From Epilithonimonas hungarica (lineage in GTDB: Bacteria > Bacteroidota > Bacteroidia > Flavobacteriales > Weeksellaceae): a stretch of DNA of 64,000 nucleotides. The translations under genes and the position numbers were made by a program. Position 1 is the first letter of the stretch, and each line of letters begins with the position of its first letter. The stretch is from assembly GCF_900102265.1 (NCBI RefSeq), contig NZ_FNBH01000001.1, forward strand, positions 496,001-560,000, given 5' to 3'. Of the stretch, positions 1 to 64,000 are shown piece by piece. The notes beneath the pieces were generated by a model. It made no database searches. It saw nothing but the letters and a program-made list of their open reading frames with translations, and was not told where the DNA came from.

Positions 1-1
1 T

Positions 2-1060
2 ATGGAAATGATCTTCCGTAAAATCGAATATTGGATAGAAGGCGACCGAAACAAGCAGATGAAACTGGATAAACAGGCTTGGGATGAGGAGAAAATCAAA
101 AAAAGAATCCTCAAATGGTCTGTATTTTTACTGATATCATTGCTGATAAGCCATATTATGTTTATGTACATTGTCGGTTACGAAGAAACGTTTAGAATTA
201 TTTTGAGCGGACCAGCTAAATATCCAACCAATTTTATTGTAATGTTGGTTTTTACGGGTATCTTTTATTTTGTTTTTGCCTGGTTTCGGGAACAGGTTTG
301 CACGCTGGTTTGTCCTTATGGCAGATTGCAGGGTGTTCTGATAGATAAGAATACGGTCAATGTTTATTATGATTTCAAAAGAGGAGAGGGAAGGGCAAAA
401 TGGAGAAATGGGGAAAATCGTTCTGCGGTCGGAAAAGGTGACTGCATCGATTGTCAGCAATGTGTGGTCGTTTGTCCTACGGGAATCGATATCAGAAACG
501 GACAGCAATTGGAGTGTATCAATTGTACGGCCTGTATTGATGCCTGCGATGAGGTAATGGAAAAAGTCGGAATGCCAAAAGGTCTCATTAGATATGCAAC
601 GGAAGCCGAGATAGAGAATCAGGAAAAATTCAAATTTACGGCTAGGATGAAGGCAACTACTTTTGCTCTTTTTGTATTAATCGGCGTTTTATGTTCATTG
701 ATGTACGACAGAGGCTCGGTTGAAGCAAAGTTCATCAGACCAGCCGGTTCTGCCTACTTTATAAGAGACGGAAAGATCACCAATACATTTACCTATACGA
801 TCCTCAATAAGTCCAATGAGAAAAAGATGATGACAATAAAGGTTCTTTATCCAAAACATTCGGAGATAACATTTGCAGGTAAAGAAGATATTATTGTTAA
901 GGGCGATGCGATGATAAAAGGAAATGTCAATATCAGCTTTCCGGAAAGTGAAGTCAAATTGTCAAAACAAAATATAAAAATAGGCGTTTTTAATGCCGAT
1001 GGAGAAATGCTGGATTCCTACAAAACTTACTTCGAAGGTCCATTCAAATTTCAGTTTTAA
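2..1060 (+). CDS. ccoG: Cytochrome c oxidase accessory protein CcoG, 5' end cut by window
   Basis: CcoG (FixG/RdxA family) is a membrane ferredoxin-like protein needed for cbb3-type cytochrome oxidase assembly, with a proposed role in copper handling. The visible 352 residues contain transmembrane segments near residues 40-60 and 75-95, a CPYGR motif near 104, and two 4Fe-4S sets: Cys148/151/154/158 and Cys172/175/178/182. A further membrane helix follows near 215-235, then an Ig-like periplasmic tail. The first ATG is internal: family members have roughly 115 more residues upstream with the first helices, so the real start lies before the window. The next gene is convergent, separated by a large imperfect hairpin. 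Confidence 0.93.
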   Translation: MEMIFRKIEYWIEGDRNKQMKLDKQAWDEEKIKKRILKWSVFLLISLLISHIMFMYIVGYEETFRIILSGPAKYPTNFIVMLVFTGIFYFVFAWFREQVCTLVCPYGRLQGVLIDKNTVNVYYDFKRGEGRAKWRNGENRSAVGKGDCIDCQQCVVVCPTGIDIRNGQQLECINCTACIDACDEVMEKVGMPKGLIRYATEAEIENQEKFKFTARMKATTFALFVLIGVLCSLMYDRGSVEAKFIRPAGSAYFIRDGKITNTFTYTILNKSNEKKMMTIKVLYPKHSEITFAGKEDIIVKGDAMIKGNVNISFPESEVKLSKQNIKIGVFNADGEMLDSYKTYFEGPFKFQF

Positions 1061-1079
1061 AACTTTGAAAATTTATAAA

Positions 1080-1182
1080 AACCACATAGTCACATAGAAA
1101 ATGAAATATTTACTTTCAAAGATAAAATAGAATTGTCACTATTTATCTTTAATTTTAATGAAAACTATGTGTCTATGTGGTT
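1080..1182. repeat. Imperfect inverted repeat between convergent genes
   Basis: Outer arms at 1080-1097 and 1165-1182 are complementary at 17 of 18 positions. A second inner stem pairs 1118-1130 with 1139-1150 with a one-base bulge. The whole could fold as one long hairpin between ccoG and the AraC-type gene. It may act as a bidirectional terminator; the long arms and two-level structure look more like a dispersed palindromic element. Confidence 0.6.
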
Positions 1183-1204
1183 GTAAATCAGTTTAACCAA
1201 ATTC

Positions 1205-2092
1205 TTAATGTTTATGCTCTTTGACGAAAGCTGAAGGCGTTCGCCCCGTTTTTTTACGGAACACTCGTACAAAATAAGAATATTCCTCATAACCCAAACG
1301 GAAAGCGATGTCCACAAGACTCTCATCAAGATAGATCAGCATTCTTTTGGCTTCCAGAATTGTCCGGTCGGTTATGATTTCCGAGACGGTTTTCTGAACA
1401 ACGGTTTGTGTGATCCTATTGAGATGTTTGGTCGTCAGATTCATCCATTCAGCATATTGAAAAGCAGATTTTTCTTTGATGAAATTTAATTCTAATAATT
1501 CTTCAAAATGTTGATAATGTTGAATATAGGAAGTATTTGCATTGTGTATCCCAATGATTTTTTCTTCGGAGAATAATCTGACTGCTTTTATATATAATTG
1601 AGAAATCAAAGACAAAATTAAATTTTCCGATAACAAAGCTGATGAACCGTTTTCATTACCAATTTTGGCAAACAGATTTGAAAACTCTGCAAAATTATTT
1701 TCTACCAACTGAAGTTTTCGAGGATATTGAACAGAACTGAAAAACGGATATTCTCTTAGTTTTTGATTGATATAATGAAGGTCAAAAAATCCCTGAGAAT
1801 GAAAAAAAATAAAACCGTCAGCGTCGTCTGATAATTGCCAACTGTGAACTTGCCCAGGCGACATAAAAAATAACGAACCAACGGAAACGTCATATCTTCT
1901 AAAATCGATTTCGTGAGTTCCTTTTCCTTTTGTGAAAAAGATGCACGCATAGAAATCGTGGCGATGAGGTTTCTCTATATGCCTGTGGCTTCTTAATAAA
2001 TGGTCTTTGATAGAATTGAAATAAAAATCCGAATGCTTTGCTCCAGACTGGAACAAATTGATATTCAAAACCGATATTTCGTTGTGACCCAT
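1205..2092 (-). CDS. AraC family transcriptional regulator with cupin-like sensor domain
   Basis: This 295-residue protein has the usual two-part AraC layout. The N-terminal half (about residues 30-150) looks like the cupin/AraC-binding fold, with a PHRHDFYAC-type motif. The C-terminal 100 residues hold two helix-turn-helix units, the second ending in the characteristic sequence around LGYEEYSYFVRVFRKKTG. Such proteins activate or repress a nearby operon in response to a small ligand. The ligand and target cannot be read from the sequence. It is transcribed alone, convergent to ccoG and just downstream of the M3 peptidase gene on the same strand, with about 60 bases between them. Confidence 0.88.
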   Translation of the reverse strand: MGHNEISVLNINLFQSGAKHSDFYFNSIKDHLLRSHRHIEKPHRHDFYACIFFTKGKGTHEIDFRRYDVSVGSLFFMSPGQVHSWQLSDDADGFIFFHSQGFFDLHYINQKLREYPFFSSVQYPRKLQLVENNFAEFSNLFAKIGNENGSSALLSENLILSLISQLYIKAVRLFSEEKIIGIHNANTSYIQHYQHFEELLELNFIKEKSAFQYAEWMNLTTKHLNRITQTVVQKTVSEIITDRTILEAKRMLIYLDESLVDIAFRLGYEEYSYFVRVFRKKTGRTPSAFVKEHKH

Positions 2093-2152
2093 TTAATAAG
2101 AAGTTGTTATAAAGGAAACTCGGTCACATCAACCGAATTCCCTTTTTATTTA

Positions 2153-4174
2153 TTATTCTCCAAATGCCCTTTTCAAAAGACTCTCGACTTTCGGTTCGCT
2201 TCCACGGAAGTTTTTGTACAATTCCATCGGGTCTTTTGTTCCGCCGGAAGACAATAGGATTTTGTATTTTGCAGCGATCTCCGGATTGAAAATTCCATTT
2301 TCTTTGAAATATTGGAAAGCATCGGCATCCAAAACTTCCGCCCATTTGTAAGAATAATATCCTGCTGAATACCCACCTTGAAAAATATGAGAAAAACTCG
2401 GACTTGCTGCAGTTTCCGGATTTGAAGGATAAAGGTTGGTTGCAGCTGTTTTTTCAACTTCAAACTCTTTCACACTCTTATTCTCCAGCGCTCCAACTTC
2501 CGAATGATAAGCCATGTCCAACAACCCGAATCCAAGTTGTCTCAAAGTCTGGTAGCCTTCCATAAAAGATTTGCTTTGCGACAATTTTTCGATTTTTTCA
2601 TTTGGAAGAATTTCTCCCGTTTGATAATGTTTGGCAAAAGTTTTCAAAAATTCCGGTTCATAGCAGAAGTTTTCCAGGAATTGAGAAGGTAATTCTACAA
2701 AATCCCACTTAACCGAGGTTCCGGAAAGATTCGGATATTGCGTGTCCGCCAAAACGCCGTGAAGTGCGTGTCCAAATTCGTGGAAAAGCGTTGTCACTTC
2801 CTGGAAAGTCAATAAGCTTGGTGTGTCTTTCGTCGGTTTTGTAAAATTACAAACCACGGAAATATGAGGACGAGAATTTTCGCCGTCTTTTTTGTATTGA
2901 TTTTTATAACTCGTCATCCAGGCGCCGGCACGTTTTCCTTTTCTTGGATGGTAATCGGCATAGAGTAGGGCTTTTACATTGCCATTTTCCGTTATTTCGT
3001 AGGTTTTCACATCGTCGTGGTATTTTTGGACATCATTGATTTCTTTAAATTCCAGTCCGAAAAGTTTTCCAGCTAAACCAAAAACCGCTTCCTGCACTTT
3101 CTCCAATTGGAAATAAGGTTTCAGTTCTTCATCATCAATATCGAATTTTTGTTTTCTTAATTTTTCAGCGTAGAATGCGTGGTCATAACTTTGAAGGTCA
3201 TCGATTCCGTCTGCTTTTGCCAAAGTCTTTAATTCTTCGATTTCTTTTTGAGCATAAGGTGTTGCTTTGTCCAAAAGTTCATTCAGGAATTCAAAAACTT
3301 TTTCCGGCGATTTTGCCATTCTTTCTTCCAAAACGAAATCTGCATAGTTTTTATAACCTAATAATTCTGCTTTTTCCTGACGAAGTTTGACGATTTCTTT
3401 AATCAAATTCTGATTATCAAATTCTCCACCGTCAAACGATTTCTTTCCGTTAGCTAATGCCAATTCTTTTCTGAGTTCTCTGTTTTCTGCGTAAGTCATC
3501 GCCGGAAGATAACTAGGATATTGAAGCGTGATGACATAGCCTTTTAAGCCTTTTTCCTTCGCATCTTCTTCGTATTGCTGAAGAATGGCTTCCGGGATTC
3601 CTTTTAATTCGTCTTTATTGGTAATGTGTTTGAAATAAGCGTTGGTTGAAGCTAAGGCATTTTGCCCGAACTGAAGTGATTTTATAGACAAATCCATACT
3701 GATTTTCTCCAGTTTCTTTTTGTCTTCTTCGCTCAGTAAAGCACCGCTTCTTACAAAACCTTTGTAGGTTTCGTTGAGTAGCATCTGTTGTTCTTCGTTC
3801 AATGACAAAGTGTCTTTTTGGTCGTAAACATTTTTGATTCTTTCGAATAGTTTTTCATTTTGAGAAATTTTGGAAGAGAATTCTGTCAGCAAAGGTGAAA
3901 CTTCCTGAGCTATTTTCTGGATTTCATCATTGGTCTCCGCAGAATTGATATTGAAGAAAATATTGGAAACTCTGTCCAATTGTTCTCCTGAAAAAGCCAT
4001 TGATTCAATCGTGTTTTCGAAAGTTGGTGCTTCTGGATTGTTGGTGATTTCGTCGATTTCTTTTTCAGAAACTTTAATTAACTCCTGAAAAGCGGGAAGA
4101 TAATGTTCTTCTTTGATTTCCTCGAAAGGCGATGAGGTATATTTGGTGTTGAATTTTTCTAAAAGTGGATTCAT
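2153..4174 (-). CDS. M3 family metallopeptidase (oligopeptidase A / dipeptidyl carboxypeptidase type)
   Basis: A 673-residue zinc peptidase of the thimet oligopeptidase family, which degrades short peptides, usually in the cytoplasm. The zinc site is His465-Glu466-x-x-His469 in the sequence FHEFGHALHG, followed by the family's GT.V.WDFVELPSQ segment, which includes the third ligand region. The long helical N-terminal half is also typical. No signal peptide is evident: the protein begins MNPLLEKFNTKYTSSPF. Length matches the family (about 670-700). A dcp or prlC name would be a guess, so no symbol is given. It stands alone, and the divergent gene on the other side begins 285 bases away across a repeat element. 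Confidence 0.93.
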   Translation of the reverse strand: MNPLLEKFNTKYTSSPFEEIKEEHYLPAFQELIKVSEKEIDEITNNPEAPTFENTIESMAFSGEQLDRVSNIFFNINSAETNDEIQKIAQEVSPLLTEFSSKISQNEKLFERIKNVYDQKDTLSLNEEQQMLLNETYKGFVRSGALLSEEDKKKLEKISMDLSIKSLQFGQNALASTNAYFKHITNKDELKGIPEAILQQYEEDAKEKGLKGYVITLQYPSYLPAMTYAENRELRKELALANGKKSFDGGEFDNQNLIKEIVKLRQEKAELLGYKNYADFVLEERMAKSPEKVFEFLNELLDKATPYAQKEIEELKTLAKADGIDDLQSYDHAFYAEKLRKQKFDIDDEELKPYFQLEKVQEAVFGLAGKLFGLEFKEINDVQKYHDDVKTYEITENGNVKALLYADYHPRKGKRAGAWMTSYKNQYKKDGENSRPHISVVCNFTKPTKDTPSLLTFQEVTTLFHEFGHALHGVLADTQYPNLSGTSVKWDFVELPSQFLENFCYEPEFLKTFAKHYQTGEILPNEKIEKLSQSKSFMEGYQTLRQLGFGLLDMAYHSEVGALENKSVKEFEVEKTAATNLYPSNPETAASPSFSHIFQGGYSAGYYSYKWAEVLDADAFQYFKENGIFNPEIAAKYKILLSSGGTKDPMELYKNFRGSEPKVESLLKRAFGE

Positions 4175-4263
4175 AAAGATGAATTATTAATGATAAATTA
4201 TAAATGATTTTCTGTGTGTCGTAATTGACAAATTTAGTACCTAAAGTTGAAAGTATGACAAAA

Positions 4264-4384
4264 TTGCGCCCCGACTTGAACGGAGCTCATTTTTTTATTG
4301 CAATGTCCGAAATTTCTATTGTCGGATTAACTTTCTTTGCAATAAAAAGATAGCGGGAGTGGAAGGCGGATAAAGGCGCCCCAA
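4264..4384. repeat. Intergenic hairpin repeat, copy A
   Basis: A block containing the conserved pieces ACTTGAACGGAGCTC on the left and AGCGGGAG, then GGCGGATAAAGGCG, on the right. Between them lies a nested palindrome: TTTTATTGCAA pairs with TTGCAATAAAA, and TCCGA with TCGGA. The right-hand module reappears in inverted orientation at 14513-14583. It is non-coding in all frames of any length and lies between two divergent genes. Confidence 0.7.
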
Positions 4385-4458
4385 TAAATATTATCATAGA
4401 AAAAGTTTTTGTGTTCAAATTCTTTTTAGATTTGTTTTCAACTTAAAACTAACTTATT

Positions 4459-4989
4459 ATGAAGAAATTTTTAAAAATTATTAGCGTTATCGTGGCAATA
4501 ATCATTGCTTATTGCGCAATTGCAATGTTGTTTTTTGACAGCAAATGTCACAACGAGCAATCTCTCGTTATCAATGCTCCGAAAGAAAAAGTGTGGCAAA
4601 ATGTGAATTCTATGAAAGCTTTTAACACTTGGAATCCTTGGATGAAAATGGATCCGAACTTGATAGTAACTTACAGAGGAACGGCTGGCGAAGTGGGTGA
4701 CGGCTATCACTGGAAAGGTAATGATGATGTGGGCGAAGGCGAACAGGAGATCACGGCGATTGCTCCGAACGAAAAAGTGTCCACGAAAATGCACTTTATC
4801 AAACCGATGGATGATAATGCGACTTCGGACCTGCTCTTGACGTCGGAAGGTTCCGGAACCAAAGTGACTTGGAATATTGATTACGAAATTGAAACGCTTT
4901 TCAAACCGATGAAACCGATGATGACCTGGCAAATGAACAAATCATTCTCGGAAGGTCTTGGAAAACTGAAAGAACTTTCTGAAAAATAA
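4459..4989 (+). CDS. SRPBCC family (polyketide cyclase/START-like) protein, membrane anchored
   Basis: This 176-residue protein starts with a hydrophobic segment at about residues 5-26, so it is probably anchored or exported. A START-like fold follows, beginning with the typical SLVINAPKEKVWQNVNSM segment. These domains bind hydrophobic ligands in a deep pocket; the substrate is unknown. The C-terminal part ends in a helix rich in Met and Lys, as usual. It is a single-gene unit: a perfect palindromic terminator follows the stop codon within 12 bases and is shared with the convergent amylase gene. Confidence 0.85.
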   Translation: MKKFLKIISVIVAIIIAYCAIAMLFFDSKCHNEQSLVINAPKEKVWQNVNSMKAFNTWNPWMKMDPNLIVTYRGTAGEVGDGYHWKGNDDVGEGEQEITAIAPNEKVSTKMHFIKPMDDNATSDLLLTSEGSGTKVTWNIDYEIETLFKPMKPMMTWQMNKSFSEGLGKLKELSEK

Positions 4990-4996
4990 AAAACAA

Positions 4997-5024
4997 AAAT
5001 CGCCTCAGCTAGCTGAGGCGATTT
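4997..5024. terminator. Bidirectional intrinsic terminator
   Basis: Perfect palindrome 5001-5020 (CGCCTCAGCT and its complement) flanked by AAAT and ATTT. It lies 11 bases after the SRPBCC stop and 26 bases after the convergent amylase stop, so it can serve both genes. Confidence 0.85.
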
Positions 5025-5050
5025 CATTTGATTTGAAAATTTATTTTGTA

Positions 5051-7873
5051 TTATTTGATGATCAGTTTAGAAACTGCCAAACCTTCATCAGACTTTAATT
5101 GTACTAAGTAATTTCCTGTTCCAATTCCGTTTACAGAGAATGTTTCGTCTCCTTTAGCAGATTTCAGTCCGAAAGATTTTACCAGTTTACCGTTAAGGTC
5201 ATAGATATTGATCTGTCCGTTTTTAGCTTTGTTGTATCTGATTTTCAATAATCCGTCAGTAGCAGGATTCTGAACGATTTGTAATGATGTTCTGTTGGCA
5301 TCGATTTTAGTTTCGTCAGTTGCCAAAGCGGTCTGATTCCCAAAAATTCTGAATTCTCCTGGCTGAAGAACTACTGTTGTGGAAGAATTTGCAGACATAG
5401 AGGAATTATCCATCAAGTTGTACCAAGTTCCGGCGTAAGGGAAGCTGGGAGTAACAGTTTGGGCAGAAGTTGTGAAGTTGGCTACTACAACTACGTTTTT
5501 CAAAGAAGTTGAAGGTAAGGCATCATTCCAAACGAAAATTCTAGGTAAAAGATTTCCTGATTCTACCGTGAATGTTGTCGTGTCAAAAACCTGACTAGAT
5601 AATCTGATCTGTAAAATTTTTGCCCAAGTATCATAGATTGCCTTTCTGCTTGCGTCTGTATCGTAACCTAATGTGAAAGCAACTGGCTTCGGAGAAGTTC
5701 TGCAATCGTTGCTGATAGTTCCGTTCTCACATCTGTTGATACTGAATTCGTAACCCAATTCTCCGAACTGCCAAATCATTTTAGGACCAGGAACTGTGAA
5801 GAAAACTGCACCAAATGCCTTTTGTCTTTCAAGGGCGGTTGCTAATGTTTTCACGTTTCCGTTTCCGTAAGTCAGGTTTTTGTACATTAGGCGCTCTTCA
5901 TCATGGCTTTCGCCATAAGTCATATTTCTTCTTTCAGCAAATCCGTGGTTTTCAAAATCAGCTCTGTTGAAGTTGCTGTTGGAGTCATAACCCATTGTGT
6001 TTTGACCAAAAGGCCCCGTAAGATTGTCCCACATCATCACGCCTTTTCCTTCATTGATTCTATAATTCGCCCATTGCTGTTCTTCCTGATCACCTCCCAG
6101 ATGTTCAAAGATGATATAAGAAGTCGGGTCGTATGACCATTGATAATCCGAATATAGTTTAAGAACATCAACTCTGTCTTGTTGATATGCACCTGTACAT
6201 GTTTCATCAGATGGAGTACAGTTTTGAGTGAATCCTTTTGTCAGATCCCAACGGAATCCATCAATCTTATATTCAGTGATCCATTGTTCCAAAACTCGGT
6301 TAACGTAGTATCTTGTTTCAGCTTTTGAATGATTGAAATCGTAGAATACACTGTAAGCATGCTTTGCTAACTGATTGAAATAAGGGTTGTTGGATGCCAC
6401 GTCTCCATAACTTCCGTCCGTGCTTGTTGACCAAAGTCTTTCTAATGGAGATCTTCCTGTTGCGTGATTAAGAGCGACGTCTAGGATCACAGCAATCCCG
6501 TTTTGGTGACACTTGTCGATAAATTCTTTGAATTTTTCTGGAGTTCCGTAAGCTTTATCCAGTGCTAGATGGAATCCAGGATTATATCCCCAGGAATTAT
6601 TTCCATCAAATTCCATTACTGGCATCAATTCGATTGCATTGACATTCAATCCTTTGATGTAAGGGATTTTGTCAATTAAAGACTGCCAGTTTTGCTGAGC
6701 TGTGAAATCTCTTACCAAAGCTTCATAGACAATAAGATTTTGTTTTGCTGGTTTTTGGAAGTTGGAAATTGCCCAGTTGTAAGCAGGTTTAGCTGTTTGA
6801 ATTACAGAAACATCATATTGCTGCCCTGCAGGATACTTCATTGTAGTTTGAAGCTCCGGATAGGTCGTAGAAGATATCCAAGGATCATCATCAGGAGACA
6901 GGACCAATGTTGAATAAGGATCTGCAACTTTTACACCATCGCTCGTTCTGTATTGGAAAGTGTAAACCTGTTGAGGTGTAAGTCCTGTGAGCTCTATCCA
7001 GTACAGGTTTGAATTGTTAGTATCCCTTTTCATCAGATAATTAGAAGAGACCTGCCAGTTATTGAAACTTCCAATGACATGAACATAACTTTTGAAAGGA
7101 GCATAAATGGCCAATCCTACTTTTGTAGCGTCATTAGGATCATAGCTGATGCCTTGTCTCATGTAAGATGGCATTGCTGCCGTCTGCACACTTGGTGTTG
7201 GGGAGATGCTGAATTTTGACGTCAGTACGGTTCCATCCGCTACACTTGTGGCTGTAAGCTCGATTTGATTGTCTGTCGTAATATTGTATGCAGTAAACAT
7301 GGATGATACATTGTTCGCTGTATAAATAGTGTTTCCATTAGATTTTACAACATAATTCGCAGGCAAGGACGTGCTATAAGAAATTGGATAGTTGCTTCCG
7401 GAAGCAATGAAATTAACTGTTCCGTTTTTCGGAGTTGTATTGACAAACTGGAATTTGCCAACTTCTGAGTAGATATCTTGCGATTGTCCGTTTCCTGTTT
7501 TAGTTTTAAGAAGGAAACCAATTCTTCCTAGTCCTGTTCTGTTGTAGAAAGTTCTTGGAACGAAAGTAATGGTGTATGTATCATTACCGGAATTGTAGGT
7601 CAGTTTGTTAGCTTCGCTGGAAGAAGCCCAAGTTCCATTGGTTGGGCAATCTTGGCTATTGGCATCATTGCTGTCATATGACCATGACCAAAGGTACAAT
7701 GCGTTATTGGCGACTCCCCAGGTGGACTCGTTGATACTACTTCCATTGAATGTGATCGTAATGGATTCGTCTTCGTTAAAAGCGGACGGACTGATGGAGT
7801 AGGTCACCGTCTGTGTCTGCGCAAAGGCTGAGATTGCAATAAAGAATGCAATCAGGTTGTAAAAAATTTTCAT
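5051..7873 (-). CDS. Secreted GH13 alpha-amylase with type IX sorting domain
   Basis: A 940-residue glycoside hydrolase for extracellular starch-type glucans. A signal peptide covers about residues 1-18 (ends SAFAQ). An N-terminal beta-rich region precedes a CBM48-like E-set domain near residues 245-330 (around GSFNNW). The GH13 barrel has all three catalytic acids: Asp543 in FRWDLTKG, Glu590 in IIFEHLGG and Asp658 in ESHDEE. The last 75 residues form a type A type IX secretion domain (NPATDG..., IYDLNGKLVK, ending SKLIIK). Export would go through the Sec pathway and then the SprA translocon, which is encoded at 54869. A second, cytoplasmic GH13 enzyme at 12910 could process imported products. 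Exact substrate and GH13 subfamily are not determined here. Confidence 0.92.
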   Translation of the reverse strand: MKIFYNLIAFFIAISAFAQTQTVTYSISPSAFNEDESITITFNGSSINESTWGVANNALYLWSWSYDSNDANSQDCPTNGTWASSSEANKLTYNSGNDTYTITFVPRTFYNRTGLGRIGFLLKTKTGNGQSQDIYSEVGKFQFVNTTPKNGTVNFIASGSNYPISYSTSLPANYVVKSNGNTIYTANNVSSMFTAYNITTDNQIELTATSVADGTVLTSKFSISPTPSVQTAAMPSYMRQGISYDPNDATKVGLAIYAPFKSYVHVIGSFNNWQVSSNYLMKRDTNNSNLYWIELTGLTPQQVYTFQYRTSDGVKVADPYSTLVLSPDDDPWISSTTYPELQTTMKYPAGQQYDVSVIQTAKPAYNWAISNFQKPAKQNLIVYEALVRDFTAQQNWQSLIDKIPYIKGLNVNAIELMPVMEFDGNNSWGYNPGFHLALDKAYGTPEKFKEFIDKCHQNGIAVILDVALNHATGRSPLERLWSTSTDGSYGDVASNNPYFNQLAKHAYSVFYDFNHSKAETRYYVNRVLEQWITEYKIDGFRWDLTKGFTQNCTPSDETCTGAYQQDRVDVLKLYSDYQWSYDPTSYIIFEHLGGDQEEQQWANYRINEGKGVMMWDNLTGPFGQNTMGYDSNSNFNRADFENHGFAERRNMTYGESHDEERLMYKNLTYGNGNVKTLATALERQKAFGAVFFTVPGPKMIWQFGELGYEFSINRCENGTISNDCRTSPKPVAFTLGYDTDASRKAIYDTWAKILQIRLSSQVFDTTTFTVESGNLLPRIFVWNDALPSTSLKNVVVVANFTTSAQTVTPSFPYAGTWYNLMDNSSMSANSSTTVVLQPGEFRIFGNQTALATDETKIDANRTSLQIVQNPATDGLLKIRYNKAKNGQINIYDLNGKLVKSFGLKSAKGDETFSVNGIGTGNYLVQLKSDEGLAVSKLIIK

Positions 7874-8300
7874 AAGGTCTATATATAAAGTTTTTAAATA
7901 TAGACTTTTTTCTTGATTTGATAAGTTTTTTGTTTTTCAGTTTTTTTTGTTTTTTAATTTGTTGATATTTAAAGTTTTGTGATTTTTTTGATGATGTGGT
8001 GAAAATGTTTTTTCTTTGCAGTATGAAATTTGTTTTAACCAAAAGTTAAGTTAAGGTTTCATTGTTTTTATAATTATAATTAATGGTTTTTGTGTTGTTT
8101 TGAAAAATAAAATGTGATATATTTTTATAGTTTACGTTATTTTCTATATTTTTACAATTAAATAAAAAATAATAAACATTTATTTTAATTGAATGTTGAA
8201 TATTGATATATGATATTATTCTAATATATTTGACGCACAATTAAATGTAAGGCTTGTTTTACGATTAATTTAATTTTCAATCAAAAATCATCAATAAATT
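7874..8300. other. AT-rich intergenic region without a recognised gene
   Basis: About 430 bases, dominated by A/T runs, lie between the divergent amylase and Lrp/AsnC genes and should hold both promoters. Open frames here (7776-8042 and 8046-8240, minus strand) are Lys/Asn/Ile-rich products of AT bias with no domain or leader features. No convincing RNA fold was seen. Confidence 0.6.
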
Positions 8301-8771
8301 ATGAAAAGTGCATCTGAATCAGGTTATCATCTAGACGGAGTTGATAAGGAGATTATTTATATGTTAATGGATAATGCTAAAACTTCTCTTGCACATATTT
8401 CCAAACATGTTGGGATTTCTACAACTGCAGTTCATCAGAGGATAAAAAAATTAGAACAAGCTGGAGTTATAGAGAATTCTATCTCTTTTCTTAACCCAAG
8501 AAAAATCGGCTACAAAGTGGTTTCTTATATTGGGGTTTTCCTGGATCAGCCTAGCCATTATCAAGAAGCTATCAAGAATCTTAACTTAGTGAACGAGGTA
8601 GTAGAAGCACATTACACAACAGGGAATTATACCATCTTTCTAAAAGTTCTTTGTAAAGACAATGATCATCTGATGCAGATTCTCAACAAGATACAAAAGC
8701 TGAAGGGCGTTACCAGAACAGAGACGATTCTTTCTTTGGAGCAAAGCATCAACAGACAATTAAAAGTTTAA
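8301..8771 (+). CDS. Lrp/AsnC family transcriptional regulator
   Basis: A 156-residue regulator of the leucine-responsive/AsnC class. Residues about 12-60 form the AsnC winged helix-turn-helix (LDGVDKEIIYMLMDNAKTSL, then ISTTAVHQRIKKLEQAGVI). Residues about 75-150 form the RAM ligand-binding and oligomerisation domain, including a GNYTIFLKVLCKD strand. Such proteins usually respond to amino acids and make octamers; the effector here is unknown. The long AT-rich upstream region (427 bases) would suit multiple Lrp-type sites. deoC follows on the same strand 63 bases later but appears to have its own promoter. Confidence 0.92.
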   Translation: MKSASESGYHLDGVDKEIIYMLMDNAKTSLAHISKHVGISTTAVHQRIKKLEQAGVIENSISFLNPRKIGYKVVSYIGVFLDQPSHYQEAIKNLNLVNEVVEAHYTTGNYTIFLKVLCKDNDHLMQILNKIQKLKGVTRTETILSLEQSINRQLKV

Positions 8772-8821
8772 AAAAATTTATATAATCAACGAAAGGGTAC
8801 AAGATATTTGTATCCTTTTGT

Positions 8822-8829
8822 TATTTTTG
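8822..8829 (+). promoter_or_regulatory. Candidate -7 box for deoC
   Basis: TATTTTTG matches the Bacteroidota -7 consensus TAnnTTTG and ends five bases before the deoC ATG, implying a very short or absent 5' leader. No -33 TTTG at the right distance was found, so support is partial. Confidence 0.35.
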
Positions 8830-8834
8830 TATTT

Positions 8835-9578
8835 ATGGAAATCAATCAATATTTAGACTCAACATATCTGAAAACTCCGGAACAATCCGGACTGACAGAG
8901 GAACAGACTTTTGAGATAGTAAGAAAGCTTACAGATGAGGCCATTGCCTACAACTTCAAGGAAGTAATGATCCGTCCTAATTATGTTAAGCTTATAAAAG
9001 ATTATTTATTGTCAAAAAACTCTGCAGTTTTGGTAGGAACGGTTATCGGTTTTCACGAAGGAACATATTCCTTGGAAGACAAGTTGAAAGAAGCGAATCA
9101 AGCTATTTTGGATGGTGTAGATGAATTGGATTACGTTATCAATTACGAAGCATACAAAAAAGGAGAATTAGCTTTGGTTGAAAAAGAATTCATTGAAGGG
9201 ACTAAATTAGGTCTTGATTTCGGGAAGAATGTAAAATGGATCATCGAGATTGCGGCACTTACAGATTCTCAAATTGCTGACTTGACAGCCAATATCTGGA
9301 AATGGGCCCAGGAGAATTTTGAAGAGAAAGATTTCGCAAAGATCTTTGTGAAATCTTCTACCGGCTTTTATATAACTGAAGGTGGTAAACCAAATGGTGC
9401 AACTTTCGAGGGTGTGAAAATTATGCTTGATAATGCCGGAAAACTTCCTGTGAAAGCTGCTGGTGGTGTAAAAACACCTGCCGATGCAGAAAAAATGATT
9501 ACAATGGGAATCCAGAGAATCGGAACGTCTTCTGCGAAAGCACTTCTTGGAGAAGGTGAAGCAGGAACTGGATATTAA
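8835..9578 (+). CDS. deoC: Deoxyribose-phosphate aldolase
   Basis: DeoC cleaves 2-deoxyribose-5-phosphate to glyceraldehyde-3-phosphate and acetaldehyde in deoxynucleoside catabolism. The 247-residue protein from ATG 8835 begins MEINQYLDSTYLK, where the family starts. The longer frame from 8808 would add a hydrophobic stretch that overlaps the candidate promoter, so I prefer 8835. The Schiff-base lysine lies in FVKSSTGF, and the second conserved lysine in VKAAGGVKT. It pairs functionally with the purine nucleoside phosphorylase at 20255. An intrinsic terminator follows the stop. Confidence 0.93.
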   Translation: MEINQYLDSTYLKTPEQSGLTEEQTFEIVRKLTDEAIAYNFKEVMIRPNYVKLIKDYLLSKNSAVLVGTVIGFHEGTYSLEDKLKEANQAILDGVDELDYVINYEAYKKGELALVEKEFIEGTKLGLDFGKNVKWIIEIAALTDSQIADLTANIWKWAQENFEEKDFAKIFVKSSTGFYITEGGKPNGATFEGVKIMLDNAGKLPVKAAGGVKTPADAEKMITMGIQRIGTSSAKALLGEGEAGTGY

Positions 9579-9593
9579 TCAATTCATCTTAAT

Positions 9594-9626
9594 AAAAAAA
9601 ACCTCTCAAATTTTGAGAGGTTTTTA
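9594..9626. terminator. Intrinsic terminator between deoC and GLPGLI gene
   Basis: A-run, then inverted repeat ACCTCTCA...TGAGAGGT with a short AT loop, then a T-run. It is symmetric, so it can stop transcription from both convergent genes. Confidence 0.85.
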
Positions 9627-9631
9627 TGTAA

Positions 9632-10462
9632 TTAATTGTAATTTATGGCTTTATCGGCCTCAACAGGATTATTATATTTTCTTATAATATTCTGCAGATT
9701 TTTTACCTGGGCATTTAATTCTTCAATACTGCTGATCTGCTTCCCTCCAATATTAATATTCAGATTTGGATTATTTTTGAAATTTGTTCTTTCAAAAGAA
9801 AAAGGGTCATTATAAAAGTCTAATAATAATTTTCTCTTTTGTTTTTCATTGATAACAACAGCTTTATTCCCAAAATTCGATTCCAGAAAATCGTCTGTTG
9901 CAAAATTTTCCGAAAAGTTTTGATTTTTAACGAGCTTATAGATAAAGTTATTTTTATCATCCTGAATTTCAAAAATCAGACCGGGTAATCCACGAAATTT
10001 GTATGGACCTTCATTAAAAGGAATATCTTTATTGAACCAGGCGATCCAATGGCGTCCTCCAAAATCTGCTGTAGCTTTTTGAAGACTATAATCGTTATAT
10101 TTTTTTGTTTCATTTTCAATTTTCCAATTAATGATATCGGTGGTCTTATAAGAATAATAACCAAATTTGATATTGCTGAAATTTTCATTCTCAGAAGAAC
10201 CATTTTTCCTCTTAATAACCTGGCCTGTCATATCAACATGCTTGTTATCCAGATTTCCAAATTTTTTATTTAAAGAATCTGCGATCAAAAGATTTCTTCC
10301 ATAGAATTTGGTTTCGTTTTTATTAACATCCAATATCATATAGAATTTTTGATGCTCGTTTTCAGTAGAATCCATTTTCAATTGTAATTCATAAATATAT
10401 CTATGTGTTTGAGCCTGAAAAAAACTTCCGATAAAGAAGCAGAATAACATTATTGTTTTCAT
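9632..10462 (-). CDS. GLPGLI family secreted protein
   Basis: A 276-residue protein with a signal peptide (residues 1-18, ending FFQAQ) and the signature FRGLPGLIFEIQD near residue 160. This family is common in Bacteroidota and its molecular role is not established. The rest is beta-rich, with a typical C-terminal helix containing NPVEADKAINYN. It is a single-gene unit. The upstream gap to the flavin monooxygenase stop is 47 bases. Nothing here points to a specific partner. Confidence 0.88.
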   Translation of the reverse strand: MKTIMLFCFFIGSFFQAQTHRYIYELQLKMDSTENEHQKFYMILDVNKNETKFYGRNLLIADSLNKKFGNLDNKHVDMTGQVIKRKNGSSENENFSNIKFGYYSYKTTDIINWKIENETKKYNDYSLQKATADFGGRHWIAWFNKDIPFNEGPYKFRGLPGLIFEIQDDKNNFIYKLVKNQNFSENFATDDFLESNFGNKAVVINEKQKRKLLLDFYNDPFSFERTNFKNNPNLNINIGGKQISSIEELNAQVKNLQNIIRKYNNPVEADKAINYN

Positions 10463-10509
10463 AACTGTTGTTTAGATTATTTCAAATCAAATATACAAAA
10501 CGTTTATAT

Positions 10510-11670
10510 TCAATGCCTGTTAAAAAACTCCAGCATTGTCGCCAAAGCATTTTCAGAATGCATCAGTTCCCCATTTTCAAGAGATTCTTTGGCTGCGATT
10601 GAAGCCATTGTCTGCATATTTTTTTCATAAGCCGAAATCGCTGATGTTAAAGAACCATATTTTTCAGAGGTCAGACACTCGCTCAGTTCCAGTGCATCCA
10701 GCATTGCCATATTGGCACCTTCGCCTGCGAAAGGAGGCATTACGTGAGCAGCGTCACCAATCATTGTAAGATTTGGCAAGGTTTCCCAAGTCTGATCAAA
10801 AGGCATACAATAGATAGGCCTTGGGATAAAAGGAACTTCTGAGTTTTTAAACAATTCATACCAGATATGATTCCATTCAGGATAATTGATTTTGAACCAT
10901 TCCAGAACTTGTTCTTTATTAGAATAATCCAAACCATTCGTTGAAGACCAGCTTTCATCAGCTTTGAAACTTGCATAAAATCCAATGTCGCCATTTCCTT
11001 TTTGTCCCATCAGCAGATTTTTCCCGTTTCCGAAAGCCATTATTTTTCCGCCTTTCAGAAGAGCATTGATATTTGGCGCAGTTTCTTTTGCATTGCTGAT
11101 ATTTCCTTCCAGCATTATCACACCAGAATAGAAAGCTTTTATATCTGTAATGTAAGGTCGAATTTTAGAATTCGCACCATCAGAAGCGATAACAATATCT
11201 GCATAAGCTGATGAACCGTTTTTAAAATACAAATTCCAGCCTCCATTTTCTTTTTCTATCGAGATGAAATGACTGTTCCAAACAACAGTTCCGGGTTGTA
11301 AAGATTCAAGCAATATTTTTCTTAAAGTCCCGCGGTCAATCTCAGGGCGAAAATACTCGTGTCCAAAATTTTCCTCAACTTTTGTGTCGTGGTCACTGAA
11401 GAATATTTCAGCCCGTTCATTCATTATTAGCTTTTTGTCAGCTCCCGGAAGAAAATTATTCTTGAACTCTTCCAATAATTCTGCTTTGCGGATCGCTGCC
11501 AGACCAGATCTGTCGTGTAAATCCAAAGGCGAACCCTGAACACGTGCATTTTTATCGAAATCTCTTTCGTAAACTTTAACATCAGCCCCTTTTAGTTGTA
11601 AAAGACGGGCTAAAGTCAGTCCGCCGGGACCACCGCCAACAATGGCAATTGATTTATTATTGATCAGCAT
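10510..11670 (-). CDS. TetX-like FAD-dependent monooxygenase
   Basis: A 386-residue class A flavin monooxygenase. It shows the FAD-binding GGGPGG near residue 13, YERD near 38, an R.LR.ILL.SL segment near 115, and GDAAH.MPPFAGEG.N near 300. Length and order of motifs are very close to TetX (388 residues), the tetracycline-hydroxylating enzyme. By my by-eye alignment from memory, two TetX substrate contacts appear replaced: the Arg213 position by Lys and the His234 position by Gly. Flavin hydroxylase chemistry is therefore likely, but tetracycline is not the assured substrate. It is the last gene of an apparent three-gene unit with an AraC regulator and a VOC protein upstream. Confidence 0.85.
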   Translation of the reverse strand: MLINNKSIAIVGGGPGGLTLARLLQLKGADVKVYERDFDKNARVQGSPLDLHDRSGLAAIRKAELLEEFKNNFLPGADKKLIMNERAEIFFSDHDTKVEENFGHEYFRPEIDRGTLRKILLESLQPGTVVWNSHFISIEKENGGWNLYFKNGSSAYADIVIASDGANSKIRPYITDIKAFYSGVIMLEGNISNAKETAPNINALLKGGKIMAFGNGKNLLMGQKGNGDIGFYASFKADESWSSTNGLDYSNKEQVLEWFKINYPEWNHIWYELFKNSEVPFIPRPIYCMPFDQTWETLPNLTMIGDAAHVMPPFAGEGANMAMLDALELSECLTSEKYGSLTSAISAYEKNMQTMASIAAKESLENGELMHSENALATMLEFFNRH

Positions 11671-11694
11671 AATTTTAAAATTTATGCTGCAAAG

Positions 11695-12444
11695 TTATTT
11701 GGTGTGATAAACCAAAAATTGTAAAAAACGGTCGTTTTGATTTTTGAATAATTCTTTGGGAGAAACGCCAGAGAGCTTTTTGATTTCTTTGATGAAATGA
11801 GATTGGTCGGTAAAATTAAGCTGAGGGAAAAGATTACCGTCTTTGATATGATGAAGCGAAGCCTGAAAACGAAGGATTTTGCAGTAATACTTTAATGGAA
11901 TCCCTAATTGTTTATTGAAATAGCGATTGATTTGGCGTTCGTTCCAGACGATTTTCTCAGAAAGTTCTTTCACGCTGATCTCTCCATCGGTTTCAAAAAT
12001 TAAATTGAATAATTTCCTTTTTCTTTCATCGATTTCTTTTGGTAAAAGTGATTGGATCTTCTGGTCTGCTTTTTCACAAAACAATTCAAAATTATCTAGA
12101 TCATCAATACTGAAATCCCAGAAATTGTTAGGTAATTCTATTCCACTGTCCACAAATTCAGCAATGGATTGATGAAGAATATATTCCAAGGCCAAAGGAT
12201 TAAAACTGATTGAAAAAAATGTTTTAATTTTTCTTTTAGGCATTGGTTTAGGTTCTGTTTCCAAACCCATTAAAATAATTTGGAATTGATTGTCAGTCGT
12301 TTTACAAAAGAGCAGATCAATTTTTCCGTTAGGAATGATCACACCTTCATTGAAGCCGGACAAGTTTTCCAGCGATGAATAACAATATACAAAATCGGCC
12401 AGCAATTGGTCTGGCTTGATAAGTTTGTATTCTAACTCGTCCAT
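11695..12444 (-). CDS. AraC family transcriptional regulator
   Basis: A 249-residue regulator. The N-terminal half begins ELEYKLIKPDQLLADFVYCY and looks like the DUF6597-type sensor often found in Bacteroidota AraC proteins. The C-terminal half carries the AraC double helix-turn-helix (WNERQINRYFNKQLG, then LNFTDQSHFIKEIKKLSGVSP). It lies 24 bases upstream of the TetX-like monooxygenase and 19 bases downstream of the VOC gene on the same strand, so all three are probably co-transcribed and it may regulate them. Confidence 0.87.
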   Translation of the reverse strand: MDELEYKLIKPDQLLADFVYCYSSLENLSGFNEGVIIPNGKIDLLFCKTTDNQFQIILMGLETEPKPMPKRKIKTFFSISFNPLALEYILHQSIAEFVDSGIELPNNFWDFSIDDLDNFELFCEKADQKIQSLLPKEIDERKRKLFNLIFETDGEISVKELSEKIVWNERQINRYFNKQLGIPLKYYCKILRFQASLHHIKDGNLFPQLNFTDQSHFIKEIKKLSGVSPKELFKNQNDRFLQFLVYHTK

Positions 12445-12463
12445 TTTTATTGGCAGGCAGATT

Positions 12464-12865
12464 TTATTTATTATCAGAGGGTTCCCAAAGTTCTATTTTG
12501 TTTCCGTCCGGGTCTAAGATGTGAACAAATTTCCCATAATCAGAACTTTCGATTTCATCAAGAATGGTCACGTCATTTTCTTTTAGGTTTTTCACCAATC
12601 CTTCAATATTCTGGACACGGTAATTGATCATGAACTCCTTTTTCGAAGGGGAGAAATAGCTACTTCCGGTTTTGAAAGGGCTCCATTGCAGAGAATTGAT
12701 TTTGTCAGGGTCATTAATGTTTCTTGATTCGAAAGTTGACCCCCACTCAGTGGTATCAAGGCCAAGATTCTTCGCATACCAATCTCTGGTTTCTTTCGGG
12801 TCATCAGAAAAAAAGAAAATGCCACCGATTCCTGTTACTTTTGGAGTTTTGTTTTGGTCTTCCAT
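12464..12865 (-). CDS. VOC family (glyoxalase/bleomycin-resistance fold) protein
   Basis: A 133-residue vicinal-oxygen-chelate protein. The N-terminal module has GGIFFFSDDPKETRDWYAKN, and the C-terminal module the family's FVHILDPDGNKIELWEP with its terminal metal-binding Glu. VOC proteins act as glyoxalases, dioxygenases or drug-binding proteins, and the substrate cannot be deduced. It is first in the presumed unit VOC, AraC, flavin monooxygenase, which suggests a small detoxification or xenobiotic-response operon. Confidence 0.87.
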   Translation of the reverse strand: MEDQNKTPKVTGIGGIFFFSDDPKETRDWYAKNLGLDTTEWGSTFESRNINDPDKINSLQWSPFKTGSSYFSPSKKEFMINYRVQNIEGLVKNLKENDVTILDEIESSDYGKFVHILDPDGNKIELWEPSDNK

Positions 12866-12909
12866 TTTATTATTTTAGTTATTGGTTATAGATTCAAATA
12901 TAAATATTT

Positions 12910-14379
12910 TTATTCCGCAACCCAAACACTCACGTTTCCCGCAGGACAGGGAAAGTCTGCCCAGCCATTTTCATCAACTGTAATTTTATCCTGAAGGTGT
13001 CCTGTGAGATCATAGAACGATTTTCCAGCATATTTTTGACCTATTTCCATCGGTTTGTGATTGGCGTCTTTGTTACTCAGGACAACTGCGCAACCAGAAT
13101 GTTCATCATCACCCGAACGAACCCAGCCAACACAATGTGCATCATCAAAATAGTCTCTTTGTTCACCGTATGCAAAATATTTTCTGGCTTGGATGAGCTG
13201 TTCAATAGCATCAACTTTATCAAGGAAAATTTCATATTCATTACCATCTTTTCCATGGTCTTTGTAACTCGCTCCGTATAGATCGGGATAAAAAACGCAA
13301 GGATAACCATCTTTTCTTAATAAGATCAGAGCGTAGGCAATCGGTTTGAACCATGCCTCAACTGGGGCTTCCAAAGCCTGAAGCGGTTGCGTATCGTGAT
13401 TGTCCACTACGGTGACTGCTTTGTCCGGATGAGATGCAACAAGTGTTTCTGTGAAAATCTCTCTTAAGTCGAAATCTGGGTTTTTGGAAGCATTATGAAG
13501 ATTATTCTGTAATGAGGAATCGAAAAGGCTCATACAACCTTCGGTAGAATCTATGTAAGCCTCCAAAAGATGAAGGTATCCCGGCGCCCAATATTCACCG
13601 ACAGCAAAAATGTTTTTTCCGGTATTGGCTCTTAACGTATGAAGCCATTCTTTATAAAAATCTGGTGAGATATGCTTCACGGCATCCAGTCTTACCCCAT
13701 CAAAGCCTGTCTCGTCGTGATACCATTTTCCCCAATGATTGAGTTCCTCTCGCACAAAGGGATTACGGTGTTCGATGTCATTATACATCAGGAAATCATA
13801 ATTTCCTTTTTCGTCATCAATGATATCGTCCCAGCCCTCACCATGTTCATTGATGATTCTGTAAATGGCACTTTCCATTCCTTCCGCATAATCTACACCT
13901 GTGAAACACGTAAAATCCCATTTGAAATTAGAATAAGTATCGCCTCGCCCTGGAAAAGTAAATTTGGTGTAAGATTCAATTTCCATTACATCAGAAATGT
14001 CTTTGTTGCGGTCTTCCTCATCCACTTTTACGGCATTGAATTTTTCCAATTCATCACCTCCGGCTTTATGATTAAGAACTACATCTACAATCGTTTGGAT
14101 GCTTTTTTCTTTCAGAGATTTTATAGCTTGAACATATTCTTCCTTGCTCCCGTATTTGGTCGGAATTGTTCCTTTTTGGTCGAACTCACCCAAATCGAAA
14201 AGATCATAAGGGCCATATCCGACACCATACCCGCCATTAGTAGACTTATAAGCCGGTGGAAGCCATACGGCAGTGATTCCCAGTTCAGAAAGATAGTCCG
14301 CAGATTCTTTGACGTGTTTCCAAAGAAAAGAATCTCCATCGGTGTACCAATGGAAAAATTGAATCATAGTTCCGTTCAT
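12910..14379 (-). CDS. Cytoplasmic alpha-amylase (GH13 subfamily 5 type)
   Basis: A 489-residue alpha-amylase without a signal peptide, starting MNGTMIQFFHWYTDGD as in E. coli AmyA-type and Bacillus liquefying enzymes. Catalytic residues: Asp232 in GVRLDAVKH, Glu262 in AVGEYWAPG and Asp329 in VDNHDTQP. The calcium-site and domain B region (PGRGDTYSNFKWDF) is present, and a C-terminal beta domain ends NVSVWVAE. It would hydrolyse maltodextrins or glycogen inside the cell. Together with the secreted GH13 enzyme at 5051 it suggests starch use, though no SusC/SusD pair is in the window. Confidence 0.93.
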   Translation of the reverse strand: MNGTMIQFFHWYTDGDSFLWKHVKESADYLSELGITAVWLPPAYKSTNGGYGVGYGPYDLFDLGEFDQKGTIPTKYGSKEEYVQAIKSLKEKSIQTIVDVVLNHKAGGDELEKFNAVKVDEEDRNKDISDVMEIESYTKFTFPGRGDTYSNFKWDFTCFTGVDYAEGMESAIYRIINEHGEGWDDIIDDEKGNYDFLMYNDIEHRNPFVREELNHWGKWYHDETGFDGVRLDAVKHISPDFYKEWLHTLRANTGKNIFAVGEYWAPGYLHLLEAYIDSTEGCMSLFDSSLQNNLHNASKNPDFDLREIFTETLVASHPDKAVTVVDNHDTQPLQALEAPVEAWFKPIAYALILLRKDGYPCVFYPDLYGASYKDHGKDGNEYEIFLDKVDAIEQLIQARKYFAYGEQRDYFDDAHCVGWVRSGDDEHSGCAVVLSNKDANHKPMEIGQKYAGKSFYDLTGHLQDKITVDENGWADFPCPAGNVSVWVAE

Positions 14380-14512
14380 AAGATTGTAGTTTTTTCAGTT
14401 GATTTTGATTTGATGATTTCAAACTATGAAAATATCAAGCCAAGGAAAGAAAGAAGATTCAAGAGAAAAGTAAAAAGAACCAAATTGGAAATGTCACTTA
14501 AGATTAAGCAAA

Positions 14513-14583
14513 TAATTTGGTCGCCTTTATCCGCCTTTCGCTCCCGCTTTTTTCTTTTTTGAGAAAAGAGCTCCACTCAAACC
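14513..14583. repeat. Intergenic hairpin repeat, copy B
   Basis: On the minus strand this reads GGAGCTCTTTTC, then AGCGGGAGCG, then AAAGGCGGATAAAGGCG. It thus repeats the modules of copy A (4264-4384) in opposite orientation, with a shorter central palindrome. It fills the gap between the amylase and dinB genes. Nothing else was seen in the 283 bases between those genes. Confidence 0.7.
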
Positions 14584-14662
14584 TTATGAAATGGTTCATC
14601 GATTCAAATGAAAAATAAAAATATAAAAAGAGATAAGTCAGGCGCGCTTCGCAACATAGAAG

Positions 14663-15748
14663 CTAGTCCTCGAATTCTAAGAAGGGGATTTTCAGCTGAA
14701 CGGAGACTTGTTTTTTTTCTTCTGTATTGAGATTGGAAAGTGATAATCCAAGCAGTCTAATAGCTTTATCGAAAGGGCGAAGTTCCCAAAGTTGTTTCGC
14801 CGTATTATAAAATTTCTCTGCATTCTCGAAATACAATTCCTGGGTCTTGCTTCTCGTATAAAGCGAAAAATCTTTGTATTTGATTTTCAAAGTCAGGGTT
14901 TTACCTTGGATCTCTCTTCTGCCGAGACGTTCTTCCAGTTCCAGACTTAGAGATTTCAGTTTTTCATCAATCTGTTCATCCTCATTGATGTCATCCCAAA
15001 ACGTTCTTTCAACAGCCACACTCTTCTGGATTCGGTTTGGTTTTACCTCCCCATTATGGATTCCTCGAACGACATTGTAATAATATCTCCCGGATTTTCC
15101 GAAAAGCTTTTCCAGTTCATCCAGAGATTTGGCTTTCAAATCGGCACCTTTGAAGATGTGAAGTGTGTGCATTCTATTAGCTGTCACTTTTCCTACACCA
15201 TAGAATTTCTCAATTGGAAGATTTTCCAAAAACTCATTGATCTTTGTTGGATGAATGGTTTTCTGCCCATTAGGTTTATTGATGTCGGAAGCTACTTTCG
15301 CCAGAAATTTATTGACAGAAATTCCCGCAGAAGCCGTCAGTCCAGTTTCTTCAAAAATCCGTTTTCTTATTTCTTTGGCAATGTAGTTGGCTGATTCGAT
15401 TCCTTTTTTATTTTCTGTAACATCCAGATAAGCCTCGTCCAGAGAAAGTGGTTCCACCAAATCCGTATAATCATGAAAGATGTTCCTGATTTTGCTAGAG
15501 ATTTCTTTGTATCGCTGGAATCTTGGTCTTACAAAGATAAGATGCGGACATTTTTCTTTTGCCGTTTTACTGGGCATCGCTGACCTTACTCCAAATTTTC
15601 TGGCTTCATAACTTGCCGCTGCAACCACGCCACGATGCCCACCGCCAACAGCAATAGCTTTTCCACGCAGACTCGGGTCATCAAGCTGTTCCACAGACGC
15701 ATAAAATGCGTCCATATCCACGTGAATTATTTTGCGTTGCGATTGCAT
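14663..15748 (-). CDS. dinB: DNA polymerase IV (Y family)
   Basis: A 361-residue translesion polymerase. Metal-binding acids lie in HVDMDAFYASVEQ near residue 10 and in SLDEAYLDVT near 103-110. The helix-hairpin-helix thumb region contains FYGVGKVTANRM, and the little-finger domain includes SVAVERTFWDD. The C-terminus has QLKIPF, a plausible beta-clamp-binding motif. Length is standard. It is downstream of the TlpA-like gene on the same strand, but a strong terminator lies between them, so it should have its own promoter. No LexA box was identified by eye. Confidence 0.95.
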   Translation of the reverse strand: MQSQRKIIHVDMDAFYASVEQLDDPSLRGKAIAVGGGHRGVVAAASYEARKFGVRSAMPSKTAKEKCPHLIFVRPRFQRYKEISSKIRNIFHDYTDLVEPLSLDEAYLDVTENKKGIESANYIAKEIRKRIFEETGLTASAGISVNKFLAKVASDINKPNGQKTIHPTKINEFLENLPIEKFYGVGKVTANRMHTLHIFKGADLKAKSLDELEKLFGKSGRYYYNVVRGIHNGEVKPNRIQKSVAVERTFWDDINEDEQIDEKLKSLSLELEERLGRREIQGKTLTLKIKYKDFSLYTRSKTQELYFENAEKFYNTAKQLWELRPFDKAIRLLGLSLSNLNTEEKKQVSVQLKIPFLEFED

Positions 15749-15762
15749 CGAACAAATTTATG

Positions 15763-15792
15763 CAAAAAAAATCCCGAAAATTTTCGGGATTG
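15763..15792 (-). terminator. Intrinsic terminator after TlpA-like gene
   Basis: Perfect 20-base palindrome 15771-15790 (ATCCCGAAAA and its complement). On the minus strand it is followed by a T-run from 15770 down to 15763, 10 bases after the stop of the gene ending at 15801. Confidence 0.85.
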
Positions 15793-15800
15793 TAATATTG

Positions 15801-16316
15801 TTATTTTGTAAGCTTGTCGATTGTTGATTGTATTTCGGGATCATCCGGAGAAATCGCATAATATTTTGCAATATCCGACTTTTGGTCCACCACAATATAT
15901 CTCGGGATCCAGTTGAGGTCAACATAATTGTTGAAATCATTCTTCCATCCCGATGCAAACCAATAATTCTCTTTGTCCTTCATTTCAAATTTATCAAGAC
16001 TTTTATCAAAACCTTCTTTTGAGCGTTCCAGTGAAAGGAATACAAAGTCGATATTTGGATTTTGTGCTTCTAATTCTTTTGCTTTTGGAAATGCTTTCAG
16101 ACAATCTTTGCACCAACCGGCCCAGAAATCCAGCACTAAAACTTTACCTTTGTGCTGGTCCAGAATATCTTTTATGGAAGTTTCTTTTCCATTTTCGTCC
16201 TGTAATTTTTGTGCTAAAGCTGCTTTGGAAAATTTGATTTTCAGGACTTTTGGAACTTCCTGCGTAAATCCCAATTGAAAAACAAATAATAAGATGTAAA
16301 CTAGTATCCTCTTCAT
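15801..16316 (-). CDS. TlpA-like thioredoxin-fold protein, exported
   Basis: A 171-residue protein with a signal peptide (about residues 1-19, ending QLGFTQ) and a thioredoxin-like domain. The redox motif is WCKDC in FWAGWCKDCLKAFPKA near residue 68; a PRYIVVD segment carries the cis-proline equivalent (IPRY). Such proteins act as periplasmic thiol-disulfide oxidoreductases or in cytochrome c maturation. Cys-Lys-Asp-Cys is unusual compared with the common Cys-x-Pro-Cys, hinting at a specialised redox potential. It is transcribed alone and divergent from the Crp/Fnr gene across 163 bases. Confidence 0.85.
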   Translation of the reverse strand: MKRILVYILLFVFQLGFTQEVPKVLKIKFSKAALAQKLQDENGKETSIKDILDQHKGKVLVLDFWAGWCKDCLKAFPKAKELEAQNPNIDFVFLSLERSKEGFDKSLDKFEMKDKENYWFASGWKNDFNNYVDLNWIPRYIVVDQKSDIAKYYAISPDDPEIQSTIDKLTK

Positions 16317-16479
16317 TTTTTTTAATTTGTATGAAACGAAGTTAAGGAATAATACCCAATTTGTATATTTTGGGAAATGTTTATTGAGAGAAAATGTTTA
16401 ATCCTTAAAATATTGTGAAAATCTTTTTGAATTTCATTGGAATTGTTAAAATATATTTAATTTTGAATAAAAGTTATTA

Positions 16480-17115
16480 ATGGGAAACTCGGATTTCATC
16501 AAAAGGAAATTTGAAAAATTTGATGAAGGTTTTCATCAGGAACTCAAAGAGCACGGGATTTTTACCTCGGTCAATGCCAAACAGGAATTGATTGCCGAAG
16601 GTGATAAGGTGAAATTTATTCCCATACTTATAAAAGGTTCTGTAAAAGTGTATAATTTGAATGACGGAAAAGAGCTGGTCTATTATTACATATCGCCAGG
16701 CGAGAGTTGTATAATGACGTTCTCCACAATTTTTACGGATAAAGTGAGTAGAATATATGCCATCTCAGAAGAAAAATCTGAAATTCTATTGCTTCCCGTT
16801 CCTCAATTCCTGAATTGGCTTCAAACCTATCCTCAATTGAATCAAATGTTTTTTCTGGAATATGATTCGAGGTATAAATTTATGATGGAAACAATCAACA
16901 AGATTGTTTTCCAGAAGTTGGACCACCGGGTTTTAGAATATCTCCACGAAAGAATCAGAAGAAGTGGAGCAGATGTTGTAAAGGTCTCACATAAGAAGAT
17001 CGCTGATGAATTGGGAACTGCAAGAGAAGTGGTCAGCCGCATTCTGAAAAAATTTGAAAAAGAGGGATTGATTACACAAAGCCCATTAGGAATAGAAATA
17101 ATTGAAAAGCGGTGA
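16480..17115 (+). CDS. Crp/Fnr family transcriptional regulator
   Basis: A 211-residue regulator with an N-terminal cyclic-nucleotide-binding fold (residues about 25-130) and a C-terminal winged helix (HKKIADELGTAREVVSRILKKFEKEGLI). The cluster of Cys residues that would hold Fnr's 4Fe-4S centre is absent; only one Cys is visible (in PGESCIM). It is therefore more Crp- or NnrR-like. It heads a six-gene same-strand run. A terminator hairpin overlaps its stop codon, so the following genes are probably transcribed from their own promoter, perhaps under its control. Confidence 0.9.
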   Translation: MGNSDFIKRKFEKFDEGFHQELKEHGIFTSVNAKQELIAEGDKVKFIPILIKGSVKVYNLNDGKELVYYYISPGESCIMTFSTIFTDKVSRIYAISEEKSEILLLPVPQFLNWLQTYPQLNQMFFLEYDSRYKFMMETINKIVFQKLDHRVLEYLHERIRRSGADVVKVSHKKIADELGTAREVVSRILKKFEKEGLITQSPLGIEIIEKR

Positions 17116-17134
17116 CTTTAGTCACCGTTTTTTT
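17110..17134 (+). terminator. Intrinsic terminator overlapping the Crp/Fnr stop codon
   Basis: CGGTGAC at 17110-17116 pairs with GTCACCG at 17121-17127 across loop TTTA, followed by seven Ts. The stop codon lies within the left arm. Confidence 0.85.
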
Positions 17135-17143
17135 ATGTACATA

Positions 17144-17154
17144 CATCATAATTT
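17144..17154 (+). promoter_or_regulatory. Candidate -7 box for the DUF5777-YceI run
   Basis: The segment contains TAATTTTG, which fits TAnnTTTG, about 20 bases ahead of the preferred start of the DUF5777 gene and just after the Crp/Fnr terminator. No clear -33 element was matched. Confidence 0.4.
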
Positions 17155-17171
17155 TGAACAAAAAGGTTTAT

Positions 17172-18011
17172 ATGTCAAAACTTCTATCATTTATCTCTTT
17201 ATTCATTCTGATTTTATCTTATGCGCAGGACGATCTGTTGAAAGAAATCGATACAGTAAAAGCGGAAGAGCCATATTCTCCCAGCTTCAAAGCATTGCAG
17301 GTTGTTACGGCACAATCCACAAAATTACCTTCAAAAAAAGAATTTTATCTGGATATTTCTCACAGGTTCGGAGATGTAAGTGATGGATTCAAAAATTTCT
17401 TCGGGCTAGATAACGCAACTACAAAACTTGGAGTGGTCTATGGTCTTACGGATTGGATGTCATTGAACTTTGCCAGACATACCTATCAAAAAACTTACGA
17501 GTTTGGTGCAAAGTACAGACTTTTCAAACAAGAAAAAGAATCACCATTTGATATTGTCGGGTACAATGTTTTGGACATCAATTCAGAACTTAAAAAAGAT
17601 GATTTTCCAAAGCTTGAATTCGCCGATAGGTTTGCTTATTTATCTCAATTATTGATTTCAAGAAGATTCACAGAAAATCTGACTTTGCAGTTAACGCCTA
17701 GTTATATCCATAGAAATCTGATAGAACCGACAATTGACAGTAAAGATCTCTTCTCTACAGGTCTGGGAGGACGATACAAAATCTCGAAAAGAGTTTCTAT
17801 CAACGCAGAATATTTCTACAACTTCGAGAATAAAAATTTCTACAAAAATCCTTTATCTGTAGGAATGGATATCGATACAGGCGGACACGTTTTCCAGCTG
17901 GTCTTCAGTAATTCTCAAGCCAATACGGAAACCGGTTACATAAGTAATGCGACAGGTGATTGGGCGAAAGGTCATTTCTTCTTTGGGTTTAATCTTTATA
18001 GAGTTTTTTAA
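17172..18011 (+). CDS. DUF5777 family beta-barrel-like protein
   Basis: A 279-residue protein from ATG 17172, chosen because a signal peptide (MSKLLSFISLF..., ending SYAQ) begins there. The longer frame would start inside the previous terminator. The mature part has alternating strands with aromatic ends (FYLDISHRFGDVSDGF, then LGVVYGLTDWMSLNF) and ends GFNLYRVF with a C-terminal Phe, as in outer-membrane beta-barrels. DUF5777 proteins are described only by sequence. It is followed after one base by a haem-motif lipoprotein gene and then YceI, which suggests an envelope electron-transfer or redox-lipid function for the run. Confidence 0.8.
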   Translation: MSKLLSFISLFILILSYAQDDLLKEIDTVKAEEPYSPSFKALQVVTAQSTKLPSKKEFYLDISHRFGDVSDGFKNFFGLDNATTKLGVVYGLTDWMSLNFARHTYQKTYEFGAKYRLFKQEKESPFDIVGYNVLDINSELKKDDFPKLEFADRFAYLSQLLISRRFTENLTLQLTPSYIHRNLIEPTIDSKDLFSTGLGGRYKISKRVSINAEYFYNFENKNFYKNPLSVGMDIDTGGHVFQLVFSNSQANTETGYISNATGDWAKGHFFFGFNLYRVF

Positions 18012-18021
18012 AATGCTGACT

Positions 18022-18381
18022 ATGAAAAGTACAATGAAATTATTCGTTCCGGTTTTGGGATTTTTTATGTTAATGAATTGCGACACAAAAACTTATGAAG
18101 ATATCTCTGATAATACTCCAATTACAGAAACCGTTACTTACAACAAAAATGTGAAAACGATCATTGATAACAATTGTGTGGTTTGCCATTCGCCAACAGG
18201 TTCTAATCCTTATTTCCCGTTGACAGATTATACGGCCGTAAAAAATTCAATAGATAATATTCTGGACAGAATCCAAAGAGCGAACGGGGATCCTTTGAAA
18301 ATGCCTCAAGGAGGAACATTGTCCCAGGATAATATCAATATGATCATCAAATGGAAAGCAGATGGTTTGCTTGAAAACTAA
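18022..18381 (+). CDS. Small cytochrome c-like lipoprotein
   Basis: About 119 residues from ATG 18022 (18013 is also possible). The start is a lipoprotein signal with Cys in FFMLMNC. One haem-attachment motif, CVVCH, sits near residue 54, and a likely axial Met lies in KMPQGG about 40 residues later. This is the layout of a short monohaem c-type cytochrome anchored in the envelope. It sits one to ten bases after the DUF5777 stop and 16 bases before yceI, so translation is probably coupled. It may hand electrons to or from a partner encoded in this run. Confidence 0.82.
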   Translation: MKSTMKLFVPVLGFFMLMNCDTKTYEDISDNTPITETVTYNKNVKTIIDNNCVVCHSPTGSNPYFPLTDYTAVKNSIDNILDRIQRANGDPLKMPQGGTLSQDNINMIIKWKADGLLEN

Positions 18382-18397
18382 TTTAAATAAAGAAAAA

Positions 18398-18940
18398 ATG
18401 AAGGTTTTAGTTTTTTTAACGGGTTTGATTTTAACATCGAATTTTGCTTTTGCGCAAAAATATTCTACCAAAACAGGTAAGATCACTTTTGAAGCTTCGG
18501 TGCCGTTGTTTGAAGATGTGTATGCTGAGAATAATAATTCGACAGCAATTCTGAACGCTGATACTGGTGATATTGCTTCGCTAGCGATGGTCAATGGTTT
18601 CAGTTTTAAATCCAGCCTGATGCAGGAACATTTTAATGAGAATTATGCAGAATCTGCAAAATACCCAAAGACAAGTTTCAAAGGTAAAATTTTGAACTTT
18701 GATAAAAACGATTTGTCAATGAAGCCAAAAGCCTATACCATTTCCGGAACATTGAATTTTCATGGTGTTGATAACACGGTTCAATCAACTGCTAGTATCT
18801 ATCTGAAAGATGATAAAGTTGTTGTTCAAGGGAAATTTGTAGCAAAAACTGCAGATTATAAAGTTAAAATTCCAAAAATGGTAGCTACAAAAGTTGCCCA
18901 GAATGTAAATGTCAACTATAACTTTTTACTTCAGAAATAA
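18398..18940 (+). CDS. YceI family protein
   Basis: A 180-residue protein starting at ATG 18398 with a signal peptide (MKVLVFLTGLIL..., ending FAFAQ). YceI folds are lipocalin-like barrels that bind isoprenoid-type lipids. The family's SFKGKI strand and the GTLNFHGVDNTVQ segment are visible. The stop overlaps the next start by one base (TAATG), so it is translationally coupled to the ankyrin protein. Company with a cytochrome lipoprotein and a DOMON protein would suit a role in quinone or redox-carrier handling, which is inference. Confidence 0.88.
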   Translation: MKVLVFLTGLILTSNFAFAQKYSTKTGKITFEASVPLFEDVYAENNNSTAILNADTGDIASLAMVNGFSFKSSLMQEHFNENYAESAKYPKTSFKGKILNFDKNDLSMKPKAYTISGTLNFHGVDNTVQSTASIYLKDDKVVVQGKFVAKTADYKVKIPKMVATKVAQNVNVNYNFLLQK

Positions 18941-19461
18941 TGAAAAAATACTTTACGATAATTCTCTTATTAATGATTTTTGGTTTGGGTTTTTCACAAA
19001 CTAAAAATGTTTTTGATATTGCCCGAAGCGGAACTCTTGAAGAAATGAAAACTTTGGTGAGTCAAAATCCTGATATTATTAATTCTAAAAATGAAAGAGG
19101 TTTTACCCCGCTGATCTTGGCTTGTTACAGAGGTAATACAGAAGTAGCAAAATATCTGATTGATAATGTAAAAGATTTGAATTATGTAAGTCCAGAAGGA
19201 ACAGCACTGTCTTCATTATGTATTAATTATAACAAGGAGCTTGTAGAAAAAATGCTGTCAAAAAATGCCGATCCTAATATTCCGGATTCCAATGGAAATA
19301 CTGCACTGATGTGGGCTGTAAAAAGAGGGAACATTGAACTTGCAAAAATCCTTCTGGACAACAAAGCTGATAAAACAGTAAAAGATTCTATGGGCATCTC
19401 TGCGTTTGAGTATGCGATAAAGTCTAATAATAATGATATGATCAATCTTCTAAAATTTTAA
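18940..19461 (+). CDS. Exported ankyrin-repeat protein
   Basis: A 173-residue protein with a signal peptide (about 1-20, ending LGFSQ) and four ankyrin repeats (for example RGFTPLILACYRGNTEVAKYL and NGNTALMWAVKRGNIELAKIL). Ankyrin repeats bind other proteins. In periplasmic settings small ankyrin proteins such as AnkB of Pseudomonas support catalase or redox enzymes. It overlaps yceI by one base, and the DOMON gene starts three bases after its stop. Confidence 0.9.
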   Translation: MKKYFTIILLLMIFGLGFSQTKNVFDIARSGTLEEMKTLVSQNPDIINSKNERGFTPLILACYRGNTEVAKYLIDNVKDLNYVSPEGTALSSLCINYNKELVEKMLSKNADPNIPDSNGNTALMWAVKRGNIELAKILLDNKADKTVKDSMGISAFEYAIKSNNNDMINLLKF

Positions 19462-19464
19462 TAT

Positions 19465-20214
19465 ATGACAAAAAAAAATCTACTTTTATGTATTCCGCTT
19501 TTTATCAGCGGAATGGTTTCTTCCCAGTTTTCTACTGGCACTGTCAGTCTGCCAACAACGTCTATGAGCGTTAAAATTGATGTAGATGCCACCAATGTTA
19601 CAATGACTCTGACGGGGAGCAGTACGAGTTGGCTGGGAATTGGCTTTAGTGATGAGGGGATGAAAGCCGGCGCAGACGGATTCATTTATAACAGCACCGC
19701 AAACAGAGACTACACTTTCAACGGTGTTGGCGTAACTCCTTCCGCAGATGCTGCACAAAATTGGACGGAACTTTCCAATACTGTTTCTGCTGGTACAAGA
19801 ACTTTGGTAGTAAGAAGGACGCTTGCCGGCGGAAGCGGAGATTTTGCTTTTACAAATTCAGCCGGAACTCTTCCTGTCTTTTATGCAAAGGGAAGCGCTT
19901 TGAACTTAGCAAACCACGGTGGCGGAAACAGAGATTATGCTACTTTGACATTAGCTCCTTCTTTGGCTGTTGATGAAGCCAATGCCTCAGCAAAAAAGAT
20001 AGGTGTCTATCCTAATCCTGTAAAAGATATCCTGAATTTTACAAATACTGATAAAATCAGTTCGCTTAAAATTTATGATTCGACAGGAAAACAGGTTCTA
20101 TCACAAAAATCTGCAGCAAGTCTGGATGTTTCTCAATTAATGAAAGGTGTTTATTTCATAGAATTTGAAAGTACAGATGGTTTGAAGAGCTATGAAAAAT
20201 TAATTAAGAACTAA
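19465..20214 (+). CDS. DOMON-like domain protein with type IX sorting tail
   Basis: A 249-residue protein with a signal peptide (about 1-20, ending MVSSQ), a DOMON-like beta-sandwich (STSWLGIGFSDEGMKAGADGF, then RDYTFNG, ending near residue 168) and a type A type IX sorting domain (GVYPNPVKD, IYDSTGKQV, ending YEKLIKN). DOMON domains bind haem or sugars and often act as extracellular electron-transfer modules. Being the type IX cargo of this run, it would be placed on the cell surface. A terminator follows immediately. Confidence 0.82.
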   Translation: MTKKNLLLCIPLFISGMVSSQFSTGTVSLPTTSMSVKIDVDATNVTMTLTGSSTSWLGIGFSDEGMKAGADGFIYNSTANRDYTFNGVGVTPSADAAQNWTELSNTVSAGTRTLVVRRTLAGGSGDFAFTNSAGTLPVFYAKGSALNLANHGGGNRDYATLTLAPSLAVDEANASAKKIGVYPNPVKDILNFTNTDKISSLKIYDSTGKQVLSQKSAASLDVSQLMKGVYFIEFESTDGLKSYEKLIKN

Positions 20215-20215
20215 T

Positions 20216-20245
20216 AAAAAAACCTCAGAATTTCTGAGGTTTTTA
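20216..20245. terminator. Intrinsic terminator, shared by DOMON gene and punA
   Basis: A-run, then AACCTCAGAA directly followed by TTTCTGAGGTT, then a T-run. It lies directly after the DOMON stop and just before the convergent PNP stop. Confidence 0.85.
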
Positions 20246-20254
20246 ATTTTATAT

Positions 20255-21070
20255 CTAATTGTAATTTTTTATGAGTCCTTTTACGACCTTGATGACATTT
20301 GGCATTGCTTTGTTTGCAGCTTCCAAAACTTCTTCGTGAGAAACTGCAAACGATATTTCTGGCCCGCCCAGATCTGTTATAATAGATAAGCAGAAACAAT
20401 CCATTCCCTGATGTTTCGCAACGATGACTTCAGGAACCGTGCTCATCCCAACCGCATCGCCACCAATTGCTCTTACCATTCCGTATTCTGCAGGGGTTTC
20501 AAAAGTCGGGCCTGTCAAAGCGACATAAACACCTTCTTTGAGATCAATGTTTTCTTGTTCAGCAATCGATTTTGCAACAGAGATCATTTTACGGTTGTAA
20601 GGTTCACTCATATCTACAAAACGAGGTCCTAATTCGTCAATATTTCTTCCTCTCAACGGATGTTCCGGCATCATGTTGATGTGATCTGTCAGAACCATGA
20701 TATCAGCTACTTTGAAATTTGGATTGACTCCACCGGCAGCATTGGATAGAATCAGGTTTTTAATTCCTAACAAATGAAAAACTCTAAAAGGAAAAGTTAC
20801 CGTTTCGATAGAATGGCCTTCATAATAATGGAAGCGACCGCTCATCATCAGAACTTTTTTGCCTTCCAGAATCCCGTAGATCAATTTTCCGCCATGTCCA
20901 ACAACAGTTGTCTGAGGGAAGTTGGGAATATCTTTATAATCCAAAGTATGAATAGCATCAACCTCATTCTGGAGTTTTCCAAGACCAGAACCTAAAACAA
21001 TTGCAAAATCAGGTGTTTCTCCGATGATATTCTTAATGAACTCAGCTGTTTCTTTAAACTTTTCTAACAT
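20255..21070 (-). CDS. punA: Purine-nucleoside phosphorylase
   Basis: A 271-residue trimeric-type purine nucleoside phosphorylase, which splits purine (deoxy)nucleosides to base and (deoxy)ribose-1-phosphate. Motifs: AIVLGSGLG near residue 30, phosphate-binding GRFHYYEGH near 78, LSNAAGG near 108 and a GDAVGMSTVPE segment near 188. I chose ATG 21070 (MLEKFKETAEFI) because the longer frame runs into lpxK. With that start it still overlaps the lpxK end by 17 bases, so the pair is likely co-transcribed. Confidence 0.92.
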   Translation of the reverse strand: MLEKFKETAEFIKNIIGETPDFAIVLGSGLGKLQNEVDAIHTLDYKDIPNFPQTTVVGHGGKLIYGILEGKKVLMMSGRFHYYEGHSIETVTFPFRVFHLLGIKNLILSNAAGGVNPNFKVADIMVLTDHINMMPEHPLRGRNIDELGPRFVDMSEPYNRKMISVAKSIAEQENIDLKEGVYVALTGPTFETPAEYGMVRAIGGDAVGMSTVPEVIVAKHQGMDCFCLSIITDLGGPEISFAVSHEEVLEAANKAMPNVIKVVKGLIKNYN

Positions 21071-22079
21071 AATTCTGAATGATTTTGTTAAAATCCTCTC
21101 TCTTGTCAATCTCTACATTGATTGGCCAATAATAGATTTTGTCCCGAAGGTAATCAAATGTTTTTAGGCGAACGTAATCTTTTTCGGTTGTCAAAATAAC
21201 TTTGTATTCGCCCAGTTTTTTATATTCTGCAGATATTTTTTTGATGTCATCATCCGTAAAATTATGATGGTCTTTATATTGCAGATGCTTGATCTTCTTG
21301 TTGTATTTGGAGATCTCTTTCAATAATTGTGAAGGATTTGCAATTCCTGTGATCAGCAAGACATCATAATAGTCCAGATTTTTTACAGGCATCATTTTAT
21401 CAATTCCAAGAATGTTCTCATCATAGGCAATCGCAGAGAAGAATACTTTCTGATAATGCTGAGGTCTGATCCTTGAAATATAATATTGTTTTTTCTCCTC
21501 TGTAAGATCATCCGGGCATTTTGTTACCATAATGATGTTGGCGCGATGCATGCCGTTTCTGCTCTCGCGAAGATCACCTGCCGGTAAAATGAAATCTTTG
21601 AAATAAGGGTCATTGTAATCTGTCAAAAGAAGATTCATTCCTGGTTTTATCGCCCGGTGTTGATAGCTATCGTCTAAGATCAAAACCTCAAGATCCATAT
21701 CAGAGATGATTTTCTTTGCACCAAAGACACGATCTTCACAAACTCCGATCACGAATCGATTTCGGAAACGTTCAAATAATTGCATTGGCTCATCGCCAAC
21801 AAGTTTATAGTTGCTTTCGTAGTTTACAATGCCATATCCTTTCGTAATCCTTCCGTATCCACGGGAGAGTACGCCTGTTCTGTAATATTTGGATAGATAT
21901 TCTGCCAGATACATGACCATGGGAGATTTCCCACTGCCTCCAACAGACAGGTTTCCGACCCCGATTATCGGCGTTTTGAATTTCGAAGAAGAAAAAATTC
22001 CCCAATCATACATTCGGTTTCTAATAGAAGTTCCCAAATGATAACCCAAGGAAAAAGGGTAGAGATACCATCTTTTCAT
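21054..22079 (-). CDS. lpxK: Tetraacyldisaccharide 4'-kinase
   Basis: LpxK phosphorylates the lipid A disaccharide at the 4' position on the inner membrane. The 341-residue protein starts at ATG 22079 (MKRWYLYPFSLGYHLG); the preceding in-frame start would be TTG. The P-loop is GNLSVGGSGKSP near residue 45, followed by SRGYGR near 75 and DDSYQHR near 140, the family's conserved kinase segment. Presence of lpxK fits a Gram-negative envelope with lipid A. It is upstream of punA and overlaps it. Confidence 0.94.
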   Translation of the reverse strand: MKRWYLYPFSLGYHLGTSIRNRMYDWGIFSSSKFKTPIIGVGNLSVGGSGKSPMVMYLAEYLSKYYRTGVLSRGYGRITKGYGIVNYESNYKLVGDEPMQLFERFRNRFVIGVCEDRVFGAKKIISDMDLEVLILDDSYQHRAIKPGMNLLLTDYNDPYFKDFILPAGDLRESRNGMHRANIIMVTKCPDDLTEEKKQYYISRIRPQHYQKVFFSAIAYDENILGIDKMMPVKNLDYYDVLLITGIANPSQLLKEISKYNKKIKHLQYKDHHNFTDDDIKKISAEYKKLGEYKVILTTEKDYVRLKTFDYLRDKIYYWPINVEIDKREDFNKIIQNYVRKV

Positions 22080-22142
22080 ATGTGGCAAAAGTAAGGATTT
22101 CTATGAAAATAAAATTGACTTCTGGCTGTAAAACTTTTTATA

Positions 22143-23867
22143 TTATTTATTGATGATAAGTTTCAAGCTTTGTTTTTGCCCGGAATCGGTCTTTATATTG
22201 AGAATGTAATTCCCATCTGGGATGTTTCCAATAAAAATACTCTGATCAACGGGATGTTGATTGATTGTTTTTATAATTCTCCCAGTCTTGGAATATAAAG
22301 TGATATCAAGTAAAGACTTCTCGGATTTGTTATTTTTATCAACAAGATAGATGTAATTTTTGGCTGGATTAGGATAAAGGATAAATTTATTATTTGTTTT
22401 ATCGTTATTTTCCTCAGTAACAGGAGGTGTCTCTATTATGTCAAACGTGAAAACTTTGTCTAGATAGGCAATCCGTGCTGCCAACCATTCGCGGATATAA
22501 GCAAATTCTTCATATTCTGAAGAGACTGTACTTCCGGAATTTGCGATCTGGTCTCTTTCCAAAGATCCATTGTTTTTCAAATAATTAAAATTGTCTATCA
22601 ATATCTGCATGATGTTATCTGTGGTAATTTTTTCAGACCTCAGTTCTACCCATCTTTTATTCAGGTCATACCGGAATCCATCCTTTCTATCATCTTTCCA
22701 AAGACGGTCATATAGACCATTTGATAAAAGGTCATCAGTTGTGTTTTGTAAGGTAGAATCCCAAATTCTTCCAAAAACACCATCCAGATCCCAAGGGACA
22801 AAGAAGTATTTTCCATTCTTATCATATCTTGCAGTATAAAGGTTTTTACCTGAATTGTCAGAAGCTCTTAGAAGATTAAGGAATATAAGATAGTTTACGA
22901 GATTGGCATTGTCATATTTTTCTTTGTACTGGGAATAGAAAACTTCATCCTTACTATTGATCACAAAATCATGTAGGTCATAAAGATTTGTCCAGTCTCT
23001 CAGGTCTTTTGGATATTTGTACTCGAAACCGCCCCACGTTTCAGATGTATTATCAAAGTCTGGCAAGTTATAATAAGTCGTGGCTTCCCAAGAATCTCCT
23101 TTATATAATTCTCCACGTATTTCCGTATCTGTGTTTTTTTTGAGCTTTAATAGTTTTCGGTCAACTTTTTCTGTAATAGCATACACTCCTTTGTAAGAAT
23201 TGTTTGAAAACACCTCTACATAGTTCATTCCTATTCCGGTTTTCCCTTTTGGCTCCAAGTCTTTGTAATACAACTCGCTAATGTTGTCCCAGATCTTCCA
23301 GGCTGTTACACTGTTGATCTTTAATAGTTCGTTATACATTGCCTGGATGTTCCAGTCTTTGTCTTCTCTCAAGTCGAATAAAGCAATGTCTTTCGTATCA
23401 TCGCCTGTGGTATCATTCCAGAATTCTATTTCGTATGATTTTTTTGGATAAAGCTGAGATGTTGCACCTCTGTATTCTATTCCGGCATTGGATTCCGTAA
23501 TTTTTCCACTATTTTCTACAAGGGTTATTTTGGACAAGACTTTTGGAGAATCAGAGATTTCCGAATCAGAATCGATGCATAGAAGCGGAAGTTCTGTAAA
23601 GTATAAAGAATATCTTGTAAAGCCCAAGGACAGAATGTATCTGACTCCTACCTTGAGCGAGACAACATTATCAAGCACTTTATAATTATTGTCATTTAGA
23701 ATTATAGTGATAGGTTGATCATCAAATTTTAGCTTATTAATGTCGGTATTACATACAATGATTCTTTTTTCTTCATCAATTCTGTAGCTGTTTTGTGGAA
23801 GATCAATTGTAGAAGCATTAAAAAAAATGCTTATTAAAATCAAGAAGAAGGTTATAAGTTTATTCAT
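22143..23867 (-). CDS. CotH kinase family protein with type IX sorting domain
   Basis: About 574 residues from ATG 23867, where a signal peptide begins (MNKLITFFLILISIFF). The earlier in-frame ATG at 23903 would place charged residues ahead of it. The CotH kinase region spans about 115-480: GIEYRGATSQLYPKKSYEIE, KDWNIQAMYN, NYVEVFSNNSYKGVYAITEKVD and FVPWDLDGVFG, containing the kinase-like metal Asp. CotH proteins are atypical protein kinases. A C-terminal type A type IX sorting domain (LYPNPAKN, LYSKTGRII, ending KLIINK) implies surface delivery. It is a single-gene unit upstream of lpxK on the same strand. Confidence 0.88.
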   Translation of the reverse strand: MNKLITFFLILISIFFNASTIDLPQNSYRIDEEKRIIVCNTDINKLKFDDQPITIILNDNNYKVLDNVVSLKVGVRYILSLGFTRYSLYFTELPLLCIDSDSEISDSPKVLSKITLVENSGKITESNAGIEYRGATSQLYPKKSYEIEFWNDTTGDDTKDIALFDLREDKDWNIQAMYNELLKINSVTAWKIWDNISELYYKDLEPKGKTGIGMNYVEVFSNNSYKGVYAITEKVDRKLLKLKKNTDTEIRGELYKGDSWEATTYYNLPDFDNTSETWGGFEYKYPKDLRDWTNLYDLHDFVINSKDEVFYSQYKEKYDNANLVNYLIFLNLLRASDNSGKNLYTARYDKNGKYFFVPWDLDGVFGRIWDSTLQNTTDDLLSNGLYDRLWKDDRKDGFRYDLNKRWVELRSEKITTDNIMQILIDNFNYLKNNGSLERDQIANSGSTVSSEYEEFAYIREWLAARIAYLDKVFTFDIIETPPVTEENNDKTNNKFILYPNPAKNYIYLVDKNNKSEKSLLDITLYSKTGRIIKTINQHPVDQSIFIGNIPDGNYILNIKTDSGQKQSLKLIINK

Positions 23868-23972
23868 ACTACATTTTTTTGTCTGCAAATATAATTTTTT
23901 CAAACATTTATTTAATTTTTTTATTGTGAAATAAGATGAAAGTCATCCTGATTATACCAATACTTTTTTAAT

Positions 23973-23980
23973 TATCTTTG
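23973..23980 (+). promoter_or_regulatory. Candidate -7 box for yicC
   Basis: TATCTTTG is a perfect TAnnTTTG match, 20 bases ahead of the yicC ATG. The -33 element is not clear. Confidence 0.5.
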
Positions 23981-24000
23981 CACTCTTATATAGAATAGTT

Positions 24001-24858
24001 ATGATATTATCTATGACAGGTTTTGGGAGAGCCGAGACTGTTTATGAAGGAAAAAAGATAACAATAGATATCAAGTCTCTTAATAGCAAAAATTTTGACC
24101 TGAATGTCAAAATTCCGTTGAGATACAAAGAGAAGGAATTTGATATAAGAAAATTATTGAATGACAAGATACTCCGAGGAAAAGTAGATTGTTATATCAA
24201 CTGCGAAAGTCTTGAGGATAACAACGATGTAAAGATCAATCAGGATGTTGTCAAAAATTATATGGACCAATTGAGAGAAGTTGGTTCCGATGCTCCTGAA
24301 TTTGAACTGCTGAAGATGGCTGTGAGAATGCCGGATGCACTTTCTACTAAAAACTCCGATCTGGAAGAAGAAGAATGGAAATCTCTGTTGGCAACGGTAC
24401 AAGAATCTGTTTCCAGATTTATAGAATTCAGACAAACGGAAGGAAATAACCTAGCTGAAGAGATCGAAAAGATCGTTCTTAATATCGAATATAATCTGAA
24501 TCAGGTTGCTCAATACGAAGAAGAAAGAATCCAGCCGATCAAGGATAGATACCAGTCTGCACTTAAGAATTTTGAGAATATCGATGAAACAAGATATTAT
24601 CAGGAAATGGTCTATTTCGTTGAAAAATTAGATATTTCGGAAGAAAAAGTTCGTCTTTCCCAACACATCAAATATTATCTTGAAGTAATGAGAAACGAAG
24701 ATTTCAATGGAAAGAAATTGGGGTTCATTGCTCAGGAAATGGGGAGGGAGATCAACACTTTGGGCTCAAAGGCCAATCATTCTGAGATTCAGAAATTGGT
24801 TGTTGAGATGAAAGACGATCTAGAAAAGATCAAAGAACAAACACTTAATGTTCTATGA
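24001..24858 (+). CDS. YicC family endoribonuclease-like protein
   Basis: A 285-residue YicC-family protein beginning with the hallmark MILSMTGFGRAE and containing SLNSKNFDLNVKIP. The C-terminal region has the GREINTLGSKANHSEIQ.LVVEMK.ELEKI-type ending. E. coli YicC is reported as an RNase acting on small RNAs. The gene overlaps gmk by four bases (ATGA), and yicC-gmk pairing is widely conserved. Downstream nadA continues the run. Confidence 0.92.
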   Translation: MILSMTGFGRAETVYEGKKITIDIKSLNSKNFDLNVKIPLRYKEKEFDIRKLLNDKILRGKVDCYINCESLEDNNDVKINQDVVKNYMDQLREVGSDAPEFELLKMAVRMPDALSTKNSDLEEEEWKSLLATVQESVSRFIEFRQTEGNNLAEEIEKIVLNIEYNLNQVAQYEEERIQPIKDRYQSALKNFENIDETRYYQEMVYFVEKLDISEEKVRLSQHIKYYLEVMRNEDFNGKKLGFIAQEMGREINTLGSKANHSEIQKLVVEMKDDLEKIKEQTLNVL

Positions 24859-25424
24859 TGAAAGAAAAAGTTATCATATTCTCAGCACCATCCGGAAGCG
24901 GAAAAACAACATTGGTAAAGCATGGACTTTCTGTAGTTCCACAACTCAGTTTTTCCATTTCTGCAACTACAAGACAGCCGAGAGGAGAAGAACAACACGC
25001 AAAAGATTATTATTTCCTGACACCGGAAGAGTTCAGGACCAAAATCTCAAAAGATGAATTTGTAGAATTTGAGGAAGTCTATACCGACAAATATTACGGA
25101 ACTCTTAAATCCGAAGTCGAAAGAATCTGGAAAGAAGGTAAAGTCGTGATTTTTGATGTGGATGTCAAAGGCGGGATCCGGCTGAAAGAGATTTTCGGAG
25201 ACAAGGCTTTATCGATCTTCGTAATGCCGCCAAGCATTTCAGAACTGGAACAGAGATTGATAAAAAGAAATACCGACTGCGCAGAAACCATCAAAACCAG
25301 AGTGGAAAAAGCAGGCGAGGAAATGACCTATCAAAAGCATTTCGATAAAATTATTGTTAATACAGATTTGGACAAGGCAAAAGCGGAAGTCGAGAAAATT
25401 ATTAATAACTTTATCAACGAATAA
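24855..25424 (+). CDS. gmk: Guanylate kinase
   Basis: A 189-residue kinase that phosphorylates GMP to GDP. P-loop FSAPSGSGKTT begins near residue 8. The GMP-binding segment SISATTRQPRGEE.H.KDYYF is near 35-55, and the lid region RLIKRNTD near 138. The start overlaps the yicC stop by four bases. The ATG at 24858 is one codon later and equally acceptable. nadA starts 18 bases after the stop, so yicC, gmk and nadA probably form one transcription unit. Confidence 0.95.
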   Translation: MMKEKVIIFSAPSGSGKTTLVKHGLSVVPQLSFSISATTRQPRGEEQHAKDYYFLTPEEFRTKISKDEFVEFEEVYTDKYYGTLKSEVERIWKEGKVVIFDVDVKGGIRLKEIFGDKALSIFVMPPSISELEQRLIKRNTDCAETIKTRVEKAGEEMTYQKHFDKIIVNTDLDKAKAEVEKIINNFINE

Positions 25425-25442
25425 AAATCTGAAAAACACGTA

Positions 25443-26459
25443 ATGGACAATACTTTAGATACAGCCATCAACAATATGCCTGTAAAAGGTTTTCTAGACC
25501 TTAAGGAATTTGCGATTCCGACTGGTGATGACCTTGTGAAAGCAATTCTTGACCTTAAGAAAGAAAAAAATGCCGTGATTCTTGCGCATTATTATCAGCC
25601 AGGTCCCATTCAGGATATCGCTGATTTTCTTGGCGATTCTTTGCAGTTGGCAAGACAGGCGAAGGAAACCGATGCGGATATGATTGCTTTTTGCGGCGTT
25701 CATTTTATGGCAGAAGCAGCGAAAATCCTTAATCCAACAAAGAAAGTAGTTCTTCCCGATACTTTAGCTGGCTGCTCTTTGGCAGACGGCTGTTCGGCGG
25801 AAGGTCTTAACAAGATGCGCGAGCAACATCCAAATGCTTTAGTCGCAACTTATATTAACTGTAATGCAGAAACTAAAGCCGCTTCCGATATTATCGTAAC
25901 GAGCTCCAATGCGGAACAGATCATCGAAGCTTTGCCAAAAGACCGACCGATCATCTTCGCACCGGATAAAAACTTAGGAAGATACCTTAGCAAAAAAACG
26001 GGTAGAGATATGATCCTTTGGGACGGAAGCTGTATCGTTCACGAGGCGTTTTCAATGGAACGTATCGCAAAACAGCTCGCAGACCACCCAAATGCAAAAT
26101 TAATCGCGCATCCGGAAAGCGAAACACCGGTTCTGGAATTGGCACATTTCATCGGTTCAACTTCAGCACTTCTCAATTATGTTGAACAGGATGATTGTCA
26201 GGAGTTTATCATTGCCACAGAAGAAGGAATTCTTCACGAGATGAGAAAACGTGCGCCACACAAATCCCTGATTCCGGCTTTGGTTTTCGACGAGAGCTGC
26301 AACTGTTCAGAATGTTTCTTTATGAAGAGAAACACACTTGAAAAACTCTATCTGTGTATGAAGTATGAACTTCCGGAAATCGTAATGGACGAAGAAATTC
26401 GCCTCAAAGCACTCAAACCAATCGAAGCCATGCTGGAACTTTCCAAAAGTATCAAATAA
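25443..26459 (+). CDS. nadA: Quinolinate synthase
   Basis: A 338-residue NadA that condenses iminoaspartate with dihydroxyacetone phosphate in de novo NAD synthesis, using a 4Fe-4S cluster. The substrate motif VILAHYYQ is near residue 40. The three iron-ligand Cys candidates lie in FCGVHFM, in the conserved [12 protein letters not shown] and near the C-terminus in the [11 protein letters not shown] segment. nadB and nadC are not in the window. A repeat-filled intergenic region of 427 bases follows. Confidence 0.95.
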
Positions 26460-26547
26460 ATTACAACCTCGTCTTTTTAGATGAGGTTTTTTATTTGTGC
26501 AATCTCTGCAAATTTTCCCAGAGCTTTTCCCAGAGCAAAAATCTACA

Positions 26548-26620
26548 GAGCCGGGCTATCCGCTATATCTTTTGCTCCGCTGCGCTCCGCAAAAGGATGC
26601 CGCTACTATCCCTATTGCAG
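26548..26620. repeat. GC-rich palindromic intergenic element, copy D
   Basis: The element reads CCGGGCTATCCGC, then CTTTTGC, a GC-rich loop, GCAAAAG, then GATGCCGCT and CTATCCCT. The central stem is CTTTTGC with GCAAAAG, with the further inner complement CCGC/GCGG-like bases. G+C is much higher than in the surroundings. It is structurally similar to the block at 41423-41544. Confidence 0.6.
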
Positions 26621-26658
26621 CTGCGCACGAAAGAAAACTTTTAACAGTTTCCACAATA

Positions 26659-26714
26659 TTTGTCATTCCGTAGGAATCTCGACAGCTTCGTTTAGATTCC
26701 TACGGAATGACAAA
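26659..26714. repeat. Perfect 21-bp inverted repeat
   Basis: Left arm 26659-26679 (starts TTTGTCATTCCGTAGG) and right arm 26694-26714 are exact reverse complements, separated by 14 bases. There is no T-run, so it is unlikely to be an ordinary terminator. It resembles REP/MITE-like hairpins scattered in Flavobacteriales genomes. Confidence 0.75.
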
Positions 26715-26886
26715 CTGTATGTTTAAATTCGCTGCTTCTCTATGCAAGGTGCCTTGCGAACTTAAAAATATTCTCAATTTTTATAAAAAAATCTTTGTGT
26801 GCTTTGCCTTCAAAATATTTTTCTATTTTTAAAAAATGAAACATTTTATGTTGCATCTAAACTTATAAAAACAATATAAAAGCTAG

Positions 26887-27249
26887 ATGAAATCAAAAAT
26901 CATTTTAGAAGACATAAAAATCTACGCCTATCACGGCGTTTTGCCGGAAGAAGCTTTGATTGGAAATAATTATACCATCAATGCGGAATTGCACGCCGAT
27001 CTAGAAAAAGCATCAAAATCCGACAATCTCGATGACACCATCAATTATGCTGAGGTCAGCGAAATCATCCATCAGGAAATGGCAATCCGCTCCGAACTTT
27101 TGGAACACGTGATTGGAAGAATTATTAATAAAATCGAAAACCAGTTTTCGCAAATTACTTTTATCAAAATCAAATTAACCAAAACAGTTCCGCCGATGCC
27201 AGGCGAAATGAAAGGCGTAAGCTTGGAATTTGAAAAAGAAATTAAATAA
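26887..27249 (+). CDS. folB: Dihydroneopterin aldolase
   Basis: A 120-residue FolB that converts 7,8-dihydroneopterin to 6-hydroxymethyl-dihydropterin in folate synthesis. Motifs: YAYHGVLPEEA near residue 12, with the conserved Tyr-x-x-His-Gly, INYAEVSEII near 57, and KTVPPMPGEMKGVSLEF at the C-terminal end. Length is normal. It follows the repeat-rich gap and is followed by a short hairpin before the SIMPL gene. Confidence 0.93.
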   Translation: MKSKIILEDIKIYAYHGVLPEEALIGNNYTINAELHADLEKASKSDNLDDTINYAEVSEIIHQEMAIRSELLEHVIGRIINKIENQFSQITFIKIKLTKTVPPMPGEMKGVSLEFEKEIK

Positions 27250-27313
27250 TTTAAGGCTTCCAGAACCTCAGCCAGATATTGCTTATAATAAACTGGCATT
27301 ATTAGAGATATCA

Positions 27314-27330
27314 CTCCGAGGCTCTCGGAG
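27314..27330 (+). terminator. Possible weak terminator after folB
   Basis: CTCCGAG and CTCGGAG pair across a three-base loop, followed by AATTTTAC. The T-run is poor, so termination is uncertain. Confidence 0.4.
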
Positions 27331-27407
27331 AATTTTACAATGAAATGTTAATGAAATCTTAAAATTTGGTATCAAGTTTGATAGAAAGAACTCAAATACA
27401 AAATTTT

Positions 27408-28139
27408 ATGAAGAATTATATTGCAGTAGGGATTGCCGCTTTAGGTTTTATTATCGCTGCAGCCTTATTAGGCAGCGCCATCAAAAACAGGAACAGATCG
27501 GAAAATACTGTTTCTGTCACAGGACTCGGTTCCAAAACTTTTACTTCGGACCTGATTTCCTGGTCAGGAAGTTTTTCCAAAAACAGCTTAGAACTGAAAT
27601 CTGCCTATGATGCTTTGGCTATTGACAGACAAGTGATTTCCCAATACCTGAAATCGAAAGGCGTGAAGGAAAATGAAATGGTTTTCTCTGCGGTTGATAT
27701 CCAGAAGCAATTCAGGAGTTATACGGATTCCAACGGCAATTACCAGCAAGGCGAGTTTTCCGGATACAATCTGACACAAAGTGTTTCTATCCAATCCAAA
27801 GAAGTTTCAAAAATCGAGAATATCTCCAGAAATATTACGGAGATCATCAATCGCGGCATCGAATTCACATCTTCTTCTCCACAATACTTTTATACAAAAC
27901 TATCTGATGTCAAACAGGAAATGATTGCCAGCGCTACAAAAGACGCGAAAGAACGTGCAGAAAAAATTGCCGAAAACGCAGGAAGTAGTCTTGGAAATCT
28001 GAAAAAAGCGACAATGGGAGTCATCCAGATCACAGCGCCGAACTCCAACGAAGATTATTCTTATGGAGGAACTTACAATACGACTTCCAAAGATAAAGAA
28101 GCAAGCATTACCATTAAATTGGAGTACGAGGTCGATTAA
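27408..28139 (+). CDS. SIMPL domain (DUF541) protein
   Basis: About 243 residues from ATG 27408, where an N-terminal hydrophobic segment begins (MKNYIAVGIAALGFIIAAALLG). A longer frame from 27366 adds 14 residues with no signal character. The mature part has the SIMPL pattern: ENTVSVTGLGSKTFTSDLISW near the start, VISQYLKSKGVKENE in the middle and DAKERAEKIAENAGSSLG near the end. Family members are periplasmic or surface proteins of unclear function. The next gene starts at the base after its stop. Confidence 0.85.
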   Translation: MKNYIAVGIAALGFIIAAALLGSAIKNRNRSENTVSVTGLGSKTFTSDLISWSGSFSKNSLELKSAYDALAIDRQVISQYLKSKGVKENEMVFSAVDIQKQFRSYTDSNGNYQQGEFSGYNLTQSVSIQSKEVSKIENISRNITEIINRGIEFTSSSPQYFYTKLSDVKQEMIASATKDAKERAEKIAENAGSSLGNLKKATMGVIQITAPNSNEDYSYGGTYNTTSKDKEASITIKLEYEVD

Positions 28140-28988
28140 ATGGACTATGATGCAAAAATCAATGAGCTGGAAAAAGTTTTCGGTTCATATACTATAGAAG
28201 ATTATTATTGTGATCCAGAAATGAAATTTCTACATCCGGATTTTGCAAAAATTTTGGAAATGAAAGATCTTGATTTTGATTTTTTTTTCAGTAAGCAGGT
28301 TGAAAATTTAAGTAAGGAAAATAGCTCTAAGACAGGTATATATGGAGATGAAAGGTATAAAAAACTTAAAGTGATAGCCAAATTTTTAAATTCAGACCTA
28401 TATGTATTTGAAGAATTATTATCAAATGATCAGATCAATATAAAAGGAAAAATTGATTTATCACGATTTAATGATATAAATAAATATAATAAGGAAAGAA
28501 TCACAAGAGATAATGGTCTGCAGATTCCTAAAAACTGGAAAGATATTATTTCTCAATTTATAGATTCTGATATAGAAAAAATAGGTAAATATTTTTACAG
28601 GGAAATTGAAAACAAAATATATCAAAATTTTGCGAGTATATTTGAGGGGCAGCAATTTACTTTTGAAAATGAGGGATTCAACCGTTTTGAAATGGCTACG
28701 ATTATTGCCATTAAAAAAGCCTTAAGGTCCGGCAATTTCTTCAAAAATAAGAATAAGGTATTATTGGATCTGCGTAATGGGCTTTCCTGCGAGATAGAAT
28801 TTAAGGAAAAAGGTGAAATCATTTCTCAAAAAGTACAGGGTAAAAATGCGGTTATTTCTTCAAGTATAGTTAGTTTGTCCGATGATAATGGAAGAAGGGC
28901 AATTGGAAGGCTTAATAAATTTTATTATTTTTTTACAAAAGATTTCTTGATAAAAATAGAATTTGTAGAAACAGGGATTTTAAGATAA
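28140..28988 (+). CDS. Hypothetical protein, unrecognised
   Basis: A 282-residue protein starting on the base after the SIMPL stop, so translation may be coupled. It has no signal peptide or membrane segment. It is rich in Lys, Asn, Phe and Ile, mixing helices (residues 1-130) with a beta-rich C-terminal third (about 200-282: LLDLRNGLSCEIEFKEKGEI, ending KIEFVETGIL). I do not recognise the family. Composition is a little more AT-rich than the housekeeping neighbours. A terminator follows, shared with dtd. Confidence 0.6.
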   Translation: MDYDAKINELEKVFGSYTIEDYYCDPEMKFLHPDFAKILEMKDLDFDFFFSKQVENLSKENSSKTGIYGDERYKKLKVIAKFLNSDLYVFEELLSNDQINIKGKIDLSRFNDINKYNKERITRDNGLQIPKNWKDIISQFIDSDIEKIGKYFYREIENKIYQNFASIFEGQQFTFENEGFNRFEMATIIAIKKALRSGNFFKNKNKVLLDLRNGLSCEIEFKEKGEIISQKVQGKNAVISSSIVSLSDDNGRRAIGRLNKFYYFFTKDFLIKIEFVETGILR

Positions 28989-28991
28989 AAG

Positions 28992-29017
28992 TAAAGGAGC
29001 AAATTTTTGCTCCTTTA
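28992..29017. terminator. Bidirectional intrinsic terminator
   Basis: A 12-base perfect stem (28992-29003 with 29006-29017, TAAAGGAGCAAA and complement). The right end includes the stop codon of the convergent dtd gene. Confidence 0.85.
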
Positions 29018-29464
29018 TAATTTGGTCTTGCTGTCAAAAACCAATGTTACCGGGCCGTCATTAATTAATGAAACTTTCATATCTGCGCCGAAAATTCCGC
29101 TTTCTGTTTTCAGTCCGGATTTCTTCATTTCATTTTTGAAATATTCGAATAATGGAATGGCCTTTTCTGGTTTTGCGGCTTTTATATAAGATGGGCGATT
29201 GCCTTTTTTATAATCAGAAATCAAAGTAAACTGGCTGATGCAAAGAATTTCCCCATTGATATCTTTCACAGAGTGATTCATTTTCCCTTCATCATCAGAA
29301 AAAACCCTTACGTCAAGAATTTTCTTTACGAGCCAATCTGCATCAGCCTGTTCGTCGGTTTCATCAACACCAATTAATAACATCAATCCTTTCCCGATCT
29401 TTCCGACGATTTCGTTTTCTACTTTCACGCTGGATTCGGAAACGCGTTGTATTACTACTCTCAT
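29015..29464 (-). CDS. dtd: D-aminoacyl-tRNA deacylase
   Basis: A 149-residue DTD that removes D-amino acids from mischarged tRNAs. The start MRVVIQRVSESSVKV, the SQFTL motif (near residue 80) and the GPVTLVFD Gly-cisPro region near the C-terminus are all present. Its stop codon lies in the arm of a terminator hairpin. A lipoprotein gene lies three bases upstream of its start on the same strand, so both may be co-transcribed. Confidence 0.95.
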   Translation of the reverse strand: MRVVIQRVSESSVKVENEIVGKIGKGLMLLIGVDETDEQADADWLVKKILDVRVFSDDEGKMNHSVKDINGEILCISQFTLISDYKKGNRPSYIKAAKPEKAIPLFEYFKNEMKKSGLKTESGIFGADMKVSLINDGPVTLVFDSKTKL

Positions 29465-29467
29465 GTG

Positions 29468-29914
29468 TTAATTGTAAATAGAAAGTATATTATTTGCGTA
29501 ATTGTATCCATAGGTTTTAGGAGCTGTCTTGGCCACTTTAGAAGGTTGTCCTGTGATCAATATCCATTCTGCTCCATCTTTTGGACAATAGACTGCGGTT
29601 CCGTTTTTAACTTCCAAGGTTGTATCGGCATCAGGACAAAGATGGGGTGCATTTCTATCATAAACTTTGAAACCACTAGTTGTTCTTACTACGATCAATC
29701 CTCGAGTACCTGATTGCTGTTCGGCTATATATATCCAGCCTCCTACAGTCTGTAATTCATAATATTGGGGGAGGCTTAGATTCAATTGTACAGAAATTAC
29801 AGAATCTGGAAAGCAACTGACCGTGTCATCCCTTTCTCTGCAAGAATTAATGATGCTTAAAGAACTGATTATCAAAAATAATGTAAATAGTAATGCTATT
29901 TTTTTGGTTTTCAT
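29468..29914 (-). CDS. Lipoprotein with Rieske-like fold but without the usual ligand set
   Basis: A 148-residue lipoprotein: hydrophobic leader, then lipobox Cys in IINSC near residue 25. The second half follows the order of Rieske-type domains: YDRNAPHLCP near residue 90, a V.NGTAVYCPKDGAEW segment near 110, then a TGQP and a Tyr-rich end. The two Cys-x-His / Cys-x-x-His pairs that bind 2Fe-2S are not intact, so it probably does not hold a normal Rieske cluster. Assignment is by pattern only. It is possibly co-transcribed with dtd (gap three bases). Confidence 0.6.
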   Translation of the reverse strand: MKTKKIALLFTLFLIISSLSIINSCRERDDTVSCFPDSVISVQLNLSLPQYYELQTVGGWIYIAEQQSGTRGLIVVRTTSGFKVYDRNAPHLCPDADTTLEVKNGTAVYCPKDGAEWILITGQPSKVAKTAPKTYGYNYANNILSIYN

Positions 29915-30012
29915 TTCAAAATAAATTATATATTTGTAAACTCAATTCGAGACAAAATAGTATCCGGCAAAGGTCGGATTATTTTTTTATACAAACGATA
30001 AATTTTATTGTT

Positions 30013-30480
30013 ATGAACTACGTGACCAAAGAAGGTTTGGACAAAATGAAAGCCGAACTGGAACAATTAGAAACCAACGAAAGACCAAAAATAACACAGC
30101 AAATTGCTGAAGCCAGAGATAAAGGCGATCTTTCTGAAAATGCAGAATATGATGCCGCAAAAGAAGCTCAGGGAATGTTGGAGATGAGGATCTCCAAGCT
30201 GAAGGACATTATTGCCAGCTCAAAAATTATTGATGTTGCACAATTGGATCTGAGCAAAGTATCTATTCTTACAACTGTGAGACTTAAAAATAACGCTACG
30301 AAAGGTGAGCAGAAATTCACTTTGGTACCGGACAACGAGAGTGATATCAAAACCGGAAAAATCTCCGTGAATACACCTATTGCCAAAGGGCTTTTGGGCA
30401 AAGTTGTCGGGGAAACCGCTGATATTGTCTTGCCAAATGGTAATAAACTTTCGTTTGAGGTTTTAGAAATTTCATTATAA
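30013..30480 (+). CDS. greA: Transcription elongation factor GreA
   Basis: A 155-residue GreA, which rescues backtracked RNA polymerase. ATG 30013 was chosen because MNYVTKEGLDKMKAELEQLE is the standard family start; the open frame extends further upstream without support. The N-terminal coiled coil contains RDKGDLSENAEYDAAKE with its two tip acids. The C-terminal FKBP-like domain ends GNKLSFEVLEI. A HIT-family gene follows 57 bases later, a pairing common in Bacteroidota. Confidence 0.95.
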   Translation: MNYVTKEGLDKMKAELEQLETNERPKITQQIAEARDKGDLSENAEYDAAKEAQGMLEMRISKLKDIIASSKIIDVAQLDLSKVSILTTVRLKNNATKGEQKFTLVPDNESDIKTGKISVNTPIAKGLLGKVVGETADIVLPNGNKLSFEVLEISL

Positions 30481-30537
30481 AAGTAAATCATCATTTGGTT
30501 TAATAATTGCTGAAAATTAAAGTCAATATTAATTATT

Positions 30538-30927
30538 ATGAGCAGTATATTTTCAAAGATCATTAGCGGAGAGATCGCCAGCTACAAAATTGCAGAGGAT
30601 GATAAGCATATTGCTTTTCTAGATGCTATGCCGTTGGTGAAAGGTCATACCTTGGTGGTTCCTAAAAAGGAAACTGACCTGATCTTCGATCTAGATTCGG
30701 AAGATTACAAAGAGCTTTGGGCTTTCACCCAGGATATTGCCAAGCAGATCAAAAAAGCTATTCCCTGCAAAAGAGTAGGGGTAGCTGTTGTAGGCTTGGA
30801 GGTTCCGCATGCTCATATTCATCTGATACCACTTAACAGTATGGATGACCTTAACTTTAAGAATGTCAGGTTGATATTTTCGCCTGAAGAATATAAAGAA
30901 ATTCAGCAGTCCATAATAAATGCATAA
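30538..30927 (+). CDS. HIT family nucleotide-binding protein
   Basis: A 129-residue histidine-triad protein. The start SSIFSKIISGEI is typical. The triad is HAHIHLIP near residue 98, preceded by VGVAVVGLEVPHAH. HIT proteins hydrolyse nucleoside phosphoramidates or dinucleotides. It lies downstream of greA on the same strand and is followed by an intrinsic terminator. Confidence 0.93.
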   Translation: MSSIFSKIISGEIASYKIAEDDKHIAFLDAMPLVKGHTLVVPKKETDLIFDLDSEDYKELWAFTQDIAKQIKKAIPCKRVGVAVVGLEVPHAHIHLIPLNSMDDLNFKNVRLIFSPEEYKEIQQSIINA

Positions 30928-30952
30928 AAAGAAGTTTCAAGCTTCTTTTTTT
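30926..30952 (+). terminator. Intrinsic terminator after HIT gene
   Basis: AAAAAGAAG pairs with CTTCTTTTT across a seven-base loop, continuing into a T-run. Confidence 0.75.
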
Positions 30953-30975
30953 AATTATAAGAATTATAAAGATCT

Positions 30976-32151
30976 ATGAATCCAAATCAATGTTCATTTT
31001 GTGGGAGAAAAAAGAATGAGGTACAAATTCTGATTTCCGGGCAAAATGGCTTCATATGTGAAAATTGTATAGAACAAGCACATGCTATTGTAAAAGATAG
31101 TGTAAATAAAACTCAGGAATCATCTATTGCAACATCTCTTGATGAATTAAAAAAACCAAGAGAGATAAAAACTTTCCTGGATGAATATGTAATAGGGCAG
31201 GACCAGGCCAAGAAACAATTGTCGATTGCGGTTTATAATCATTATAAAAGGTTATTGCATGCACAAAATGAGAACCGTGAAGTAGAGATAGAAAAATCAA
31301 ACATCATCATGATCGGTGAGACAGGAACAGGGAAAACCTTATTGGCAAAAACAATTGCAAAACAGTTGAATGTTCCTTTCTGTATCGTAGATGCTACTAT
31401 TCTTACCGAAGCTGGCTATGTAGGAGAGGATGTGGAAAGTATTCTTTCAAGATTACTAATGGTTGCGGATTATGATGTGGAAAAAGCTGAAAAAGGTATT
31501 GTTTTCATAGATGAGATTGATAAAATTGCCAGAAAATCTGATAATCCCAGTATTACTAGAGATGTTTCGGGGGAAGGAGTTCAACAAGGTCTTTTGAAAC
31601 TTTTGGAAGGCAGTATAGTAAATGTCCCACCTCAGGGAGGGCGTAAACATCCGGATCAGAAATATATCCAGGTCAATACGCAAAACATCCTGTTCATTGC
31701 TGGGGGTGCTTTTGATGGTATGAAAGAGATCATCGAAAGAAGACTTAATAAACAGGCTATCGGTTTTTCTGCTGAAAAATTGAACAAAGTTGAGGAGGAA
31801 GATTATATCCTTAGCCAGATCAATGCGATAGATTTGAAAAGTTTTGGATTGATTCCAGAGCTTTTAGGAAGATTTCCTATCATCACCTATCTTGAAAAAT
31901 TGACAAAAGAGACACTTATTAGAATAATGAAGGAACCAAAAAATTCTATTGTCAATCAATTTACAGAATTATTCAAAATGGATAATGTGACTCTCGAATT
32001 CAGTGAACAAGCAATTGATGAAATTGTGGAAGATACTATGAATAAAGGACTTGGAGCAAGAGGTCTAAGAGGGACGACCGAGAAAATTTTAGAAGATTAT
32101 ATGTTCAATATCGAAAATGAACAGCATGTTAAAATAGATTCTATATTATAA
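30976..32151 (+). CDS. clpX: ATP-dependent Clp protease ATP-binding subunit ClpX
   Basis: A 391-residue AAA+ unfoldase. It has an N-terminal zinc-binding domain (CSFCGRKK, later CENC), Walker A GETGTGKT near residue 117, pore loop GYVG near 154, Walker B IVFIDEID near 180, the RKH loop in GGRKHPDQ and the ClpP-docking IGF tripeptide in QAIGFSAE. All functional elements are intact although the protein is slightly shorter than the usual 410-420. clpP is not adjacent in this window. Confidence 0.95.
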   Translation: MNPNQCSFCGRKKNEVQILISGQNGFICENCIEQAHAIVKDSVNKTQESSIATSLDELKKPREIKTFLDEYVIGQDQAKKQLSIAVYNHYKRLLHAQNENREVEIEKSNIIMIGETGTGKTLLAKTIAKQLNVPFCIVDATILTEAGYVGEDVESILSRLLMVADYDVEKAEKGIVFIDEIDKIARKSDNPSITRDVSGEGVQQGLLKLLEGSIVNVPPQGGRKHPDQKYIQVNTQNILFIAGGAFDGMKEIIERRLNKQAIGFSAEKLNKVEEEDYILSQINAIDLKSFGLIPELLGRFPIITYLEKLTKETLIRIMKEPKNSIVNQFTELFKMDNVTLEFSEQAIDEIVEDTMNKGLGARGLRGTTEKILEDYMFNIENEQHVKIDSIL

Positions 32152-32197
32152 ATTCTTTAAATATGAAGATATTATTTTCAAGTAATTAAAAAATTAA

Positions 32198-32205
32198 TAT
32201 CTTTG
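32198..32205 (+). promoter_or_regulatory. Candidate -7 box for the 32240 gene
   Basis: TATCTTTG matches TAnnTTTG, 34 bases before the ATG of the type IX cargo protein and 46 bases after the clpX stop. A good -33 element was not identified. Confidence 0.4.
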
Positions 32206-32239
32206 CCAGACAAACACACAAATAAAACTTAGACACACA

Positions 32240-34219
32240 ATGATTAAAAAATTATTTATTACGCAATCAATATTTTTTTATATTGTTGCCTCTTCCCAAG
32301 TACTTACGTATGTAGGCAATGCTGCCCATGTAACGATACAGCCTCAAACATTATTATATAATGGTGGCGGATTACAGACAGCTGGAAATGCTATTGTTGA
32401 TAATTCAGGTAATGTCATGGTAAATGGCGTTTCTTCAGATTTATTAAATCTTGCAGCAACATCTAATTTTAACTTGAAACTTGCGAATACATCCAGTTAT
32501 GGACAATTGTATATTACGGGGATTCCGCAAGGACAGATATCTGGAAAAGTTAATAAAGAGTATCTTGCCGATTATGAGAACGGAAGCACCGGTTCTCAAC
32601 AGATGGGACTGCCATTTTATAACTTTAGTATCCAAGAGCTTGTAAGCGTGTTTGGAGAGGGAAATCTCAATGTTACAAACATTGCGAATAATTCTTCCGG
32701 ACGTTTCAATCCCAGTTCTACTTTTTGGTGGAACAATGCGAGAGCACGTTTTGATCAGATAGCTTATGGAGGTACGGCTTATTATGCAAATGGTAATCCA
32801 AATCTTTCTTTCATAAGTCCAATGACTTATTATATCCTACCTAGAAGAAAGTCGGATGCCACTTATTTCTGGCAATTTCCTAAAACAGAGAAAAAGATTT
32901 TCAAAGGAACACCGGCCTCTGATGTTATAGCTAGTGGGGTTAATAATGTGAATTTTGCATTGTCTGGAGGCTATAGCGGTAGTTTTGGAACAAATGGTAA
33001 TGCTTCCAATACTTTTGGCGAGAAATATTACTCATATCTGGATGATCCTTTTAGGGTCAAAGGGACTAGTTGGCCTGCTGATTATGCTAAAAATCTTTAT
33101 CAATTAGCAAATCCCTTTCTTACCAATATTGATCTCAAATATATTGGCATAGATTCTGAAACAGGTAGTGATGATAATTTCATATCCAATCTGGAAGGTG
33201 TAGCTTATTATGGAGATAATAATCTAAACTGGACCGCTCAGAATGGAACCCTTTATCCAGGTACAACTATGGTTGTGAAAGTTTCTGGCGGAGCTTTTCA
33301 AGCGGGAGATGTTGGAGCGAATAAATTGATTATAAAACCTATGGGGGCTTTTATGGTTAAAATGAGTTCGAATGCTGCACAGACTTTGAATTTGACAAAG
33401 ACCAGACGTTTCAAACAGACATCTAGAGCTGATGGAATTGATTATTCTGTTACTGCCGCTAAAACGTCGGAGACTGTAGATGATATATCTTCAGATAAGA
33501 TTGTAAAACAAGTAGCAGTTATAATGTATGACTTGAATGGATTAGAGTTGGATAGGACTTATTATGCAGTATCTCCTTCTGCTTTTACAGGTTACAGTCC
33601 TACGGCCACAACTTTACAGGCATATAGTGATAATAAGAAAATCTATACAAAAGAAGAAAAATTAGCTGGTGGTGAAGATGCTACTTATACTGATAAATTG
33701 TATATTAATGAAGCTAATGAGATCACTTTTAAGACAAAAGAAATTCCTCTTTATATAAATTATACGGATCAGCCTTATCAATTAAAGTTTGAATTGTATG
33801 AAAAGGGAGAGAGAGTTGAGGATGGACTGTCTAATGGAAATAGTTTCTATATTAAAGATGCCCAGAATCAAATTATAAAAATTGTAGATGGTGGAAGTCT
33901 TTCTTCTATGAGTGGTGCTCAAACTCTAGGTTTGTATTATGAAAAACCATCGAATGCAACTTTGGGTACAGATGTTTTTGCCGGTTCACAAACTATTATT
34001 GCTAAAAAAGATGCTCAATGGGTCGTTAGATTTGCTAAAGATTGGAAGAATGCCACAGTTGAGGTTTATTCTTCGGCAGGTCAATTGCTAAATAAGCAAC
34101 AGAATATTTCAACAAGCTATGATTATGTAGTGCCCGTTAATTATCAGGCAAAATCTACTTTTGTTATTAAGGCTATTTCTGAAAACGGAGAAGTTGTAAT
34201 CAAAAAAATTCTAAATTAA
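32240..34219 (+). CDS. Large secreted protein with type IX sorting tail, function unknown
   Basis: A 659-residue protein with a signal peptide (about 1-19, ending VASSQ). The body is beta-rich and rich in Asn, Gly, Ser and Tyr; it contains repeated short strands but no catalytic motif I recognise. The C-terminal part (around VEVYSSAGQLLNKQQ, ending EVVIKKILN) fits a type A type IX secretion domain. It is probably a surface or adhesin-like protein. The next gene, 12 bases downstream, is a small PID-CTERM-like membrane protein, followed by a terminator, so these two form a unit. Confidence 0.75.
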   Translation: MIKKLFITQSIFFYIVASSQVLTYVGNAAHVTIQPQTLLYNGGGLQTAGNAIVDNSGNVMVNGVSSDLLNLAATSNFNLKLANTSSYGQLYITGIPQGQISGKVNKEYLADYENGSTGSQQMGLPFYNFSIQELVSVFGEGNLNVTNIANNSSGRFNPSSTFWWNNARARFDQIAYGGTAYYANGNPNLSFISPMTYYILPRRKSDATYFWQFPKTEKKIFKGTPASDVIASGVNNVNFALSGGYSGSFGTNGNASNTFGEKYYSYLDDPFRVKGTSWPADYAKNLYQLANPFLTNIDLKYIGIDSETGSDDNFISNLEGVAYYGDNNLNWTAQNGTLYPGTTMVVKVSGGAFQAGDVGANKLIIKPMGAFMVKMSSNAAQTLNLTKTRRFKQTSRADGIDYSVTAAKTSETVDDISSDKIVKQVAVIMYDLNGLELDRTYYAVSPSAFTGYSPTATTLQAYSDNKKIYTKEEKLAGGEDATYTDKLYINEANEITFKTKEIPLYINYTDQPYQLKFELYEKGERVEDGLSNGNSFYIKDAQNQIIKIVDGGSLSSMSGAQTLGLYYEKPSNATLGTDVFAGSQTIIAKKDAQWVVRFAKDWKNATVEVYSSAGQLLNKQQNISTSYDYVVPVNYQAKSTFVIKAISENGEVVIKKILN

Positions 34220-34231
34220 ACACAAGATTAT

Positions 34232-34456
34232 ATGATGGATTCATTATTTAAAAAAGCGTATAGCTTAATATTTATATTGATAAGTATGCTAAGCTTTGCG
34301 CAATCTGTACCGCCACCTCCGGAAAATCCAGAATCGGGTGGTATTGGAGCATATCCTGCTTCTCCTATCGATGGTTATACTTTTATTTTGTTTTTGGCGG
34401 CAATTTTAATGATTGTAGTATTTGCTCTAAGATCAAGAAAAAGATTATTACAATAA
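34232..34456 (+). CDS. Small membrane protein with PID-CTERM-like sorting tail
   Basis: A 74-residue protein: signal peptide (about 1-23, ending LSFAQ), a short Pro/Gly-rich linker, then PASPIDGY, one hydrophobic helix and a basic tail (RSRKRLLQ). The order of Pro-Ile-Asp motif, helix and Arg/Lys tail resembles the PID-CTERM sorting signal I associate with the flavobacterial exosortase XrtF. With only about 20 residues left after processing it may be a pilin- or lipid-anchored short surface peptide. Start 34232 or the next Met (34235). Confidence 0.7.
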   Translation: MMDSLFKKAYSLIFILISMLSFAQSVPPPPENPESGGIGAYPASPIDGYTFILFLAAILMIVVFALRSRKRLLQ

Positions 34457-34470
34457 TTTTTTAGTATACA

Positions 34471-34500
34471 AAACTCACTTAATTAAGTGAGTTTTTTTTA
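34471..34500 (+). terminator. Intrinsic terminator
   Basis: Perfect 24-base palindrome 34471-34494 (AAACTCACTTAA and complement) with a run of seven Ts, ending the 32240-34456 unit. Confidence 0.85.
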
Positions 34501-34510
34501 TTTTTACATT

Positions 34511-35791
34511 ATGAAAAAATTATTGATAACGAGTAGTATTATGCTATCTGCAAACATATTTGCTCAGTTTAATGTGAAGGTGGATATCCCATCTTATTTG
34601 TCTGATTCAGATGCCTATTTATATGGTTTTAACGGCTCTAAAGAAATATTATATTCTAAAGGTAAGATAGCAGGAAATACAGCGAGTTTCAAAGTTGATA
34701 AAAAATATATCGGGATGATGAGGGCTTTTTTTCAAAAATCCAACTCTTCTGTTAATATGGTATCAGAGAATGCCGATGTAAAGTTTAAAATTGAACTTGA
34801 TTCTAAAAATAAGATTTCTGATGTTGTTTTCGAGGATAAAATAAATCAACTTTTCAGCAATGAAGTTGAACTTCAGAAAAAGCAAGAATTGATTTTGCCG
34901 GCACTTATACAGATCAAAGATTATTACAAACCAAATGAAAGTTTTTACAGATCTTTAGAGTCTGAGATTATTTCCCTTTCTAAAAATAATGATTCTCTTT
35001 ACGATTCTCACCCTTTTCTGCAATACTATCACAATAATCAAAAATACTCGGTGCAAGAAAAAGCTTTATCGCTTAAAGTTGAAGATTTTATTGATTTTTA
35101 TTCAAAATCGGGAGAATATCTGGAAACTTCGACAATTTTAAAACCATCATTGATCAACTTTCTTAATGTTTCCAAATCCAATGTTGAGGGAAATGTTGAT
35201 AAATTATTGGCAGCTGTCAACTTGGAAACCCCTAGAGGGCAAACTATCCTTTCTGAGCTGATTGACATCTTCAGTACATATAATATGGATAAGCTAAAAG
35301 ACAAATATCTCGCCCAGGCTAATAATTTGAAATGTACCATCAATGACCGTCTTGCATCTACGATCCAATCAAATAAGAATATTGAACTTGGAGCCAAATT
35401 CCCCAATAATACTTTTGTAAACTCTGTTCATACAAAAGCCAAATCACTCTATGACATAAAAGCGGCTAAAAAAATTGTTGTTTTCTGGTCATCTACTTGT
35501 TCCCATTGTGAAGCGGAATTACCAAAGCTTTTGGAAAAATATGACAAGATGAAGGCTCAAAATATAGAAATTGTGGGTCTATCATTAGATAGCAATTTGA
35601 ACGAATTCAAAAGCAAAGCGAATGTGTATCCTTGGGTAAGTGATTCTGAAGGAAAAGGCTGGTATAGCTCATATGGAGAGACTTACAACGTTGTTGCAAC
35701 ACCGACTTATTTTATTTTAGATGCTAATAATATAATCGTTAGCAAACCGAATCATGTAGGGGATGTAATTGATTATTTAAAATTGAATTAA
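34511..35791 (+). CDS. TlpA/AhpC-type thioredoxin-fold protein with DUF4369-like N-terminus
   Basis: About 426 residues from ATG 34511, where a signal peptide begins (MKKLLITSSIML..., ending NIFAQ). The N-terminal region is a beta domain like DUF4369, the middle is helical, and the C-terminal 140 residues form a thioredoxin fold with the motif CSHC in FWSSTCSHCEAELPK. ATPTYFIL near residue 400 supplies the cis-proline. Such two-part proteins are envelope thiol-disulfide oxidoreductases in Bacteroidota. Single-gene unit; the tRNA-Met follows. Confidence 0.85.
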   Translation: MKKLLITSSIMLSANIFAQFNVKVDIPSYLSDSDAYLYGFNGSKEILYSKGKIAGNTASFKVDKKYIGMMRAFFQKSNSSVNMVSENADVKFKIELDSKNKISDVVFEDKINQLFSNEVELQKKQELILPALIQIKDYYKPNESFYRSLESEIISLSKNNDSLYDSHPFLQYYHNNQKYSVQEKALSLKVEDFIDFYSKSGEYLETSTILKPSLINFLNVSKSNVEGNVDKLLAAVNLETPRGQTILSELIDIFSTYNMDKLKDKYLAQANNLKCTINDRLASTIQSNKNIELGAKFPNNTFVNSVHTKAKSLYDIKAAKKIVVFWSSTCSHCEAELPKLLEKYDKMKAQNIEIVGLSLDSNLNEFKSKANVYPWVSDSEGKGWYSSYGETYNVVATPTYFILDANNIIVSKPNHVGDVIDYLKLN

Positions 35792-35793
35792 AA

Positions 35794-35824
35794 TTTGTGG
35801 AAATGCAAAATATCCTTATATTTG
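35794..35824 (+). promoter_or_regulatory. Bacteroidota-type promoter for tRNA-Met
   Basis: TTTG at 35794-35797, a 19-base spacer, then TATATTTG at 35817-35824: both elements match consensus with standard spacing, 13 bases before the tRNA. Confidence 0.75.
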
Positions 35825-35836
35825 CACCACAAAAAT

Positions 35837-35910
35837 GGCGAGGTAGCTCAGTTGGTTAGAGCGCAGGATTCATAACCCTGAGGTCACGGGTTCAATTCCC
35901 GTCTTCGCTA
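35837..35910 (+). tRNA. tRNA-Met (CAT)
   Basis: A 74-base cloverleaf: acceptor GGCGAGG with CTTCGCT (two G-U pairs), D arm GCTC/GAGC, anticodon loop TTCATAA with CAT at 35871-35873, and T arm ACGGG-TTCAATT-CCCGT. The discriminator is A and CCA is not encoded. The anticodon stem has one A-C mismatch next to the loop. The three G-C pairs of initiator tRNA are absent, so elongator Met, or an Ile2 tRNA modified at C34, is more likely. Confidence 0.93.
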
Positions 35911-35913
35911 CTA

Positions 35914-35949
35914 AAAAACTCTTTTCAAAACTTTGAAAAGAGTTTTTTT
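35914..35949 (+). terminator. Intrinsic terminator after tRNA-Met
   Basis: AAACTCTTTTCAAA pairs with TTTGAAAAGAGTTT with a very short loop, followed by a long T-run. Confidence 0.85.
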
Positions 35950-36064
35950 ATTTTATAAAGTTTTTTTTTATTATTGTTTCGTTATGAAGCAAAAAAAATA
36001 AATTATTTTGAAATTTAAGTATTTGATAATTAATACTTTTTTATTATTTGTAAAAACATTTGGA

Positions 36065-36128
36065 TGTTAAATTCAAATGTTGTACTTTTACATCGCTTTT
36101 GAGACAATCACTCAGGAGCAATAAATTT
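36065..36128 (+). ncRNA. Candidate short non-coding RNA, locus 1
   Basis: A promoter-like pair lies upstream: TTTG just before 36061, about 20 bases, then TACTTTTA (one mismatch to TAnnTTTG). A hairpin follows at 36095-36119 (GCTTTTGAG with CTCAGGAGC, two G-U pairs), then an AT stretch with eight Ts. The tail TTTTTTCATCATTTGT is shared with the hairpin locus at 40158-40202. No reading frame is involved. The next gene on this strand is far away, so a small RNA is plausible, though a leftover terminator is possible. Confidence 0.35.
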
Positions 36129-36149
36129 TTTTTCATCATTTGTGTTTTT

Positions 36150-36179
36150 AGAATCGTACCTAGTACGATTCTTTTTTTG
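36150..36179 (+). terminator. Intrinsic terminator overlapping the DUF3810 stop
   Basis: AGAATCGTAC (36150-36159) pairs with GTACGATTCT (36163-36172) across CTA, followed by seven Ts on the plus strand. The loop is the DUF3810 stop codon read on the other strand; no T-run exists in the minus direction. Confidence 0.7.
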
Positions 36180-37236
36180 TTTCGTATGTGAATAGAAGGT
36201 TAATGAAGTAGGAATAAGTAATTCGCCCATCCTGTTGATTTGTCTTCAAGAATAGGTCATTTGTAACACCAAAGAAGTCACTAATGATTCCTTCATTCTT
36301 TTCATAGAATTCCAATTCATTTTTTCTATCCTTCTGCATTTTTTCAGAATATTGAGAAATCAATTTTAAGACAAAATCTTTGTTGCTGTCATTCTTTGAT
36401 AGAGCTCTTAACAGGCTTTTTAGAACATATAATTGTGCACTGTATTGTAGATCTTCGTTTTTGGAATTTTTAGCGCATAAATAAGCTATAAAACTGGCTT
36501 CTTGCTCTCTTGCATATCCAAGCTGATGAGACATCTCGTGAGCTAATGTAAAAGGTGTGTTTGTAGAAGGAAGATTCGGGTTGAATTGCGATTCCGCAGT
36601 GAATGGATTGTAATATCCCAAAATCCCGGTATAGTTCATAAAATTATCATAGAGACTCGGTTTTACGGAAAGAATACTGATAGGCTTCTTTGTGCTGATA
36701 TAATTAGGTAATTGATTTTGTTGAGAAAGTATTTCGTATTCTATATTCTGAATATGTTTGATTTTAAAAACGCCATTCTTGTCTTCGGAAACCCTTTCTC
36801 TTGTCTCTTTACAAAGCTTCAGGTATTTGATTGCTATATTCTTCAAATCAGAATCGTTGATTTCTATCTCTTTTGTTGAAAGTTTTTTGATGATCAGAGG
36901 TTGAAAATAGAGCATTCCCCAACAACATTGATAGACAAAATAAAAAATGTTAACGAAAATCAATAAGCGCTTTAATGTCAAACTATTTTTTTTCCTTATT
37001 AAATTGATGATAGCGTGCACCAAAAAAAGTAAAACAACTGTATAAATAACATCTCCGATAGAAAACCGAAACTTTGAAAATAATGAGACATGGAAATTCT
37101 TTTTCCATTCAAATAAATTTGAAAAGAAATTGATAGCAAAATCTGACTTTGATAATATATAGAATAATAAAAATTGGGCAACCAGAATGATTGCCCAAAG
37201 TTTATTTTTGATAAAGATGTTTTTTTTAGTGTCCAC
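36160..37236 (-). CDS. DUF3810 family membrane protein with HExxH motif
   Basis: About 358 residues from a GTG at 37236; the open frame extends to a TTG at 37254, and no ATG occurs early. Either choice overlaps the upstream MFS gene end (37226), so the pair is translationally coupled. Three transmembrane segments lie in the first 120 residues (near WAIILVAQFLLFYIL, VIYTVVLLFLVHAII and RLLIFVNIFYFVYQ). The extracytoplasmic part carries HEMSHQLGYAREQEASF, the zinc-metalloprotease HExxH plus a downstream Glu. The substrate is unknown. Confidence 0.85.
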   Translation of the reverse strand: MDTKKNIFIKNKLWAIILVAQFLLFYILSKSDFAINFFSNLFEWKKNFHVSLFSKFRFSIGDVIYTVVLLFLVHAIINLIRKKNSLTLKRLLIFVNIFYFVYQCCWGMLYFQPLIIKKLSTKEIEINDSDLKNIAIKYLKLCKETRERVSEDKNGVFKIKHIQNIEYEILSQQNQLPNYISTKKPISILSVKPSLYDNFMNYTGILGYYNPFTAESQFNPNLPSTNTPFTLAHEMSHQLGYAREQEASFIAYLCAKNSKNEDLQYSAQLYVLKSLLRALSKNDSNKDFVLKLISQYSEKMQKDRKNELEFYEKNEGIISDFFGVTNDLFLKTNQQDGRITYSYFINLLFTYETKKESY

Positions 37237-38674
37237 CCGATATTTTTTTATCAAAACTAATACCTTGGTTCCTTAGTATCCCACTTACTCTCCAAGCATA
37301 GAATGCAAGATAAGCAAAACATAAAACTCCTACAATATAGCTGTTTTGGATACCAACGCTTTCAGAAACAACGCCTTGTAACCAGCTTACAATTCCGCCT
37401 CCCATGATCATCATAATCAGGAAGCTGCTTCCTTGGCTGGTATGTTTTCCTAAACCACTTACTGCTAATGTGAAGATACAAGGCCAAAGTGTGCTACAGA
37501 ACAAGCCAACACTTGTGAAAGCGTAAATGCTGATGATTCCATCAGTAAACATTCCAATTACTGTCGCAACAATTCCTAGCGCTGAGAATATCAGTAACAT
37601 TCTTGCAGGATTTCCTTTACTCGCCATATCGGCTCCAATTAATACTAAAATGATCAATCCATAAACATAGAAAGGAGAAAGGTCGTGTTTAGCAACTGCG
37701 TTTACCAAAAGGAAAACACCGAAAGCCAAATATGGAGCAACAAAACGTAAGATTTTTTGTAGGCTCATATTATCTGTGAAAGCCTCCACAGCGCCTGTCC
37801 AACGGCCAATCATCAGACTTGCCCAGTAAAGCGAAATGAATGGAGAGACCTCTTGCAAAGTATAAAGAACTCCTGTTTGAGAATTCACGATAGTTTCCAT
37901 ATAAGCAGGTAGATTACTCGCTGTCGAAACTTCTACACCAACATAGATGAAAATCGCCAACATCCCCAATAGCAACTGAGGATATTTCAAAGCGGAAGTT
38001 TTTGCGCCGCCTTCTTCTGTAACTGTTTCTTCTATTGTTGCTGGATGTTCCGGTAAAGATGATAATTTAAGCAAAATGGCAACAGCTAAAAATGCTACAC
38101 CTAAGACCAGGTAAGGAATTTTCACACTTTCAATACTCATATTGGTATTCTCAGAAGCAGCAGAACCAAAGATGGCGAAACTTACGATCAAAGGTCCGAT
38201 GGTCGTTCCAAGATTGTTGATTCCTCCTGCCAATGTCAGACGTTGCGAGCCTGTTTTAATCGGGCCAAGTGCAATAGCTAATGGATTCGCCACCGTTTGT
38301 TGTAGTGAAAATCCTAATGCTACAATGAACAGTCCGGATAACATTAATGGAAAGGATTGAAGATTGGCTGCCGGATAGAATAATAAGGTTCCTAATGCGG
38401 AAATAGCAAGACCTAGCGCCAATCCGTTTTTGTAACCTATTTTGTTGACTAGATCTTTACGAATGGCCAACGAGATCAGCATATAAATGATAGAGCCCAC
38501 AGTATAGGCAATATAAAAAGCTACGGATACGAGCTGACTTTGACCTTGTGTCAAATCAAATGCTTTTTTGAAAACCGGGATCAAGATATCGTTGCTTGCA
38601 GCAACAAATCCCCAGAAGAAAAAAACGGTTACGAGCGGGATGAACTGAGCCCAATTGGTTTTTTGTGTCTCCAT
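37226..38674 (-). CDS. FucP-type sugar MFS transporter
   Basis: A 482-residue, 12-helix major facilitator of the fucose/glucose-galactose:H+ symporter type. Signature features: FFFWGFVAASNDILIPVFK near residue 17 (the FHS family start), LGFSLQQTVANPLAIALGP near 135 and GGINNLGTTIGP near 165. It imports a monosaccharide. The exact sugar cannot be read, though the nearby BadF-type sugar kinase remnant (40548) is suggestive. The DUF3810 gene is coupled downstream. Confidence 0.92.
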   Translation of the reverse strand: METQKTNWAQFIPLVTVFFFWGFVAASNDILIPVFKKAFDLTQGQSQLVSVAFYIAYTVGSIIYMLISLAIRKDLVNKIGYKNGLALGLAISALGTLLFYPAANLQSFPLMLSGLFIVALGFSLQQTVANPLAIALGPIKTGSQRLTLAGGINNLGTTIGPLIVSFAIFGSAASENTNMSIESVKIPYLVLGVAFLAVAILLKLSSLPEHPATIEETVTEEGGAKTSALKYPQLLLGMLAIFIYVGVEVSTASNLPAYMETIVNSQTGVLYTLQEVSPFISLYWASLMIGRWTGAVEAFTDNMSLQKILRFVAPYLAFGVFLLVNAVAKHDLSPFYVYGLIILVLIGADMASKGNPARMLLIFSALGIVATVIGMFTDGIISIYAFTSVGLFCSTLWPCIFTLAVSGLGKHTSQGSSFLIMMIMGGGIVSWLQGVVSESVGIQNSYIVGVLCFAYLAFYAWRVSGILRNQGISFDKKISGGH

Positions 38675-38747
38675 TATTTAATTTATTGTTAATTTAAGGT
38701 TAATATTTAAAAACAAATGTAAGTAAAAAGTCTTATTAGTAGAATAA

Positions 38748-39476
38748 TTATTTTAATTCCTCAATAAGAGACAATTGGATTTCCTCAAATGCTTTTTCTT
38801 TCAGTTCTTTTTGTGTGGCATCGGGCGTTAAGATATCGTTGAAAAAAACTTTCACAACGCCGGGATAGCCTTTTTTGTTATCAAAAGGAAACATTTCCTT
38901 CAAACCTCGGAAAGTAAAAACAGCAATAGGGAAATGATGTTTGGTCGCTAATATGAAAGCACCGTCTTTAAACTGGTCCAGAATTATACTTGTATCATCA
39001 GGAACGCCTCCTTCAGGGAAAATCACAATACTTTGGCCGTCCTGCATTCTTTCAGCACATCTCCTGTAAACATCGGCACGGCTTCTGGCACTATTTCTGT
39101 CGACCATTACGCAAACTCGCTTGTACACTGTTCCAAAGATTGGAATTTTTTCAATTTCTTTTTTCCCGACATAGCAAAGCGGGTGATCAGGGAAAAGAAT
39201 GCAGGGCAGCATCACATCCATAATGGAAGTATGGTTGGAGATGATAACGTAAGGCTGGTTTTTATCGATTTTTTTCGTGGTCCTGAGGATCTTTTTATAA
39301 CGGAAACCCATTCCGTAAAACATCCCGATTGCCCAAAGACGGATGAAAAAATAACAATATTTGTAATGTTCCTTTCGAAAAGACAAGATGTAAACGGGAA
39401 GAAAGAAGATCAATGTAAGAACGGTTCCTAAAATTACCATCCAAGATCGCCACGCATACACTAGAATTGTTCTCAT
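38748..39476 (-). CDS. plsC: 1-acyl-sn-glycerol-3-phosphate acyltransferase
   Basis: A 242-residue acyltransferase that makes phosphatidic acid from lysophosphatidate. An N-terminal membrane segment precedes the catalytic H-x4-D motif in NHTSIMD near residue 82 and the substrate motif FPEGG near 153. The C-terminal part matches the PlsC family in length. The GtrA gene is 43 bases upstream on the same strand, so co-transcription is possible. Confidence 0.92.
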   Translation of the reverse strand: MRTILVYAWRSWMVILGTVLTLIFFLPVYILSFRKEHYKYCYFFIRLWAIGMFYGMGFRYKKILRTTKKIDKNQPYVIISNHTSIMDVMLPCILFPDHPLCYVGKKEIEKIPIFGTVYKRVCVMVDRNSARSRADVYRRCAERMQDGQSIVIFPEGGVPDDTSIILDQFKDGAFILATKHHFPIAVFTFRGLKEMFPFDNKKGYPGVVKVFFNDILTPDATQKELKEKAFEEIQLSLIEELK

Positions 39477-39518
39477 TAATATTTCGTAAAAATTTAATTC
39501 AAATCAAAAATAGCTTTT

Positions 39519-39977
39519 TTATCCGTTAAAAATCACTTTTTTCTTTATAGAATAATTTAGGAGTGAGACGATGATGATGGAAGCTATCTTGCTCATCATT
39601 TCTTGTGAAAGAACATAGATTCCCAGATCGATGGCATCTTTGAAAACGAAATGATACAAGATCTGAAAAAGGAACAAACTGATGAAGGTAGAGACAACAG
39701 AAACCGAAATGAAATAAGCGAACTCTTTCCTCTTGGAATGTTTCCCCCTTTCAAACACAAACCAGATGCTCAGAAAATAGTTTGTGATGATTCCGCAACT
39801 TGTGGACAAAATATTACTAAACGGATATTTAATTCCTGAGAGATTATATTCCCAGGTGAAGATTTTTGGGAGGTAAACACTCAGTATTTTGAAGCTGCCG
39901 ATTTCGACAATCGCACTTAGTCCACCAGCGATGATGAAGAGTAGGATTTGCTTATGGCGGAAAAATAATTGTTTCAT
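39519..39977 (-). CDS. GtrA family membrane protein
   Basis: A 152-residue protein with four transmembrane helices (near LLFIIAGGLSAIVEIGSFKIL, SCGIITNYFLSIWFVF, FISVSVVSTFISLFLFQIL and MMSKIASIIIVSLLNYSIKKK). GtrA proteins flip or export lipid-linked sugars for cell-surface polysaccharides. The conserved NY..S..WVF-type segment (NYFLSIWFVFERGK) is present. No glycosyltransferase gene is adjacent. Confidence 0.9.
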   Translation of the reverse strand: MKQLFFRHKQILLFIIAGGLSAIVEIGSFKILSVYLPKIFTWEYNLSGIKYPFSNILSTSCGIITNYFLSIWFVFERGKHSKRKEFAYFISVSVVSTFISLFLFQILYHFVFKDAIDLGIYVLSQEMMSKIASIIIVSLLNYSIKKKVIFNG

Positions 39978-40157
39978 TCTTTTGCAAATTTATACGATTT
40001 GTTAAATGTTTTAAAATAATAGTTAAATAATTTTTTAGTGTCAAAAATATTTTTACTTTTATTAAGTGTTAAGGATTTTGCGATTTGGCTGAAAGATTAA
40101 TTATTATATGGTTAATAAATTGTGAAAGTCTTAATATCAGTCGATGAAGATATACTG

Positions 40158-40202
40158 TCCTGACTAAAAATTGTTTGGTCAGGAAATTTTTTCATCATTT
40201 GT
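40158..40202 (+). promoter_or_regulatory. Hairpin with T-run and tail shared with 36095-36143
   Basis: TCCTGAC (40158-40164) pairs with GTCAGGA (40178-40184), followed by AAATTTTTTCATCATTTGT. The same tail, with two more Ts, ends the candidate RNA at 36128. It lies 37 bases before the small gene at 40239 and could be a leader structure or a separate short RNA. The rest of 39978-40238 is plain AT-rich sequence. Confidence 0.35.
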
Positions 40203-40238
40203 CAAGTCACCACAATCACAAAATAATTATTACAAAAA

Positions 40239-40487
40239 ATGAAAAATTCTAACAGACCTTACAGAAAATTTCTGCCTCAGCAAAAGAAAATTGAGGAGTT
40301 GGAAAAAAGCAGTTCCAGATTCAAAAGAATCTATTCAGAATACGAATTGATGTCCGATGAACTATGGGATTTGGAAAGCAGCGAGAACGCAGAAAGCATT
40401 CCAGATGACTTCATCAATGCTATCAAATTACAGACTTCTTACCTGGAAGATGAGATTCAGGATTGGCTTATAGAAGATAAACAATAA
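40239..40487 (+). CDS. Small hypothetical protein
   Basis: An 82-residue soluble protein with a basic N-terminus (MKNSNRPYRKFLPQQKK) and a strongly acidic, mostly helical remainder ending EIQDWLIEDKQ. It has no Cys, signal or membrane segment. I do not recognise a family; it looks like a conserved small flavobacterial protein. The preceding region carries a hairpin, and the BadF-type kinase remnant follows after 60 bases on the same strand. Confidence 0.6.
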   Translation: MKNSNRPYRKFLPQQKKIEELEKSSSRFKRIYSEYELMSDELWDLESSENAESIPDDFINAIKLQTSYLEDEIQDWLIEDKQ

Positions 40488-40547
40488 CAAATTCTCATCA
40501 ATTCTCCCCGAAAAAATATTATTTTAGCATTCTAAATAATATATTAT

Positions 40548-41409
40548 ATGATTGCCATTGTTGACGGCGGTTCTACCAAATGCGATTGGGTTATTCTGGA
40601 AAACGACGGTACAGAAGTCTTGAAAACCGAAACCGTTGGATTCAATCCGAATATCATAAAACCAGAACTGATCACAATTGAAATAGAAAAAAAATCAGGC
40701 ACTTACCAAGTTCAAAGACTATCTGGAAAACATCTTTTTCTATGGCTCAGGTTGCGGTACTCCGGAAAATAAACTGATTGTAGAAAGAGAAATACAAAAG
40801 GTTTTCACCAACGCACAGATCCGGGTAAAAGAAGATCTTTTGGCAGCAGCTTATGCGGCCTACAGAGGCGTTCCGGCTATTGTCTGCATTCTAGGGACAG
40901 GTTCCAATGCCTGCTATTTCGATGGCGAAAATGTCAAAACTGAGTTGCCTTCTTTAGGGTTTCTCATTGGCGACGAAGGCAGTGGAAGCGCACTTGGAAA
41001 ACAATTGGTCCGTCATTATTTTATGAAGAAATTACCGCCCGATCTGCATCAGCAATTTACTGAGATTTATCAGCTGAATATAGACGAGTTGCTCAAAAAT
41101 ATGTATCACAATCCAAGAGCGAATGCCTACATGGCAGATTTCACGAGGTTTATTGTGGACAGAAAAACACATCCATATTTTCAGAATTTTATTTACAAAG
41201 AACTCAAGAACTTCCTTGAGTTTCAGGTGATGCCGTACGAAGAATGCCGAGAAAGCGAAATCAATTTTATTGGCTCGATTGCCTATTTTTTTGAGGATTC
41301 TTTAAGAGCTGCGGCATCGGATTTTCACTTCAAAATCGGAACCGTTGTTCAGCGTCCGATAGAAAGTCTGGTGAATTATCATCGTGACTATATCATTCCA
41401 AAGCTTTAA
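40548..41409 (+). pseudogene. BadF/BadG-type (N-acetylglucosamine kinase-like) ATPase, frameshifted
   Basis: The first frame (40548-40772) starts with the ASKHA phosphate-1 motif MIAIVDGGSTKCDW. A second frame continues with FFYGSGCGTPENK (just before 40760), ILGTGSNACYF near 40890 and GDEGSGSALG near 40970, and ends at 41409. The two join smoothly if the eight-A run at 40687-40694 is read as seven, giving about 286 residues, the normal size. So one extra A breaks an otherwise intact sugar kinase gene. It could be a real mutation, phase variation at the homopolymer, or a sequencing error. Without correction only a 74-residue fragment and a start-less remainder are made. Confidence 0.85.
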
Positions 41410-41422
41410 CTTTGCAATAATA

Positions 41423-41544
41423 ATTGGGGCGTATCCCTTTGTTTTTCCAAGCTGAACCAGCCGCAAAAACAAGCGGGCCGGTCTGCGGGCAGTCGCTCTC
41501 GCCTCTGGCGAGGAGCTCCAACAATGCCCTCCGCCCTTACGCAG
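41423..41544. repeat. GC-rich palindromic intergenic element, copy C
   Basis: Runs from TTGGGGCGTATCCC to CGCCCTTACGCAG. It contains the hairpin CTCGCC-TCT-GGCGAG and a GCCGGTCTGCGGGC block, with G+C far above the flanks. It resembles the element at 26548-26620 in plan (GGGC block, central hairpin, CCCT..CGC end). It fills the gap between the kinase remnant and malic enzyme. Confidence 0.6.
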
Positions 41545-41606
41545 AGAAAAAATAAAAACCCGTGACTCTATATAATATTAGATGCACAACAAAAGTAAAT
41601 TCAACA

Positions 41607-43889
41607 ATGTCAAAAAATTCAAGAGACCAAAATGCTTTTGATAAAGCCGCTTTAGATTACCACCGTCAGGAACCGAAAGGTAAGATCGAAGTCATACCTT
41701 CCAAACCGCATTCTTCGCAGAGAGATTTGTCTTTGGCCTATTCGCCGGGCGTTGCTGTACCTTGTATGGCAATTCACGATGATCCGCAAAGCGTTTACGA
41801 ATATACTTCAAAAGGAAATTTGGTTGCGGTGATTTCCAATGGAACTGCTGTTTTAGGTTTAGGAGACATCGGTCCCGAAGCTTCAAAACCTGTAATGGAA
41901 GGGAAAGGTCTGCTTTTCAAAATTTTTGCAGGAATCAATGTTTTTGATATTGAGATCAACGAAAAAGACCCGGACAAATTCATCGAAACGGTAAAAGCCA
42001 TTGCGCCAACATTCGGAGGGATCAATCTGGAAGATATCAAAGCACCGGAAGCTTTCTATATAGAACAAAGACTGAAGGAGGAATTGGATATTCCGTTGAT
42101 GCACGATGATCAGCACGGAACAGCTATTATTTCTGCTGCAGCTCTGATCAATGCTTTGGAAATTGCAGGTAAGAAAATCGGTGAAGTGAAAATGGTGATC
42201 AATGGAGCTGGAGCGGCTGCGGTTGCCTGTGCTAAATTATACATCTCTTTAGGACTTGATCCGAAAAATATTTTGATGTGTGACAGCAAAGGGGTCATCA
42301 ATCAAAGAAGAGAAAACCTGACACCAGAAAAATTAGACTTTATTGCTCAAACAGATATTGATACTTTAGAAGATGCCCTGAAAGGTTCTGATGTTTTCAT
42401 CGGCTTGTCAAAAGGAAATGTAATGTCTGCAGAGATGTTACTCTCAATGGCAAAAAATCCGATCGTTTTTGCGTTAGCCAATCCAGACCCGGAGATCAGT
42501 TATGATCTGGCAATTGCAACGAGAGAAGATGTGATGATGGCGACCGGAAGAAGCGATTATCCTAATCAGGTGAACAACGTTCTTGGTTTTCCTTATATAT
42601 TTAGGGGTGCTTTAGATGTCCAGGCAAGGGGAATCAATGAAGCTATGAAACTAGCTGCGGTCCACGCTTTGGCAGAAATAGCAAAAGAGCCGGTTCCGGA
42701 AATGGTAAAGCTGGCCTACAATGTTAGTAATATCAGCTTCGGGAAAGAATATTTCATTCCGAAACCATTTGATAACAGATTAATTACCAAAGTTTCTATT
42801 GCCGTAGCAAAAGCAGCCATGGAAAGTGGCATTGCTGGGAAATCAATTGAGGATTTCGAAGCATACGAAAATCAGTTGCTAGATAGAATGGGACGAGACG
42901 AAAAGCTCGTGAGAATGATGCAAAACCGTGCAAAAGCGAATCCGAAAAGAGTCACGCTTGGAAACGGAGAAGAGTACAACATTCTGAAAGCTGCGCAGAT
43001 TCTTCAGGAAGAAGGAATTGCTTATCCTAGTTTGTTGGGAAGCAAAAGACTCATCAAAGAAAAAATGGAGGAATACGGAATCACTCTTGATATTCCAATT
43101 ATCGACCCAAATGATGATGAGCAAAAAGAAACCCGTAAAAAATATCGTAAAACCCTTTGGGAAAAACGAAACAGAAAAGGAATCAATGAATATAAAGCAA
43201 AACGTTATGTAAGACAACGTGATTATTTTGGGCCGCTAATGCTGAAACACGGCGATACCGATGCTTTGATCGTAGGTTTCTCAAAAAGTTATGCCTCAAT
43301 TCTGAAACCTGTTTTAGAAATAATTGACAGAAAACCAGGCGTAAACAAAGTAGCTGCAATGATGATGATTTTGACAGAAAAGAAACCTCTGTTCTTTGCA
43401 GATACTTCCATCAACAAAAATCCAACTGCGGAAGATTTGGTAGAAATCGCAAGAATGGCAGAATTTACAGTTAAGTCTTTTGCTATTGAACCAAGAGTTG
43501 CAATGTTAGGATTTGAGAATTTCTCGGCTAAAGCAGATACTTCCAAAAAAGTGGCAGCAGCTGTGAAAATCCTTCACGAGAAATATCCGAAGATGATCGT
43601 GGATGGAGAGATCCAGCCGGATTTTGCTTTGAATAGTGATCATTTGGCAGATTATCCTTTCTCAAAATTAGGAACCAACCCTGCCAATGTTTTGGTTTTC
43701 CCAAATCTGGAAAGTGCAAACTTATCGTACAAAATTATCAGAGGGATGAAAGCTGCTCAGACCATAGGCCCAATCTTGATGGGATTAGATCAGCCGGTTC
43801 ATGTCCTGCAAATGCGTTCCAGTGTAGACGAAATTGTGAATCTAGCAACGATTGCTGTTTTGGATGCACAGACCAAGGATAAGAAATAG
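41607..43889 (+). CDS. maeB: NADP-dependent malic enzyme (MaeB type)
   Basis: A 760-residue bifunctional-looking protein from ATG 41607, chosen because MSKNSRDQNAFDKAALDYHR is the usual start. Residues 1-420 form the malic enzyme part: SLAYSPGVAVPC, metal-binding MHDDQHGTAI and NAD(P)-binding INGAGAAAVACAKLY. Residues about 430-760 form a phosphotransacetylase-like domain (for example GPLMLKHGDTDALIVG, ending near MRSSVDEIVNLATIAV), which is regulatory in MaeB. It converts malate to pyruvate. A strong terminator follows. Confidence 0.94.
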   Translation: MSKNSRDQNAFDKAALDYHRQEPKGKIEVIPSKPHSSQRDLSLAYSPGVAVPCMAIHDDPQSVYEYTSKGNLVAVISNGTAVLGLGDIGPEASKPVMEGKGLLFKIFAGINVFDIEINEKDPDKFIETVKAIAPTFGGINLEDIKAPEAFYIEQRLKEELDIPLMHDDQHGTAIISAAALINALEIAGKKIGEVKMVINGAGAAAVACAKLYISLGLDPKNILMCDSKGVINQRRENLTPEKLDFIAQTDIDTLEDALKGSDVFIGLSKGNVMSAEMLLSMAKNPIVFALANPDPEISYDLAIATREDVMMATGRSDYPNQVNNVLGFPYIFRGALDVQARGINEAMKLAAVHALAEIAKEPVPEMVKLAYNVSNISFGKEYFIPKPFDNRLITKVSIAVAKAAMESGIAGKSIEDFEAYENQLLDRMGRDEKLVRMMQNRAKANPKRVTLGNGEEYNILKAAQILQEEGIAYPSLLGSKRLIKEKMEEYGITLDIPIIDPNDDEQKETRKKYRKTLWEKRNRKGINEYKAKRYVRQRDYFGPLMLKHGDTDALIVGFSKSYASILKPVLEIIDRKPGVNKVAAMMMILTEKKPLFFADTSINKNPTAEDLVEIARMAEFTVKSFAIEPRVAMLGFENFSAKADTSKKVAAAVKILHEKYPKMIVDGEIQPDFALNSDHLADYPFSKLGTNPANVLVFPNLESANLSYKIIRGMKAAQTIGPILMGLDQPVHVLQMRSSVDEIVNLATIAVLDAQTKDKK

Positions 43890-43927
43890 AGGCTAGCAGT
43901 TGATTTTGCTATCTCCCTTATTAATAT

Positions 43928-43966
43928 AAAAATCCCGTCACGTAATTAAACGTGACGGGATTTTTG
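43928..43966 (+). terminator. Intrinsic terminator after maeB
   Basis: AAATCCCGTCACGT pairs with ACGTGACGGGATTT across AATTAA, followed by a T-run. Confidence 0.88.
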
Positions 43967-44133
43967 ATTTCAAGGCTAGTAGGTCTAGTCAAAAATTTTA
44001 AAATAATAGGCTATATATACTCTTCAAACATTTAAATTCTTGCGTATTACACAGATTTGGCTGATGGAAAGTACCATCGAATCTTCTAAATCACCATAAT
44101 CTGCGAGAAAATTATGATACTATCTGCATTTTA

Positions 44134-45087
44134 TCAATCATCCAAAGTGATTTGATAAGAACCTGCATTGGCAGCATCCGTATTTTTCACTAGTAAAAAG
44201 CCAGCGTTTGGATTTAGGTCAGCAGCGGTTTTGGAGATCGTTGCGCCACCACCTATTGGGATTTGGATGCCCTCCAGATTCTCTGTGCTGGAAAGGCAGA
44301 AAACCAATGGCACTGTACCTGTATTTTTGAAAGTAAAAACTGTGCCTTCAGAAACCGCCAATGTGGCAATGGTTTTCACCGTACCTGCTCCCACACTGCC
44401 CTCATACTCCTGCAGGTCGTTATCTCTGGAGATATCGTAGATGAACTGTCTTTGCTTCGCATAGTCTGTCATATAGATGATCTGCGCGGCAGCGTTTACC
44501 TGAGTTAGCCTGTCGTAGACGGCATTAAGGATTTTGATACGGTCTTCGGTAAGTTTTGGTCTTTGTTTTTTGAAAACTTCCTGTGTGGTGTTTTTATTAA
44601 GAAGGTCTGTTCGGATGGTCTGGATAGTGGCAATCGCTGGAGCATTGTAGCCTGCGGCTACCAGTTGGGTTTGATATTTCACACAGGCTTTGGACATCTC
44701 ATCCAGAAACTGGATCATCTTGCTTTCCGAGCGACGGGCATCCATGTAGTCATTCAGCCCGAACTCGCCCTGTGTGGCGGCACTATTGGGGAAGGCTTTC
44801 TGTACAAAATATTTTACTTCATTATATTTAGCTCGTGCCAGCTCCATTTGGCTGAGGACATTCTCTGTGGTCTGCACCTGTTGGTCGGATATGGCAGAAT
44901 CTGCCACCACGGTTTCCGCCGCTACGATGGAAGCGAGGTAGGCGGTCATGTAAGCGGCGTTGATAGTAGAATCGAAGCCGGTAAATTTGGCTAGCTCGCT
45001 GTTGGCTAAGTTGTAATTGGCTCTTGCGCTTTCTGTCATGTAGGCATCGGTGCCTAAGTAGGCTCGTTTAATTTCTGTTGGTTCCAT
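44134..45087 (-). CDS. Hypothetical protein with helical body and beta C-terminus
   Basis: A 317-residue protein without signal peptide or membrane helix. Residues about 1-215 look all-helical and Ala/Gln/Asn/Thr-rich (for example NAAYMTAYLASIVAAETVV, and YDRLTQVNAAAQIIYMTDYA); the last 90 residues are beta-like (TVFTFKNTGTVPLVFCLSS, ending GSYQITLDD). I do not recognise a family; phage- or tail-like structural proteins have such layouts, but nothing else phage-like is near. Visibly higher G+C than its neighbours suggests different ancestry. The repeat ORF lies 26 bases upstream on the same strand. Confidence 0.65.
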   Translation of the reverse strand: MEPTEIKRAYLGTDAYMTESARANYNLANSELAKFTGFDSTINAAYMTAYLASIVAAETVVADSAISDQQVQTTENVLSQMELARAKYNEVKYFVQKAFPNSAATQGEFGLNDYMDARRSESKMIQFLDEMSKACVKYQTQLVAAGYNAPAIATIQTIRTDLLNKNTTQEVFKKQRPKLTEDRIKILNAVYDRLTQVNAAAQIIYMTDYAKQRQFIYDISRDNDLQEYEGSVGAGTVKTIATLAVSEGTVFTFKNTGTVPLVFCLSSTENLEGIQIPIGGGATISKTAADLNPNAGFLLVKNTDAANAGSYQITLDD

Positions 45088-45113
45088 AATTTGTATTTAG
45101 GTTAGATTGTTAT

Positions 45114-45360
45114 TTAGTAGTTGACGGTAGTTAGTTGGTCTTTGTCGATGGTTGGTTGTTCACTGTCAGTGGTTGGTTGTTCACTGTCATTACTTAGTTG
45201 GTCATTGTCAGTGGTTCGCTGGTCTATGTCATCGCTTAGTTGGGTGTTGTCATCAGTTAGTTGGTTATTGTTACTGCATAGTTGACCTTTGCTCCTGGTT
45301 GGCTGGTCATTGTCGTCGCTTAGTTGCTCATTGTTACTGCTTAGTTGGGGGTTGTCATTG
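45114..45360. repeat. 21-bp tandem repeat tract
   Basis: About eleven degenerate units of 21 bases of the type GGTCATTGTCATCGCTTAGT(T), with substitutions concentrated at a few positions. Because the unit is a multiple of three, long frames stay open on both strands (45114-45422 minus and 45152-45427 plus). On the minus strand the unit reads as a seven-residue repeat of the type xDQLSDD/EQPTTDS. Confidence 0.8.
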
Positions 45361-45422
45361 GTGGCGGAGTGCTTCTGTAAGCCGTTTTCTTCTTTCAATA
45401 GGTTTGAATCTCGAGTTTCCAA
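45114..45422 (-). CDS. Possible heptapeptide-repeat protein
   Basis: A 102-residue frame starting METRDSNLLKEENGLQKHS and continuing as seven-residue repeats with Gln-Leu or Gln-Pro at a fixed place and Asp/Asn/Ser/Thr elsewhere. No signal peptide is visible. It ends 26 bases before the 44134-45087 gene on the same strand. Such polar heptads could be a flexible rod, or the frame could simply be a by-product of the 21-bp repeat. I rate coding as uncertain. Confidence 0.35.
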   Translation of the reverse strand: METRDSNLLKEENGLQKHSATNDNPQLSSNNEQLSDDNDQPTRSKGQLCSNNNQLTDDNTQLSDDIDQRTTDNDQLSNDSEQPTTDSEQPTIDKDQLTTVNY

Positions 45423-45887
45423 TCTGAAAATATTCCGCTATCCTAAATTATTTAACTAAAGAAACAAAATTCTTATAATTAAAGTTATTGCTGTTGTTTT
45501 TACTATTTAAGCTTTGAATGATGTGACTAATTTATAAATAATTTGGATTAACGGCGCAAAATATTTTTCCGATGAACTTTTCATGTTTCCATATTTTGAC
45601 TGGAAAATAATTATTTTGATTAATGATTTAATAATATTCATTTTTAATTAATTATTATCAAATTTTTATTACTTTGATTAGTGAATAATTTATTTTAAAT
45701 ATTATTTAATATTGAATTGATAATGTTAAATTTCCGTTAAAGTGAGTTTTTATTTGGTTTTAGTTTTTAGTTTTGCTTCATTCTTCTAAGTAATCATATG
45801 TGTACAGTATGATAGATTGGTAAGGCAAAAGCCCAATGCCAGGGTTTGTATGGCAACAAATAATTATTAATTTTAAAATTTAACGAA
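45423..45887. other. AT-rich leader region ahead of the peptide cluster
   Basis: This gap of 465 bases should contain the promoter(s) of the cluster. TAGTTTTG at 45768-45775 fits the -7 consensus TAnnTTTG but lacks a well-spaced -33 partner; TAAATTTC at 45727-45734 is a near match. A G+C-richer patch at about 45825-45857 (GGCAAAAGCC, then GCCAGGG...GGC) could fold in the 5' leader. No second precursor peptide was found here. Confidence 0.4.
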
Positions 45888-46055
45888 ATGAAAAAACTAA
45901 ATTTAAAAGACATCAAAAATGGAATGTCAAGAAATGAAATGAGAAAAGTCAAGGGAGGGTGCGGTTCTTGTGATATTACGCATGTCGAATCTTGTTGGAA
46001 TGGTAATGTCTATAGGAGGGCTTCATTGATTAATGGCGTTTTTAAGTGTTGCTAG
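45888..46055 (+). CDS. Double-glycine leader precursor peptide (bacteriocin/RiPP-like)
   Basis: A 55-residue gene too short for normal gene callers. The leader (residues 1-24, MKKLNLKDIKNG..., ending KVKGG) has the Bacteroidota GG-leader pattern LxxIxxxxSRxEMxxVxGG, with Gly23-Gly24 as the processing site. The 31-residue core holds five Cys (25, 28, 36, 54, 55), a WNGN segment and a C-terminal Cys-Cys. An A-rich stretch precedes the ATG. The next gene starts two bases after its stop, and two thiol-disulfide proteins, a glycosyltransferase-like protein and a C39 exporter follow on the same strand. Likely a secreted peptide with disulfides or other Cys modification; its activity (antibacterial, signal or other) is unknown. 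Confidence 0.85.
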   Translation: MKKLNLKDIKNGMSRNEMRKVKGGCGSCDITHVESCWNGNVYRRASLINGVFKCC

Positions 46056-46057
46056 TA

Positions 46058-47116
46058 ATGAATTATAAGGCTTATTTACACATCATTTTTATAATGATGT
46101 GTAGCTTTTTATCCAATCAATTGTTTTCCCAAGAAGTATTAGTAAAAATCATAACGGATTCTATTATTAATAATAAAAAAATTGGTGGAATAGTTAATGA
46201 TGAATACTATAAAAATTCTTCTAAACACATAAAAGAAAATGACAAGGGATTGTTTTCTTTTCAAGTAAGGGATAGCAAATTTCCTCTACCGTATGCACTT
46301 TCTTTTCCTAAAGGAGAAGGATTTGCAATGACATTGCCTTTTCTGGTAGATAAGAACAGTGCTAGTTTTAAGCTGAGATATCTAGATAGCGGTTTTTTGT
46401 TATTAGAACCACAAACAATACAGAATGAAAATGCAAAAGATGAAATTAAATTTTATGAGTTCATTAATAGGAGATTAAAGAGTTTGGAATCCTATTATTA
46501 TAAAAATAAAGAATTGGATCAGTTACTACTAGAATATTCTAAAAAGAATAAAAACAGTTATATATTATTCTGGACTTTGGTTCGTCAATTTGAATTGAAA
46601 AGTTATAACGAGGTGTATGATGACATTTTCAATAATTTATCAAATAATATAAAAAAATCCATATATGGTAGGGTTTTTTATCATAACCTAACAGAATCAA
46701 AAAAAATCATTATAGGGAGAGAATTTCCTGAATTGGTCTTAAGTGGGCAAAAGACGATTAACCCATCCTTATATGGAAAGCAATTTACACTAATTGATTT
46801 TTGGTTTTCCCACTGCGCCCCTTGTATAGAAGATTTGCCCAAATATAAGAAACTATATGCTAAATATAAGGATAAAGGATTCGAGATTGTTGGTATTTCA
46901 ACAGATGTAACACAAGCTAAGGACAATTGGGGAAAAGTAATAAGGGATAAACAATTAGATTGGCAAAATCTTCTTGATGAAAATGGTGTTGAATCAACCA
47001 AATACGATATTAATAAATTTCCGACGACTTTCCTTTTGGATTCTGATGGTATAATTATTAAAAAAGATCTCTCTCCAGAAGAATTAGAAATATTTTTAGA
47101 AGGAAATCTAAAATAA
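46058..47116 (+). CDS. TlpA-like thioredoxin-fold protein of the peptide cluster
   Basis: 352 residues from ATG 46058; a GTG at 46046 would overlap the peptide gene. It has a signal peptide (about 1-25, ending QLFSQ), an N-terminal and middle region without recognised domain, and a C-terminal thioredoxin fold with CAPC in FSHCAPCIEDLPKY near residue 255 and KFPTTFLL near 325. It would act in the periplasm on thiols. Starting two bases after the precursor stop, it is a good candidate for handling the five-cysteine core. The related gene at 34511 has the same build. Confidence 0.88.
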   Translation: MNYKAYLHIIFIMMCSFLSNQLFSQEVLVKIITDSIINNKKIGGIVNDEYYKNSSKHIKENDKGLFSFQVRDSKFPLPYALSFPKGEGFAMTLPFLVDKNSASFKLRYLDSGFLLLEPQTIQNENAKDEIKFYEFINRRLKSLESYYYKNKELDQLLLEYSKKNKNSYILFWTLVRQFELKSYNEVYDDIFNNLSNNIKKSIYGRVFYHNLTESKKIIIGREFPELVLSGQKTINPSLYGKQFTLIDFWFSHCAPCIEDLPKYKKLYAKYKDKGFEIVGISTDVTQAKDNWGKVIRDKQLDWQNLLDENGVESTKYDINKFPTTFLLDSDGIIIKKDLSPEELEIFLEGNLK

Positions 47117-47144
47117 CGAGCAACCCAAAACTTCTAAAATCATA

Positions 47145-48719
47145 ATGACTACTAACCAAGACTTAGAAGCAATATTTTCTTATGCTCGATCTCAAAATAT
47201 AATACTTGACAAAGCAGAGTTTCAGTTTCAGGTAGAAACTCATCCGGATTATCCAAGCTTGTTGGCTTTTACAGACGCTTTTTCATTTTTTAAAATCCCA
47301 AATATTGCAACTAAAATATATGCAGACCAAATAGAAAATCTACCTAATTCTTTTGTTGCATTGCTGGGAGATATTGGAGATAATAGGAAAGAAGATTATT
47401 TGTCACACATCACTGAGAAAAATGGGAAATATCACTTTACTCATGAAAAGCAAACAAAAAAGCTAAACATTGCAGAACTAAAACAATATTGGAAAGACAT
47501 TGTTTTTTTAGCCGAAAAATCGGAAAATTTCGCAGATACAAAACCAAAATCTACTTCTGTAACTAATATGATGGTTTGCATCTTTGCATTGCTGGTTCTG
47601 GGGATTGTCTATTTATTTTCTGCTTCTATATTTGCGGTTTTGTTCGGGACAATTTATATGGCTGGGATTTTTCTTTCGATAGAAGCATTGAAAAGTGAAT
47701 TGGGAATAGAATCCACAGTTTCTAAAAATATGTGTAACATAGTCGCCAATGCAGATTGTGCACAGGTCATTAATTCTGATAAAAATACATGGCTGAAAAG
47801 CTTTAAAATCAGTGATGTTAGCATTTGGTTTTTCAGCTCTGAATTGTTGTCTTTACTATTGTTTTCAGTTTATGGCGTAACAGAAAATTATTTTGCCCTT
47901 TTAATTTTTTCCTTGGTTTTAGCAATTCCAATGACTTTGTACTCTATATATTTTCAATATAAAGTGGAGAAAAAATGGTGTCCAATTTGTTTGAGTATTA
48001 TTGCTTTGATTTATGTACAATTGTTATTATTAGTTATTAATCATCCTGCCTATTGGTCTTTTAATTTAAAAAATGTAACACTTTTTGTTTTTGGCTTTGC
48101 AGTCGTTGCATTTTCAATTTATATGATAAAACCATTTCTATTGAACATCAAAAACCTAAAAGAAAATAATATTAAAAATCTTCGGTTCAAAAGAAACTAC
48201 ACTATTTTCAAAAATAATCTGGAAAAAGAAGAACAACAGTTTTTTATAAGTGAAAATCTAGTTTTAGGCAATCTTAATTCTAAATTGAAAATCTCAATTA
48301 TTACCAGCCCACTATGTGGCTATTGCAAAAAAGCACATGAAATTCTACATGAGATTTTGAAAAATAATTACGAAAATTTATGTATTTCTATTAGGTTTAA
48401 TTATAGAGAATTCTTTGATAATAATACTCAAGATTTATTCTGTCGTTTGCTAGAAATTCACAAAGAAAAAGGAGATTTCGCTTTTTGTGACGCTTTACAA
48501 AATTGGTTTGAAACTAAAAATTTGAAAGAATGGCTTTTGAAATTCGGAGAGCCTGTAAATAGTGAACAATCAAAAAATGGATTACTATTGATAGCCGCAG
48601 AAAATGAATCTAAAAACTTGAATTTCACCCCTAATATATTCATTAATCAATATAAATTTCCCGATTTATATGATAATCAAGATTTAGAATATTTCATTAC
48701 AGATCTAATTGAAGATTAA
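47145..48719 (+). CDS. VKOR-thioredoxin fusion with C39-like N-terminal domain
   Basis: A 524-residue membrane protein in three parts. Residues about 1-120 resemble a C39 peptidase fold (ETHPDYPSLLAFTDAF near 32) but contain no cysteine, so it cannot cleave; it may bind the GG leader. Residues about 140-335 are a vitamin K epoxide reductase domain with several helices, a loop Cys pair (MCNIVANADC) and the quinone-side CPIC in WCPICLSI. Residues about 350-524 are a DsbA-like thioredoxin with CGYC. VKOR-Trx fusions make disulfides, passing electrons to quinones. It is 28 bases after the TlpA gene and five before the next. Confidence 0.88.
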   Translation: MTTNQDLEAIFSYARSQNIILDKAEFQFQVETHPDYPSLLAFTDAFSFFKIPNIATKIYADQIENLPNSFVALLGDIGDNRKEDYLSHITEKNGKYHFTHEKQTKKLNIAELKQYWKDIVFLAEKSENFADTKPKSTSVTNMMVCIFALLVLGIVYLFSASIFAVLFGTIYMAGIFLSIEALKSELGIESTVSKNMCNIVANADCAQVINSDKNTWLKSFKISDVSIWFFSSELLSLLLFSVYGVTENYFALLIFSLVLAIPMTLYSIYFQYKVEKKWCPICLSIIALIYVQLLLLVINHPAYWSFNLKNVTLFVFGFAVVAFSIYMIKPFLLNIKNLKENNIKNLRFKRNYTIFKNNLEKEEQQFFISENLVLGNLNSKLKISIITSPLCGYCKKAHEILHEILKNNYENLCISIRFNYREFFDNNTQDLFCRLLEIHKEKGDFAFCDALQNWFETKNLKEWLLKFGEPVNSEQSKNGLLLIAAENESKNLNFTPNIFINQYKFPDLYDNQDLEYFITDLIED

Positions 48720-48724
48720 GAGTT

Positions 48725-50077
48725 ATGAAGATAATACAATCCTTTTGGTCTGGCGGTTTCCAAGACATAAGAGATAATAGAGGGTGGTTATCCTATGAAT
48801 ATCATTGGTTAGGATGGATACTCAGTTGCAACCAATTACGAAAATTCTATGAAGAAGTTGAATTATATACTGATAAGTTCGGTTGCGAAATTTTGATAAA
48901 TAAATTAAATCTTCCTTACACAAAAGTTCATGTAGTTTTAGACGAAATGAACAAATATCCAAAAGATTTATGGGCAATCGCTAAGATACAAACTTATGCA
49001 CTCCAAAATAGCCCTTTTCTTCATGTAGATGGTGACGTATTTATTTGGAATAAGTTTCCTCAAGAATTAATGTCAAGCAGCTTAATAGCTCAAAATTTAG
49101 AAAATACAACAGATTATTATCGTGAAATGTGGAATGACATTGCTCCTCATTTAAAATTTATACCTCAGGATATCTATAACTATCACAATGGTCTTTCAAA
49201 TTTAGGTTGTAATATGGGAATTATTGGGGGAAATGATATAGAATTCTTTCATGAATACACCAAAAAATCTTTTGATTTTGTTGATAAGAATAGAGAAACG
49301 TGGGATGAGTTTAATTTATTTAATTTCAATATTTTTTTTGAACAAGAGTTGTTTTACGAGATGTCTGTACTTCAAAAAAAAACAATTAGTTATTTGTTTG
49401 ATGAAGTCTGGGGAGATAATTCATATTTGGGATTGGGCAATTTTCAGGATGTTCCACACAAAAGATTTTATCTTCATTTACTGGGAAACTTCAAAAGACG
49501 CTTAAGCATTTGTAGATTTCTTGAAGGGTCTGTTTTAAAAGAATATCCAGAATTTTATTTGAATCTTAAAAATTTAATTCCCGAAAAATTCGAGCATTTT
49601 GATAAAGAAATTTTGGATTATAAATTTTCTAAAAATGATAATCAAAGGCTTGTAAATAAATTTATGGAGAACATACTAGACAATAAATCAGTTATTCGCA
49701 ATGAAGGTTTGTTAGGAAGGAATATTCACTTACCAACTATTTATACGAAATTTGATAAATACACACAAGACAATATTGATTTTTCATTGCTATTACTAAA
49801 CTGTTTTGAAATTGAACACAACAAAAATCAAAATCAAGAAAATCAAAACTTAAAAGTATATGAGTTCGATGGGACTTCTATCAATTATGATTTTGACGAA
49901 ATTGATATATTGATGGTGACAGAATTAAAAGATAAAATACTAAAAAGTCAATTTTTAATAAATATGCGCCAATATCTTGAAGAAGATATTACACAAGAAG
50001 ATGTGGATGAGTTCAATAAACTTTTAATGAATAGATTGAGATATTTTTTGGAGTGTAAAATTTTAGTGCTTTTGTAA
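48725..50077 (+). CDS. DUF6734-like, glycosyltransferase-fold candidate
   Basis: A 450-residue soluble protein. The N-terminal 330 residues match what I remember of DUF6734: IIQSFWSGGFQD at the start, YHWLGWILSCNQLRKFY, LPYTKVHVVLDE, then FLHVDGDVFIW with a DGD motif near residue 101 like the metal/sugar-nucleotide site of GT-A enzymes. The last 120 residues are Asn/Glu/Asp-rich and cysteine-poor. Function is not established. In this position, between disulfide enzymes and the exporter, transfer of a sugar to the precursor peptide is a reasonable hypothesis. No signal peptide, consistent with cytoplasmic modification before export. Confidence 0.75.
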   Translation: MKIIQSFWSGGFQDIRDNRGWLSYEYHWLGWILSCNQLRKFYEEVELYTDKFGCEILINKLNLPYTKVHVVLDEMNKYPKDLWAIAKIQTYALQNSPFLHVDGDVFIWNKFPQELMSSSLIAQNLENTTDYYREMWNDIAPHLKFIPQDIYNYHNGLSNLGCNMGIIGGNDIEFFHEYTKKSFDFVDKNRETWDEFNLFNFNIFFEQELFYEMSVLQKKTISYLFDEVWGDNSYLGLGNFQDVPHKRFYLHLLGNFKRRLSICRFLEGSVLKEYPEFYLNLKNLIPEKFEHFDKEILDYKFSKNDNQRLVNKFMENILDNKSVIRNEGLLGRNIHLPTIYTKFDKYTQDNIDFSLLLLNCFEIEHNKNQNQENQNLKVYEFDGTSINYDFDEIDILMVTELKDKILKSQFLINMRQYLEEDITQEDVDEFNKLLMNRLRYFLECKILVLL

Positions 50078-50078
50078 A

Positions 50079-52295
50079 TTGAAGTCTTTCCCTTTCTACC
50101 CTCAACCCGACACCAAAGACTGCGGTCCCACCTGCCTCCGTATCATCGCCAAATATTACGAAAAAACCATCCCTATACAACAGATAAGAAATCTTTCCGA
50201 GACCACAAGAGAAGGAAGTAGTTTATTAGGATTAAGCGATGCCGCAGAAAAATTAGGATTCAGAAGTTTGGGTGTTCAAATAGATTTCAATACGCTTGCT
50301 GAGGAAGTGCCGCTTCCTTGTATTGTCCATTGGAACAAGCAACATTTTGTGGTCGTTTATAATATTGAGACCCTTCGACAGGCTCAGGGTGACAGTCGTT
50401 ATAAGATTTATGTGTCGGATCCAAGTTATGGTTTAATAACTTACTCCAAAGAAGAATTCATCAAAAGCTGGATAGGAGAGAATTCTAATGAAAACACAGA
50501 GGAAGGAATTGCTCTTCTTCTGGAAACCACTCCCTCATTTTTCAAAAATGAATTTGATGAACAAGAGAGTAAAGCGAGCTTCTCCTTCCTTTCAAAATAT
50601 GTATTGAAATATCGCTCTTTAGTTATCCAGCTTGCAATCGGGCTTTTGGCAGGGAGTTTACTGTCTCTCATTCTCCCGTTTCTTACGCAAAGTATTGTAG
50701 ATGTAGGAATCCAAAACCAGGATCTTAATTTTATCTACTTGGTTCTGCTCGCCCAAGTAATGTTGTTTTTAGGAAAAATGGGAATAGAGATCATTAGAAG
50801 TTGGATTCTACTTCATCTTTCCGCAAGAATCAACATTTCCATTATTTCCGACTTTTTTATCAAATTGATGAAACTCCCTATCAGTTTTTTTGATACAAGA
50901 ATGACGGGAGACATCATGCAGAGGATTAATGACCATCACAGGATTGAGCAGTTGCTGACCACTTCTTCCTTAAGTACACTGTTTTCACTAGTTAATCTGA
51001 TCATCTATAGCATCATACTCTTGTTTTACGATTACAGATTGTTTTTGGTGTTTTTCGTGGGAGCTTTTCTATACATTATTTGGATTACTTTTTTTCTTAA
51101 AAAACGAAAAGAGCTGGATTACAAAAGATTCTCTCAGGTTTCGCAGGAGCAAAGCAAAGTGATGGAACTTATCAATGGAATGCAGGAGATCAAAATGCAC
51201 AATGCGGAAAAGAAAAAAAGGTGGGATTGGGAGTTTTTACAGGTCAAATTATTTAAAATTCAGATCAAATCTTTGTCATTGGAACAGTGGCAATCGGTTG
51301 GCGGGAATTTTATCAACCAGATGAAGGATATTCTGGTAAGTTTTCTTGCAGCTAAATTAGTTCTAAGCGGGAATCTTACTTTAGGAATGATGCTTTCTGT
51401 TCAATATATTATTGGTCAGCTGAACAGTCCATTATTACAATTAGTAGAGTTTATAAGACAAACCCAAGATGCTAAGATTTCACTCGAGAGATTGGGAGAA
51501 ATTCACGACAAGGAAGATGAAGAGAGTGCGGATGAACAATACATAACAGAAATTCCTCAGAAAAATTTGGAAATCCAAAATGTTTCTTTCAGGTATATTG
51601 GTTCTGATTCTTTTGTTTTTGAGAACCTGTATTTAACAATTCCCTACCAAAAGACTACCGCCATTGTCGGAGCCAGCGGAAGCGGAAAGACAACTTTGCT
51701 GAAGCTATTAATGAAATTCTATGAACCCAATGTTGGTGATATTACATTAGGGAATGCCAACCTTAAAAATATCTCTCCAAGGATCTGGCGGGATCATTGT
51801 GGTGTCGTAATGCAAGATGGCTATGTTTTTAATGATACAATTGCACAGAATATTGCAGTGGGAGAAGACTACATTGATAAAAATAAATTAAGAAAAGCGG
51901 TAGAAATTGCCAATATCAAAGATTTTGTAGAGAGTTTACCATTAAGCTATAATACCAAGATTGGAAATGAAGGCGTTGGAATTTCAGGCGGACAGAGACA
52001 AAGATTGTTCATAGCAAGGGCTGTGTACAAATCTCCAGAATATATCTTTTTTGACGAAGCAACTTCTGCTCTCGATGCTAATAATGAAAAGGTAATTATG
52101 GAAAATCTGGAACAATTCTTCAAAGGAAAAACGGCCGTTGTTATAGCACACAGGTTATCGACGGTAAAACATGCTGACAAAATTATTGTTTTAGACAAAG
52201 GAAAAGTGGTAGAAGAAGGGAATCATTCAGAATTGGTTGCAAAAAAAGGAGAATATTACAGACTTGTTAAAAATCAATTGGAACTTGGAAACTAA
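50079..52295 (+). CDS. C39 peptidase-containing ABC exporter (PCAT)
   Basis: A 738-residue exporter that cleaves GG leaders and moves the core across the inner membrane. It begins at a TTG one base after the previous stop (KSFPFYPQPDTKDCGPTC is the standard family start). The peptidase domain has Cys15, His89 and Asp114. A membrane domain spans about 170-450, and the ATPase has Walker A GASGSGKTT, signature ISGGQRQR and Walker B IFFDEATSALD. Residues 96-106 (IETLRQAQGDS) are encoded by a dispersed repeat inserted between catalytic His and Asp. The exporter feeds the HlyD-type protein encoded next. Confidence 0.93.
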   Translation: MKSFPFYPQPDTKDCGPTCLRIIAKYYEKTIPIQQIRNLSETTREGSSLLGLSDAAEKLGFRSLGVQIDFNTLAEEVPLPCIVHWNKQHFVVVYNIETLRQAQGDSRYKIYVSDPSYGLITYSKEEFIKSWIGENSNENTEEGIALLLETTPSFFKNEFDEQESKASFSFLSKYVLKYRSLVIQLAIGLLAGSLLSLILPFLTQSIVDVGIQNQDLNFIYLVLLAQVMLFLGKMGIEIIRSWILLHLSARINISIISDFFIKLMKLPISFFDTRMTGDIMQRINDHHRIEQLLTTSSLSTLFSLVNLIIYSIILLFYDYRLFLVFFVGAFLYIIWITFFLKKRKELDYKRFSQVSQEQSKVMELINGMQEIKMHNAEKKKRWDWEFLQVKLFKIQIKSLSLEQWQSVGGNFINQMKDILVSFLAAKLVLSGNLTLGMMLSVQYIIGQLNSPLLQLVEFIRQTQDAKISLERLGEIHDKEDEESADEQYITEIPQKNLEIQNVSFRYIGSDSFVFENLYLTIPYQKTTAIVGASGSGKTTLLKLLMKFYEPNVGDITLGNANLKNISPRIWRDHCGVVMQDGYVFNDTIAQNIAVGEDYIDKNKLRKAVEIANIKDFVESLPLSYNTKIGNEGVGISGGQRQRLFIARAVYKSPEYIFFDEATSALDANNEKVIMENLEQFFKGKTAVVIAHRLSTVKHADKIIVLDKGKVVEEGNHSELVAKKGEYYRLVKNQLELGN
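50366..50396 (+). repeat. Short dispersed-type repeat inside the exporter gene
   Basis: Contains CCCTTCGACAGGCTCAGGGT, a known style of flavobacterial intergenic palindromic repeat (CCCT...AGGG ends). It is 31 bases or so, keeps the frame, and adds about ten residues to the C39 domain between the HFVVVY and VSDPSYG motifs, where related proteins have a short loop. Confidence 0.6.
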
Positions 52296-53589
52296 AAAAG
52301 ACATATTAGATAACTTGGAAATCCGCAGTGAAAGTGTGCAGGATATTTTGTCACAACCACCGAACTGGATGATCCGCTGGGGAAATACTTTAATATTAAC
52401 TATTCTCGGAATGATTTTGCTGATGAGCTGGTTCATCAAATATCCCGAATTTGTTCCTGCCCCAATCATTGTAACCTCACAAAACCCACCTGAAAAGCTG
52501 GAAGCCAGGATCAATTCTAAAATTGAAAAAATATTGATTAAGAATCAGCAGGAAGTCAAAAAGAATGACATTCTAATGATTTTACAATCTACAGCCAATT
52601 ATCAAGATGTTCTAAGGCTCAAAAAATTAGTAGATTCTATTTCGCCCAATCAGATTTTTTCTTTTCCGATCAATGAAACTTCAGGATTCAAATTAGGCGA
52701 ATTACAAAGTGATTACAACGCTTTCGCGAAGGCCTTTCAGGATGAGAAACTATTCGCAAAACTACAACCGTATGCTCCGGAAAATCTTGCAGCAAACCAG
52801 GGTTTATCGGAATACAGCAGTAGGATTACAACTTTAAAACAACAGCTAAATCTTGAAAATGCAAAATTCGACTTGAGTAAGAAGAATTTTTCTCGTTCAC
52901 AATCTTTATTCGATCAGGGCGTCATCTCGAAAATGGAACTGGAAAATGAGAAAATAAAATATCTGCAGGCAGAGCAGAATCTCAAAACTATTAATATTTC
53001 TCTTTCTCAAATGCAGGAAGGGATTTCCACTTTTAATAAAACAAAAAGTGGAGCATCCATTAACGCGCAGAAAGACAAAAGTAATTACGCTTCACAAACT
53101 CTGCAAATGTTTGAGCAATTAAGAAAATCTCTAAAACAATGGGAACAGAATTATTTGGTTATTTCCTCAACAAACGGGATTGTAAGCTTTCAGCAATTCT
53201 TTGGAGAGAATCAATTCGTGAAGGCCGGAGATGCTATTTTAACAATATTACCAACCGATAAAGTAGCTGTTGTCGGCAGAATGCAGGTTCCCTCAACTAA
53301 CTCCGGGAAAATCATTCCGGGAGAAAAAGTGCTGATAAAATTGGACAATTACCGTTTCCAGGAATACGGACTCGTAGAAGGTAAAGTACAGAATATTTCT
53401 CTGGCTCCGGATAATAATGGAAATTATTATGTGGATGTAATTCTTCCAAAAGGCTTGAAGACATCTTACAACAAACTATTGCCCTTTGATAAAGAACTCA
53501 AAGGAAATGCTGAAATCGTTACGCAGGATCTTAGATTAATCGAAAGGTTTTTTTATCAGATCAGGAAATTGTTGAGATTTCAGAATTAA
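52285..53589 (+). CDS. HlyD family membrane fusion protein
   Basis: About 434 residues. No ATG is available at the front; a TTG at 52285 overlaps the exporter stop by 11 bases and gives a plausible start (residues ETKKDILDNLEIRSE follow). An upstream TTG at 52237 is also in frame. One transmembrane helix (near WGNTLILTILGMILLMSW), a biotinyl-lipoyl-like region split by a long coiled coil (about 110-300), and a C-terminal beta domain ending QIRKLLRFQN form the usual adaptor. It would link the exporter to a TolC-type outer membrane channel, which is not encoded here. Confidence 0.88.
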   Translation: METKKDILDNLEIRSESVQDILSQPPNWMIRWGNTLILTILGMILLMSWFIKYPEFVPAPIIVTSQNPPEKLEARINSKIEKILIKNQQEVKKNDILMILQSTANYQDVLRLKKLVDSISPNQIFSFPINETSGFKLGELQSDYNAFAKAFQDEKLFAKLQPYAPENLAANQGLSEYSSRITTLKQQLNLENAKFDLSKKNFSRSQSLFDQGVISKMELENEKIKYLQAEQNLKTINISLSQMQEGISTFNKTKSGASINAQKDKSNYASQTLQMFEQLRKSLKQWEQNYLVISSTNGIVSFQQFFGENQFVKAGDAILTILPTDKVAVVGRMQVPSTNSGKIIPGEKVLIKLDNYRFQEYGLVEGKVQNISLAPDNNGNYYVDVILPKGLKTSYNKLLPFDKELKGNAEIVTQDLRLIERFFYQIRKLLRFQN

Positions 53590-53699
53590 TTAAAAACGAT
53601 TCACATGAATTTTCTTTTTTAAAATTGATCTGTATTAATGTTACGTTAATGTTCATGATTAAAATAATTTTCTAAATTTATCTTAATAAAAACACAGAT

Positions 53700-54077
53700 A
53701 TGAATTTTGATGATAAATTTACCAAGCAATTTGAAGAGAAATTGGAGAAAAATCTTAAGTTGATAAGAAGTATGCCTCCTGAAGTGCTTTTGACAGTTAA
53801 GGAAAATCTGCTTAATATCGACTCTGCTATCGAACAAATAAAAAGCAGTCCTAATAAATCAGATGAAGATTTAAAAATGCTGAAAGACCTAGAGAACGAT
53901 CTCCCGGCTTTAAAGCAACAGATAGAGGATATGCAATTAATTTTGATGGAAAGTCTTTACAGAAATTCTTTAGTTTATTTCGAAAATGTAAAAAGGCTTG
54001 CTAAAGAAGGGAATAAAGAAGCGGAGAAAATTTATAATGATTTGAGGATTCATATTGAAAAATTTGATGTGAATTAA
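53700..54077 (+). CDS. Small helical hypothetical protein after the peptide cluster
   Basis: A 125-residue soluble protein, highly charged and almost entirely helical; stretches such as LLNIDSAIEQIKSSPNKSDE and LPALKQQIEDMQLI suggest a coiled coil. No Cys, signal or membrane helix. It starts 111 bases after the HlyD gene in the same direction, and the AT-rich gap may hold its own promoter. Bacteriocin immunity proteins are often small helical proteins at the end of such clusters, but nothing in the sequence proves that role, and it could belong with ruvA instead. Confidence 0.6.
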   Translation: MNFDDKFTKQFEEKLEKNLKLIRSMPPEVLLTVKENLLNIDSAIEQIKSSPNKSDEDLKMLKDLENDLPALKQQIEDMQLILMESLYRNSLVYFENVKRLAKEGNKEAEKIYNDLRIHIEKFDVN

Positions 54078-54156
54078 CTTTTTAAATGTTGTGAAATTTT
54101 CTAAAACTTCTTTAAGATCATAAAAATGAAATAACAAAATCGTAGAAAGAGTATTG

Positions 54157-54194
54157 AAAAGCCATTTTAATATGTTAAAATGGCTTTTGTTTTT
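54157..54194 (+). terminator. Intrinsic terminator before ruvA
   Basis: Perfect 14-base stem (AAAAGCCATTTTAA with its complement, loop TATG), followed by GTTTTT. It ends the peptide-cluster side of this strand. Confidence 0.85.
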
Positions 54195-54239
54195 AAGTTA
54201 ATTTATATCTTCGCAAAACCCTAATTTTTTATTAATTCA

Positions 54240-54824
54240 ATGATTTATTCATTAAAAGGATCCGTTCAGGAATTGACTCCTACATTTGCTGTCGTGGATG
54301 TCAGCGGAGTAGGTTATTATGTCGGGATCAGTCTGCAGACCTCTCAGAACCTGAAACTAAACTCCGATGTCCTATTATACATTCAACAGATCATTCGTGA
54401 AGACGCACACCTGCTTTTTGGTTTCTATACCAAGGAAGAGAAAGAAATGTTCAACCTGTTAATAAGTGTTAACGGAGTAGGACCTGTGTCAGCATTAATA
54501 TTACTATCTTCGCTCAGTCTTTCCGATGCCGCAAGTGCTATACTTTCAGGCAATAGTGCTCTTATCCAAAAAGTGAAAGGGATAGGGGCTAAAACTGCAG
54601 AAAGAATTATTGTGGATTTGCGGGATAAGGTAGGGCACTTCGGTAATTCCGAGGAAAAACTTTCTGATTTTGCAAACAATAAAATCAAGAATGAGGCGTT
54701 ATCTGCATTAGAAGTTTTGGGTATCGCCAAGAGGATGAGTGAGAAGATTGCAGATAGGATCCTTAAGCAAAACCCGAATGTTTCGGTGGAAGAATTAGTG
54801 AAAGAGATTTTAAAGAACATTTAA
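54240..54824 (+). CDS. ruvA: Holliday junction branch migration protein RuvA
   Basis: A 194-residue RuvA that binds four-way junctions for RuvB. Domain I begins MIYSLKGSVQELTP. Domain II carries two helix-hairpin-helix motifs (LLISVNGVGPVSAL and VKGIGAKTAERIIVDLRDK). Domain III, the RuvB-contacting end, is the last 45 residues (NEALSALEVLGIAKR). The sprA gene follows 44 bases later after a small hairpin; ruvA-sprA adjacency is common in Flavobacteriia. Confidence 0.95.
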   Translation: MIYSLKGSVQELTPTFAVVDVSGVGYYVGISLQTSQNLKLNSDVLLYIQQIIREDAHLLFGFYTKEEKEMFNLLISVNGVGPVSALILLSSLSLSDAASAILSGNSALIQKVKGIGAKTAERIIVDLRDKVGHFGNSEEKLSDFANNKIKNEALSALEVLGIAKRMSEKIADRILKQNPNVSVEELVKEILKNI

Positions 54825-54827
54825 CAA

Positions 54828-54852
54828 TTGATGGTTCTATACCATCAGTTTT
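54828..54852 (+). terminator. Weak terminator or attenuator between ruvA and sprA
   Basis: TGATGGT pairs with ACCATCA across TCTAT, followed by GTTTTCTT. The short stem and broken T-run suggest partial read-through into sprA. Confidence 0.5.
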
Positions 54853-54868
54853 CTTAAAAAAAATATAA

Positions 54869-57800
54869 GTGAAGAAAAATATCTACCTTAATAAATTAAC
54901 CTTTTTATTTTTAATTTTTGTAGGTTTTACCAACATTTTTGCACAGGAAAAACCGGCAGATAGTCTTATAACCGGGCGGCAGGATTTCAGTCTTGCAGAC
55001 CCCATTCGTTACGATGCTTTCTACGATATAGGGACAGGTATGTACTATTTGTATCCTAAAGTAGGGAATACAATTGTAGGTGCGCCTATCGCCATGACTT
55101 TCGAAGAGTACAAAAACTACACCATGCAGAACAATCTTCGTTCTTATTATGAAGAAAAGTCGCTGTTGAATGACCTCTCCAAAAGAAAAGATCAGACCGA
55201 TGCTAAAAAGAAAGGGTTGATACCTGCTGTCACCATCAAAAGTAAAATGTTCGAGAATATCTTTGGTGGAAACAAGATAGAATTGATTCCCCAGGGTTAT
55301 GCTTCATTCGATTTGGGTGGACTTTACCAAAAGATAGATAATCCATTGATCCTTCCCCAGAACAGAACTAGTTTTGCCATTAATATCCAACAAAGGATTC
55401 AATTAGGAATTACCGGGAAAGTAGGAGAAAACCTCCAGCTGAAGGCCAATTACGATACGCAAAGTGGATTCGCTTTTGAAAATCGTATGAATATGGTCTG
55501 GCAGGCAAAAGGTTCATGGAAGGACCTCCAATCCAAAGGTCTGAATGAAAAAGGACAGGATCCGGAAGATAAGATCATCAAAAGAGTAGAGGTTGGTAAT
55601 ATCAGTATGCCACTTTCTACAAGTTTGATCAGAGGTTCACAATCTTTATTTGGACTTAAGACCGAGTTCCAGTTGGGTAAAACAACCGGAACTTTGGTGT
55701 TTTCACAACAGCAAGGAGAGGCTAAAACTATTGTAGCACAAGGTGGAGGGACTATGAGCACCTTTAAGGTCAATGCTTATGATTATGAAGATAATCAGCA
55801 CTACTTCCTGGATAAATATTTCCTTGATAGCTATGACGATGCTCTTACAGATTACCCATTGATCAAATCTAAGATTGCCATCACAAGACTAGAAGTTTGG
55901 ATGTTAGATAAGGGAGGTGCTAATTTGGAAACTCAGAAACCAATTGTCGGGCTTAGAGATCTTGGAGATCAGGATGGTATTGCCCCCAGTAATACCAATG
56001 GTAATCTATACAGCCAGATTAGTTCTGCATTAGGAACGACAAGAGATGTAACAGCTGCTAATAATACTTTGAACGGAAGGCCTTTTCCAAATTCTCAAGG
56101 AAATTCTGAACAGTATACACCAATCGAGCACTTTATCACTAATGCAAAAGCAAGGAGATTAAATTCTTCTGAATACAGACTCAATACACAATTAGGATAT
56201 ATTTCTTTAAACCAGAGGCTCAATGACGACCAATTTTTAGCAGTATCATTTTCCTATACAATCAATGGATCCAGTACTGTTTATAAAGTAGGGGAGTTCT
56301 CTGAAGAAAATGCAGTACTTCTTACCAAGTTGTTGAAAAATAATAATGCGGTAAAGCCAACTTCTCCTATGTGGCAGCTGATGATGAAGAATATCTATTC
56401 TCTTAATACAAATCAGCTCAACTCTCAAGATTTCTTATTGAATGTCTATTTCAAAGATCCAGTTTCGGCTGGTAAAGTTAATTATTTGGCAGGTGCTACT
56501 TACAATGATGGTTATACAAAATTTGATCAGGAAAATTTATTAAGAGTATTTAATTGGGATCGATTGAATGCCAATAATGACCTGCAGAGAGATAAAGATG
56601 GCAGAACAGGAGATGGGATATTTGATTTTGTAAATGGAACTACGGTTGACGCAGAAAACGGGAAGGTTATCTTTACAAAAGTTCAGCCTTTCGGTAGCTA
56701 TCTTGAAAAAATCTTAAAAAGCGACAATACAAAGAATTACATCTATACCGATTTATATTCCAAATTAAAGGAAACAGCAAAACAAAGCAATTTAGCACAA
56801 CGATATACCATAGAAGGGCGATACAAGGGAACTCAGGGACAAGGGATTTCCCTAGGAGCAATCAATGTTCCACAAGGGTCTGTAAAAGTAACAGCCAATG
56901 GAACTCAGCTTGTGGAAGGTGTAGATTATACCGTAGACTACATGTTGGGAACAGTCAATATCATCAATGAAACTGTTAAGCAGTCCGGACAAGCGATCAA
57001 CATTTCTCTTGAAAATCAATTGACCTTCAATACCCAAAGAAAAAGTTTCTGGGGCTTGAACCTTGAAAGAAAATTCAATGAGCATTTTACATTGGGTGCA
57101 ACTATTGACGATTTTGAGCAGACCACTTCCAAGATCTCATTGAAAGAACCGGCAATGTGGAGTTTGGCATCCCGTCCTGAAAAAAATATCAATGATCCTA
57201 TTTTCCCTCAAACTGTGAATAATGATGACCTGAGGTCAGGTGATGGTAGAGGACTATTGTCTTGGTATACCATCGATCCTAGATTCTACGGCGTTGGAGG
57301 AAGAGCTCCTAATGGAATTAATGCACAGACCCTATCCAATTTTTCATCAAGAAGAGTACAGATGCAGGAGATCTATAATAACAGAGATTATGTTGCAGGG
57401 GAACAGACGCTTCTCAATACATTTGATATTACTTATTATCCGGATCAGAGAGGTCCATATAACCTGAACACAAGTGCCGAATTGCCATCACAAAGATGGG
57501 CGGGACTTATGAGACCAATTTCTGTTACCAATTTTGTGACATCCAATATCGATTATGTAGAATTCTGGTTGCAAGACCCTAATGCAGATGGCAATATCTC
57601 GGGAGATCCAAAACTATTGTTGCAATTAGGGAACGTTTCAGAAGATGTCTTAAAAGACGGAAGATTGCAATACGAGAACGGATTGCCGACAACAAGCACC
57701 GCATCCACTACAACTTCTACAAAATGGGGTACACAGCCTAATCAACTTCCTATCCTTTACGCTTTCTCAACGGAGGGGGATGAAAGGACTCAGCAAGATT

Positions 57801-60800
57801 TAGGTTATGATGGTCTGAACGGAGCTCAGGAGCAAGAAAAATTCGGAGTTGATTTCGTGAATCCTGTGACAAATGAGTTGGATCCGGCTTCTGATAACTT
57901 TGTATTCTATATGTCGGATAGGTTCCAAGGTGATTTGGCTTCTTCATTGATAGAGCGTTATAAATATTTCCGTGGACCGGAAGGTAACTCTGCAGCCAAT
58001 ACCTTGGAGGTGGCAACGCAGACACCTGATGCAGAAGACCTTAACAGAGATTACAACTTGGATCAGACTGAAAATTACAACCAATATACGATCGACCTTT
58101 CTCCGGCACAAATGGTTCTAGGTCAGAACAAAATAGTGGATGTTAAAGAAGTGGATGTCAAGTTTGAGAACGGACAGGCAGGTAAAGTAAAATGGTACCT
58201 GTTCAGGATTCCCGTTGCGGATTATGACAAAACAGTTACAGATTCATCTGAATCTGTCCTTAATAATGTAAGATTTGCAAGAATGATGCTGAAAGGTTTT
58301 GAACAGACCTCTACACTTAGATTTGGTTCTTTCGATCTTGTGAGATCGGATTGGAGAAAATATACCAACCTGATTTCTAGTACAAATGTGAGCGATCAAG
58401 ATGAAGGGAATGCTGGTGCTTTGGATCAGAATGCCAATTTTGATGTAGGAAGTGTGAACCTTGAAGAGAATGCTTTGGGAACACCTCCTTACGTTTTGCC
58501 TCCGGGAATCGATAGACAAGTATTGAGTGGAAATGCAGGCGCACAAAGACAAAATGAGTCCTCTCTTTACTTTAAAGCGACAAATTTGAAAAACGAAGCG
58601 AGAGGGGTTTTCAAGAATACAAGTCTGGATATGCGTCGTTATAAAAAATTAGCATTATTCGTACATGCAGAAGATCGAACAAATTCCAGCACGGCAAACT
58701 CAAATACGTTGGACCCTGATGCGAAATTCTTTATCCGTTTCGGAAGTGATGCTACCGACAACTATTATGAATATGAATCATCTTTGACTAGAACTGCACA
58801 AAATGCTACTTCTCCTTTGGATATTTGGCCAGATGCTAACACCGTTGATCTTGAGATTGAAAATTTTGTGAACGCGAAATTAAAAAGAGATGAGCTAATT
58901 AGATCTTCCAATCAAAATATTGCTGAAAGATACCTTTATGATTATGCTGATGACAGCAATAAAAAAATCTACGTAAAAGGACGTCCGAGTATTGGAAATG
59001 TAACCACTATTATGATCGGGGTAAGGAATAACAATGCAACTGCCAAAGATCTAATACTGTGGGTGAACGAGATTCGTCTTTCTGAGATAGAGAACAAAGG
59101 TGGTTATGCCGCTAATGCGAGTTTGAACTTCAACCTTGGGGATTTTGCAATGGTGAATGCCAATGCTTCATATGCATCAATTGGATTTGGAGCAATCGAT
59201 TCAAAACCTTCAGAGAGGTCACAGGATGAGAATTCTGCCTTCAGCATCAATACAACTGTCAATGTAGATAAGTTCTTGCCGGAAAAAGCGGGTATGAAGA
59301 TTCCGTTGAACTATTCCTACACACAAACCATCACAGATCCGAAATACAATCCATTGGATAATGATGTTGAGCTGAAAAAAGCCCCTAACGAGGCAGAGCT
59401 GAAAAAAGTGGTTCGTACTTATACACAACAGAGAAGTATCGGTGTTGTGAACATGAGAAAGGAAAGAATGAATCCAGATAAAAAAGCGAAATTCTATGAT
59501 GTAGAAAACTTGAACCTGACTGCTATCTATAATGATGATTTCTATCGTGATGTTTATACAGTCCGTAATTATAAGCAATATCTGAAAGGTACTTTGGAGT
59601 ATAATTATACCTTCAAACCATATGTTCTGAAGCCTTTCAACAAGATGATCAGTGATACTGCCAAATCTTACAAATATCTGAGATGGATCAAGGAGTTCAA
59701 TTTCAACCCGGTTCCTACAAGATTATCTTTCAGAACTATTTTGGACAGAAATTATAACGAGTTAGAATATAGGAATGTAGATGCACTACTTTCCGGAAAT
59801 ACTGGAGAAAGTTTTGAGGCTATCAAGAACAGGACCTTCTACTTCGGATGGCAATATAACTTAGGTTTCAACTTTACAAAATCCTTGAAACTGGAGATCA
59901 ATTCTGAAACCAGAACGCTTAATGACAATATTGATGTGGATGGGATGGATAATCGTTCGATATTTGAAAATCCTTTCAGAGCGGGAAGGCCTGTATTGTA
60001 TAATCACAGGGTACAGCTTAATTATAGATTACCTTTCGAATATTTCCCATATTTGGATTTCGTAAACGCAGAATTGAGCTACCAATTCCAGTATAACTGG
60101 TCTGCAAGATCAACTGCTGTCAAAAGTTTTTATAATGAGGCGACCGGCCAATATGAAAATCTAGGAAACTTGTCTCAGAATACGAATGCCATTATTGCAA
60201 CGTCTACATTTGATATCCCTAAGTTCTTCAGTAAGTTCAATTACTTTAAGAAACTCAACCAAACGATGCAAAAACGCCGTCAGGAGATAGATTCTTTGGG
60301 GAATGTTTACAATCAGGCATTTACCAAGAAGAATAGCAGGTTCAAGTTCAAGAATTATAAATTTAAGAACAAGCTGACTCCGATTCAGGCGATTGCCTAT
60401 GCGTTGACATCTTTCAAACAACTGGATTTTAATTATACAGAGAACAACGGGACGGTATTACCGGGACTTTTATCCGCTCCTAACTTCTATGGTTATGGAC
60501 AAACACTGGGAGGTCCTACGATCGGATTCTTATTAGGATCTCAGGCAGATATCAGAAGGACTGTCATAGAGAATGGCTGGATGTCAAATTCCACATTGAT
60601 GACGGATGCTTACTCAGAACTTAATACCAGATCATTCACGGGTAATCTACAAGTAATGCCTGCCAACGATCTGAGAATAGATTTCAATGTCTTGCAGACT
60701 TACAATAGGAATTATATTCAGAATGGATTCAATATTGTAGACGGAAATTATTTAGGATACAGAGATGCATTCGCAACAGAGATGATTACCTATTCTAATA

Positions 60801-61732
60801 CGGCATGGACGTTCAATACGGCTTTCAAAGATGGGGCTGCACTTTACCAGTCCATCAAAGACAATGCGTTGGCAATCTCTCAACAATATGACGGAATAAG
60901 GGATGCTGAAGGTTATGTTGCAGGGTATTCCAGAAGTAATGCTTATGTTTTGATCCCGGCATTCCAAGCAGCAATTGAAGGTAAATCGCCTAAGAAAATA
61001 GGTAACCCTACCAAAGCAGGAATTCCTTTGCCAAACTGGAAGCTGGTATATTCAGGACTTAGAAATCTTCCGATCATCAATAGCAAATTCTCTAAGTTTG
61101 ATATCTCTCATTCGTATGTTTCTACATCCACAATGTCTGGGGTACAATCCAGTGTAGATTATTTTAATAGAGACCTTAGGGATCCTGAAACAGCTTATGA
61201 TTCTAATGGAAACAGATACAATCCTTATACATTTACACAAGTAGGTTATGTAGAGGCATTCTCTCCATTGATCGGTTTCGATGTGACGATGAGAAATAAC
61301 ATGCAGTTCCGTTTCAATTATAACAGAGATAGAACTTACTTACTAGGATTGGTGAATACGACACTTACTGAAGAATTAGGAAATGAGTTTGTAGTTGGTT
61401 ACGGATATATACTGAAAGACCTTAAGATCCGTCTTAATTATAAAGGAAAAGCCAGAGACGTGAAGAGCGACCTTAATATGAGAGCTGATTTATCAATTAG
61501 AGATAGCAAGACGACAATTACGAATATCTTGATAGATGATTCTCAGGTAACAGGTGGCCAAAAGATATTCAGTCTTAAGTTATCTGCGGATTATAACATG
61601 TCACAAAATCTGAATCTGAAATTCTTCTACGATCAGATGATGACCAAATACAAGATATCAACAGCATTCCCGTTATCTACACTCAGGGCAGGTATAACGG
61701 CTACCTTAACCTTTGGAGGAGCCGGGAACTAA
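54869..61732 (+). CDS. sprA: Type IX secretion system outer membrane translocon SprA
   Basis: A 2287-residue protein with a signal peptide (about 1-25, ending TNIFAQ). SprA forms the giant 36-strand outer-membrane barrel through which type IX cargo leaves the cell; this role is known from Flavobacterium johnsoniae. Features: the conserved N-terminal region (DPIRYDAFYDIGTGMYYLYP), long stretches of alternating amphipathic strands, and the end LSTLRAGITATLTFGGAGN. Start GTG at 54869; the first Met would lie much further in. Cargo in this window includes the proteins at 5051, 19465, 22143 and 32240. A terminator follows. Confidence 0.95.
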   Translation: MKKNIYLNKLTFLFLIFVGFTNIFAQEKPADSLITGRQDFSLADPIRYDAFYDIGTGMYYLYPKVGNTIVGAPIAMTFEEYKNYTMQNNLRSYYEEKSLLNDLSKRKDQTDAKKKGLIPAVTIKSKMFENIFGGNKIELIPQGYASFDLGGLYQKIDNPLILPQNRTSFAINIQQRIQLGITGKVGENLQLKANYDTQSGFAFENRMNMVWQAKGSWKDLQSKGLNEKGQDPEDKIIKRVEVGNISMPLSTSLIRGSQSLFGLKTEFQLGKTTGTLVFSQQQGEAKTIVAQGGGTMSTFKVNAYDYEDNQHYFLDKYFLDSYDDALTDYPLIKSKIAITRLEVWMLDKGGANLETQKPIVGLRDLGDQDGIAPSNTNGNLYSQISSALGTTRDVTAANNTLNGRPFPNSQGNSEQYTPIEHFITNAKARRLNSSEYRLNTQLGYISLNQRLNDDQFLAVSFSYTINGSSTVYKVGEFSEENAVLLTKLLKNNNAVKPTSPMWQLMMKNIYSLNTNQLNSQDFLLNVYFKDPVSAGKVNYLAGATYNDGYTKFDQENLLRVFNWDRLNANNDLQRDKDGRTGDGIFDFVNGTTVDAENGKVIFTKVQPFGSYLEKILKSDNTKNYIYTDLYSKLKETAKQSNLAQRYTIEGRYKGTQGQGISLGAINVPQGSVKVTANGTQLVEGVDYTVDYMLGTVNIINETVKQSGQAINISLENQLTFNTQRKSFWGLNLERKFNEHFTLGATIDDFEQTTSKISLKEPAMWSLASRPEKNINDPIFPQTVNNDDLRSGDGRGLLSWYTIDPRFYGVGGRAPNGINAQTLSNFSSRRVQMQEIYNNRDYVAGEQTLLNTFDITYYPDQRGPYNLNTSAELPSQRWAGLMRPISVTNFVTSNIDYVEFWLQDPNADGNISGDPKLLLQLGNVSEDVLKDGRLQYENGLPTTSTASTTTSTKWGTQPNQLPILYAFSTEGDERTQQDLGYDGLNGAQEQEKFGVDFVNPVTNELDPASDNFVFYMSDRFQGDLASSLIERYKYFRGPEGNSAANTLEVATQTPDAEDLNRDYNLDQTENYNQYTIDLSPAQMVLGQNKIVDVKEVDVKFENGQAGKVKWYLFRIPVADYDKTVTDSSESVLNNVRFARMMLKGFEQTSTLRFGSFDLVRSDWRKYTNLISSTNVSDQDEGNAGALDQNANFDVGSVNLEENALGTPPYVLPPGIDRQVLSGNAGAQRQNESSLYFKATNLKNEARGVFKNTSLDMRRYKKLALFVHAEDRTNSSTANSNTLDPDAKFFIRFGSDATDNYYEYESSLTRTAQNATSPLDIWPDANTVDLEIENFVNAKLKRDELIRSSNQNIAERYLYDYADDSNKKIYVKGRPSIGNVTTIMIGVRNNNATAKDLILWVNEIRLSEIENKGGYAANASLNFNLGDFAMVNANASYASIGFGAIDSKPSERSQDENSAFSINTTVNVDKFLPEKAGMKIPLNYSYTQTITDPKYNPLDNDVELKKAPNEAELKKVVRTYTQQRSIGVVNMRKERMNPDKKAKFYDVENLNLTAIYNDDFYRDVYTVRNYKQYLKGTLEYNYTFKPYVLKPFNKMISDTAKSYKYLRWIKEFNFNPVPTRLSFRTILDRNYNELEYRNVDALLSGNTGESFEAIKNRTFYFGWQYNLGFNFTKSLKLEINSETRTLNDNIDVDGMDNRSIFENPFRAGRPVLYNHRVQLNYRLPFEYFPYLDFVNAELSYQFQYNWSARSTAVKSFYNEATGQYENLGNLSQNTNAIIATSTFDIPKFFSKFNYFKKLNQTMQKRRQEIDSLGNVYNQAFTKKNSRFKFKNYKFKNKLTPIQAIAYALTSFKQLDFNYTENNGTVLPGLLSAPNFYGYGQTLGGPTIGFLLGSQADIRRTVIENGWMSNSTLMTDAYSELNTRSFTGNLQVMPANDLRIDFNVLQTYNRNYIQNGFNIVDGNYLGYRDAFATEMITYSNTAWTFNTAFKDGAALYQSIKDNALAISQQYDGIRDAEGYVAGYSRSNAYVLIPAFQAAIEGKSPKKIGNPTKAGIPLPNWKLVYSGLRNLPIINSKFSKFDISHSYVSTSTMSGVQSSVDYFNRDLRDPETAYDSNGNRYNPYTFTQVGYVEAFSPLIGFDVTMRNNMQFRFNYNRDRTYLLGLVNTTLTEELGNEFVVGYGYILKDLKIRLNYKGKARDVKSDLNMRADLSIRDSKTTITNILIDDSQVTGGQKIFSLKLSADYNMSQNLNLKFFYDQMMTKYKISTAFPLSTLRAGITATLTFGGAGN

Positions 61733-61757
61733 AATTAAGAGCCTTGATTTTAATATT

Positions 61758-61792
61758 AAAAAAAGAGTGGACAAGCAGTTCGCTCTTTTTTT
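61758..61792 (+). terminator. Intrinsic terminator after sprA
   Basis: AAAAAAGAGTG and CGCTCTTTTTT pair with one G-T wobble across an 11-base loop; the right arm merges with the T-run. Confidence 0.7.
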
Positions 61793-61811
61793 GTAATTTA
61801 TTTTGATTCTA

Positions 61812-61842
61812 TTGTCATATCCTAATTATATAATTAAATTTG
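61812..61842 (+). promoter_or_regulatory. Bacteroidota-type promoter for gcvH
   Basis: TTG at 61812-61814, a 20-base spacer, then TAAATTTG at 61835-61842, which fits TAnnTTTG. The ATG of gcvH is 21 bases further on. Confidence 0.65.
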
Positions 61843-61862
61843 CGAAAACCTAATCAATAAAA

Positions 61863-62240
61863 ATGAACACACCAGCAGAACTAAAGTACACCAAAGATCA
61901 CGAGTGGATCAAAGTAGAAGGCGATATCGCAACGATCGGGATCACAGATTATGCCCAAGGGGAATTGGGAGACATCGTTTTCGTAGATGTTGATACCGTT
62001 GATGAAGATCTGAACGAAGGCGACGTATTCGGAAGTGTAGAAGCTGTCAAGACAGTTTCTGATCTTTACCTTCCGGTAGCCGGAACAGTTTTGGAAATTA
62101 ATGCAGATCTGGAAGACCAACCGGAGCTGCTGAACACAGATCCTTATGGGAAAGGATGGATCATCAAGTTAAAGGTGGCAGACTCAGCGGATTTGTCGGC
62201 ACTATTATCTGCAGAACAATATCAAGAGGTTGTTGGATAA
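61863..62240 (+). CDS. gcvH: Glycine cleavage system H protein
   Basis: A 125-residue lipoyl carrier of the glycine cleavage complex. The lipoylated Lys lies in [18 protein letters not shown] near residue 64; the start [18 protein letters not shown] is standard. Genes for P and T proteins are not in the window. The VanZ-like gene overlaps its end by 8-11 bases, so the two are translationally coupled. Confidence 0.95.
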
Positions 62241-62601
62241 TCTGTTAAAGAAATATAGTAAGATCATATTGCCCATTTATTGGGCATTTCTTACTTATAT
62301 GCTATTACGTCCCGGGATAGAGAACAAAGAATATTCGTTTATGTTCAGACATATAGATAAGCTTATTCACTTCTCTATATTTTTTCTTCTAGGATTTTTC
62401 TTCCGCCTGCGCTTTCCCAGAGCAAGCCTTTTATTTTTCTTGCTCATATTGGTCTCTTATGGGCTTCTTACCGAGATCTTGCAGGATCTTATGAAATGGG
62501 GACGCTCCTTTGAAATTTTAGATGCGGTTGCAGATACTTTGGGGCTTTCACTTTCATACTATGTATATAGCAAATATGAAAAATTTCAAAACAGAATCTA
62601 G
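62230..62601 (+). CDS. VanZ-like family membrane protein
   Basis: A 123-residue protein with four hydrophobic helices (near [51 protein letters not shown] and [14 protein letters not shown]) and the VanZ-type [11 protein letters not shown] and LTEILQ motifs. It has no ATG; the start is TTG at 62230 or 62233, overlapping the gcvH stop. VanZ homologues affect teicoplanin sensitivity in enterococci, but in Bacteroidota the role is unknown. Placement behind gcvH is typical for the group. Confidence 0.82.
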
Positions 62602-62712
62602 AAACTCTTTTTTAATTGGTAAAATTATACTAAGATTTTAATCTAAGACTGAGTTTTACTGATTTTAAATTTAGATTATCTAAAATTTTTCGAATAAAAA
62701 AGAAGATTAAGA

Positions 62713-62742
62713 TTTGAAATTTGAAAAAAAACACTAAATTTG
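62713..62742 (+). promoter_or_regulatory. Bacteroidota-type promoter for tRNA-Cys
   Basis: TTTG at 62713-62716, an 18-base spacer, then TAAATTTG at 62735-62742, which fits TAnnTTTG, 14 bases before the tRNA. Confidence 0.7.
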
Positions 62743-62756
62743 CAAACCAATAAAAC

Positions 62757-62827
62757 GGTGCTTTGGCCGAGTGGCTAGGCAGTGGTCTGCAACACCATCT
62801 ACAGCGGTTCGAATCCGCTAGGCACCT
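62757..62827 (+). tRNA. tRNA-Cys (GCA)
   Basis: A 71-base cloverleaf: acceptor GGTGCTT with AGGCACC (one G-T pair), anticodon GCA at 62789-62791, T arm AGCGG-TTCGAAT-CCGCT, and discriminator T as expected for Cys. CCA is not encoded. A terminator-like hairpin follows. Confidence 0.93.
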
Positions 62828-62834
62828 CAATTGT

Positions 62835-62876
62835 AAACCCTAATTCATTTGTTTAGAATGTTTTAGGGTTTTTTGT
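62835..62876 (+). terminator. Intrinsic terminator after tRNA-Cys
   Basis: AAACCCTAA pairs with TTAGGGTTT across about 20 bases, followed by TTTTTG. Confidence 0.65.
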
Positions 62877-62960
62877 TTTCCATGTAAGAAAAAAATAGGA
62901 AGACCAACGAAGCATCCTCCTACTTATATTTTTAGAAGCAAGTATTTTGCCAATTTCAGT

Positions 62961-63746
62961 TTAGAAATTTTTTACCAACCCAATTCCGGCCGTTTTGTTC
63001 TGATAGAAAGGCATCATCATCACTGAAGAATTTTTATTTTTTCCGGATAATAACTTATTTATTTTTGGATACAACCAGTAAGAAGCTTCCGTCGATAAAA
63101 TCCCGATTCCTGCACCTGCAACCACATCACTGAACCAATGTTTGTCATTCAGCATTCTATAAACGCCCGTGAAAACAGCCAAAGAATAACCGGAAACTCC
63201 CAGCCAGAAATTAGTATCCTTATATTCTCGGTACATAAATTGTGCTGACGCAAAGGCGAAAGCTGTATGTCCTGAGGGAAATGATAAATTATTCGATTGG
63301 TCAGGTCTTTCTTCTTTTGCCAGATGTTTTGTAGGCATTACAACCGCAGACACCAACAATAATGATGTCCCGTAAATGATGCTTCTATCCCGTATATTAT
63401 GTTTTCCCTCAACGCCAAAAGCATTCAACCCATAAACCAAAGCGGCAGGAGCAAATTGTGTGTAATTGTCCAGCCGGATGTGGTCTGGCTTATGTTCGTT
63501 AATTTCGGTTCTTGTCGAGAAATTCAATTGTTTTAATTTGTCAAACTTCAAAGTAGCCACGCCGTAGCCTATGAAAGCAGCAGGAACAATCAGTTTTTTA
63601 TAACTGAATTGATGTGTGCTGTCAAGATGTAGGTCAGAAGCAGAAATATTGGCAACTGAATCTTTCTTTACAGCTAAACTGTCTTGGGCAAAAAGGTTTT
63701 GAGAACTTAATAAAATAATTAATAAGCCTGAGAATATTAGTTTCAT
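62961..63746 (-). CDS. PAP2 family phosphatase, exported
   Basis: About 261 residues from ATG 63746, where a signal peptide starts (MKLIFSGLLIILL..., ending NLFAQ); the longer frame adds ten polar residues. The acid-phosphatase/PAP2 triad is complete: KHLAKEERP, then SFPSGHTAFAF, then the third motif in NDKHWFSDVVAG. These enzymes remove phosphate from lipid or soluble phosphates such as undecaprenyl pyrophosphate or phosphatidic acid. The hydrophobic core helices sit around the motifs. A single gene facing tRNA-Cys. Confidence 0.9.
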   Translation of the reverse strand: MKLIFSGLLIILLSSQNLFAQDSLAVKKDSVANISASDLHLDSTHQFSYKKLIVPAAFIGYGVATLKFDKLKQLNFSTRTEINEHKPDHIRLDNYTQFAPAALVYGLNAFGVEGKHNIRDRSIIYGTSLLLVSAVVMPTKHLAKEERPDQSNNLSFPSGHTAFAFASAQFMYREYKDTNFWLGVSGYSLAVFTGVYRMLNDKHWFSDVVAGAGIGILSTEASYWLYPKINKLLSGKNKNSSVMMMPFYQNKTAGIGLVKNF

Positions 63747-63855
63747 ATGGAGATGTTTATTGTTCTTTAAGGTCATATGTTATCGCCAAATCTTCATTGG
63801 TGTTTGTGTTCGAATTTGGGTTAATGGCGATTTCATAGATAAATTCTGAATTAGA

Positions 63856-64000
63856 TTAACTTTTAAATTTGGTAAGCTGATTGTCTTTGTAGCAATAGAA
63901 TTCGTAGGAAGGTTCGTTTCGGAAAGTGAAAACCTTTTCCAGATGAATCACATCATAATAATTTTTCAGAGAATCGTATTTGGTTTTAAGATGATTGGGT
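63856..64000 (-). CDS. C-terminal end of an unrecognised gene, cut by window
   Basis: A minus-strand frame without stops runs from the window edge to a TAA at 63856-63858 and gives 47 residues ending NQLTKFKS. It is rich in Tyr, Lys and Asn (for example KYDSLKNYYDVIHLEKVFTF). The true start lies beyond the window. No family is recognised. It would be upstream of the PAP2 gene on the same strand, 110 bases away. Confidence 0.5.
   Translation of the reverse strand, partial: PNHLKTKYDSLKNYYDVIHLEKVFTFRNEPSYEFYCYKDNQLTKFKS

Follow-up and report, generated by a model that had tools for sequence, protein, structure and literature searches.

The locus lies on the plus strand of a 64,000-nucleotide stretch of the Epilithonimonas hungarica genome (the window, that is, the whole stretch of DNA that was analysed), between positions 45888 and 53589, and its features are displayed in Table 1. 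An earlier, sequence-only reading had described a 55-residue peptide with a GG leader and a five-cysteine core, followed on the same strand by genes for a TlpA-like thioredoxin, a VKOR-thioredoxin fusion (VKOR-Trx), a DUF6734-like protein, a C39 exporter and an HlyD adaptor, with gaps of -11 to 28 bases. The peptide and the five genes 3' of it were borne out, and so were the gaps, which are 2, 28, 5, 1 and -11 with ATG 46058 and TTG 52285 as starts. The former was taken as the start of the TlpA-like gene, whose longest open reading frame (ORF) begins at GTG 46046; the latter was set for the HlyD gene from homology with L007, its longest ORF being 52237-53589.

Table 1. Features of the cassette in the window
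Feature	Position	Strand	Evidence and remarks
Precursor peptide gene	45888..46055	+	ORF, and homologous leaders in L007/L051, L053, L056, L120, L121, L174
Leader codons	45888-45959	+	24 residues, GG at the end
Core codons	45960-46052	+	31 residues, Cys at core positions 1, 4, 12, 30, 31
TlpA-like thioredoxin	46058..47116	+	Redoxin E 1.8e-15, AhpC-TSA E 1.9e-15
Hairpin, 12 pairs, with T run	46076..46104	+	Terminator scan; within the tlpA start, just past the peptide gene
VKOR-thioredoxin fusion	47145..48719	+	VKOR E 1.6e-10, Thioredoxin_4 E 1.4e-6
DUF6734, long form	48725..50077	+	PF20508 E 3.1e-110
C39 peptidase-ABC exporter, TTG start	50079..52295	+	Peptidase_C39 E 1.4e-31, ABC_membrane, ABC_tran
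HlyD-family adaptor, TTG start	52285..53589	+	HlyD_3 E 1.1e-12; homologue in L007

The exporter gene is the sole PF03412 match genome-wide, and none of the cassette's six genes was recognisable as an immunity gene. The hairpin is a possible attenuator candidate, and it may also be due to chance, as the terminator scan found 5 where 3.2 were expected.

Precursor peptide and its relatives

The peptide gene stands beyond chance because a homologous peptide gene adjoins the same genes in relatives. The six genes were found in identical order in four further genomes, and kits with related leaders but differing peptides are present in other Bacteroidota. Over its 24 residues, the window leader is identical at 18 positions to that of L051, at 16 to those of L053 and L174, and at 15 to those of L120 and L121, while L056 carries two leaders that share 13 and 12 residues with it. 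In two relatives the leaders are identical at 24 of 24 residues and the cores are dissimilar. A conserved leader with a variable core among homologous peptides of related clusters is what the sequence-only reading had asked to be looked for, and the absence of such peptides would have counted against it; the reading is therefore supported on this point.

The window peptide falls below the Pfam and NCBIfam cut-offs. It is a member neither of TIGR04149 (rSAM-modified RiPP; 17.9 bits, cut-off 25) nor of NF047798 (leader_Chryseo; 15.7 bits, cut-off 23.5), and TIGR04149, used as a second control, gave zero matches both in 51 genomes and in the control genomes. Plasmids searched with the peptide gave no notable match. 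Concerning class I lanthipeptides, the LanB dehydratase and LanC cyclase are missing from the six genes of the window; genes for both adjoin the relative in E. bovis (L007). A parity rule, by which the number of cysteines after residue 1 would be even, was dropped, since 43 of 52 peptides were even and 9 odd; control peptides are also even in total cysteines (24/25).

VKOR-thioredoxin fusion and TlpA-like protein

The TlpA-like protein has an N-terminus that resembles a signal peptide by eye. Regarding the VKOR-Trx fusion, its N-terminal part (residues 27-123 approximately) is by homology a degenerate C39 domain. An alignment of this region from relatives (20 rows, the window excluded; the L051 protein is 51% identical to that of the window) matched the C39 domains of exporters in hhalign with a probability of 97.2 (E 4.7e-11), versus at most 5.4 in nine other comparisons. 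The window's own stretch has no Pfam C39 match. Among 22 VKOR-type ORFs the catalytic histidine motif was found in none, and the C39 cysteine motif, searched in the first 60 residues, in one, which is an internal fragment.

DUF6734 and its link with GG peptides

The DUF6734 protein consists of a glycogenin/GT8-like domain (residues 1-286 approximately) and a C-terminal extension (approximately 287-450). An AlphaFold model of viral homologues has glycogenin/GT8 as its best match in the PDB, a comparison that re-examined Foldseek's own list, with 12% identity to glycogenin. DUF6734 thus appears to share the GT-A glycosyltransferase fold, although the fold of a model is by itself no proof of activity. 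Beyond residue 290 the model contains blocks at pLDDT of 55 or less, corresponding to the C-terminal extension.

Across bacterial members, residues of the metal and donor types vary little or not at all: D102 and D104 of the DxD metal motif are kept in 73 of 73, and in the HxxGxxK motif H is kept in 73, G in 69 and K in 72. In the viral homologues K87, N163, E206 and H251 are invariant too, G254 of HxxGxxK being kept in only 11 of 26. The viral loci number 32, and the proteins of 23 entered the set (A3), with L259, L263, L269-L271, L273, L275, L276 and L282 omitted.

A firm link between DUF6734 and a known glycosyltransferase came from none of the sequence searches. HMMER profile searches of 37 bacterial members against Pfam and PDB gave no match to a known glycosyltransferase, with none to Glycos_transf_2 or Glyco_transf_8 at E 10, and searching the PDB with the viral homologues likewise yielded none. 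Nucleotid_trans was matched by one of the 26 viral members (E 0.033), and hhalign against Gly_transf_sug was weak (probability 1.2 and 1.9%), yet the best of eight comparisons. Concerning a leader-binding domain, no PqqD (RRE) match was found with Pfam among the 37 members, and a single PqqD match in 30 genomes was insufficient for a profile; the C-terminal extension does correlate with leader type. In the literature collection searched, and for that collection only, there was no mention of DUF6734 or DUF6625.

Long-form DUF6734 genes are statistically linked with GG peptides, which stand beside them at 34 of 45 loci. At six loci (L072, L074, L075, L175, L176 and L178) the long DUF6734 and the GG peptide occur with no other kit genes found, and at four of the 45, one of them at a contig end, no peptide, Lan, VKOR or C39 was found. 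For the short form, 23 loci were examined, with L080, a broken copy, omitted.

Bias at core residue 1

The first core residue (+1) is Ser, Cys or Tyr in 44 of 52 peptides of long-form DUF6734 loci, the eight exceptions being N, A, D, I, T or L. These 52 derive from 56 peptide rows plus the window (57), from which five were dropped before counting (L078 13722, three of L079 and one of L190, with T, L, L, L and V at +1). When they are restored, the count is 44/57 versus 7/51 in controls (p 1.5e-11); this p value assumes an independence that relatedness breaks, and a few of the 51 control rows have a misplaced leader end. The bias is fitted by 34 of 35 VKOR-adjacent peptides (labels set by hand), or 34 of 36 if the second, lanthipeptide-type peptide of L051 is counted. 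By core position, Ser, Cys or Tyr occurs in 30 of 36 at position 1, in 4 of 36 at position 2 and in 6 to 16 of 36 at positions 3-10.

Moreover, peptides next to DUF6734 differ at core residue 1 from those of near-identical exporters, and in L184-L188 Ser and Cys alternate inside one leader type and Ser and Tyr inside another. The bias is owed partly to shared descent of leaders. In two plasmid records, examined later, the candidates numbered three, their +1 residues being S, A and I; without the I candidate, which lacks the appearance of a leader, one of two followed the pattern.

Proposed pathway and alternatives

The sequence-only reading had called the product modified and left the modifier unnamed. 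The evidence points to DUF6734 acting as a glycosyltransferase, together with disulfide formation by VKOR-Trx and TlpA. The cassette thus probably yields an exported, disulfide-bonded, glycosylated peptide, glycocin-like in action and made with an unrelated glycosyltransferase, with the sugar perhaps on core residue 1. In the cytosol, the long DUF6734 would bind the conserved leader via its C-terminal extension, and its glycogenin-like domain would move a sugar from a nucleotide-sugar onto the core, most likely onto the side chain of residue 1, which is Cys here and Ser or Tyr in most relatives. By the known chemistry of its family, the C39 exporter would then cleave after GG and export the core with HlyD. 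VKOR-Trx, perhaps recruited through its degenerate C39 domain, and TlpA would pair Cys 4, 12, 30 and 31. The likely role would be that of a bacteriocin-like peptide against close relatives.

Several other explanations have to be weighed. The bacteriocin could be a disulfide-only class II peptide of the bacteroidetocin kind that VKOR-Trx/TlpA and the C39 exporter produce, while DUF6734 glycosylates something else, for instance a surface glycan or a target of immunity. The same genus does have VKOR-C39 clusters lacking DUF6734, with exporters 86-90% identical (L111, L114), and bacteroidetocin loci combine a four-cysteine GG peptide, a thiol oxidoreductase and a C39-type ABC exporter (PMC6671954). 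This is nonetheless unlikely given the 34 of 45 long DUF6734 loci with adjoining GG peptides, some with no other kit genes, and the different residue 1 beside DUF6734. A silent, leader-binding chaperone role for DUF6734 would suit its lack of a known activity and an extension that tracks leader type, but it is very improbable, because a dead enzyme would not need the residues that are invariant or nearly so in bacteria, nor the four kept in the viral set.

A sub-case of the main reading, with its first steps in common, places the sugar on an internal Ser, Thr or Cys and explains the +1 bias by inheritance with leader types. The sites known in glycocins are internal (Ser20 and Cys44 in thermoglycocin; PMC12457901), and leader type and +1 residue are partly co-inherited; the alternation of residues within single leader types and the sharp drop from position 1 to position 2 nevertheless make this sub-case rather improbable, if somewhat less so than the disulfide-only peptide. 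Concerning role and not chemistry, the peptide could be a signal or pheromone. Signals do occur among GG peptides exported by C39 transporters, and the six genes include no recognised immunity gene; strong core variation under a fixed leader suits antagonism more than a conserved receptor, and a signal seems unlikely.

Returning to the glycosylated, disulfide-bonded peptide, a wider and more tentative proposal, for which the odds are somewhat unfavourable, is that the cassette belongs to a RiPP class that is widespread in Bacteroidota and has so far gone unrecognised. There, an enzyme resembling glycogenin and carrying a fused leader-binding domain would sugar mature residue 1 (Ser-O, Cys-S or Tyr-O), and a VKOR oxidase with a degenerate C39 leader-docking domain would then set the disulfides. 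To our knowledge, characterised glycocins are few and come from Gram-positive bacteria. If true, these readings would provide a Gram-negative counterpart with an unrelated glycosyltransferase family, a function for DUF6734 (perhaps also for DUF6625), and dozens of clusters usable for engineering, in which the leaders are conserved and the cores varied. They also raise the question of whether residue 1 of any core behind such a leader, Tyr and Cys included, is glycosylated.

Comparison with known systems

DUF6734 shares DxD, HxxGxxK and its best fold match with glycogenin/GT8; it differs in that its sequence matches neither GT8 in Pfam nor an entry of the PDB, and in having a C-terminal extension and a RiPP-like neighbourhood. 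The bacteriocin-like proteins of NF047798, from Weeksellaceae, have a short leader with R-x-x-[LM]-x-x-x-x-GG at its end, and in L111 and L114 leaders of this type adjoin genes for VKOR and C39, whereas the leader of the window peptide is of a longer type and is followed by Cys at +1.

Bacteroidetocins (class IIf) resemble the window in their Bacteroidota host, GG leader, Cys-rich core, thiol oxidoreductase and C39-type ABC exporter, but they have a 15-residue leader, a 42-residue four-cysteine core and a five-TM protein, and the text describing them does not contain the word glycosyltransferase (PMC6671954). The window has a 31-residue five-cysteine core and, by Pfam, no five-TM companion among the six genes. 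In Bacteroidales, glycosyltransferase genes next to RiPP clusters have been described before, those of the GlyS type accompanied by rSAM and LanC, and others belonging to BGC3 and BGC9, in a text that contains none of the terms thioredoxin, VKOR, disulfide, glycocin and DUF (PMC10352776).

In gene content the cassette resembles the glycocin clusters. SunS, the glycosyltransferase of sublancin, belongs to GT2, and sublancin has five cysteines and one S-linked sugar. Thermoglycocin and glycocin clusters encode a C39-cut leader, a Cys-rich core, one glycosyltransferase, a C39 ABC transporter and two thioredoxin-like proteins (PMC12457901). As in the sublancin (sun), glycocin F (gcc) and thermoglycocin (thg) clusters, the window has a GG leader, predicted to be cleaved, and a C39 peptidase-ABC exporter in one gene row, and its TlpA-like protein and VKOR-Trx correspond to the two thioredoxin-like proteins. 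It differs in its glycosyltransferase, which in place of a SunS-type GT2 enzyme would be a DUF6734 protein with a glycogenin-like model, a C-terminal extension and no Pfam Glycos_transf_2 match, and in having a VKOR-Trx with a degenerate C39 domain and a Gram-negative HlyD adaptor.

Genes of the cassette

The cassette had been described from the sequence alone as a 55-codon peptide gene followed by five genes, and ORF reading and Pfam matches bore this out. The gaps, put there at -11 to 28 bases, are indeed 2, 28, 5, 1 and -11 with the starts tabulated below. The peptide consists of MKKLNLKDIKNGMSRNEMRKVKGG and a 31-residue core with cysteines at positions 1, 4, 12, 30 and 31. The hairpin 3' of the peptide gene might make the later genes less strongly expressed than the peptide, or might have arisen by chance. 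The 125-codon gene might be part of the operon.

Features in the window
Feature	Position	Strand	Remarks
Flavo-1 RNA	26545-26620	-	
tRNAs (two)	35837; 62757		
21-base repeats	45130-45348		just upstream of cassette; about 10 copies with 66% matches; inside a minus-strand ORF (102 codons) that encodes Gln/Asp-rich repeats
TlpA start	46058	+	ATG
Hairpin	46076-46104		3' of peptide gene; 12 pairs and T run
Degenerate C39 domain, VKOR-Trx N-terminus	47145-47513		basis: relatives
HlyD start	52285	+	TTG
125-codon gene	53700-54077		3' of HlyD; no family match
Terminator-like hairpin	54157-54188		beyond 125-codon gene

DUF6734 and its likely peptide acceptor

At E 0.001, PF20508 (DUF6734) was found in 21 of 320 genomes of the same family, 21/395 of the order, 16/395 across the phylum, 38/299 of one genus and 13/251 of another family, these five samples overlapping. 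Around the long form (at least 400 residues; 45 fetched loci, window excluded), neighbours within 7 kb were a GG Cys-rich peptide (34 loci), a full C39 exporter (28), HlyD (23), VKOR (20), DUF6625 (11), Lan genes (9) and TlpA (8), and at 41 loci one or more of the peptide, Lan, VKOR and C39 were present. Of 23 loci with the short form (about 300 residues), one had a peptide of this kind. DUF6734 also lies next to VKOR and a GG peptide on two plasmids, Emticicia pEMTOL02 and one of Hymenobacter sp. BRD128.

The peptide is likely the acceptor of DUF6734. Core residue 1 is Ser in 22, Tyr in 18, Cys in 4 and another residue in 8 of 52 counted peptides; once five dropped rows are restored, Ser, Tyr or Cys stands there in 44/57, and after dereplication in 30/36. 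In the dereplicated set these residues occupy position 2 in 4/36 and positions 3-10 in 6-16/36. The same pattern, applied where DUF6734 is absent, yielded 51 control peptides, of which 7 have Ser, Tyr or Cys at core residue 1. A cleavage preference does not readily explain this bias, since the control peptides of loci L111 and L114 are exported by nearly identical exporters. Leader similarity tracks the C-terminal extension of DUF6734 with the putative glycosyltransferase domain allowed for (partial r 0.33, 0/2000 permutations, 28 loci), which is suggestive of a leader-binding extension, and not firmer because the pairs are not independent.

DUF6625-like genes occur near long DUF6734 at loci L053, L056, L057, L079, L164, L166, L169-L172 and L189 (checked with Pfam in L053, L056, L079 and L164); an Asp-rich motif noted by eye suggests a second glycosyltransferase. 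DUF6734-like proteins were also seen at 32 loci of IMG/VR viral contigs (L252-L283), 15 of them with at least 380 residues, and are possible phage glycosyltransferases.

The VKOR-Trx oxidase

The N-terminal part of VKOR-Trx, represented by 20 rows from relatives, matched the C39 domain of the exporter (probability 97.2, E 4.7e-11), and none of nine further comparisons exceeded 5.4. A search of 22 VKOR-type ORFs for the catalytic Cys and His motifs found the Cys motif in one internal fragment only and the His motif in none. The window protein is 51% identical to the copy in L051 (Epilithonimonas bovis); its C39-like stretch alone gave no C39 match in Pfam and, by eye, holds no Cys. This degenerate domain may dock the leader.

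Relatives and exchange of maturation genes

One order of six genes is common to the window, E. bovis (G006; loci L051, L007) and three genomes of a single genus in another family of the order (G930, L120; G973, L121; G1213, L174). Leaders in these relatives, L053 and L056 agree with that of the window at 12-18/24 residues; those of L120 and L121 are identical, with dissimilar cores. In E. bovis a second peptide lies next to the cassette together with LanB and LanC. Elsewhere in the genus of E. bovis, exporters 86-90% identical adjoin other modification genes (VKOR in L111; LanB and LanC in L113), which suggests a constant export pair with maturation genes that can be exchanged. The GC profile fits this: 27-31% at 46-50 kb, 35-38% in the exporter, and 35-45% and 34-41% in the left and right flanks.

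Mobile-element-like genes were seen by eye right of the E. bovis cassette (L007 15218-18628). Porph_ging/GLPGLI-type proteins recur beside GG peptide clusters, by Pfam in L007 3905-5488, L056 6830-7642 and L111 7383-8195 and by eye in further cases.

Comparison with known systems

A sugar on Cys1 of the window core would leave four Cys for two disulfides, as is reportedly the case in sublancin. DUF6734 was not found by name in the literature searched. Glycosyltransferases beside RiPP clusters are already reported for Bacteroidales in the source consulted (PMC10352776), and thermoglycocin is described as carrying a sugar on one of its seven Cys, the other six forming disulfides (PMC12457901). 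The cassette is not classed as a glycocin, because its putative glycosyltransferase, DUF6734, differs from those of glycocins and its product is a predicted one, yet it appears to work like one.
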